A stretch of DNA of 39,929 nucleotides, taken from the NCBI GenBank assembly GCA_945866215.1, contig CAMBGQ010000015.1, positions 1-39,929 of the forward strand, read 5' to 3'. The DNA is from Opitutus sp. GAS368 (GTDB taxonomy: Bacteria > Verrucomicrobiota > Verrucomicrobiia > Opitutales > UBA953). Below the pieces are notes generated by a model. That model did not search any database, was not told where the DNA came from, and worked only from the letters and a program-made list of their open reading frames with translations. Positions within the stretch are counted from its first letter, which is position 1. Each line of letters starts with the position of its first letter. Positions 1 through 39,929 of this stretch are shown here, one piece after another. The position numbers and the translations under genes were made by a program.

Positions 1-154
1 CGAGGACGACGGTCTTGCCCTTGAAGTCGGCGAGGCTGACGGTCTTGCCGTCGAGGGTCTTGCCGGTGAATTCAGGAGCAGCCTTGCCGACTTCGGGGGC
101 CGCAAAAGAGGCCACCGCCGCGAGGCAGGCGAGGAGGGAGGTGAGGATACGCAT
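1..154 (-). CDS. Exported redoxin/TlpA-like thioredoxin-fold protein, N-terminal fragment
   Basis: Only the first 51 codons are in the window; the rest lies beyond base 1. The start codon is at 154-152. Residues 1-19 form a signal peptide (MRILTSLLACLAAVASFAA). They are followed by a segment reading APEFTGKTLDGKTVSLADFK, the typical opening of AhpC/TSA-Redoxin and TlpA domains (an APxF motif, then a 'dGk.vsLadfkGK.vvL' strand). The catalytic cysteine region is outside the window, so peroxiredoxin and TlpA-type reductase cannot be separated. The leader is C/A-rich with no Shine-Dalgarno site. The gene diverges from cysE across about 160 bases in which no confident promoter was found. Confidence 0.8.
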   Translation of the reverse strand, partial: MRILTSLLACLAAVASFAAPEVGKAAPEFTGKTLDGKTVSLADFKGKTVVL

Positions 155-313
155 GTGGTTGTGTGGGGGTGTAGGTGATTTAGTTTAGGGTGACTTCATG
201 GAATTCAACACCATCTTGTATCCGAGGTTGCGGAAATCGGACAAAACAGCGTCTTTTTACCTCGTTTTGACTCGCGGGTTGCCAAATTGACCAAAAACCC
301 AGAACTATTTCCC

Positions 314-1120
314 ATGGCTGACGCCCGTTCCACCGCCTTGGTCTGCGCCAATGAAGCTTCCCTTTGGGAGGAGCTGAAGGCCCGCGCGGCCGTTGTGGCC
401 AAATCCGAGCCGGCCTTGGCCCTGATGCTTCAACGTTATGTGCTGGATCGTTCCGGCTTTGGCGAGGGCATCATCCAGCGCCTAGCTGAACGACTCACGC
501 CGACCGGGCAGGATCTGCCGGTCATCCTCCGCGTCCTCGGCGAGGCCGTTGCGTCTGACCGCGAGGTGCTGTCTCAGATGCGCGCCGACATCCGCGCCAC
601 CCTTGAGCGCGATCCTGCGACGGAGCATGCGCTCATCCCGTATCTTTGGTATAAGGGCTTTCACGCTATCTCGACGCATCGCCTCGCGCATGTGCTCTGG
701 AAGGCTGGCCGTAAGGAGCTCGCCATCCATCTGCAGTCGCTCGTCTCCGAGCACCTCGGCGTCGATATCCATCCCGCCGCTCGCTTTGGCGTCGGTATCT
801 TGCTCGACCACGCCACGGGCTTCGTCGCCGGTGAGACCAGCGTCGTGGCCGACAATGTCTCTTTCTTGCATGAGGTCACCCTCGGCGGAACGGGCAAGGC
901 GCGCGGTGACCGCCACCCGAAGATCCGTTCGGGTGTGCTCGTCGGTGCCGGCGCGAAGATCCTCGGTAATATTACGATTGGCGAAGGCGCCAAAATTGGC
1001 GCGGGTTCAGTCGTGCTCAAGGACGTCGCCCCGCATACCAGCGTGGCGGGCGTGCCCGCCGTGATGGTCGGCCAGACCACCGTCGACGCCCCGGCGCTCG
1101 ACATGGACCACTCGCTCTAG
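314..1120 (+). CDS. cysE: Serine O-acetyltransferase
   Basis: Transfers acetyl from acetyl-CoA to L-serine, the first committed step of cysteine synthesis in the cytosol. The 268-residue product has the N-terminal helical SATase domain (about residues 10-140) and a C-terminal left-handed beta-helix of hexapeptide repeats. Catalytic residues are visible: the LDHATG motif (D165, H166) and the GDRHPKI motif (H201). DIHPAARFG precedes them. The ATG at 314 is preferred to a TTG at 287 because the intervening residues do not look like family sequence. The C-terminus ends DMDHSL. It is shorter than enteric CysE and lacks the terminal isoleucine that docks into CysK in well-studied species. The next gene begins 3 bases after the stop, so the two are probably co-transcribed. 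Confidence 0.95.
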   Translation: MADARSTALVCANEASLWEELKARAAVVAKSEPALALMLQRYVLDRSGFGEGIIQRLAERLTPTGQDLPVILRVLGEAVASDREVLSQMRADIRATLERDPATEHALIPYLWYKGFHAISTHRLAHVLWKAGRKELAIHLQSLVSEHLGVDIHPAARFGVGILLDHATGFVAGETSVVADNVSFLHEVTLGGTGKARGDRHPKIRSGVLVGAGAKILGNITIGEGAKIGAGSVVLKDVAPHTSVAGVPAVMVGQTTVDAPALDMDHSL

Positions 1121-1123
1121 TCT

Positions 1124-2842
1124 ATGCCGAACAGCCGCCCAGCGCAGGAACGCCCGGGCGATGCTCGCGTCCTGGATTGTCTTTATCGCGTCGGTGCTTT
1201 CGTCAATGCGACTGAAGACCCGCGCGAGGCCTTGGACTTCATCCTTGAAGAGATTGTACGGACGCTCGGCGCCTCGAGCGCCTCGATTGCGCTCGTCGAG
1301 CCCGCTACGGGTTCGCTGCGTATCGAGGTGAGCAATGGGCTGGACGCCGATTCAATCAGCCAGGTCATCAATCAAGGGCAGGGCATCACCGGCTGGGTCG
1401 CCCTCTACGCCAAGCCCCAGCGTATTCCTGACGTCGCGAAGGATCCTCGTTATGTCGAATTACGAAAAGGGATCCGTTCCGAACTCGCGGTCCCCATGGA
1501 ACTCATGGGTAATGTCATCGGCGTGGTGAACTGCGACTCCGACCGCCTGGATGCTTTCAGTGAGCAGGATCTCGCTTTCCTCTCCCTCCTGACTAACGAG
1601 GCGTCTAAGGCCGTCGGCCGTATCTGGTTGCTACGCCAGCTGCGTTCCAAGGCGGCTCAGCTCGAAGCCCTAGTCCGTGCGGCGCAGGGCCTCGCCCGTG
1701 AACGCGATGAGCCTGGAATCTCACAGGACCTTGCCCGCCACACCCGCGGATTGCTGGGTGTGCGCGCCTGTGCCTATTATAAGATCGTCGACGACGTCCT
1801 GTTGCTCAAGCACCTCGACGGCGACCTGAGCGGTAGCGAGCTCGCCCCAAGCATCGCCGTGAACCAGACCTCTCTCGGTACCGTCGTGGGCCGCGGTCGA
1901 CCCGTTGTCGTGCCGATCGCCGGTAAGACCGAGGAGCATCTCTTCACCAAACTTTCTGAGCCGGTCGCATCGTCTTCGCTGCTGGCCGTGCCGGTGCGTT
2001 ACGAAGACGATACGTTCGGCGTGCTGATGTGCGTGGCCATGGGAGCCTACCGATTTTCGGACGACGATAAGCATCTCGTCACCGCGCTTTCCTCGTTTGG
2101 CGCCTCCTCGATTCAGAACTCCCGGCTTTATGCCAAGGTCTTTACGGTCGAGGAGGGCTTGCGTCGCAGCGAACGCCTCACGGCGCTCGGTCTCCTTTCG
2201 GCGGAGGTCGCCCATGAGATCCGCAATCCCCTGACGGTGATGAAGCTCCTTTCGGACACGCTTTCCCAGGGGATGGCTCCGGATGATCCAAAGGTCGAGG
2301 ACCTGGATGTCATGCGCGAGAAGATTGCCCACATGGAAGGCGTCGTCTCGCGGGTGCTCGGTATGAGCAAGGCCCAGTCGGGTGCTTTCCGCGTCGTCGA
2401 CATTCGAAAGGCGACGGAGAATGCGGTGTTACTCCTTCGTCTTAAATTGCAGCAGCTCGGCGTGAAGGTGGAAATCCATGGCGATGAGGTCATTCCGGCC
2501 GTCGAGGGGCATCCCGGCCAGATCCAGCAGGTCTTCCTCAATCTGATGATGAACGGCGTGCAGGCCATGACCGGCGGAGGCCTGTTGTCTTTGCACCTTG
2601 GGGTCGAACCCGGCGCGCAAGGAGAGGTTGTCGTGGTCCGCATCACCGACACCGGCACAGGCATACCTCAGGAAATCCTGTCCAAGATTTTCGACTCTTT
2701 CTTCACCAGCCGCGAAGACGGCACCGGCCTCGGGCTCGCTATCGTGAAGCGCATCCTGCGCGATCACCGCGGCGACGTCGTCGTCGAGTCCACCGGACGC
2801 GGCGGGACGACGTTCAAGTTCTGGTTCCCGGTCGGGAAGTAA
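1124..2842 (+). CDS. Orphan sensor histidine kinase with two GAF domains (NtrB/AtoS-type core)
   Basis: The 572-residue product has no predicted membrane segment, so it is probably a cytosolic sensor. Two GAF domains occupy about residues 15-170 and 185-340. A HisKA dimerisation domain follows with the phospho-acceptor H364 in an HEIRNPL H-box. The HATPase_c domain carries the N-box (around N473-N477, NLMMNGVQA), the G1 box (D509, DTGTGIP) and the G2 box (DGTGLGLAIVKRI from D532). No response regulator is encoded in the window, so the partner is unknown. The gene starts 3 bases after cysE, hinting at co-expression with cysteine synthesis, though nothing in the sequence names the signal. Its 3' end overlaps the convergent DedA gene by 29 bases. 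Confidence 0.92.
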   Translation: MPNSRPAQERPGDARVLDCLYRVGAFVNATEDPREALDFILEEIVRTLGASSASIALVEPATGSLRIEVSNGLDADSISQVINQGQGITGWVALYAKPQRIPDVAKDPRYVELRKGIRSELAVPMELMGNVIGVVNCDSDRLDAFSEQDLAFLSLLTNEASKAVGRIWLLRQLRSKAAQLEALVRAAQGLARERDEPGISQDLARHTRGLLGVRACAYYKIVDDVLLLKHLDGDLSGSELAPSIAVNQTSLGTVVGRGRPVVVPIAGKTEEHLFTKLSEPVASSSLLAVPVRYEDDTFGVLMCVAMGAYRFSDDDKHLVTALSSFGASSIQNSRLYAKVFTVEEGLRRSERLTALGLLSAEVAHEIRNPLTVMKLLSDTLSQGMAPDDPKVEDLDVMREKIAHMEGVVSRVLGMSKAQSGAFRVVDIRKATENAVLLLRLKLQQLGVKVEIHGDEVIPAVEGHPGQIQQVFLNLMMNGVQAMTGGGLLSLHLGVEPGAQGEVVVVRITDTGTGIPQEILSKIFDSFFTSREDGTGLGLAIVKRILRDHRGDVVVESTGRGGTTFKFWFPVGK

Positions 2843-3473
2843 GCAGGCGTTTGGCCGCCGTCCAGATGAGAGGGAGGAAGGACACCACGACCACGATGAG
2901 GATGACCTTATGCAGTTCGTCGGCCAAGGGAGTGCCACCGAGCGCATGCCCGAGCCAGACGAGCGAGTTGATCCACAGCACGCCTCCCAGGACGTTCCAG
3001 CGGAAGAACCTCATCGGGGCCATGTCGCCCATGCCGGCGGCAAAAGGGACGAAGGTACGCATCAGCGGCACATAGCGGGCGAGCACGATTGCGAGCGGGC
3101 CTTTTTCGGCGAAATATTCCCGCGCGGCCTGGAGGTGCCGGCGCTTATACCACCAGCTGTCCGGCTTCGTCTCCATGGCATGGCCATACTTGCGACCCAG
3201 CCAATGGCCGGTCTGGTCGCCGATGATCGCCGCCGTTGTCAGGGCCCCGGTGACCATCCAAGGGTCAAAGAGTGCTGGCCGGTCGCCGTTGGCGATGGTC
3301 AGCACCCCCGCCGTGACGAGCAGGGAGTCTCCGGGTAGGAAGAAGCCAGCCAGGAGTCCAGTCTCGGCGAAGATGATCAGGCACATCAAGCCGATGCCGC
3401 CGGCCTGGATCGTCTGGCGTAGCCCTTCGGCGGTGTGGAGATGGGACCAAAGGTCGCTCAGCCAAGAATCCAT
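2814..3473 (-). CDS. DedA-family (SNARE-associated/VTT) inner-membrane protein
   Basis: The product is a 219-residue multi-pass membrane protein. Family signatures are the FAETGLLAGFFLPGDSLL segment near residue 40 and the later YVPLMRTFVPFAAG segment, matching the DedA pattern of conserved arginines and prolines. DedA proteins act as lipid-carrier flippases or transporters and affect membrane energetics; undecaprenyl-phosphate recycling is shown for some members, but the exact substrate here cannot be read. The start at 3473 (MDSWLSDLW) is preferred. An in-frame ATG at 3539 would add a basic, Lys-rich stretch and run close to the divergent glnD start. The last 29 bases overlap the end of the histidine kinase gene. 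Confidence 0.9.
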   Translation of the reverse strand: MDSWLSDLWSHLHTAEGLRQTIQAGGIGLMCLIIFAETGLLAGFFLPGDSLLVTAGVLTIANGDRPALFDPWMVTGALTTAAIIGDQTGHWLGRKYGHAMETKPDSWWYKRRHLQAAREYFAEKGPLAIVLARYVPLMRTFVPFAAGMGDMAPMRFFRWNVLGGVLWINSLVWLGHALGGTPLADELHKVILIVVVVSFLPLIWTAAKRLLTSRPGTRT

Positions 3474-3553
3474 GACCCCAATGAGGACGTAATCCCCTCG
3501 CTTGGCAATCGCCTTGAAGGAGCGACTTTTTTTCTTCACCTTCCCCCTGCCGC

Positions 3554-6235
3554 ATGTCGCCCGAATTCGAGTCCTCCGCCGTCCTGCTCCGCCGTTCTGC
3601 GCTGCAGCATGGGCTGGCGGGCGCGGCCGCCTTGGAGGAGGATTTTGTGGCGCGCGCCAAGCTCTTCCTGCTTGAAGCTCGGGCGATTCAGCTGGCCGCC
3701 CACCGTGCCGCCCTCCGCGGCGGCGAGGTGGCCCGGTTACGCTCCGACACGATTGATATCCTGCTCGACGCGCTCTTCCTGCGCGCCGGACCAGGCGCCG
3801 CCACGATTAGCCTCGTCGCCACCGGAGGGTATGGTCGGGCTGAGCTTTGCCCGCTCAGCGACATCGACCTACTGGTGCTGGTGCCGCGCCACTCCGCCGC
3901 GAACAAAGCCCTCGTCGAGGTCATCCTCTATCCGCTGTGGGATCTCGGCCTGAAGGTCGGCCAGTCGGTCCGTACCGTCACCGAATGCAGCAACTACGCC
4001 AAGGACGACCTGCACCTGCATGTCGCTTTGCTCGAGACCCGCCATCTCTGCGGCTCGGCCGAACTCTACGCCCAGCTGGAAGCGAAGACGGCCGCCTTGC
4101 TCTCTGGCCAGGCGTGGAAGCCGTTCGCCCGGGCGATCGTCGAATCCCAGCGGGCACGCCGGGAGAAGGCCGGCGGGAGTGCCTACCTCCAGGAACCAGA
4201 CCTCAAGAACGGCGTCGGCGCCCTCCGCGACGTCCAAGGATGCGTCTGGATTGCCCGCACCGCTCGCAACGGCGTTGGCTCCGCAGGCTTGGCCTCCTCC
4301 GGCTTCCTGCCGTCGTCCGATCTGCAGAAATTCGAGGAAGCCAGGCAGGTCCTGCTCCGCCTGCGTTGCGAGCTGCATTTTCAGGTCACCCGCCCGACCG
4401 AGCACCTTTCCTTGGAGCGACAGAACACGATGTCCGAGGGTCTTGGCTACGTCGGCTCCTTGACCGAGCGCATCGGTGCCATGATGCGGGAGTATTTCGA
4501 CGCCGCCGATCACATCCGATGTTGCGCGGAAATCGTCGAAGGGGCGGTCATGGATGAGCCGGAGCCCGAAGGGTGGGGCGCCCCCTTCGTCATGGACGGT
4601 TTTCGGGTGGCGCCGGGTGGCATCGTGACCGCCGAGCATCGCCTGGTCTTCGAGGAGGATCCGGGTCGGCTAGTCCGCCTGTTCCGCATCTGCCAGCTCC
4701 ATGACGCCCGCCCGGACCGCGCGCTGTCCCTGCTGGTCCGGGAGCGCTCCCATCTCCTATCCCCAGCGCTCGCGACGGCGGAGGAAGCCAGCAACGCCCT
4801 GCGCGCGATGCTCTCCGAGGGCGGGCGCGTCTACGGCACGCTCAACGCCCTGCGCGAGCACGGGCTGCTTTACCGCTTGGTGCCCGAGTTCGCTGGCCTG
4901 CACTGCCTCGTGCAGTTCGAATTCTATCATCGTTGGACGGCGGACGTGCACACGCTGCGTTGCCTGCGGGAGCTCGACACGATCTATGCAGGCGAGACCG
5001 ACGTCGGCCGCCGCTACCGTTCCGTGGTCCTCGATTCCGAGGCGCCTTCGCTCCTGTACGCGATTCTGCTGCTGCATGACATCGCCAAGTCTGGTGGGAT
5101 CGCGGGGCATGCCGAGCGGGGCGTACCGATTGCCGAACGAATCTTGGAACGCCTTGGCTACGATGCGCGCGAGCGGCTGATCGCCGCCGGCGTCATCCGC
5201 CATCACTTGGTCATGGGGCTCTATTGGCAGCGGCACGACATCGACGACCCGGTCAACATCGACCGCTTCGCCCGCTTGGTGGGCGACGAGCAGGTCCTCG
5301 GGAGCCTGTTCGTGCATACCCGTTGCGACGCCCGGGCGACCTCGCCTGACCTTTGGAACGAGTTTAAAGACGGCCAACATTGGTCGCTCTACCACCGAAC
5401 CTTGGCCAAGCTGGCGGGCAAGCCGGAAGCCGACCACGGCGCGACGGTTGCCGTCCTGCGCGCGGCCACGGGGGCGCTTCTTGGCGACGATGTGCCGGGC
5501 GACGAGGTCGAGGCGCACTTCACCATCATGCCGCCGGGATATTATCTGCATGCGGCGCCGGAGGACGCCGCGCATCATCTGCGGATGATTCACCGACTCA
5601 TCGCCATGGTTTCCGAGGCCGAACCCGAGGTTTCCCTGCGCCCGATTGTCGAATGGCACGATGACGCTGGTTCCGGGCAGTCGCTCGTCACCGTCGTGAC
5701 CTGGGACCGGGCCGGGCTCTTCAGCCGGATGGCCGGCGCCTTTGCCGTCGCCGGCATCAACATCGTCTCCTGCCGGGCCTTCACGCGCGAGGACGACGTG
5801 GCCATCGACTTCTTCAAGGTCCTGCTCCCGGTCGGCAAGGAGGCCGGCTCCAAGGAGCGCTTCGCGGACGCCCTCGCCAGGTCGTTACTCGACGGCACGG
5901 ACTTGGTGGAGGATATCGCTGCCGTGGAGCAACACGCGCTTCTCACCGCCCCGCGGCGTAAGGCGTTCGTGCCCCTCGCCGCCCAGGTAGACGTTTATTA
6001 TGAGGTCGAGTTGGCTCGTACTGTCATCGAAATCCAGTGCAACGACCGACTAGGACTGCTCTTCCGTGTCGGCCGTTCCATCCGCGAGGCCGGTTACGCC
6101 ATCACTTTCGCGAACATCTCGACCGAGCAGGGTTTCGCCATCGACACCTTCTACTTGGTCCCGGAGCGCGGCCTGACCCGCGACCCGCATTCGCCCGAAC
6201 TCCTGGCGGAAGCCTTGCGCGAAGTGGTCTCCTGA
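3554..6235 (+). CDS. glnD: Bifunctional PII uridylyltransferase/uridylyl-removing enzyme
   Basis: GlnD adds UMP to, or removes it from, PII signal proteins in response to glutamine. The 893-residue length fits the family. Domain order is a nucleotidyltransferase domain with GG at 91-92 and the metal-binding D103 and D105 (GGYGRAELCPLSDIDLL), a GlnD-specific helical region, an HD domain with H508-D509 (LLHDIAKSGG), and two C-terminal ACT domains from about residues 710 and 823. After the HD pair, the usual GGDH-like stretch reads GGIAGH, a small deviation that may matter for the uridylyl-removing activity. The leader (CCTTCCCCCTGCCGC) is C/T-rich without a Shine-Dalgarno site. No PII or glutamine synthetase gene lies in the window. 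Confidence 0.95.
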   Translation: MSPEFESSAVLLRRSALQHGLAGAAALEEDFVARAKLFLLEARAIQLAAHRAALRGGEVARLRSDTIDILLDALFLRAGPGAATISLVATGGYGRAELCPLSDIDLLVLVPRHSAANKALVEVILYPLWDLGLKVGQSVRTVTECSNYAKDDLHLHVALLETRHLCGSAELYAQLEAKTAALLSGQAWKPFARAIVESQRARREKAGGSAYLQEPDLKNGVGALRDVQGCVWIARTARNGVGSAGLASSGFLPSSDLQKFEEARQVLLRLRCELHFQVTRPTEHLSLERQNTMSEGLGYVGSLTERIGAMMREYFDAADHIRCCAEIVEGAVMDEPEPEGWGAPFVMDGFRVAPGGIVTAEHRLVFEEDPGRLVRLFRICQLHDARPDRALSLLVRERSHLLSPALATAEEASNALRAMLSEGGRVYGTLNALREHGLLYRLVPEFAGLHCLVQFEFYHRWTADVHTLRCLRELDTIYAGETDVGRRYRSVVLDSEAPSLLYAILLLHDIAKSGGIAGHAERGVPIAERILERLGYDARERLIAAGVIRHHLVMGLYWQRHDIDDPVNIDRFARLVGDEQVLGSLFVHTRCDARATSPDLWNEFKDGQHWSLYHRTLAKLAGKPEADHGATVAVLRAATGALLGDDVPGDEVEAHFTIMPPGYYLHAAPEDAAHHLRMIHRLIAMVSEAEPEVSLRPIVEWHDDAGSGQSLVTVVTWDRAGLFSRMAGAFAVAGINIVSCRAFTREDDVAIDFFKVLLPVGKEAGSKERFADALARSLLDGTDLVEDIAAVEQHALLTAPRRKAFVPLAAQVDVYYEVELARTVIEIQCNDRLGLLFRVGRSIREAGYAITFANISTEQGFAIDTFYLVPERGLTRDPHSPELLAEALREVVS

Positions 6236-6290
6236 TCGCCATCCCATCTTGCTTCGCCTGGGGAATGGACCTAACTTTCTAACCACCGCT

Positions 6291-6902
6291 ATGAACTCGA
6301 CACGAATCCTCCTGAAGTCAGGCCTCGTCGCCATTTCCGCTGCATGCTTGCTCTTCGCCGCCGACTCCCTTCCTTCCCGAGAAAAGACTATGACCACCGT
6401 TCCTAAGCTCGAAAAAGCCACCTTCGGTGCCGGCTGTTTCTGGGGTGTCGAATATCAATACGCCAAAATCCCTGGTGTCCACTCCGCCGTCTCCGGTTAT
6501 GCCGGCGGCAAGACCGAGAACCCAACCTACGAGGATATCTGCAACAAGGCCACCGGGCATGCCGAAGTCATCGAGGTCAGCTTCGATCCGACCAAGGTCA
6601 CCTACCGCACGCTCGTGGAGTATTTCTTCAAGATGCACGACCCGACGCAAGTCAACCGCCAGGGACCCGACATCGGCGACCAGTATCGCTCGGCTATTTT
6701 CACGCATTCTGCCGAGCAGCGGAAGGTCGCGGATGACGTGAAGATCGGCCTGACCCTCGCCAAGGTCTTCAGCCGGCCAATCGCCACGCAAATTGAAGAG
6801 GCGCCGAAGTTCTGGCGCGCGGAGGAGTACCACCAGAAGTATTACCAGCTCCGCGGCAAGAAGCCGTATTGCCACCTGGTGCCTTTCGCGGAAGAGAAGT
6901 GA
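6291..6902 (+). CDS. msrA: Peptide-methionine (S)-S-oxide reductase, probably exported
   Basis: Reduces the S epimer of methionine sulfoxide in proteins. The 203-residue product carries the GAGCFWG active-site motif with catalytic C49, the Y-A-G-G-K/T-P-Y-E-substrate region, and a C-terminal cysteine (PYCHL) that could act as resolving cysteine. Before the domain lies a hydrophobic N-terminal segment (about residues 6-24, ILLKSGLVAISAACLLFAA), so the enzyme is probably secreted or membrane-tethered. Cytosolic MsrA lacks this. A short alternative start (MTTVPK, residue 34) would give a cytosolic form; two forms from one gene are conceivable. rarA starts 3 bases after the stop. Confidence 0.93.
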   Translation: MNSTRILLKSGLVAISAACLLFAADSLPSREKTMTTVPKLEKATFGAGCFWGVEYQYAKIPGVHSAVSGYAGGKTENPTYEDICNKATGHAEVIEVSFDPTKVTYRTLVEYFFKMHDPTQVNRQGPDIGDQYRSAIFTHSAEQRKVADDVKIGLTLAKVFSRPIATQIEEAPKFWRAEEYHQKYYQLRGKKPYCHLVPFAEEK

Positions 6903-6905
6903 ATC

Positions 6906-8264
6906 GTGGCTGCACGGCGCTCTGGTTCGGACGATGCGCTGCCCGGCCTCGGTCAGGAGTTGCCTGACGCCCTCCCGGAACGTCGCCGTCCGCTCGCCTC
7001 GCGCATGCGTCCACGCCGGCTCGCGGAAGTCGTCGGTCAGGAGGCTCTGCTTGGCCCGGAGGCCCTGTTACCCCGCCTGATAAAGTCCGACACCTTTGGC
7101 TCGCTCCTTTTCTATGGCCCGCCTGGCTGCGGTAAGACCACGTTGGCGGAGGTCATCGCCGCGGAGACGCAGTCTTTCGTCGTCCGCGTCAACGCGGTGC
7201 TCTCCGGGACGCCGGAACTCCGCGAGGTCTTGGCGGAGGCCCGCCGTCAGCCTGCGCGGAAGACCGTGCTGGTGGTCGACGAGATTCATCGATTCAACAA
7301 GGCCCAGCAGGACCTGTTGCTGCCGGACGTCGAGGCCGGCGTGGTCCGCCTCATCGGCTGCACGACGCATAATCCCGGGCTGTACGTCGTCCCGGCCCTG
7401 CTCAGTCGCAGCCATCTTTTCCGGCTCGATCCGCTGGCACCGGCGGAGATTGCCGCGTTCCTCGGCACGGCGCTCGCTGACAAGGAGCGGGGCCTTGGCA
7501 TCTTGGCCATCAAGGTCTCGGAAAAGGTCTTGCGGCTGGTCGCCGACATGGCTTCGGGTGATCTCCGGCGCGCCCTCAACTGCTTGGAGACGCTCGTGCT
7601 CTCGGCGCCCGCCCTCGGCAGCGTGACCGACGAGGCCGTGGCTGCCTTCGCCCGGGAGCGGCGTATCCGTTACGATGACGGGGGCGACGACCACTACGAT
7701 ACCGCCTCCGCTTTCATCAAGTCCGTCCGCGGAGGCGATCCGGACGCCGCGCTCTACTGGTTGCTCCTGATGCTCGAGGGAGGGGAGGAGCCCAGATTCA
7801 TCGCCCGGCGTCTGGTCATCTGCGCTTCCGAAGACATCGGTCTGGCCGACTCCCGCGCTCTCGGCGTGGCCACCGCGGCCTTCCAAGCCTGCGAGATGGT
7901 CGGCTTACCTGAATGCGAATACGCGCTCGCCCACGCGACGTTGTTCTTGGCGCTCTCGCCGAAGAGTAACAGTACCACCCTAGCGCTTGCCGCGGCCAAG
8001 GACGCCGTGCGCAACCTGCCGCGCCAGGAAGTCCCCCTGCATCTCAAGGATGCGCACAACAGTGTGAACAAGAGTTTGGGTAACGGCGGTGCTTATCGTT
8101 ATAGCCACGACTTTCCCGAGGCCGTCAGCGGCCAGGACTATCTCAGCCGTCCGCTGTCGCTTTATCAGCCGGGCCCGACCGGCGCGGAGCCGCAGATCGC
8201 GGAGCGGCTGGCCCGTTGGCGTGAGCTCAAGGCTGCACTCAAGCAGAAGGACGGCCTGCCATGA
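6906..8264 (+). CDS. rarA: Replication-associated recombination protein A (MgsA/WRNIP1-type AAA+ ATPase)
   Basis: RarA is a AAA+ clamp-loader-like ATPase that acts at stalled replication forks. The 452-residue product has Walker A at 71-78 (GPPGCGKT), Walker B with D125-E126 (VVDEIHRFNKAQQD), an SSD/arginine-finger region, and the C-terminal MgsA tetramerisation domain with the ASEDIGLAD, FLALSPKSN and GNGGAY motifs. The only in-frame start close to msrA is GTG at 6906. About 30 residues precede the conserved LASRMRPRRLAEVVGQ. The next gene overlaps by the four bases ATGA, so translation of the pair is probably coupled. Confidence 0.93.
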   Translation: MAARRSGSDDALPGLGQELPDALPERRRPLASRMRPRRLAEVVGQEALLGPEALLPRLIKSDTFGSLLFYGPPGCGKTTLAEVIAAETQSFVVRVNAVLSGTPELREVLAEARRQPARKTVLVVDEIHRFNKAQQDLLLPDVEAGVVRLIGCTTHNPGLYVVPALLSRSHLFRLDPLAPAEIAAFLGTALADKERGLGILAIKVSEKVLRLVADMASGDLRRALNCLETLVLSAPALGSVTDEAVAAFARERRIRYDDGGDDHYDTASAFIKSVRGGDPDAALYWLLLMLEGGEEPRFIARRLVICASEDIGLADSRALGVATAAFQACEMVGLPECEYALAHATLFLALSPKSNSTTLALAAAKDAVRNLPRQEVPLHLKDAHNSVNKSLGNGGAYRYSHDFPEAVSGQDYLSRPLSLYQPGPTGAEPQIAERLARWRELKAALKQKDGLP

Positions 8265-9265
8265 GCAAGGCCGCGCCTCGCCTCCCGTGGTTCGGCCCGG
8301 GCAAGTTTCCGCTCTATCTGGCGCCGATGGCCCGGCACACCGACGTCGCCTTTCGCCAGGTCTGCAAGGAGCAGGGGGCGGATGTGATGGTCACGGAGTT
8401 CGTGCAGTCGGAAGCGCTGATTCGCGACAACTTCAAGGCGTGGGAGATGGTCGATTTCACCGAAGCCCAGCGACCGATGGGCGTGCAGATCTTCGGCGCA
8501 ACGCCCGCCTCGATGGCTGAGGCCGCGCGCTTGGTCTGCGAGCGGGTGCGCCCCGACTTCCTCGACCTGAATTTCGGTTGCCCGGCCCACAAGGTCATCG
8601 AGCAAAACGCCGGCTCGGGCCTCCTGCGTTGCCCGCCGTTACTCTACGATCTCGTGAAGGCCGTCAAAGATGCCATCCCGCATGTCCCGCTCACGGCCAA
8701 GATGCGCTTGGGCTGGGATTATGCCACGGTCGTGGCTGTCGAGGTGGCGGGGCGACTCCAAGAACTCGGCGTCGAAGCCTTGGCCGTCCATGGTCGGACC
8801 AAGGAGCAGGGGTATTCGGGCGAGGCGCATTGGGGCTGGATCAGCCAGGTCGCCGCTGCGGTCGATATCCCGGTGATCGGCAACGGCGACGTCAAGGACG
8901 GGGCCTCCGCCTTGCTTCGTCGCCGCGAGTCGGGTGTTTCCGGCCTGATGATCGGTCGGGCGGCCCTCGGTAATCCTTGGATTTTCAGGCAGATCAAGGA
9001 GGCCATGGGCGGCCAAGCCGATCAGCCTGGTGGAATTAGCGCAACGGAGCGCTGGAATTGCATCATTCGTTTGGCCGAGCTCACGATTGAAGTGCATGCT
9101 TCGCGCCTCGGCACGCGCGACGTCCGCTGGATGCTTGATCGCATGCATCCGCTGACGCAAGGGCTGCCCGGCTCACGCAAGCTACGTGACCGGATGAGGC
9201 ACTGTCTGACATTGGCTGACCTTCGACGCCTGCGCGATGAACACCTCGCCGAAGCGGTGAAGTGA
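8261..9265 (+). CDS. dus: tRNA-dihydrouridine synthase (DusB-like)
   Basis: A flavoprotein that reduces specific uridines of tRNA to dihydrouridine. The 334-residue product is a TIM barrel with the FMN-site opening LAPMARHTD. The catalytic loop DLNFGCP has the proton-donor C107, followed by KVIEQNAGSGLL, then KMRLGWD, VHGRTKEQGYSG, IGNGDVKDG and the phosphate-binding GLMIGRAALGNPWIF. A helical tRNA-binding C-terminal domain follows. The family is clear. DusB is the nearest broad match, but the exact Dus subgroup and target position cannot be assigned without alignment. It starts inside the rarA stop codon. No terminator is visible after it; a 388-base gene-free stretch leads to dnaA. Confidence 0.93.
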   Translation: MSKAAPRLPWFGPGKFPLYLAPMARHTDVAFRQVCKEQGADVMVTEFVQSEALIRDNFKAWEMVDFTEAQRPMGVQIFGATPASMAEAARLVCERVRPDFLDLNFGCPAHKVIEQNAGSGLLRCPPLLYDLVKAVKDAIPHVPLTAKMRLGWDYATVVAVEVAGRLQELGVEALAVHGRTKEQGYSGEAHWGWISQVAAAVDIPVIGNGDVKDGASALLRRRESGVSGLMIGRAALGNPWIFRQIKEAMGGQADQPGGISATERWNCIIRLAELTIEVHASRLGTRDVRWMLDRMHPLTQGLPGSRKLRDRMRHCLTLADLRRLRDEHLAEAVK

Positions 9266-9653
9266 ATTAAAACCCCTATTCATTAGGCGTCGGTGAGTTT
9301 GTTACGGTGGTGCAACAGAAACCTCATTTTCTTATCTACAGGGCTCCTGTTAATAACCTGTGCAGGGCTTACTCTTGTCCCTCCTCGCCGCTCGTTCACA
9401 AATGCCGATCGATTCGCGCCCCTTGGATCGTCACCGGCTCCTCCGGCGGACGCTGAAAGGGGGCTTCACTTTTTTAACCTCTCAAACAACCACTCATCAA
9501 CGACTTACGCGTCACCATCCACGATTGCCGAATTGGCGTGGAGGCCGCGTAAAGCTTTAAGCTCTTACAATCTCATCACCTTTCCAAAAAATACCTCACT
9601 TTCGGGCTTCCAAAGAGCCTGTGAACAACCTTTCTAAACCTCCCCCCTTTCTC
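9266..9653 (+). other. Gene-free region upstream of dnaA; possible origin or dnaA autoregulatory region
   Basis: These 388 bases are more AT-rich than their surroundings and hold no convincing gene. They contain DnaA-box-like sites with one mismatch to the relaxed consensus: TTATCTACA at 9331-9339 and, on the other strand, TGTGAACAA at 9620-9628. A weaker TCGTTCACA lies near 9394. There is also a perfect 10-base palindrome TAAAGCTTTA at 9550-9559, followed by a TACAAT -10-like hexamer at 9566-9571, and A/T runs (CTTTTTTAA, CCAAAAAATA). Boxes this degenerate are few, so this may be only the dnaA promoter. No GC-skew or synteny evidence is available here to call an origin. Confidence 0.35.
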
Positions 9654-11012
9654 ATGTCCCCTTCCGTCAGCCCCCTCTCCCTCTGGGAAACCGCCAAAGG
9701 CGAACTTCGTAACAGCTTACCCCGCGCCGATTACGAAACCTGGATCTCCACTTTGCAGCCGGTCTCCATCCTCGAAGGCAAGGTCCTCTTGCTTGAAGCC
9801 CCGTCCGTACTGACCGAGGCGTGGGTGAACAGCAACTATAGCGAAATGCTCCGCCGCCAGCTCACGCTCGCCGCCGGACGTAACATGGATTTCCGACTCA
9901 CCGCGGCGGCTGACGCTTCGCGCGAAGCGATGCCGGCGTCCGCGCCCATCGCCCGTGTTTCCCGCCAGGCTGCCGTCTCCCCGGCTCCGGCAATCAAGGC
10001 GAATAATACCTTCGATAATTTCATCGTTGGGGCGGAGAACGAAATGGCCCACGGTGCCTCGCTCGCTGTCGCCAAGGATCCTGGTCATTACTACAACCCG
10101 CTCTTCATCCACGGCCCGACCGGTCTCGGCAAGACCCACCTGATGCATGCGATTGCCCACTCCGTCTACGGCACCAACCCCCAGTCTCGTATCGCGTATA
10201 TCTCGTCCGAGACCTTCACGAATGATTTCATCCAGGCCTTGCAGACGGGCAGCGTTGCCGCTTTTCGCCGTCGGTACCGCGAACTCGACCTGCTCCTGAT
10301 CGACGACATTCATTTCCTCGCCGGCAAGGAGTCCACCCAGGACGAGTTCTTCCACACCTTCAACGAGCTGCACAACAACCATAAGCAGGTGGTCCTCACC
10401 AGCGACCGTCCGGCCTCCGAGATCGCCAAGCTTCAGGAACGCCTTGTCTCCCGCTTCCAGTGGGGCATGGTCGCCTCGATCCAGGCCCCCGGCCTCGAGA
10501 CCCGCATTGCGATCCTCCGCAAGAAGGCCGCTGCCCGTGGTCTCGACCTCCAGCCCGAGATTGCCGAGTTCATCGCCGCCCGCATCGCCCGCAACGTCCG
10601 TAACCTCGAAGGCGCTGTCACCCGTATCGTCGGCCTGACCGGAATGACCCGTAAGCCCCTCGAACTCGCCCAGGTCGAGAAGTTGCTGCACGATATCCTG
10701 GTCGAAGAGGCCAGCCACACGCTCACCGCCGAGGTCATCCAGCGCAAGGTCGCCGAGCACTACCGCATCCAGATGTCGGACATGACTTCTAAGCGCCGGA
10801 TGCAGAATATCGCTTTTCCCCGCCAGGTGGCCATGTATCTCTCCACCCAGCTCACCGGCATGTCCCTCGTGTCAATCGGGCAAGTTTTCGGCGGACGCGA
10901 CCACGGCACGGTCATCCACGCCCGTAAGACGGTCGTGAACCAGATGGAAGTGGATACGAACGTCCGGCGCACGGTCGAGTATCTCCGCGCTCAGTTGTCG
11001 ATGAATCGCTGA
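9654..11012 (+). CDS. dnaA: Chromosomal replication initiator DnaA
   Basis: DnaA binds DnaA boxes, opens the origin and loads the helicase. The 452-residue product shows domain I (LWETAKGELRNSLPRADYETW), a short Ala/Pro-rich linker, and the AAA+ domain with Walker A at 154-162 (GPTGLGKTH) and Walker B with D217-D218 (LLIDDIHFLAGKE). Domain IV carries the DnaA-box recognition helix, GGRDHGTVIHARK, from G413. The usual family reading there is GGRDHS/T-TVLHA, so Gly at the S/T position is a mild variant. The ATG at 9654 (MSPSVSPLSLW) fits the family better than GTG at 9621, which adds 11 Pro-rich residues. Its leader is pyrimidine-rich. A strong hairpin terminator follows at 11032. Confidence 0.96.
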   Translation: MSPSVSPLSLWETAKGELRNSLPRADYETWISTLQPVSILEGKVLLLEAPSVLTEAWVNSNYSEMLRRQLTLAAGRNMDFRLTAAADASREAMPASAPIARVSRQAAVSPAPAIKANNTFDNFIVGAENEMAHGASLAVAKDPGHYYNPLFIHGPTGLGKTHLMHAIAHSVYGTNPQSRIAYISSETFTNDFIQALQTGSVAAFRRRYRELDLLLIDDIHFLAGKESTQDEFFHTFNELHNNHKQVVLTSDRPASEIAKLQERLVSRFQWGMVASIQAPGLETRIAILRKKAAARGLDLQPEIAEFIAARIARNVRNLEGAVTRIVGLTGMTRKPLELAQVEKLLHDILVEEASHTLTAEVIQRKVAEHYRIQMSDMTSKRRMQNIAFPRQVAMYLSTQLTGMSLVSIGQVFGGRDHGTVIHARKTVVNQMEVDTNVRRTVEYLRAQLSMNR

Positions 11013-11031
11013 TTTCAGGAGTCAGTGATAC

Positions 11032-11067
11032 AAAAAGGGCCCGACCTGTGTCGGCCCTTTTCTTTTA
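11032..11067. terminator. Bidirectional rho-independent terminator between dnaA and the DUF4870 gene
   Basis: A stem of about 12 pairs with one bulged C is formed by AAAAGGGCCCGAC and GTCGGCCCTTTT around a CTGT loop. It is followed by CTTTT on the plus strand, and an A-tract precedes it that becomes a T-tract on the minus strand. It lies between two convergent stop codons and can serve both. Confidence 0.85.
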
Positions 11068-11086
11068 GCGGGATGGCGCCGGTGCC

Positions 11087-11440
11087 TCAGAGCATCCGGA
11101 TGGTGAGAGGGAACCGGTAAATCTTTCCTTCGGTGGCTTTCACTAGACCGATGATGGTCAGAATCAGCGACGCGATGCCGATCACGAACAGCATCGGGAT
11201 ACCGATGAGAATAAAGCAGAGTGGGACGCAGATAAGCGCGTAGATCAGGATACTCAGCTGGAAATTCAGCAGTTCCCGGCCCTGGAGGTTGATGAAGGCG
11301 CTTTCATCTTTCTTGATTAGCCAGACGATGAGGGGGCCGATGAGGCTTAAGCCCACGATGCTGAGGACGTGCATGATCAGCCCGAGGTTCTTTTCGTCCT
11401 GGGTGGGGATGGGGTCAGCGGGGAGGGTGGGCGGTTGCAT
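11087..11440 (-). CDS. DUF4870/Tic20-like small membrane protein
   Basis: The product has 117 residues with three predicted membrane helices: about residues 20-42 (IMHVLSIVGLSLIGPLIVWLI), 60-80 and 82-103. The short cytosolic segment between the first two, KKDESAFINLQGRELLNFQ, matches the DUF4870 pattern of a basic, Gln/Glu-rich loop after the first helix. No enzymatic motif is present and the family function is unknown. The N-terminus is Pro-rich (MQPPTLPADPIPTQDE), common in this family. It runs toward dnaA and shares the terminator. The leader is ACCCTCC before ATG, with no Shine-Dalgarno site. Confidence 0.8.
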   Translation of the reverse strand: MQPPTLPADPIPTQDEKNLGLIMHVLSIVGLSLIGPLIVWLIKKDESAFINLQGRELLNFQLSILIYALICVPLCFILIGIPMLFVIGIASLILTIIGLVKATEGKIYRFPLTIRML

Positions 11441-11537
11441 GGAGGGTAATTAGCCCATTTCCGACTGCTGGTCGAGATTTTATCGCCTTGAGCAAGGTCT
11501 TGCTTCCATCAAGAGGTCGGTCTTCATAAGGGTGTTC

Positions 11538-11632
11538 CTTCCTAGTCTTTCCCAGGGGAGTCCGCCACCGGACTGAGATGAGGCTTGGCCTCGAACCCTC
11601 GTACCTGATGCGCTTCGGCGCAATAGGAAGCG
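11538..11632 (+). promoter_or_regulatory. TPP-type (THI-box) riboswitch with a divergent pyrophosphate arm
   Basis: The element lies about 110 bases upstream of thiC. The GGGGAG...P3 hairpin (GTCC/GGAC), the thiamin-pyrimidine pocket CTGAGATG, a P3a-like GAGGC/GCCTC hairpin, AACCCT and ACCTGAT all match the TPP aptamer in order. The second arm reads GCGC-TTCG-GCGC followed by AA then TAGGAAG. In the Escherichia coli thiM aptamer the corresponding junction after P5 is CG (C77, G78, pyrophosphate contacts). A CTTCCTA at 11538-11544 can pair perfectly with TAGGAAG at 11624-11630 and would compete with helix P4, a possible switching pairing. The exact P1 is uncertain. It probably controls thiC expression in response to thiamin compounds. 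Confidence 0.87.
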
Positions 11633-11649
11633 GATTGTGCAGCCCATAA

Positions 11650-13626
<1,977 letters not shown>

Positions 13627-13644
13627 GCAGCAAAGGGTTCTGCT

Positions 13645-13680
13645 GGCATGGTGAACTGCTGCGAAGCAGGTCGCCATGCC
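13645..13680. other. Long GCGA-loop hairpin between thiC and the methyltransferase gene
   Basis: GGCATGGTGAACTGCT pairs with AGCAGGTCGCCATGCC around a GCGA (GNRA) tetraloop. This gives a 16-position stem with one A-G mismatch and one T-G wobble. No T-tract follows, so a classical terminator is unlikely. It may act in mRNA processing or be a dispersed repeat. No second copy was noticed in this window. Confidence 0.7.
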
Positions 13681-13705
13681 AGTGAATGCCATTTCGACGC
13701 CGACG

Positions 13706-14509
13706 ATGAATAAGTCTTCTGAGAAATCCGCCACGGCGTGGTACGACTCCCCGTTGTATTACGACATGGTTTACGCGGACTACACGCCAAAGGAGACCCG
13801 CTTCATCGAGGGGATCATGAAGAAGCACGGACCGGTGCTGGATGGCCCCATGCGCGTCTTCGAGCCGGCCTGCGGGTCCGGTCGCCTGCTCGAGTCGCTG
13901 GCCGCCCGCGGGCATGTTGTCCACGGCTTCGATCTAAACAGGCACCAAGTCGCCTTCGCCAAGAACCGACTCAAGGCCAAGGGCCTAAAGGGCAGGGTAT
14001 GGCGCGATCGGCTGCAGGATTTCTCCCTCCCCAAAGGCGCCCGCTATGACGTCGCTCACTGCTTCGTCAGCACCTTCAAGTATATCGATACCGAAGCCGG
14101 CGTGGTGAGCTCGCTGCGGCGCATGGCCGCGTCCCTGCGTCCGGGCGGGCTGCTGCTCCTCGGCCTGCACCTGACCGATTATAAGAACACGCCGCCCGAC
14201 CATGAGCGCTGGATTGGTCGTAAGCCCGGCGTACGCGTCGTCAGTGATACCTGGTCCGCCCCGGCCGACCGGAAGTCGCGCACGGAGGCCATGCGCACCC
14301 GCATGCGCATCACCGAGCAGGGGAAGACCCGCGTCGAGGAGACCCATTGGGATTTCCGGACCTATTCACCTGGTGAGCTCAAGGCCCTCCTCGCCAAGGT
14401 GCCGTCCCTACGTCTCGTTGCGTGCCACGACTTTCATTACGACCTCACGTCGACTCGGAAGATCGACATGGCCTACTCGGACGTCCTGCTGGTGCTGCGC
14501 CAAGCCTGA
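13706..14509 (+). CDS. Class I SAM-dependent methyltransferase
   Basis: The product is a 267-residue Rossmann-type methyltransferase. Motif I is VFEPACGSGRLLESLAARG, followed by motif II FDLNRHQ, the acidic-hydrophobic strand around YDVAHCFVSTFKY, and a post-strand segment LRPGGLLLLGLHL typical of this fold. The substrate cannot be inferred. The ATG at 13706 (MNKSSEK) is preferred to one at 13676, because the latter sits inside the 3' arm of the hairpin at 13645-13680. The gene lies between thiC and convergent lexA with no evident functional link. Its stop codon is part of a small hairpin (14503-14525). Confidence 0.85.
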   Translation: MNKSSEKSATAWYDSPLYYDMVYADYTPKETRFIEGIMKKHGPVLDGPMRVFEPACGSGRLLESLAARGHVVHGFDLNRHQVAFAKNRLKAKGLKGRVWRDRLQDFSLPKGARYDVAHCFVSTFKYIDTEAGVVSSLRRMAASLRPGGLLLLGLHLTDYKNTPPDHERWIGRKPGVRVVSDTWSAPADRKSRTEAMRTRMRITEQGKTRVEETHWDFRTYSPGELKALLAKVPSLRLVACHDFHYDLTSTRKIDMAYSDVLLVLRQA

Positions 14510-14525
14510 GGCAGGGGCCTAGGCT
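14503..14525. terminator. Possible hairpin terminator between the methyltransferase gene and lexA
   Basis: AGCCT-(G)-AGGC pairs with GCCTAGGCT around AGGG, giving nine pairs with one bulge. It includes the methyltransferase stop codon and lies between convergent genes. There is no T-tract on either strand, so termination is only a suggestion. Confidence 0.4.
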
Positions 14526-14532
14526 CACCGCT

Positions 14533-15192
14533 TCAGATCCGCTTCATCACCGACTTCGCGATCCCCTGGATCGTGAGCGAGGTCGTGGGAATGAGGTCTG
14601 GGTAATTCTGGTTCTCGGCCTTGAGGTAGACCTTGGAGCCCTGCTTGATCAGGCGCTTGAGGGTCGTCTCGCCGTCGATGAGCGCGGCCACGATGTCACC
14701 GTGCTTCGGCATACCGGGTTCGACGATGACGGTGTCGCCGTCGTTGATGTCAGCATCGATCATCGAGTCGCCGCGGACGCGGAGAGCGAAAGCTTCGGGG
14801 GCACGCCGACGGGAGCTGGCGGAAATCGGGACCTGCATCGAATCCAGAACGCCGGAGGATTCGGTGTAGTCGGGGAAGCCGGCGGCGATCGAGCCGGCGA
14901 ACTTGACGCTCTCGAAGGCGATGGCGTCATCGCCGGGGCCTTCGTAGCGGATGACCGTCTCGGACGTGTCGCTGCGGACTTCGGGGACGATTTTGTAGGC
15001 GCGGGCGGCGCCAGGGATGCGCTGGAGGACGCCCTTGCGCTCGAGGGCCTGGAGGTGGCCGAAGACGGCGTTAGTCGAGGCGAAGCGGAACTTGGCCTGG
15101 ATGTCGCGGATGCTCGGCCAGTAGGTGTGTTCGGACACGTGGGCCTTCATGTAGTCGAGGATGGCTCGCTGTTTCTTGGTTAGTTCTTCCAT
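14533..15192 (-). CDS. lexA: SOS repressor LexA
   Basis: Represses DNA-damage genes and self-cleaves when RecA filaments form. The 219-residue product has an N-terminal winged helix (ELTKKQRAILDYMKAHVSE...PSIRDIQAKF). The cleavage site is A104-G105 within SIAAGFP, and the S24-type catalytic pair is S143 (RGDSMID) and K179 (TTLKR). The start at 15192 is chosen because homologues begin at this LTxxQ region and because the promoter and operator abut it. An in-frame ATG at 15261 would swallow them. The operator overlaps the predicted -10 and reaches to within 4 bases of the start, implying tight autoregulation. The spacing predicts a nearly leaderless mRNA. Confidence 0.95.
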   Translation of the reverse strand: MEELTKKQRAILDYMKAHVSEHTYWPSIRDIQAKFRFASTNAVFGHLQALERKGVLQRIPGAARAYKIVPEVRSDTSETVIRYEGPGDDAIAFESVKFAGSIAAGFPDYTESSGVLDSMQVPISASSRRRAPEAFALRVRGDSMIDADINDGDTVIVEPGMPKHGDIVAALIDGETTLKRLIKQGSKVYLKAENQNYPDLIPTTSLTIQGIAKSVMKRI

Positions 15193-15193
15193 A

Positions 15194-15230
15194 GTGAACG
15201 GATGTTCGATGAAAACTTGTTCACTGTCAA
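15194..15230 (-). promoter_or_regulatory. lexA promoter with overlapping SOS operator
   Basis: On the minus strand a perfect -35 TTGACA (15230-15225) is followed after 17 bases by a weak -10 GAACAT (15207-15202). The palindrome GAACATCCGTTC (15207-15196) matches the GAACN4GTTC operator type known from Gram-positive-style LexA and covers the -10 and expected start point. A further GTGAAC half-site (15224-15219) lies just after the -35. Transcription would begin within about 3 bases of the ATG. That the operator binds LexA is inferred from the motif and its position. Confidence 0.8.
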
Positions 15231-15430
15231 GCCGACAGGCCCCAAGGCCATATAATCCCACATATTAGCCTAACCTGGCCTCCTGTCCGACCCTCTTGCG
15301 CTCTAGCCCGGGGCAGCAAACGGGGACCCGGGTCGACGACTACCCGCGGGTTCTAGCCCCCCGGTAGTGGCATGACCTTTCGCCTATCGATCGGCCGACG
15401 AGCGGCCTGCCTCGGTCGGCGAGGCTCACC
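15231..15430. other. GC-rich gene-free region with inverted repeats
   Basis: No gene or recognisable RNA is seen in these 200 bases. They contain a 10-base palindrome GACCCGGGTC (15325-15334), a near-repeat of CTAGCCC (15303-15309 and 15353-15359), and a hairpin GCCGACGAG with CTC-G-GTCGGC (15394-15420). The hairpin lies 11-37 bases past the stop of the minus-strand gene at 15431, so it could end that transcript, although it lacks a T-tract. Confidence 0.4.
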
Positions 15431-15973
15431 TCATTGCAGCGAAGGGACTAAGGGGGCGGGGGCGGCCGGCGCGGCGGGGGCGGCCGCCGGCGCATCGAGC
15501 TTGTCTAACTGTACCTTGAGGGCGGACATGGCCTGTTCGCGTAAAGCGATGACTTCGGTTTCCAAAGCCGCGCGTTGTTCGTCGGTCTCGGCGGCGCGGA
15601 AGGCTTCGCCGATTTCCCGTCCGCGCTTTAGGATTTCCTGCGAGGAGGGGTCCAGCATGCCGTTACGGATTGCCTGCCCGAGTTTCTTTTCATCGCCGCC
15701 GGCGAGGTCCATCGCGATTTTCCGCGTTTCATCACTGAAGGCCTTATAGCGGGCCTTCGTGGCCTCGTCCATCGATGGGCGCTTGGCCGGTGCGGGCGTG
15801 GCAGGCTTGGTCGCCACGACTGGTGCGGGCTTCGGGGCAGGGGGCGGGGCGACGACGACTGGCTCCTCTACCTTGGCCGGCAGAGGCGCTTCGGAGGGGG
15901 TGATGAATCGGGCGACTAAGAAGCCGATCGCCACGCAGAAGGCGACGGTGATGGACAGGGAGGTTTTAGTCAT
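15431..15973 (-). CDS. Membrane-anchored Ala/Pro-rich protein of unknown function
   Basis: The product has 180 residues and no recognised family. Residues 5-25 (SLSITVAFCVAIGFLVARFIT) form an N-terminal membrane anchor. A Pro/Ala/Val/Lys-rich linker spans about 27-67, and a charged helical region about 68-160 (e.g. DETRKIAMDLAGGDEKKLGQ) has coiled-coil character. The Ala/Pro-rich tail starts at about 163 (APAAAPAAPAAPAPL). The layout suggests an extracytoplasmic protein tethered to the inner membrane. It lies 50 bases after glucarate dehydratase in the same direction and may be the last gene of that operon, but no functional connection is visible. Confidence 0.65.
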   Translation of the reverse strand: MTKTSLSITVAFCVAIGFLVARFITPSEAPLPAKVEEPVVVAPPPAPKPAPVVATKPATPAPAKRPSMDEATKARYKAFSDETRKIAMDLAGGDEKKLGQAIRNGMLDPSSQEILKRGREIGEAFRAAETDEQRAALETEVIALREQAMSALKVQLDKLDAPAAAPAAPAAPAPLVPSLQ

Positions 15974-16023
15974 AGACGTACATTAGGCAGCCATGGACGC
16001 GTCTGGCGAATAAGTAATCTGGC

Positions 16024-17349
16024 TTACCTAACCAAACAGGGCTTCTTCGGGTCGAATTTCCAGCCCGGGATGAGGAACTGCATCGCCACGGCGTCGTCGC
16101 GGGAACCGGACGGGAGTTTAAGGTAGAGCTGGTGGGCGGCCTCGAGCTGGACTGGGTCGATCTCGATGCCGAGGCCGGGTTTCTGCGGGACCGAAATCTT
16201 ACCGCCCTTGATGAGCAATGGCTCCTTGGTGAGGCGCTGGCCTTCCTGCCAGATCCAATGCGTGTCCATGGCGGTGACATCGCCCGGGGCGGCGGCACCG
16301 ACGTGCGTGAACATCGCGAGGGAGATATCGAAATGGTTATTGGAATGGGAGCCCCAGGTGAGGCCGCGTTCCTGGCAGACCTGCGCGACCTCGACCGAGC
16401 CCTGCATCGTCCAGAAGTGCGGGTCGGCGAGGGGGATGTCGACCGCCTGCAGTTTGAGGGCGTGATCGAGCTGGCGCCAATCGGTGGCGACCATGTTGGT
16501 GGCGGTGCGGAGGCCGGTGGCCTTCTTGAACTCCGCCATGATCTCGCGACCCGAGAAACCGGCTTCGGCACCGCACGGGTCCTCGGCATAGGCGAGTATG
16601 CCTTTCAGGTTCTGGCAGACCTCGACGGCTTCCTTGAGGAGCCACGCGCCATTGGGGTCGAGTGTGATGCGGGCCTTGGGGAAGCGAGCGGCGAGGGCGC
16701 GCACGGCTTCGATCTCGCGGGCGGCACTGAGTACGCCGCCTTTGAGTTTGAAGTCCTGGAAGCCGAAGCGTTCTTGGGCGGCTTCGGCCTGACGAACGAT
16801 ACTTTCCGGCGTGAGCGCTTCATCGTTACGGAGGCGATGCCAGGCGTGGGTGGAACTCGCTTCGTCGCGGTAGCCGAGCGTGGTCTTACGGCGGTCGCCG
16901 ATGAAGAAGAGGTAACCCAGCATCTCGACCTCGGTGCGCTGCTGGCCCTTGCCGAGCAGCGCGGCGACGGGCTTCGACTCGAACTGGCCGAGGAGATCGA
17001 GGAGGGCGGACTCGATTGCCGTGACAGCGTGGATTGTCACGCGCAGATCGAACGTCTGGAGGCCGCGGCCACCTGCATCGCGGTCCGAGAAGGCGGCGCT
17101 GACCGTCGCAAGGAGCTTTTTATAATCAGCGATTTCTTTCCCGACAAGTAATGGGGCGGAATCCTCGACCGTCTGGCGGATCTTCTCGCCGCCCGGGACT
17201 TCGCCGAGACCCGTGTGGCCGGAGCTGTCGGTGATCAGGATGATATTGCGGGTGAAGAAAGGCCCGTGCGCACCGCTCAGGTTGAGGAGCATGCTGTCGT
17301 GGCCGGCGACCGGCACGACACGGATGGATTGGATTAAAGGAGAGGACAT
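16024..17349 (-). CDS. gudD: D-glucarate dehydratase
   Basis: An enolase-superfamily enzyme that removes water from D-glucarate to give 5-dehydro-4-deoxy-D-glucarate. The 441-residue product aligns closely with Escherichia coli GudD as remembered. Residues matching known active-site positions are K201 and K203 (FKLKGG), D231 (LDPNGAW), N285 (TATNM) and H335 ([11 protein letters not shown]). Long shared stretches include [35 protein letters not shown] and [14 protein letters not shown]. It is the fourth gene of a minus-strand run (dehydrogenase, dehydratase, transporter, this gene), 47 bases after the transporter. The leader is strongly pyrimidine-rich. Confidence 0.96.
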
Positions 17350-17396
17350 CAGAAGGAGGGAAGGAGGACAGGAGGGCCAGAGGGCTTGAGAAAGGC

Positions 17397-18689
17397 TTAC
17401 GCCTCGGGCTTGGTGCGGACGAGGAAGACCAGGCCTGCGGCTAGAACTGAGGCGATGGCTAGACCGTAGAGTCCGTATTGCACGGAGCCGGTAGCCTTTT
17501 CGAGTTTCCCAAAGACGGTCGGGGCGACGAAGCCGCCGAGATTACCGATGGAGTTGATGAGCGCGATGACCACGGCGGCGATGCGTGCATCGAGGTAGCC
17601 TTGCGGGATGGGCCAGAAGAGCGACGAGGCGGACTTGAAGCCTAGCGCCGCGAAGCAGATGGCCACGAACGCGAAGACCGGTCCGCCGGTGGTTGACATG
17701 AACATCCCCGTTGCGGCGACGACCAGCGCACCGGCCACCCAGAGTTGCGGTTGCTTCCAGCGGGCGGCGCCCGCGGCGGCGAGATACATGCCGAGGATGG
17801 CGATTGTCCACGGGATCGAGTTGAGGAAGCCGACCTGAAGGTCGGTGAGGTCGCCCATCTTCCGGATGATATTGGGCAGCCAGAAGGTCGCGGCGTAGAT
17901 CGTCAGCTGGATGGCAAAGTAGATCACGCAGAAGAGGATGATCTGCGGATCGCTGAGCAGGCGGGAGATGCCCGGCCGTTCAGTCTGGTTGGCTTCGCGC
18001 TCACGTTGTTCGGCGTCGATGGTAGATTCCAGAGCCGATTTTTCTTCGGCGGAAAGCCAGCGCGCGTCGCGGGGGAGCGAGTCCAGCCAGAACCAGGCGA
18101 TGATGCCGATGACGACCGAGAGGAGCCCTTCGACGAACAACATGCTCTGCCAGCCCTTGAGGCCCAGGAGCGAGGTCTGCATGAGGGCCCCGGCCAGCGG
18201 GCCGGAGAGGATCGAGGCGATCGCCGAGCCGCTTAGGAATAGTGCGATAGCCTTGCCGCGTTCGGCCGACGGGAGCCAGCGGGTGAAGTAATAGATGACG
18301 CCAGGGAAGAAGCCGGCTTCGGCCGCGCCGAGGGCGAAGCGGAGGAAGTAGAATTCATTCTCATTCCGGGCGAAGGCCATCAGTGAAGCCACGACCCCCC
18401 AGGAGATGGTGATACGCGTCAGCCACACGCGGGCGCCAAACTTCTGCAGCAGCATGTTCGACGGAACCTCGAAGATTGCGTACCCGATGAAGAACAGGCC
18501 GGCGCCCAAGCCGTAGGCGGCGCTGTCGAGCCCGAGGTCCGTCTTGAGGTGCTGTTGGATGAAACCGACGTTCACCCGATCCAGGTAGTTCACGATGAAC
18601 ATCACGATGAACAACGGCAGGATGCGCCGCTTTACCTTAGCGACGGCGTCGTTAAGGTATCCTGCATGGTCGGCGGTGAACTCGCTCAT
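17397..18689 (-). CDS. MFS transporter, anion:cation symporter family (glucarate/galactarate-type)
   Basis: The product has 430 residues and about 12 membrane helices, with a soluble loop near residues 205-235 between the two six-helix halves. The start region shows [15 protein letters not shown], a hallmark of the ACS family (GudP, phthalate and tartrate transporters). [26 protein letters not shown] and [35 protein letters not shown] follow. It starts 6 bases after the dehydratase stop and is followed by gudD, so uptake of glucarate or a related sugar acid is the best reading. The exact substrate is inferred from the operon only. Confidence 0.88.
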
Positions 18690-18695
18690 GGCGGC

Positions 18696-19607
18696 TTACT
18701 TTACCCCGGCTTTGGCGATGAGGGCGGCGAGCTGCTCGACCTCGGCGGGCTTCAGGTCGGTCAGCGGGGCGCGCACGGGGCCCGCGCTGTGGCCGACGAT
18801 GGTGGCTCCGGCCTTAATGATGCTGACCGCGTAGCCGGCGCTCTTGTTGCGGATCTCAAGATAAGGCAGGAAGAACGTGTCGAGCAGACGGTTCTGCGTC
18901 GCGTGGTCGTCCTTCGCCACGGCGTGGTAGAAGTCCATCGCGGTTTGGGGGATGAAGTTGAACACGGCGGAAGAATAGACCGGCACGCCCATGGCCTTGT
19001 AGGCGGCGGCGTAGACTTCGGCGGTCGGCAGTCCGCCGAGGTAGCTGAAGCGGTCACCCATGCGACGGCGGACGGAGACCATGAGCTCGATGTCGCCGAA
19101 GCCGTCCTTGTAGCCGATGAGATTCGGGTTGTTGGCAGCGAGTTTCTCGAGGTGGTGCGGCAGGAGGCGGCAGACGTTGCGATTATAGACGACGACGCCG
19201 ATCTTGACCGACTTGCAGACCTGATCGACATGCTCGGCGACGCCGTCCTGGTTGGTCTCGGTCAAGTAGTGCGGCAGGAGCAGGATGCCCTTGGCGCCGA
19301 GACGCTCGGCCTCTTGGGCGTATTGAATCGCTACGCGGGTGGGGCCGCCGGCACCGGCGAGGATCGGCACGAGGCCATCACAGGTATCGACCGCGGTCTT
19401 AATGATCGAAGAGTATTCCTTCGGCTCGAGAGAGAAGAATTCGCCCGTGCCACCCGCGGCGAAAAGTGCGGTGGCCCCATAAGGGGCGAGCCAGTGGAGG
19501 CGCTTGGCGTAACTCGGGGCGTCGAATTCACCGTTGGCCTTAAAGTCGGTAATCGGGAAGGAGAGTAATCCGGATGAAAGGACCTTCTGGAGTTCGGGGG
19601 GGGACAT
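18696..19607 (-). CDS. kdgD: 5-dehydro-4-deoxyglucarate dehydratase (decarboxylating)
   Basis: A DapA/NAL-superfamily TIM barrel that converts 5-dehydro-4-deoxy-D-glucarate to 2,5-dioxopentanoate, CO2 and water. The 303-residue product has the Schiff-base K167 (IGYKDGFGD), Y141 (VVVYNRN) and the carboxylate-binding GGTGE motif (52-56). The GFGD after the lysine and YNRN are typical of KdgD rather than DapA. It sits directly between the gene for the downstream dehydrogenase and the transporter, which supports the pathway reading over a lysine-pathway role. Confidence 0.92.
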
Positions 19608-19648
19608 TGGACGAAAGAGGGGTAGGCGCTTAGCGGTTGGCGCTTCGG

Positions 19649-21238
19649 TCAGAGCGACGCGTTGGAGCGGGAGCCGTTGACGAGGCGGGAGAGGCCGAGG
19701 GGGTTGGCGTTCTGCAGTTCAGTGGGCAGGGCGGCGTCCGGATAGTTCTGGAAACAGACCAGGCGCGTGAAGCGGTAGATGGCGTTGGAGCCCACGGAGG
19801 TCGTGCGTCCGTCGGACAGCGATGGATACGGGCCGCCATGCACGATGGCATGAGAGACTTCGACACCGGTAGGGAAGCCGTTAACGACCACACGGCCAGC
19901 GACGGCCTCAAGTCGGGCGATGAGCCCGGCATGTTGGACGAGCTCTGCTTCCGTACCGTGGACGGTTGCGGTGAGGTTGCCGTGCAGGGCGCCGAGGACG
20001 GCATCGACTTCGCCTTGATTGGCGCACCAGATGACGAGCGAGCTCGGGCCGAAGACTTCTTCTTGTAGCGAGCCATCGCCGACGAAGGTCTTGGCATCGG
20101 TCGCAAAGAGTGTGGCGACGGCGCGGTTGGGCTGTCCGCTGGACTTGCCTTGGGCGACGATTTTGACGCCAGCTTGGGCGGCGCGGGCGGTCAGGCCTTT
20201 CTGGTAGGCCTGATGGATGCCGGCGGTGAGCATGACGCCGTCGGCGCAGTCGGTGAAGAGCGCGGACAGTTTGTTGATGAACGATTCAGCGGCAACGGAG
20301 CGGGTCAGGACAATCAGGCCAGGCTGGGTGCAGAACTGGCCGACGCCGAGCGTGCAGGAGCCGAGCAGGCCGGTGGCGATGGCTTCACCGCGCGAGGCTA
20401 GGGCGCCTTCGAGCAGGACGATGGGATTGACGCTGCTCATCTCGGCGTAGACCGGAATCGGCGTCGAACGGGCGGCGGCGGTGTCCATGAGCGCGCGACC
20501 GCCCGTGCGGGAGCCGGTGAAACCGATGGCGCGCAGGGCGGGGTGCTTGGCGACCTGCTGGCCGATGACGCGTCCTTCGCCCATGAGGAGCGAGAAGGTG
20601 CCTTCGGGCAAGTGGTTCGCTTTCACGGCTTCGACGATGAGTCCGCCCATGATTTCGGCGGTGCCGATGTGCGCGTGGTGGGCCATCACGATGACTGGAC
20701 AGCCAGCGGCGAAGGCTGACGCGGTGTCGCCACCGGCGACAGAGTAAGCAAAGGGGAAGTTGCTCGCGCAGAAGACAGCAACGGGTCCGATCGGACGGAG
20801 CAGGGAGCGGTGGTCGGGCTTGGGCAGCGGCTTGCGATCCGGATTCGCGGTTTCGATGCGCGCATCGATCCAATCGCCTTTCTCAATGAGGTCGGCGAAG
20901 AGGCGCAGCTGGCCCATGGTGCGACCGATCTCACCTTGGCAACGGGCTTCAGGCAGGCCGGTTTCCTGGGTGGCGCGAGCGACGAGGGAGGGCGTGGCGG
21001 CTTCGATGCGGGTGGCGATGTCGCGGAGGAAGGCGGCCTTCTGCTTGCCCGAAAGCGAAGCGAGGGCAGGAGTGGCCTGAGCGGCCAGGGTGCAGGCCTG
21101 GTCGGCCTCGGCGGCCGTGGCTGGGAAGAAGTCCGGCTCGAGGGCGGACGCCGTGGCAGGGTTGATTGCTCGGTAAGGGGCGGCGGTGGACTGGCCGCGC
21201 GCGAAACCGATGAAAGAGTGGCCGAGGAGGGACGACAT
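19649..21238 (-). CDS. 2,5-dioxovalerate (2-oxoglutarate semialdehyde) dehydrogenase
   Basis: An aldehyde dehydrogenase that would oxidise the dioxopentanoate from KdgD to 2-oxoglutarate with NAD(P)+, completing the glucarate route. The 529-residue product has N160 ([10 protein letters not shown]), the general base E266 (YAEMSSVNP) and the nucleophile C303 ([10 protein letters not shown]), with VGEG-like nucleotide contacts. The sequence shows the long C-terminal region ([21 protein letters not shown]) characteristic of the KGSADH/AldH subgroup. The ATG at 21238 is preferred; one 14 codons upstream adds a Pro-rich tail. It is the first gene of the minus-strand operon. The leader is CCCCTAACCCTACCCCTC-like, with no Shine-Dalgarno site. 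Confidence 0.92.
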
Positions 21239-21308
21239 GGAGAGAGGGGTAGGGTTAGGGGAGCACGGCTCCGGAGGCAAACAAGATAGGGCTGAAGCGA
21301 GGGTTGCG

Positions 21309-21323
21309 GGCAGGGAACCTGCC
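21309..21323. promoter_or_regulatory. Inverted repeat in the divergent control region
   Basis: GGCAGG-GAA-CCTGCC is a perfect six-base inverted repeat with a three-base spacer. It lies in the 108-base region between the glucarate operon (leftward) and the sulfatase gene (rightward). On the plus strand it falls within the 17-base spacer of a weak TTGCGG/TAAGAA promoter-like pair. It could be an operator. No regulator gene lies nearby. Confidence 0.4.
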
Positions 21324-21346
21324 GCTTAAGAACGGGTCACCCCAAC

Positions 21347-22885
21347 ATGCGCTTTCCCTTCTTATGTGGCTGGCTGATGTGCCTGACACTGTTCGCGGCC
21401 GACCGTCCGAACATCATCGTCATCTTGGCCGATGACCAAGGTTTCGGTGACCTCGGGGCCAATAACCCGCAGAGCAAAATTGCGACACCTAACCTGGACG
21501 CCTTGGCCAAGGGCGGGCTGCGCTTCACCGACGGACACACCTCGTCGGGAGTCTGCACGCCGACCCGCTACAGCCTGCTCACGGGCCGCTACCATTGGCG
21601 CACGCGTCTCCAGTCTGGCGTCCTCGGTGGTTTCTCGCCTCCGCTTATCGCCAAGGACCGGCTCACGATCGCGGGTATGCTTAAGCAGCAGGGCTACGCG
21701 ACGGGCTGTTTCGGAAAATGGCATCTCGGTATGAGCTTCCCGATAGCCGGTGGCGGCTATGCTGATGACGGCGGCGATTTTTCAAAGAACCCTAAGGACG
21801 TCAGTAAGATCGACTTCGCGGGCGACATTCTCGGCGGTCCGGTCGACCATGGCTTCGACACCTTCTACGGTATAAGCGCGTCGCTCGACATGCCACCGTT
21901 CGTCTGGATCAAGGACCGCCGGATGACCGAGATCCCGAGCGCGACCAAGACCTGGCTGCGGACTGGGCCGGCCGGCCCGAAGTTCGAGGCTGTCGATGTG
22001 CTGCCTTCCGTGATCGACCACTCTATCGCCTTCATCGAAACCCAGAAGAAGACCGACCCAGCCAAGCCGTTCTTCATCTATATCCCGCTAAACGCTCCGC
22101 ATACTCCGATTGTCCCCACCAAGGAGTTTCAGGGCACCAGCGGCATCAGCCCTTACGCTGACTTCGTGAAGCAGGTCGACCATGACGTCGGCCGCCTACT
22201 GGCATCGCTGGAAAAGCAGGGGCTGACGGAGAACACCCTTGTGATCTTCACGGCGGACAACGGCTGCTCGCCGGCGGCTAATATCTCTGAACTCCAGAAG
22301 GCCAGCCATGAGCCGAGCTACATCTATCGCGGCCACAAGGCCGACCTTTATGAAGGCGGTCACCGCGTGCCGTTCCTTGTCCGCTGGCCCGCCAAGGTGA
22401 AGCCAGGCGTCTCGCCAGCCCTCGTCGGCCAAATCGACTTCCTCGCTACTTTCGCCGAGATCACCGGAGCGAGCGTCCCCGCTGCGATGGCCGAGGATAG
22501 TGTAAGTTTCCTGCCGGTCCTGCGGGGCGATATGCCCGAGGTCCGCCAGGGTATCGTCAGCCAGTCAATCAATGGCAGCTTTGCGATCCGCGACGGCGCA
22601 TGGAAACTCCTGCTCAGTGCAGGTTCTGGCGGTTGGAGTTCGCCTAAGCCGGGTGCCGATGAAGCCGGCCTACCGTCTGTGCAGCTATACGATCTTTCGA
22701 AAGACCCTGGTGAACGGAAGAATCTTCAGGCCGAATTCCCCGAGCGCGTGGCCGCCATGAAGGCCGAGCTCGAGAAGACCATCGCCCGCGGTCGCAGTAC
22801 TCCTGGCGATGATCTCGCGAATGATGTCGCTGTGCAGCTGATCAAGAAAAGCCCCGCCGGTAAGGCCAAGGCCAAGAAGAAATGA
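21347..22885 (+). CDS. Exported sulfatase (formylglycine type, arylsulfatase-like)
   Basis: Hydrolyses sulfate esters; the class acts on sulfated glycans in marine and gut Verrucomicrobiota. The 512-residue product has a signal peptide (about 1-18), the metal-binding D29-D30 (ILADDQGFGDLG) and the formylglycine motif C70-T-P-T-R74 followed by LLTGRY, then GKWHLGM and FTADNG. C70 must be oxidised by a formylglycine-generating enzyme, which is not in the window. The C-terminus is Lys-rich (KAKAKKK). The alpha/beta hydrolase gene starts inside the stop codon (ATGA overlap), so the two are probably made together. Which glycan is the substrate cannot be read. Confidence 0.94.
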   Translation: MRFPFLCGWLMCLTLFAADRPNIIVILADDQGFGDLGANNPQSKIATPNLDALAKGGLRFTDGHTSSGVCTPTRYSLLTGRYHWRTRLQSGVLGGFSPPLIAKDRLTIAGMLKQQGYATGCFGKWHLGMSFPIAGGGYADDGGDFSKNPKDVSKIDFAGDILGGPVDHGFDTFYGISASLDMPPFVWIKDRRMTEIPSATKTWLRTGPAGPKFEAVDVLPSVIDHSIAFIETQKKTDPAKPFFIYIPLNAPHTPIVPTKEFQGTSGISPYADFVKQVDHDVGRLLASLEKQGLTENTLVIFTADNGCSPAANISELQKASHEPSYIYRGHKADLYEGGHRVPFLVRWPAKVKPGVSPALVGQIDFLATFAEITGASVPAAMAEDSVSFLPVLRGDMPEVRQGIVSQSINGSFAIRDGAWKLLLSAGSGGWSSPKPGADEAGLPSVQLYDLSKDPGERKNLQAEFPERVAAMKAELEKTIARGRSTPGDDLANDVAVQLIKKSPAGKAKAKKK

Positions 22886-23733
22886 GGCTCTGGCCTGCCG
22901 TCGGTCTGCTGGTCGCCACGACGCTTTCCGCTGCGCCCAAGGTTCCGGAAGGGGTCGAGGTCGTCCGCGACCTTGAGTACGCACAGGCCAAGGGGGTCAG
23001 CCTTAAGTTGGATCTCTACCGTCCATCAGCAAAGCCCTCCGCGCCGATGCCTTTGGTCATTTGGGTGCATGGTGGTGGCTGGAAGAACGGTACCAAGGCC
23101 GGATGTCCGGTGTCATGGCTGGCCGCCAAGGGCTATGCCGTTGCGAGCCTGGATTTCCGTCTCTTGCCCGAGCATCCTTGGCCGGCGCAAATCGAAGACC
23201 CGATCGCAGCGCTCCGCTGGTTGCGCAAGGAGTCAGGTAAGTATGGTTATGATGCCGAGCGTTCCGCCGCGATGGGCGGTTCTTCCGGCGGCCACGTGGT
23301 TGCTCTTTGGGGGACGCTGACTTTACCCCCGGAAGACAAGGTGAAGGCCGTGGTGGACCTGTATGGTCCGACCGACCTCCTGACCATGCCGCCGAATGTC
23401 CTTTCGGAAAAGCGCACGCGTGCCGAGCTCGCTAAAGCCAATGGCGCCTTGTTGCTCGGGGGCATCGTCATGGACCAGCCTGAGAAGGCGAAGGCCGTCA
23501 GCGCCCTGCATCAGGTGACGAAGGACGACGTCCCGTTCCTGATCATTCATGGCTCCGCGGATACGTCCGTCCCGGTTGACCAGAGCGAGCGCCTGCATGC
23601 GGCGCTCAAGGCCGCCGGCGTCGATTCCACTTTGAAGCTCCTCGAAGGAGCGGGCCACGGCGGCAAGGAGTTCGATTCTGATGAATCGCGGACGCTCATT
23701 CAGGGGTTCCTGGATAAGCATCTGCGGCGTTAG
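22882..23733 (+). CDS. Exported alpha/beta hydrolase, BD-FAE/esterase-lipase-like
   Basis: The 283-residue product carries a signal peptide (about 1-18, ending TLSAA). The oxyanion motif HGGG (63-66) and the nucleophile S135 in GGSSGG are typical of hormone-sensitive-lipase-like and BD-FAE esterases. D227 (HGSADTSVP) and H259 (GAGHGG) complete a plausible triad. Such enzymes remove acyl or feruloyl groups from polysaccharides; the substrate here is not determinable. It is translationally coupled to the sulfatase (four-base overlap), suggesting that both remove decorations from the same polymer. It faces a convergent gene 10 bases away. Confidence 0.9.
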   Translation: MRLWPAVGLLVATTLSAAPKVPEGVEVVRDLEYAQAKGVSLKLDLYRPSAKPSAPMPLVIWVHGGGWKNGTKAGCPVSWLAAKGYAVASLDFRLLPEHPWPAQIEDPIAALRWLRKESGKYGYDAERSAAMGGSSGGHVVALWGTLTLPPEDKVKAVVDLYGPTDLLTMPPNVLSEKRTRAELAKANGALLLGGIVMDQPEKAKAVSALHQVTKDDVPFLIIHGSADTSVPVDQSERLHAALKAAGVDSTLKLLEGAGHGGKEFDSDESRTLIQGFLDKHLRR

Positions 23734-23742
23734 GCCGCCGGA

Positions 23743-24204
23743 TTAGTCGGCCAGCTGCGCGAGTAGTTTGAGCGTCTCGGTCGGCGACTTATGCGTCATG
23801 GCGGCGTTGTGCAGGCCGGGGGGCAGCATCTCGATTGCAATAGACTTCAGTTCTTCCAAGCGGGCGCAAAGCTTGTTGCGGCAGGCGTCGGCTTCCTTTT
23901 CGTCAACCCAGACGTCGTAGATGGTCACCATCTCACCGGGCTTATCGCCGTCGATTTCGCCTTCGCCGACCTCGTAGTCGCAGTCGAGCAGCTCGTCCCA
24001 GAAGTTGGCGTCGAGATCGAGGGCGTCCTCAAGTTCATAGAGACGGATGCCGCTCATCCATTCGTTGAGGAGGGTGAAGGCGTCGCGGTGGGCGGGGAGG
24101 ACTTCGGTGAAGGTGTCCCGGATGCCGACCGCGATGAGCGTGAGGCCGTCGACGGTATCTCCCAGCTGGGGGCCGTCGAAGGGAGGAGTCGGTTCGGAAG
24201 ACAT
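23743..24204 (-). CDS. Acidic protein of unknown function
   Basis: The 153-residue product has no signal peptide or membrane segment and no recognised family. It is very acidic in the middle (e.g. ELEDALDLDANFWDELLD and DYEVGEGEIDGDKPGEM), and has three cysteines (positions 75, 107 and 112). A predicted helical C-terminus contains NKLCARLEELKSIAIEMLP. The composition argues for a soluble cytosolic protein. It lies 42 bases after the TIM-barrel gene in the same direction and is probably in that operon. The leader is C/T-rich, consistent with neighbouring real genes, and the codon usage looks normal, which supports it being expressed. Confidence 0.6.
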   Translation of the reverse strand: MSSEPTPPFDGPQLGDTVDGLTLIAVGIRDTFTEVLPAHRDAFTLLNEWMSGIRLYELEDALDLDANFWDELLDCDYEVGEGEIDGDKPGEMVTIYDVWVDEKEADACRNKLCARLEELKSIAIEMLPPGLHNAAMTHKSPTETLKLLAQLAD

Positions 24205-24246
24205 GCGCAGAAGGGAGGAGGGGTCAGGGTCGGAGAGCCAGCCAAA

Positions 24247-25119
24247 TCACTTCCCGCCGCCGACGATCTCGGCCAGGAGCCTCTCGAGGCCCTGGCCGTA
24301 GCGGACGTAGGAATTGAAACGTTCTTGTGGCGAAGCCTTGGTGCCTTCGCCGAGGTGGACGATGCTGGCCACGTGCGGCTCGATGGAGACGCCGGCCTGG
24401 TAGCCGTTACGAATCAGGTCGGTGAGGATTTCGCGGACGAGCGCGTCGCCTTCGCCGGCATAGGTGAACGCGCTGCTCTTGCCTCCGGCCGGATTACGTC
24501 GGCAGTCCTTGATGTGGACATATTCCACATAGGGAAGAATCTCGCGGTAGAATGGCATCGTCTCCTGGCCGTAGGACACGGTGTTACCGATATCGAAAAG
24601 GTAGCGGACGCTCGGATGATCGACGCTTTCGATAAAACGACGGGCGTGCAAGCCCGAGAGGCCGCCCCAGCCTTCGCAGTTCTCGTGGAGTAGCATGATG
24701 CCACCGTCGGCGGCGAGCTTAGCCATCTCCTTATAACGACGGACGCCTTCGTCGCGCCAGACGTCTTCCGAGACTTCGCCGCGGACCCAGCTCATCGTGC
24801 GGACGAACTTCGTGCCGGTGCGCTGCATGCGTGGGATGAGTACGCGGAGGTCGGCGAGGTCGGTGGCGAAGTCGCCCGTAATCGGACGGCTCCAGTTACC
24901 GATGGCGGAGGCGTAGCTGCTGACGCGCATGCCGGCAGCTTCGATTTTCTCGATGGCCTGCTTGAACTCGTCGTCGCTTACGGCCGGGCCAGAAAACTGT
25001 TTGCCGTTGAGCAGGCGGAGCTCGAGGGCCTTCCAGCCGAGGGCCTGATGGGCGGCGATCTGGCCGTCGATATCGTCAGCGGCTTCGTCGGCGAGGCCAG
25101 AGAGGGGGAAGGGGGGCAT
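24247..25119 (-). CDS. Sugar phosphate isomerase/epimerase-like TIM barrel (AP_endonuc_2)
   Basis: The product is a 290-residue member of the xylose-isomerase-like TIM-barrel family. Likely metal ligands are visible: E146 (LLHENCEG), D176 (LFDIGNT), H202 (VHIKD) and E247 (SIEPH). These match the divalent-metal site of sugar and inositol epimerases or isomerases. No signal peptide is seen, so it acts in the cytosol. The substrate is unknown; a role in converting a sugar released by the neighbouring exported enzymes is inference. The leader (TCCTCTTCTCCTCCGCC) is pyrimidine-rich. A short tandem repeat lies 19-66 bases upstream. Confidence 0.83.
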   Translation of the reverse strand: MPPFPLSGLADEAADDIDGQIAAHQALGWKALELRLLNGKQFSGPAVSDDEFKQAIEKIEAAGMRVSSYASAIGNWSRPITGDFATDLADLRVLIPRMQRTGTKFVRTMSWVRGEVSEDVWRDEGVRRYKEMAKLAADGGIMLLHENCEGWGGLSGLHARRFIESVDHPSVRYLFDIGNTVSYGQETMPFYREILPYVEYVHIKDCRRNPAGGKSSAFTYAGEGDALVREILTDLIRNGYQAGVSIEPHVASIVHLGEGTKASPQERFNSYVRYGQGLERLLAEIVGGGK

Positions 25120-25137
25120 GGCGGAGGAGAAGAGGAC

Positions 25138-25185
25138 TGAATTGATGGCTGAAACGAGAGCTGAATCGAGGGCAGAATTGAAAGC
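25138..25185. repeat. Four imperfect 12-base tandem repeats
   Basis: Units are TGAATTGATGGC, TGAAACGAGAGC, TGAATCGAGGGC and AGAATTGAAAGC (consensus about TGAATYGARRGC). They lie in the 117-base gap between the divergent TIM-barrel and acetylesterase-peptidase genes, so they fall in the promoter zone of both. No coding frame is supported there. They may be a slippage-prone or regulatory repeat. Confidence 0.75.
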
Positions 25186-25236
25186 GGGCTAGGGGATGGG
25201 CTTGCGGGGGAGCGGAGATGGGCGGATAAGTTCGTT

Positions 25237-26829
25237 ATGAGATTCGCCCCGTTCTTACTCTGCTGGTCCGTCTTGTGCTTTGCAGCTGAACCGGCCCGGA
25301 AGCTGAAGGTCTTCATCCTGGCCGGGCAGTCCAATATGGAAGGTCAGTCGGTCGTCGACCTGACCGGACGCGATTACAACGAAGGGAAGGGAACCTTGGT
25401 CGAGGTGATGGCCCGCCCGGGCAACGCCGAGCGCTATGCCCATCTACGCGATAAGGACGGCAAATGGGTCGTACGTCAGGACGTCTGGGTGCGTTACCAG
25501 CGCGAGAAGCAGCCGCTGCTCGCTGGTGATCTTTCCGTCGGCTATGCCGTCTACGGCGGCAAGCATCACTTCGGGCCTGAGTATCAGTTCGGGCACGTCG
25601 TCGGCGAGGCCTATCGCAATCAGATCCTGCTCATCAAGACCGCCTGGGGAGGCAAGAGCCTCTACCGTGATTTCCGTCCGCCGAGCGCGGGCGGCGTGGT
25701 CGGCCCGTATTACACGAAGATGGTGGCCGAGGTCCGGGCGGCTCTGGCCAACCTGAAGAAAGATTTTCCGTCCTACGACGGTTCCCCGATAGAGCTGGCC
25801 GGCTTCGTCTGGTATCAGGGTTGGAATGACGGCGTGAATCCCAAGACCGCCGTCCCCGAGTATGAGCAGAACCTCGCGCACCTCATCAGGGATGTACGCA
25901 AGGAATTCGGTGCGCCGAAGCTCCCCGTGATTGTCGGCGAACTGACCGGTGCCTGGGTGGACGCCCCCAAGGAATGGACCGCCTTGCGTAAGGCGCAGGC
26001 GAATGTGGCGGAATATCCGGAGTTCAAGGACAACGTCGTGTTCGTCCCGACCCGTGATTTCGTCCGTAAAGCGGAAGACTCTCCCAATCCTGGCCATGGC
26101 CATCATGAGTTCGGTAATGCCGAGACCTATTTCCTTGTTGGCGACGCCCTCGGCAAGGCCGCCGTGCAGATGGCCGGACGCGACCGTCAGGTTCGCGCTG
26201 TGCGCGGCTGGACGTTGCGCATCGACGAGCGATTGATTGCCCGAGACCCGGCGATTGTCGAGAAGGCCGTCGTCCTGCTCGATGCGCAGCTCGCTAAGGT
26301 TGAAAGGTTCATTCCGGCTAAGGCCGTGGAGCGGCTCCGCTCTGTGCCGATCAACTTTACGCTACCCTATGAAAGCGGACGGGGTACGGCCGAGTATCAC
26401 GGCGGGTTAGCGTGGGTGAAGCAGGCGGGTCGCGAGATCGCTTTGGCCAAGGCGATTGAGTTTACCAATGTCGACCGCCTCGAGCCCGAGATCCGGCGCA
26501 TGCCCGTGCTCGTCCTGCACGAGCTCGCGCACGCTTACCACGACCAAGTCATCCCGGGTGGGTATCAGAATTCCGATATCCTTGGTGCCTATCAGAAGGC
26601 CAAGGCAGCGGGAACCTATGACGCCGTGAAGCGTTGGACCGGTGAGAAGTTCGTCGATAAGCCGGCTAAGGCGTATGCGATGAATAACCAGATGGAGTAT
26701 TTCGCTGAGAGCACGGAGTCGTATTTTGATCGCAACGATTTCGAGCCGTTCAACCGGGCCGAACTACAAGCGAAGGACCCATGTATGCTCAAGGTCGTCG
26801 AGAAAGTCTGGGGGATTGCCGAAAAGTGA
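25237..26829 (+). CDS. Exported SASA-type acetylesterase fused to a zinc-peptidase-like domain
   Basis: The product has 530 residues. A signal peptide (about 1-17) is followed by an SGNH/SASA acetylesterase domain with the nucleophile S32 in FILAGQSNMEGQS, running to about residue 310 (e.g. IKTAWGGKSL and VWYQGWNDG). A second domain (about 330-530) holds H428-E429-L-A-H432, a gluzincin HExxH motif, and EYFAE (E487, E491), a plausible third ligand. It resembles lethal-factor-like zincins in layout, though no fold assignment is possible by eye. Both halves lie in one open frame with no frameshift. The reader should treat the peptidase activity as unproven. Confidence 0.85.
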   Translation: MRFAPFLLCWSVLCFAAEPARKLKVFILAGQSNMEGQSVVDLTGRDYNEGKGTLVEVMARPGNAERYAHLRDKDGKWVVRQDVWVRYQREKQPLLAGDLSVGYAVYGGKHHFGPEYQFGHVVGEAYRNQILLIKTAWGGKSLYRDFRPPSAGGVVGPYYTKMVAEVRAALANLKKDFPSYDGSPIELAGFVWYQGWNDGVNPKTAVPEYEQNLAHLIRDVRKEFGAPKLPVIVGELTGAWVDAPKEWTALRKAQANVAEYPEFKDNVVFVPTRDFVRKAEDSPNPGHGHHEFGNAETYFLVGDALGKAAVQMAGRDRQVRAVRGWTLRIDERLIARDPAIVEKAVVLLDAQLAKVERFIPAKAVERLRSVPINFTLPYESGRGTAEYHGGLAWVKQAGREIALAKAIEFTNVDRLEPEIRRMPVLVLHELAHAYHDQVIPGGYQNSDILGAYQKAKAAGTYDAVKRWTGEKFVDKPAKAYAMNNQMEYFAESTESYFDRNDFEPFNRAELQAKDPCMLKVVEKVWGIAEK

Positions 26830-26912
26830 GGTCTCTCCGCCGATTCTTAAGACTAGTTAGAGGAGTCTGTAATTGAAACCCGCAGGGGTATGCAGGCTAA
26901 TCATGTCATCTC

Positions 26913-28097
26913 ATGAAAACGTTGGCCCTTTCGCTTCTTATCTTAATCGCCGCGGCGGGTTCCTCGGCCTCGGCCCTCGCCAGCACTCCCGTCTCGCCCA
27001 AAGTCAGCGTCGACGTCGCGGCAATTGATCGCGAGCGCATCCTGAAGGCCGCCGAGAAGGCCCTGACGCAGGCGCCGGTCAGCATCACCGCCTTCCCAGC
27101 CAAGCTGAGCGAGGGTGGGGCCAACGACTTCTATTCGAACGGCGACTACTGGTGGCCGGATTCCACCAAGCCGAATGGCCTCCCGTATATTCGACGCGAC
27201 GGCCAAACCAATCCGGAGAATTTCAGTCAGCATCGCCTGGTCGTGAAGACCCTGCGTGATTCCGTCTCGGCTCTGGCCGCCGCTTATCAGGTCACGGGTG
27301 ACGACAAGTATGCCGTGAAGGCTGCTGAGCTACTCCGCGTGTTCTTCCTGGACGCCAAGCTACGCATGAATCCAAACCTTGATTTCGCGCAGGCCGTCCC
27401 GGGCGTCTCGCCAGGCCGCGGTATCGGCATCATCGACGCATTGCATCTCATCGAAGTACCTGCGTCCGTGAAGGCCCTCGAGCGTTCGCCCGCTTTCCCG
27501 GCCGGTATGGCCAAAGATCTGCGCGGGTGGTTCCGTGAACTGGCGGAGTGGATGGTCACCAGCAAGAACGGCAAGGAAGAGGCCGCGGCGAAGAATAACC
27601 ATGCCGTCGCTTTTTATCTGCAGCTCGCTGTCTACGCTGATTTCATCGGCGACCAAGAGAAGCTCGCCGCCTGCCGTAAGCAGTACAAGGAAGTCTTCGT
27701 GGGTAAGCAGATGGCTGTCGACGGTGGCTTCCCGCTCGAGCTCGCTCGCACCAAGCCCTACGGCTACTCGATCTTCCAGCTGGATAACATGGTGCTCCTT
27801 TGCCAGGTGCTCTCGACCAAGGAGGACAACCTCTGGGAGTTCACGCTGCCGGACGGTCGCTGCATCCGTAAGGCGGTGGCTTTCCTTTATCCGTTTCTCG
27901 CTGACAAATCCAAATGGACGCTCAAGCCCGATGTCCAGGCGTGGGAAGGTTGGCCGGCCCGTCAGCCGGGTCTGCTTTTCGCCGGCCGCCAGTTCGGTGA
28001 GACCGCCTATCTCGACCTGTGGAAGAAGCTTCCGTCCGATCCGACCGACCCCGAAGTGCAGCGTAATATCGGCGTCACCCAGCCCGTGCTTTGGTAA
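26913..28097 (+). CDS. Exported polysaccharide-lyase-like protein (alginate_lyase domain)
   Basis: The product has 394 residues with a signal peptide (about 1-24) and then an alpha/alpha-toroid of the alginate_lyase Pfam type, shared by families such as PL5 and PL38. Visible marks are YWWPDSTKPNGLPY, a KNNHAVAFYLQL segment whose NNH matches the usual catalytic Asn-His pair, and DGGFPLELARTKPYGYSIFQLDNM with candidate tyrosines. The family cleaves beta-1,4-linked polyuronates (alginate or glucuronan). Which polymer is cut, or whether this member is a true lyase, is not settled by sequence alone. The leader ends TCATCTC before ATG. A TTGAAA and a TAATCA lie upstream, but their 19-base spacing makes that promoter weak. 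Confidence 0.8.
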   Translation: MKTLALSLLILIAAAGSSASALASTPVSPKVSVDVAAIDRERILKAAEKALTQAPVSITAFPAKLSEGGANDFYSNGDYWWPDSTKPNGLPYIRRDGQTNPENFSQHRLVVKTLRDSVSALAAAYQVTGDDKYAVKAAELLRVFFLDAKLRMNPNLDFAQAVPGVSPGRGIGIIDALHLIEVPASVKALERSPAFPAGMAKDLRGWFRELAEWMVTSKNGKEEAAAKNNHAVAFYLQLAVYADFIGDQEKLAACRKQYKEVFVGKQMAVDGGFPLELARTKPYGYSIFQLDNMVLLCQVLSTKEDNLWEFTLPDGRCIRKAVAFLYPFLADKSKWTLKPDVQAWEGWPARQPGLLFAGRQFGETAYLDLWKKLPSDPTDPEVQRNIGVTQPVLW

Positions 28098-28139
28098 GAC
28101 GGGGTTGTCATCCTTAGATACCGCGGAATGCTGGCCGCC

Positions 28140-28910
28140 ATGAGATTCGCCCCGATGTCATGGCTGGCCGCCTTCCTGATGATTGCTACGGCCGCCTGCG
28201 CCGAGGACCCGCAGCGCATCCTGTTCATCGGCAACAGCTATACCGGTTCTAATAAGCTTCCCGATGTCTTTCTGGAAGTGGTCAAGAGCGCCGGTCGCAA
28301 GGAGCCAGTGGTGAAGTCCGCCACGCCCGGTGGCCAGACGTTGCACCAGCAGCTCACCCAGGCCCCCAGCCAGGAACTCATCGCGGAGGGTGGCTGGGAT
28401 GTCGTCGTCCTGCAGGGGCAGAGCATGGAACCCGCCTTGGCGGAGAAAGATGCCACGACGCGGGAGCACTTCGTCCAAAGCGCAGCCGAGCTCTGCCAGC
28501 GCATCCGCGCCAAGAGTCCAAAGGCTCGAATCTACTTCTATGAAACGTGGGCGCGGCACGCGGATTTCTGGAAAGACAAAGCCGCGCTAAAAGAGGCTGG
28601 AGCCATCGGTGCCAACCCTAAGGAGATGCAGGGTCGCCTGCGTAAGTGGTATGATTTCGTGGCCAAGGAGAATAAGGCCACGGTCGTGCCGTGCGGCGAT
28701 GCCTGGGAGCTCAATTACGCCTCGGCCAAGCCGATTCGCCTGCACCGCGACGATAATTCACACCCGGAGCTGGTCGGCACCTACCTCAATGCCCTGATCT
28801 TCTTCGGTAAGATTTACGGTGTGAAGTCACCGGCTCCAAAATGGACCGGCAAGGTAGACGAGGCCCAGGCTAAGCTCATGCAGGGGTACGCTGCTAAGGT
28901 GTTGAGGTGA
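28140..28910 (+). CDS. Exported SGNH/GDSL-type hydrolase
   Basis: The product has 256 residues from the ATG at 28140. An ATG four codons upstream is possible. A signal peptide (about 1-20) ends AAC, which could be a lipobox-like cysteine, but the residues before it fit poorly. Block I is FIGNSYTGSNKLP with nucleophile S33, block III is WDVVVLQGQS, and the C-terminal D205/H208 (DDNSHPELVG) completes an SGNH triad. Such enzymes deacetylate sugars; the substrate is unknown. It follows the lyase-like gene after a 42-base gap in the same direction and is probably co-transcribed with it. Confidence 0.85.
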   Translation: MRFAPMSWLAAFLMIATAACAEDPQRILFIGNSYTGSNKLPDVFLEVVKSAGRKEPVVKSATPGGQTLHQQLTQAPSQELIAEGGWDVVVLQGQSMEPALAEKDATTREHFVQSAAELCQRIRAKSPKARIYFYETWARHADFWKDKAALKEAGAIGANPKEMQGRLRKWYDFVAKENKATVVPCGDAWELNYASAKPIRLHRDDNSHPELVGTYLNALIFFGKIYGVKSPAPKWTGKVDEAQAKLMQGYAAKVLR

Positions 28911-28924
28911 CGGGACGGGTAGGC

Positions 28925-31021
28925 TCAGCGACCCAGCCAAGCCGCGGCGGCAGTCTTGGTGTCGGTGCCGTCGAGGTGAGGCGTGGCAGAAGGGAAGAGT
29001 GTCGCATCTTTCTCTCCGGCTACCCAGAGGGCATGGGTCGAGGCGACGCAGAGCAGGCCCGGGACGTCGAGATACTTGGAGCCGCCGGGTAGGAACATCG
29101 GGTCGCGGTAATCCAGGAGCTGGCCGAAGCGGAAGCCAGCGGTATCGACGGCGGCTTTGACGATGGCGTTGCCGGTCGTGGCTCGGGCGGCAGTGGCAAC
29201 GGCGCCCATCTGGCCGAAGCCGGCGAGCGAGACTCTCTTTACGGCCGGCTGGGAGGCGTCGCGTTTCGAGAGCAGGTAACTCGTGATGGTCATGACGTCA
29301 TGCACGCGCTGGGCGAAGAGCGCGTGGTTGTAGCCGAAGGTATAGGCCGGGACTTCACGGGGGCCCGCCACGACGCGGGTCTGTTTGAGCTTCTTGTCGT
29401 CCTGGAGGAAGAGATCGGCCGTGAGCACGCCCACGCCGCGGTCGATGAGTTCCTGCAGCTCGGGGCGGATGGTTCCATCCGCGAGGCGGGCGGAACCCTT
29501 GCCGGCATCATCGAGCCAGATCACGACGTCACCGGTCGGATTGATGGGTTGCAGCCAATCGATAGCCACTTCTTCGCCGTAGGTCGCGTTGAGCAGCTTA
29601 CCTTGCGTGCGGAAGTGGGAGTCGCGCCATTGCGTGCTGGCGTCAGGGAAGCTAATCTTGCCGGCGTGGGCGTAGGGGCGGCCGATGAGGGCTTCGATGG
29701 CCGGGCGGAGGACGTGTTCGCGACCTTCAGGCGTCTTGGCGGCGGCGAGGAGCTGCTGTTCCGCGTCGGACTTGAGCCACTTGAGTAGGCCGCGTTCGAA
29801 TTCAGGGTCGCCTGACTTTGGCGCCGGATGGGCGTCGTCCCAGACCGTGAGCTTCTCCTTGGGTAGCGGCACATAATCCTTTTCGACGATAGGCGACGCT
29901 TGGCCTAGTTTGAAATGGCGATTCAGCACCTCGTAAAAACCCATCCGCGAGACTGCGTTGTAGTTGTGAGGGAAGTGTTCGCCGCGTTGCAGCGTCACGT
30001 AGTCCTTCTTGCCGTAGAGCGCGTAGAGTTTTTGCAGGTCGGGAAAGCCTTTGGTCGCCATCTCCTTCGTCCAGTCGTTGGCCGTATTCATGCCTTGCGG
30101 TTTCGGAGCGAAGAGGGCGGCGATTTCGACATTACCAGAATTAACCCGAAGGAGTGTGGCGTTCTCACAGGAGCAGCCGCCTTGCATCGCGGTGCTGACC
30201 ATCACCACCGGGTAGGAAAGTGCGAGGCGGGGGTCGGTGGCCGCTAGGAGCATCGTCTGCGTACCGCCGCCGCTGGATCCCGTGACCGCGAGGCGGTTCG
30301 GGTCGACCTCGGGAAGGGTGAGCAGGAAGTCGATACTGCGGATTGAGTTCAGGGTCTGCAGGCCCATCACGCTTTGCAGGTTGGCTTCGGCCTGGGGACT
30401 GTAGAGTCCCCAACCTTCGGTGCGGTTCATGTCCGGGCGCTGCTTGGCGAACTTATGGATGACCTCGGGTGAGAACTGCTTTGAATCTGAATCGCTCAGG
30501 GCGTCGATCTGCCAGACGACGCAACCCATGCGGGCGAGCTGGACGCACATGGACTGGAAGCGCGACTTGCCGCCTTGTTCGAAACGCTCCTGTCCGGTCG
30601 CGATCTCCTCGCGGACGTACTTATCGGACTGGTTGAGGAAGCGTGCGTCGACCCAGTGTCCGTGCGGAAAGACGACCGCGGGCACCTTGCCTGAGATGTT
30701 CTTGGGTCGGTAGAGATTGCCCGTCACGAAGAAGCCCGGAGCGCTCTCGAAGTAGACCTTCTCGACCGTGTAGTCTCCTTGGTCGATCTTGCCGTGGATT
30801 ACCGCGTTGAGCGGCGTCTTCGTCGGCATCGGCCAGAGCCCTTGCGAGATGACTAGCTGGCGTTGGACAAAGTCACGGCGCGGCTCCCATTCCTGAACGG
30901 ATTTCGGGGCGGGGAAGGGGAAGTACCCGTTGAGGTCTTTGAGCGGACCGAGGCGCGCGTCGTCGGCGTGGACTAGGTTCAGTAGACCGAGGGTCGCGAG
31001 GGCGAGCGTGGGGAGGCGCAT
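28925..31021 (-). CDS. Exported two-domain alpha/beta hydrolase (acetylxylan-esterase-like), second half likely non-catalytic
   Basis: The product has 698 residues with a signal peptide (about 1-19). The first half is an alpha/beta hydrolase of the acetylxylan-esterase/prolyl-oligopeptidase type: a HGHWVDARF oxyanion region, a nucleophile S250 in TGSSGGG, and H349/H352 in EHFPHNYN. The second half (from about residue 440) has the size and rhythm of another alpha/beta hydrolase, but the expected nucleophile elbow reads GFGQMG (601-606), with no serine. It may bind substrate or modulate the first domain. The gene faces the SGNH gene 14 bases away. It is the largest esterase of the accessory region. 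Confidence 0.83.
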   Translation of the reverse strand: MRLPTLALATLGLLNLVHADDARLGPLKDLNGYFPFPAPKSVQEWEPRRDFVQRQLVISQGLWPMPTKTPLNAVIHGKIDQGDYTVEKVYFESAPGFFVTGNLYRPKNISGKVPAVVFPHGHWVDARFLNQSDKYVREEIATGQERFEQGGKSRFQSMCVQLARMGCVVWQIDALSDSDSKQFSPEVIHKFAKQRPDMNRTEGWGLYSPQAEANLQSVMGLQTLNSIRSIDFLLTLPEVDPNRLAVTGSSGGGTQTMLLAATDPRLALSYPVVMVSTAMQGGCSCENATLLRVNSGNVEIAALFAPKPQGMNTANDWTKEMATKGFPDLQKLYALYGKKDYVTLQRGEHFPHNYNAVSRMGFYEVLNRHFKLGQASPIVEKDYVPLPKEKLTVWDDAHPAPKSGDPEFERGLLKWLKSDAEQQLLAAAKTPEGREHVLRPAIEALIGRPYAHAGKISFPDASTQWRDSHFRTQGKLLNATYGEEVAIDWLQPINPTGDVVIWLDDAGKGSARLADGTIRPELQELIDRGVGVLTADLFLQDDKKLKQTRVVAGPREVPAYTFGYNHALFAQRVHDVMTITSYLLSKRDASQPAVKRVSLAGFGQMGAVATAARATTGNAIVKAAVDTAGFRFGQLLDYRDPMFLPGGSKYLDVPGLLCVASTHALWVAGEKDATLFPSATPHLDGTDTKTAAAAWLGR

Positions 31022-31056
31022 GGGGGCAATATGAGCCTCGTGGTCGGTAATGGGAA

Positions 31057-31088
31057 ATAAAAAGGCCGACCTTACGGCCGGCCTTCGA
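31057..31088 (-). terminator. Rho-independent terminator after the repeat-protein gene
   Basis: On the minus strand, AAGGCCGGCC pairs with GGTCGGCCTT around GTAA, with one mismatch. A TTTTTATTT run follows. It begins about 18 bases after the stop codon at 31106, so it ends that transcript before the two-domain hydrolase gene. Confidence 0.8.
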
Positions 31089-31105
31089 TAGGGACGATAA
31101 CGTGC

Positions 31106-31879
31106 TTATTCGGGCTGCTTACGGCCGCGCTGCGCTTCACCTGCTTTGCGCATCTTCTCGAAGAGTGGGCCGAGTGAAGGGTCGGCCTTGCGGGCGACGT
31201 CTTCGGCGACCTCGATCGCCTTGCGCTGGGCGGCGGCCGCGTCCTCGCGGGCTTCGCGCACGGCCGGGTTTTCATTGGCCTTGGCCATCGCCTCGCGGAC
31301 GCGACGCTGTTCGTCAGGAGATAGTCCGGGAATCATGCCGCCGCGGTTGGCTGGCTCCTCGCGATTACCTTCGCGCTGGCGCGGGGCTTCGCCGGGGGGC
31401 TGGGCCTCTGGTTGACGTTTGCCTTCTTCGCGTCCGCGTCCCGGCTCGGCGTTGGGCTGGCGGTTGCCGCCTTCGGGGCGGCGAGGTTGCTCGCCGCGGG
31501 GCTGTGCCTCGGGCTGGCGTCCCGGCTGGCCGGGCTGACGCTGTTCCATGGCCTTGCGGACCTTTTCCAGGATCGGGGCGACGGACGGGTCGGCCTTACG
31601 GGCGGCCTCGTCGGTAATCTCACGGGCCTTCTTCTGGGCTTCGGCGGCGGCTTGCTGGGCTTTGGCGGCCTGCTCATGGGCTTCCTTTACGGCAGGGTCC
31701 TGATTGGCTTTCTCCATGGCTTCGCGGAGGCGCTTCTGTTCGTCAGGGGAGAGCGGGACCGGGAGGCGCGGGTTGGAGCGACCTTCAGGGGCCGATCCTT
31801 CGGGGCGGACGTTCGGGCGCGGGGCATCTTCGGCCGCAAAACCGAGGGCGGCGAGGAGGAGCAGGGGTAGGTGTTTCAT
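31106..31879 (-). CDS. Exported protein with two charged helical repeats joined by a Pro/Gln/Arg-rich linker
   Basis: The product has 257 residues and no recognised family. A signal peptide covers about residues 1-16. Repeat A (about 44-115) and repeat B (about 187-250) each begin SPDEQ and share REAM.KAN..PAV.EA, many Ala/Lys/Glu/Arg residues, ARKADPS and EK.RKA, implying an internal duplication. The linker (about 114-183) is rich in Pro, Gln, Arg, Gly and Glu, and is probably disordered. Repeats of this kind suggest a coiled-coil or polymer-binding surface. Its role is unknown. A TATATC hexamer six bases before the ATG could be a -10 giving a leaderless mRNA, but no good -35 is seen. Confidence 0.75.
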   Translation of the reverse strand: MKHLPLLLLAALGFAAEDAPRPNVRPEGSAPEGRSNPRLPVPLSPDEQKRLREAMEKANQDPAVKEAHEQAAKAQQAAAEAQKKAREITDEAARKADPSVAPILEKVRKAMEQRQPGQPGRQPEAQPRGEQPRRPEGGNRQPNAEPGRGREEGKRQPEAQPPGEAPRQREGNREEPANRGGMIPGLSPDEQRRVREAMAKANENPAVREAREDAAAAQRKAIEVAEDVARKADPSLGPLFEKMRKAGEAQRGRKQPE

Positions 31880-31970
31880 AGTATAGATATAACAGCGCCC
31901 TATCCTAAGAGTTTCAACCGTCTTCCGGGGACAGGCTTGCCATCTTCCACCGGCAAGGTCTGCTGGTCTC

Positions 31971-33452
31971 ATGCTACCCCGCCTCGCACTCCTCGTGCTT
32001 TGCTGCTCCGCGCTCGTATCCGCCGGAGAGCTTAAGCTCATCTCCCTGTTCTCCGACCACGCCGTCCTCCAGGCCGGTGACGCCGCCGTCTTCGGCAAGG
32101 CCCACCCGGGCTCGAAGGTCAGCGTGAAGCTCGGTTCGACCGAAGCCACCGCCACCGCCGGCAACGACGGCAAGTGGACCACCACGCTTCGTGGCCTCAA
32201 GGCCACCGAGCAGGGCAAGGACCTCATCGTCAGCTCTGGAGAGGAAGTCTTCACCGCTCGCGACGTAATCGTTGGAGAGGTCTGGATCGGCTCCGGCCAG
32301 TCGAACATGGACTGGGTCGTCAAGAACACCACTGCCGCTGCGGACGCCAAGTCCCGCCCCGCCGATGCCGGCCTCCGCGTCTTCACCGTCGCCCGCACGC
32401 CCAAGGCCGAGCCCGTCGACGACGTCCAGGGTTCCTGGAAACTCGCCGCTCCTGACACCGTCGAGGGTCTCACCGCTACGGGTCTTTTCTTCGCCCGCGA
32501 ATTGCGAGCCAACCTCATGCAGCCAGTCGGCGTCATCCATACCTCCATCGGTGGCACGCGCGCCGAGGCCTGGGGTCCGAAGGGCATGTATGCCGACGTC
32601 GCTGACGCCAAGGATTTCGACGCCAAGGAAACGACGGCCATCAAGGCCCGCGCTGACGCCCTCGAGAAGCTCAACGCCAAGATCGCCGTCGAGAAGGACA
32701 AGGCTGCGTTGGCCAAACTGCGTCAGGATGCGGGCAGGTTCGCCCCGGTTTGGTCCAATGGACCCTACATGAATTGGAACGGCATGGTCGCTCCGCTCGT
32801 CGGTTATTCTGTGCGCGGCGCCATCTGGTATCAGGGTGAATCGAACGCCGGCCAACCCGAGGCCTACAAGTGGGTCCTTGGTTCGATGATCAAGTCCTGG
32901 CACAAGGCCTGGGGCCAGGAATTCCCGTTCATCATCGTCCAGCTACCCCGCTTCATGGCCCGCAAGCCTGAGCTCGCCGTCGAGGACGGTGGCTGGCCCC
33001 GACTCCGCGAATCCATGGAATGGATCGCTGACAACGTCCCGGGTGCGATGCAGTCTGTGAACATCGATCTCGGCGAAGAGAAGGACATCCATCCGAAGGA
33101 CAAACTCCCCATCGGCGAGCGTCTCGCCTATGTCGCCCTCCAGCGCGTTTACAAGACCCGCACCGACGGCGAAGCCCCGCGCGTGGAGTATGCGGTACGC
33201 CAAGGCGACGCCTGGGTGCTCACCTACGACCGTCCGGTGGTGCTCAAGAACGATGGCAAGGGTTTCGGTTTGCTCGGAGCCGACAATAAGTGGGTCTTCG
33301 GTCAGGCCAAGGCCGACGGCACGACCGTCACGGTCACCGGCGTCAAGGCGCCCAAGGAAGTGCGTTACGCTTGGTCTAACTTTCCTGAGGTCAGCGTCTA
33401 CTCCGCCGGCAAGGACGGTCTCCCGGCTGGCCCGTATCGCTCCAGCAAGTAA
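31971..33452 (+). CDS. Exported sialate O-acetylesterase family protein
   Basis: The product has 493 residues with a signal peptide (about 1-18). The family order is visible: an N-terminal beta domain (LFSDHAVLQAGDAAVFGKAHPGS), then the catalytic SGNH domain with S111 in GSGQSNMDW, and a C-terminal catalytic-histidine region DIHPKDK (D372, H374) followed by GERLA and a beta tail. The family removes acetyl groups from sialic acids or, in environmental bacteria, from other acetylated sugars. There is no sialic acid gene here, so acetylated polysaccharide is the likelier target (inference). It diverges from the repeat-protein gene. Confidence 0.9.
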   Translation: MLPRLALLVLCCSALVSAGELKLISLFSDHAVLQAGDAAVFGKAHPGSKVSVKLGSTEATATAGNDGKWTTTLRGLKATEQGKDLIVSSGEEVFTARDVIVGEVWIGSGQSNMDWVVKNTTAAADAKSRPADAGLRVFTVARTPKAEPVDDVQGSWKLAAPDTVEGLTATGLFFARELRANLMQPVGVIHTSIGGTRAEAWGPKGMYADVADAKDFDAKETTAIKARADALEKLNAKIAVEKDKAALAKLRQDAGRFAPVWSNGPYMNWNGMVAPLVGYSVRGAIWYQGESNAGQPEAYKWVLGSMIKSWHKAWGQEFPFIIVQLPRFMARKPELAVEDGGWPRLRESMEWIADNVPGAMQSVNIDLGEEKDIHPKDKLPIGERLAYVALQRVYKTRTDGEAPRVEYAVRQGDAWVLTYDRPVVLKNDGKGFGLLGADNKWVFGQAKADGTTVTVTGVKAPKEVRYAWSNFPEVSVYSAGKDGLPAGPYRSSK

Positions 33453-33464
33453 GGGGGCTTACTT
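33447..33464. terminator. Small hairpin spanning both convergent stop codons
   Basis: AAGTAAG pairs perfectly with CTTACTT around GGGG. The stem contains the TAA of the sialate esterase gene and, on the other strand, the TAA of the hydrolase-membrane fusion gene. There is no T-tract, so terminator activity is uncertain. Confidence 0.35.
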
Positions 33465-35377
33465 CAGCGGGATGTAGCAGACATTGCTGGTCAGCATCAT
33501 CATCACGAATAGTGGGCAGGTGATGAGCGGTCCCAGCCAGGTCTGTCCGCTGAGGTCGAAGAAGATCCGGTGCAGCCATGGCAACAGGAACATCATCGGG
33601 ATCACGCCGAAAAGTAGGTTAACGTAGAGCCATCCGTCCGTCCAGAAGGGTTGCTCCGTGGCGCCGAGGTGTAGGTATTGGAGCGACAGCACGAGAATGA
33701 GTCCGAGCGTGTTGCCGAAAGCGTTGAAGAGGCCGGACCGCCAGAGGGGGACGCCTTCGTGGCGCGAGCCCCCGTTCACGCGGAGGGAATTGGCGAAATA
33801 GAAAACGAAGAACAACGGGATGTATTCCAGCGCCACGATGAGCATCTTGGGCGGAAAGGCCGTCGAAGCGGCGACAAAGAGACAGCGGAAGTCTGAGTGG
33901 AACAGGGCATAGCAGGCGAAGAGTAGGGCGTAGAAAAGACCCATGACTACGCAGGCGAGCAAGGCGGTGCGAGCGGCGGCCTTGGCGCTGAGTTGCAATC
34001 CCCACATGGAGGGCGTGACGCCGTGATGACGACCATGGAATCGATACGCGCCCCAGAACAGCGTCAGGGCGATTGCACCGTTGGCGAGGGCCCAGAGTAG
34101 CAGGGCGTTGTTGATCCGTTGCGGGAACCACCAGGTCTGCTTCACCGAGCTCGCTTCGGGGAAGACCGTGAACGTCGCCATCGCGAGCGGCATGAATAGT
34201 ACCGCGGCCACCAAGGCCCCGAAGCAGAACAAGCACCACGTGAGCTTACGGCCAGAAGGGGTCGGGGCGGGGAGGGCCGGTGGAGTCGGCTGGCGGACGG
34301 CGGCGAAGAAGGGCAGGCGCAGGAGCAGCCCAGCGCAAGGGATCACGAAGAGTAGTCCGCCGATGAGGCTTATGGTGGTGGCGGCTTCGCGGAATTTCCA
34401 GCGCTGGTCTTCGGGCGGTAGCGGCGACGGGGCTTGTAGGGTGCGGTCGAAGAATTCCAGAACGTGCGCGACGAAACGGTCGTCGTAAGGAAGCAGTGGG
34501 TGGATACCGGATGTATTATGGACGATACGGTACGTGCGTTGGGCGGTTTCGCCGTAAGCGCGACCGATCTCAATCGCCTTCAGTTTATCGTCGGCTGGCC
34601 GGGCGGAATTGACGAGCGCCAGCGACTCGGCGGCCGTACGCATGTCGGCGCTGCCGGCGACGTTACGGAAAGCGCCTTCATCCGAACGCGCGTAATCCAT
34701 GCCCACGTTGGCGTCGATGGGGGCGAAGAGCTCATCTTTCATCGTGAGGACGTAGCCGCCGACGAAGATCGTCGTGAGTAGGTTCTCGCGGCGGGCCAGA
34801 GCGGTCTCTTGTTCTGTCACCGTACGTCCCTTGTCGGAGTCGAGGCGCGTCGCGCGTCGCAGGGCCGTGGCCTGGCGGGCGCCAAACTGGGAGGCCGTCT
34901 GCATGACGGCGTTGCCGCCGGCGGAGTAGCCGAAGGCGCCGACGCGGGAGCGGTCGATGAAATCTGGGCCGGTCTTGCCGTGGACGTACTCTGCCATCGC
35001 GATGAGCCCGTAACCTTCCTTCGTCGCCGAACGACGTTCCATCGTTGAGCTGGAGGCACCTTGGTTATAAGGGTCGATCGTGATGACCACGAAGCCGCGA
35101 CGGGCCAGCTCCATCGAGAAGGACGCCATCGTCTCCTTGCTGCGTTCGAAGCCTGGGCAAATCAGTACGGCCGGGGCGGGGTGTTCACGGGTGGCGGTGG
35201 CCGGACGAAATAGGTCGGCCGTGACCCATTGACCGTTGACCGTATCAAGCCGGAAGTCCGTGACTTCGACGCGACCTCCGTCGCTTTGAATCACATGACT
35301 GGATAGACCCCCGCCGAAAATCATCAGCAGGGACAGAATCAGCAGGCGCCAATGGGAGGAGGTTGGGGTCACGGGGG

Positions 35378-35381
<4 letters not shown>
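33459..35381 (-). CDS. Alpha/beta hydrolase fused to a C-terminal multi-pass membrane domain
   Basis: The product has 640 residues from a GTG at 35381. That codon overlaps the PEP carboxykinase stop by four bases (GTGA), which fixes the start and implies coupling. The longer frame reading upstream is antisense-like extension inside that gene. Residues about 10-28 form a first membrane segment (or signal). An extracytoplasmic alpha/beta hydrolase follows with [19 protein letters not shown] and S153 in GYSAGG. Candidate later residues are in [11 protein letters not shown]. From about residue 335 onward there are roughly eight hydrophobic helices (e.g. [36 protein letters not shown]). No family name is known to me for the membrane half. 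Confidence 0.83.
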
Positions 35382-37207
<1,826 letters not shown>

Positions 37208-37502
37208 CGGTGTGGGCGTGATTGTAATCGCGACGACGCTTTTCACCTAACGTTTGTCTTGTTACACAGCGCAAGTCGTTGGGACACCCTTATTCGATTG
37301 CTACCGTGCTAAAGGCCCGTGCTTCGTTTAAGACCTATTAAACCTATATTTAACTGATGGGCGCGGATGTTTTCGCCAAATAATGACCTGTATCGCTGGA
37401 GCCAAACTGGGACATTAACTCTCTTAATAGTACTTTCGGCTTTCGGAACCTGGAGCTTCCGCAGGCGTTGACGGTCTGGTGTGACGAGGTGAGATTCCTC
37501 TC
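37208..37502. other. AT-rich divergent region between pckG and an SGNH-type gene
   Basis: These 295 bases have no gene. Relative to the rest of the window they are AT-rich, notably around 37330-37360 and 37420-37432 (CTCTTAATAGTACTTT). On the plus side TTGACG occurs at 37469-37474. A GAGGTG that could serve as a Shine-Dalgarno site ends 11 bases before the ATG at 37503. No RNA element was recognised. Confidence 0.4.
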
Positions 37503-38354
37503 ATGCGCAACCTCTTGCTCGTCATTGTCCTCTTGGGGTTCTCATCGCTCCAGGCCAAAGAGGAGGCCGCTCCGCCGGCCGGCCTCAAGGTGCTGAGCGC
37601 GGGTCATAGCTTCCATGTATGGATGCCGCCGCTGGTCGCCGAGATGGCCAAGGCCGCAGGTATCCAAGGGCATGAGCAGCTGGCGATTTCTTCCATCGGC
37701 GGTTCCAAGGTCATCCAGCACTGGGACCTGCCAGTGGAGAAGAACAAGGCGAAGCCGGTCCTGGAGGCTGGTAAGGCCGACTTGTTTACCATGGCGCCGA
37801 CGTTCCTGCCAGATCCGGGTATCGAGAATTTTACCAAGCTTGGACTGGAGCATAACCCCAAGCTGCGTCTGACTCTTCAGCAGAACTGGGTGCCCTTCGA
37901 AGATTCGGAAATCTGGCTCTCCAAGAGTAAGCCCAAGTCCATCGATCGCGATGTCATCACCCTGGCGCAGTTGCGCTCGAAGCATGACCCGTATTTTAAA
38001 CTCTTTGAAGACCACGTGAAGGAGATCAATCAGCGCATCCCTTCGGCGAAGATTACGATTGTGCCGAGCGGAGAGGCTGTGATGGCCCTGCGTGATAAGG
38101 TCATCAAAGGCGAAGCACCCGGCATCAGGACGCAGAACGAACTCTTCACGGATGCCCTTGGGCATCCCGGCGCACAGATCCGCGTCCTCTCGGCGTATTG
38201 TCATTTCTCGGTCATCTATCGTCGTAGCCCGGTCGGTTTGCCTGTGGTCAGCCAGCTCACCAAGCTACCGGAAGCCGAGAAGCTCAATCGACTACTTCAG
38301 GAAATCGCCTGGAAGGCCGTCACCGGCCACCCGATGAGCGGAGTCGCCCAGTAA
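37503..38354 (+). CDS. Exported SGNH-hydrolase-like protein
   Basis: The product has 283 residues with a signal peptide (about 1-18, ending SLQA). The block LSAGHSFHVW places S36 where an SGNH block I serine sits, but it reads GHS rather than GDS. A candidate C-terminal D...H region is DALGHPGAQIRVLSAYCHFS. The centre (EAGKADLFTMAPTFLPDPG) resembles block III. This is a divergent member whose activity is unproven. It is one of the few genes here with a purine-rich site upstream of the start (GAGGTG, 11 bases away). The next SGNH-type gene follows in the same direction. Confidence 0.7.
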   Translation: MRNLLLVIVLLGFSSLQAKEEAAPPAGLKVLSAGHSFHVWMPPLVAEMAKAAGIQGHEQLAISSIGGSKVIQHWDLPVEKNKAKPVLEAGKADLFTMAPTFLPDPGIENFTKLGLEHNPKLRLTLQQNWVPFEDSEIWLSKSKPKSIDRDVITLAQLRSKHDPYFKLFEDHVKEINQRIPSAKITIVPSGEAVMALRDKVIKGEAPGIRTQNELFTDALGHPGAQIRVLSAYCHFSVIYRRSPVGLPVVSQLTKLPEAEKLNRLLQEIAWKAVTGHPMSGVAQ

Positions 38355-38427
38355 GGCATCCTGCCAAGAGTGTGGTAGTGACGGCTTGAAGGTTCGGAGT
38401 TGGCTGGTTGCATTGGTTTACCCCGCC

Positions 38428-39249
38428 ATGAAGCACCTGCTTGCCTTACTCAGTCTGACTTTTGTCTTGGTCGCCGCCGAGCCCCCGAAGGGCGAGCCGA
38501 CGAACGCTGAAGAAGCGGCGGCTCAGGCAGCGGCAAAGAAGGCCGCTCAGGACAAACTCGTCGACGAACGTTATCAGGCCTTGGTGGCTAAACTCTCACC
38601 CGCCGAGCAGGCGTGGGAGGCGGTGCTCCAGAAACAGCTCGGCAGTTTCTATCTGCCCCTGCACAAGCGAGACAAGATTGCCGGGAAGTCGAACGCGTGG
38701 GATTTCGTGAAAGACGACCCTAAGCTGCCTCGCGTGCTATTGATTGGTGATTCCGTCTCGCGTGGCTACACGCAGCCGACTCGTAAGGTTCTTGCGGGTA
38801 AGGCCGCCGTCCATCGCGCGCCGGCTAATTGCGGTCCGACGGCTTCGGGCCTCAAGAATCTCGACGCCTGGCTCGGCGAAGGGAAGTGGGATGTCATCCA
38901 TTTTAATTTCGGCATCCATGACCGCGGCACCCCGGCGGCCGACTATATGAAGCGTCTCGAGGAGATTGTGGTGCGACTCGAGAAGACCGGCGCCAAGCTC
39001 ATCTGGACCAGCACCACACCAATCCCGGATAATCCCGTGCAGAAGCAGACGGCCGCGTCGATTGTCGAGAAGAACGCCCTCGCTGCTGAAATTATGAAGA
39101 AGCACGGCATCCCGACGGATGACCTCTTTGCGGCGATGACTCCCCGTCTGACCGAGTTCCAGCCGCCGCTCGACGTGCATTTCACCGGAGCCGGTTATGA
39201 TTTCCTCGGTGCTACGGTGGGCGAAGCAATCCTCGCGAGGTTGAAGTAG
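38428..39249 (+). CDS. Exported SGNH/GDSL hydrolase
   Basis: The product has 273 residues from the ATG at 38428 (MKHLLALLSLTFVLVAAEPP). An in-frame ATG at 38386 would place 14 residues before a normal signal peptide. An Ala/Lys-rich helical stretch (about 25-65) follows the signal. The SGNH domain then has S109 in LIGDSVSRGYTQP, a Gly/Asn block (HRAPANCGPT), block III asparagine in FNFGIHD and the D249/H251 pair in DVHFTGAGY. Activity is probably on acetylated carbohydrate, as for the neighbours. It follows the 37503 gene and precedes a deacetylase-like gene with its own promoter. Confidence 0.88.
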   Translation: MKHLLALLSLTFVLVAAEPPKGEPTNAEEAAAQAAAKKAAQDKLVDERYQALVAKLSPAEQAWEAVLQKQLGSFYLPLHKRDKIAGKSNAWDFVKDDPKLPRVLLIGDSVSRGYTQPTRKVLAGKAAVHRAPANCGPTASGLKNLDAWLGEGKWDVIHFNFGIHDRGTPAADYMKRLEEIVVRLEKTGAKLIWTSTTPIPDNPVQKQTAASIVEKNALAAEIMKKHGIPTDDLFAAMTPRLTEFQPPLDVHFTGAGYDFLGATVGEAILARLK

Positions 39250-39298
39250 GGCTATCGGCTGTGTTTTGCGGATGTTTCCGCTATGACAGGCGACCTGG

Positions 39299-39327
39299 TT
39301 GACTACTTAATAGTCTAATAGTATAAC
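39299..39327 (+). promoter_or_regulatory. Strong-looking sigma-70-type promoter for the deacetylase-like gene
   Basis: TTGACT (39299-39304), a 17-base spacer and TATAAC (39322-39327) each match five of six consensus bases. Only GGTGGC separates the -10 from the ATG at 39334, so transcription should begin at or next to the start codon, giving a leaderless mRNA. This placement is inferred from standard -10 to start spacing. Confidence 0.75.
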
Positions 39328-39333
39328 GGTGGC

Positions 39334-39929
39334 ATGCCGCATCCGCCTCTTAAAGTCTTCTACAGCCCCCTTTATGCTGTCATCGGCAAGATGGAGACCG
39401 TCACGAAATCGAAGATTGTGGCCTCGCTCATCGAGGCCGGGAAGGCCGGCGAGGTCACGCTCGAAGCGCCGAAGCTCGCGACTCGGAAGGAGCTCGAATT
39501 GATCCATACGCCGGAGCACGTGCGCAGCACCTTTGAGGACAAAGGCGCTTTCCTCGAGGTCGGCCCTTGGTCGCAGCCGCTATTGGACAGCATCCTCGCC
39601 TCGACCGGCGGCATGCGCGATGCCGTCAAGGAAGCCTTGAAGAACGGCCGTTCGGGCAGCCTCTCTAGCGGCCTGCACCATGCACGTAAGAATTCTGGCA
39701 ACGGCTTCTGTCAGTTCAACGGACTGGCCCTCGCCGCGCTCGAGGCGCTCAAGCAGGTCAAGACCGTCGGCATCCTGGATCTCGATGCGCATGCGGGCGG
39801 TGGCACGTTTGACATCCTCGGCGACCATAAGCAGGTCTATCTCGCCGACGTCACCGTGAACTCTTTCGACTCGTGGGAGCCGTCCGATCCGGCTCGGCAC
39901 TTCTACGTCGAGGTCGCCAAGCCGAAGGA
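39334..39929 (+). CDS. Histone-deacetylase-family protein, N-terminal part
   Basis: The gene runs off the window end after 198 codons. The HDAC/acetoin-utilisation (arginase-deacetylase) fold is shown by the tandem histidines H115-H116 in SGLHHARKNSGNGFC and the Zn-ligand motif D149-L-D151-A-H153 in LDLDAHAGGGT (D151 and H153). The remaining zinc aspartate lies outside the window. Bacterial members act on acetylated polyamines, acetylated lysines or other amides; the substrate is open. The start is fixed by the promoter immediately upstream. No signal peptide is seen, so it is cytosolic, unlike the exported enzymes before it. Confidence 0.88.
   Translation, partial: MPHPPLKVFYSPLYAVIGKMETVTKSKIVASLIEAGKAGEVTLEAPKLATRKELELIHTPEHVRSTFEDKGAFLEVGPWSQPLLDSILASTGGMRDAVKEALKNGRSGSLSSGLHHARKNSGNGFCQFNGLALAALEALKQVKTVGILDLDAHAGGGTFDILGDHKQVYLADVTVNSFDSWEPSDPARHFYVEVAKPK

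Follow-up and report, generated by a model that had tools for sequence, protein, structure and literature searches.

The window, by which we mean the entire stretch of 39,929 nucleotides that was analysed, carries a TPP riboswitch aptamer 5' of an intact thiC gene, which starts 93 bases 3' of the aptamer end on the same strand (Table 1). The covariance model of RF00059 aligned to it from end to end, and in a genome-wide search with this model it was the sole match above noise (next best 13.3 bits), with no second TPP aptamer found elsewhere in the same genome. When the leader was compared with Rfam at E 10, RF00059 was again the only family that matched. Standing alone above the noise and adjoining an intact thiC, the match is well beyond chance. 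Its score is nonetheless below the RF00059 gathering score of 54.3 bits, which is why a default Rfam scan of the window reported nothing; the aptamer was recovered by an Rfam scan using an E-value threshold instead of the gathering score. The element resembles the TPP riboswitches (THI elements) found 5' of thiC in its full aptamer architecture, its UGAGAU T-loop pocket and its position relative to the gene, and homologues within its genus are as much as 97% identical to it. It differs from the family in its sub-gathering score and in the junction J5/4, which reads AA here and CG in those homologues.

Table 1. Features of the thiC leader and gene (window coordinates)
Feature	Position	Strand	Evidence
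TPP-riboswitch-derived aptamer (RF00059 model 1-105)	11544-11646	+	Infernal 43.1 bits, E 2.7e-7
Pyrimidine-sensing half, canonical	11554-11599	+	Covariance alignment; core invariant in 47 genus sequences
P2 (AGGG/CCCU) and P3 (GUCCG/CGGAC)	within 11554-11599	+	Covariance alignment
T-loop J3/2 (UGAGAU)	11574-11579	+	Covariance alignment
Optional hairpin of the pyrimidine-sensing half	11580-11592	+	Covariance alignment
P4-P5 arm: CCUG, J4/5 AU, GCGC-UUCG-GCGC, J5/4 AA, UAGG	11604-11627	+	Covariance alignment, RNAfold
P4 (CCUG/UAGG)	11604-11607/11624-11627	+	Covariance alignment
P5 (GCGC/GCGC)	11610-11613/11618-11621	+	Covariance alignment
L5 (UUCG)	11614-11617	+	Covariance alignment
J5/4 AA (family consensus CG)	11622-11623	+	Covariance alignment, relatives
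Probable anti-aptamer/antiterminator stem, GGAAGCGG (11626-11633)/CCGTTTCC (11655-11662)	11626-11662	+	Predicted fold; putative role
Attenuator-like hairpin TCCGCG-AACCT-TTC-AGGT-CCGCG, then T-rich stretch	11660-11697	+	Kept in close relatives; weak; putative role
thiC, phosphomethylpyrimidine synthase, 628 aa, intact	11740-13626	+	NCBIfam NF006763 equivalog, 1035.6 bits

Between the aptamer and thiC, the probable anti-aptamer stem formed by GGAAGCGG and CCGTTTCC overlaps the 3' side of the aptamer, and its sequence is kept in close relatives. A leader hairpin of the form CCGCG...CAGGTCCGCGCGGA is likewise kept 3' of the aptamer, both in the window (11626-11697) and in relatives. The segment CAGGTCCG comes close to being complementary to two aptamer strands, ACCTGA of P4 and CGGACTGA of P3 and the T-loop, and for this reason may act as an anti-aptamer. 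The leader resembles an attenuator whose stems exclude one another; the mode of control can only be suggested, since the terminator scan called no intrinsic terminator 3' of the aptamer and the minimum-energy folds of the full leader vary among relatives, giving no single consistent switch model.

The first-pass annotation had described the GGGGAG, AACCCT and ACCTGAT blocks as lying in canonical order, which the sequence confirms, and an arm of GCGC-TTCG-GCGC followed by AA and TAGG, which is also what the RF00059 covariance alignment gives. In this alignment the CUGAGAU T-loop (11573-11579) falls into place together with P2 and P3 and is invariant in the genus, as is the conserved G of J4/5 (G11607, the equivalent of G60), and both P4 and P5 form. 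The pyrophosphate-contacting CG that the family has in J5/4 is replaced by AA, as had been claimed, and the model alignment does not recover it through a different pairing of P5. In the Escherichia coli aptamer C77 and G78 form hydrogen bonds with the pyrophosphate (PMC7824784), whose metal ion is contacted by G60, C77 and G78 (PMC3764141). RNAfold calculations on the isolated P4-P5 arm, made without Mg2+ or ligand, gave a U11609-A11622 pair a probability of 0.991 with AA as against 0 with CG, and placed the closed form of the AA arm 3.2 kcal/mol below the canonical open loop. On this prediction U11609 of J4/5 would pair with A11622 and lengthen P5 by one pair, so that one A.A mismatch would be all that interrupts P4-P5, and the open internal loop that accommodates the Mg-pyrophosphate group would be lost. 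The modelling therefore suggests that AA closes the pyrophosphate pocket rather than reshaping it, and with the pocket predicted to close and the contacts of C77 and G78 lost, normal TPP binding is unlikely.

The comparison of the dinucleotide with that of relatives gave a clear result. J5/4 is CG in 59 of 59 relative aptamers retrieved within the same family and in all 71 further aptamers parsed from the same order, a figure that leaves out 18 aptamers unparsed by the script. When 47 genus sequences were aligned, the other 46 had C at 11622 and G at 11623, and these two positions are the only departures of the window from otherwise invariant aptamer columns. A search of 387 phylum genomes with an AA-type arm pattern hit a single genome, that of the window itself, and viral contigs gave no hit; this pattern demands a GCG-type stem, and AA within a different arm would escape it. 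Of 44 parsed thiC loci drawn from several phyla, with two genus members and further Verrucomicrobiota among them, 40 had CG at the junction. On our reading of the printed sequences, of the other four (L077, L105, L071 and L106), L077 is a parsing error and L105 has CG with an inserted base. A literature search, whose scope did not extend to the 2017 survey of variant classes, found no description of a TPP variant with AA in J5/4. On this sampling both changes in J5/4 are private to this genome, and a shared class of AA variants was rejected, as AA was found neither in the family nor in the order sample, nor by the arm pattern in the 387 phylum genomes. AA strikes a near-universal position, yet as a single-genome change on a terminal branch.

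Two further peculiarities of the element proved to be common among its relatives. The GCGC stem with its short loop is a genus trait that co-occurs with the normal CG, so that the short UUCG-type loop was rejected as part of the variant. In the E. coli TPP aptamer an L5 of UAAU docks on P3, whereas L5 is UUCG here and short across the genus, and docking on P3 may therefore be different genus-wide. The second peculiarity is CTTCCTA (11538-11544), which had been proposed to offer an alternative fold by pairing with TAGGAAG (11624-11630). The complementarity of the seven bases stands, and the 5' end reads GTTCCTT in 44 of the 47 genus sequences; a link to AA does not stand, for 20 of the 21 genus sequences bearing CTTCCTA have the canonical CG, the remaining genus sequences lack CTTCCTA, and the AA itself takes no part in the pairing. 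From this distribution the fold was rejected as part of the variant, and we give almost no credence to a functional alternative fold that accompanies AA. As both occur in CG-bearing relatives, neither the arm nor the pairing explains AA.

The change in J5/4 is known from one genome, and a mistake in the assembly or consensus could not be told apart from it, which counts against a lost or weakened ligand response. A consensus error or strain mixture in the draft assembly, with the organism having a normal CG-bearing TPP riboswitch, is accordingly the main rival to that reading: AA is unique among the 47 genus sequences at two adjacent and otherwise invariant positions, and the assembly is fragmented (97 contigs, 85.5% complete, 1.90 Mb). 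We nevertheless consider it unlikely, since the site is embedded 11.6 kb deep in a contig that spans 39.9 kb or more, the contamination estimate is 0.86% and the stretch is not rich in errors, ThiC keeping every residue that is invariant in 23 other ThiC fragments of the genus. These comparisons give no sign of decay of thiC either, and the gene is under normal constraint.

Based on these observations we propose, with a probability of roughly 55%, that CG was recently replaced by AA on the terminal branch leading to this genome and that the thiC leader is now insensitive or weakly sensitive to TPP. The host is an Opitutales-like Verrucomicrobiota bacterium whose leader descends from an ordinary TPP riboswitch, and the change in J5/4 would have occurred on its own branch, possibly as a single dinucleotide event. 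TPP would then no longer stabilise the aptamer, the antiterminator-like downstream stem would dominate, and expression of thiC would probably be constitutive or respond much more weakly to TPP. AA aside, aptamer, downstream leader and thiC are all intact; with the downstream leader intact, the change would affect sensing and leave the output untouched. The intact positions of pocket and stems are as expected for a very recent loss, and also for an element that still works. A TPP riboswitch in which the two A's, the retained equivalent of G60 and Mg2+ suffice, perhaps at reduced affinity, would account for the intact pyrimidine pocket, P2-P5 and downstream leader, and an A in place of C77 retains an amino donor; against this, no aptamer of the family and order samples deviates from CG and the loop is predicted to be shut by a U-A pair, and we regard a working switch as improbable, ranking it behind an assembly error.

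The first-pass annotation had raised the possibility of a change in ligand preference (thiamin, TMP or HMP) and thought the site 5' of thiC alone suggestive of precursor sensing. A shift in specificity to a thiamin precursor or a pyrophosphate-free form (HMP, HMP-PP, thiamin or TMP) would fit an element with an intact pyrimidine pocket and an altered phosphate pocket that lies 5' of the gene for HMP-P synthase. Validated riboswitch variant classes, however, recur in several species, and AA was seen in no relative of the family, order or phylum sample, so that there is no conserved variant class here; moreover, the predicted effect of AA is closure of the pocket, and thiC is an ordinary target of TPP riboswitches, whose usual placement 5' of this gene is no argument for precursor sensing. 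The genome also has ThiG, TMP-TENI (ThiE-like) and Phos_pyr_kin (ThiD-like) family genes, the thiamin pathway looks ordinary, and with these genes present nothing about it leads one to expect that a precursor is sensed. We accordingly hold such a shift to be very unlikely, and slighter still are the chances of the specific version in which the AA-rewritten pocket of a TPP aptamer now binds a ligand that is unphosphorylated or a precursor (thiamin, HMP) and thereby controls thiC. As no relative examined has AA, nothing in the sequences points to a novel type of sensor. The HMP-PP riboswitch (thiS motif) would be the known parallel for the precursor sensing originally proposed; it is compact and embedded in a terminator (PMC6478431), an architecture unlike that of the present leader with its single match to RF00059 at E 10. 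A loss or weakening of the TPP response is instead reminiscent of the aptamers predicted in diatom THIC genes, which are also TPP-like, linked to thiC and unresponsive to TPP, as this one may be. The diatom aptamers keep their TPP-binding motifs and are conserved across species (PMC9544697), whereas in the present element it is the pyrophosphate motif that has changed, and in a single genome.

If AA is real, the element is a TPP aptamer that has been altered in nature at two bases of the pyrophosphate contact and is otherwise intact, for which the close CG-bearing relatives serve as controls. It would test how strict the requirement for CG is and provide a case of natural loss of riboswitch control, with thiC expression in the species predicted to be uncoupled from TPP. 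The AA variant does not establish a new riboswitch class.

Of the 79 genomes of the family, 58 gave an RF00059 match and 14 pass the gathering score. Most CG-bearing relatives in the genus score just below it, and default annotation consequently misses the aptamers of this genus. Relatives 97% identical to the window's aptamer score about 52-54 bits (52.0 for G071/L028, as against 43.1 here), and the window's genome is close to Opitutia bacterium UBA953 (L034), with about 91% DNA identity over the first 1300 bases of thiC. Throughout the genus (e.g. L009-L033, L114-L134) TPP aptamers have a GCGC P5 with a very short L5 and are without the UAAU loop. About 50 bases 5' of the aptamer a CTTGC block (11500-11528, TTGCTT-17-TTCATA) recurs in almost every genus sequence and could belong to a promoter, though a sigma-70 scan did not call it. 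Two loci from the several-phyla sample depart from the consensus in their own ways: a Pseudomonadota TPP aptamer 5' of thiC (L106, JAKQJM010000028.1) has TG replacing CG in J5/4, and an Acidobacteriota TPP-like aptamer, also 5' of thiC (L071, JAOTWT010000186.1), has an unusually long P5 side (CCCGGGTTGATAACTAGGG) in an extended arm and no clear CG. Finally, two assemblies each contain two TPP aptamers (G064 on contigs C115 and C217, G048 on contigs C42 and C90); the two in G064 come from separate clades of the genus, a hint that the bin is mixed.
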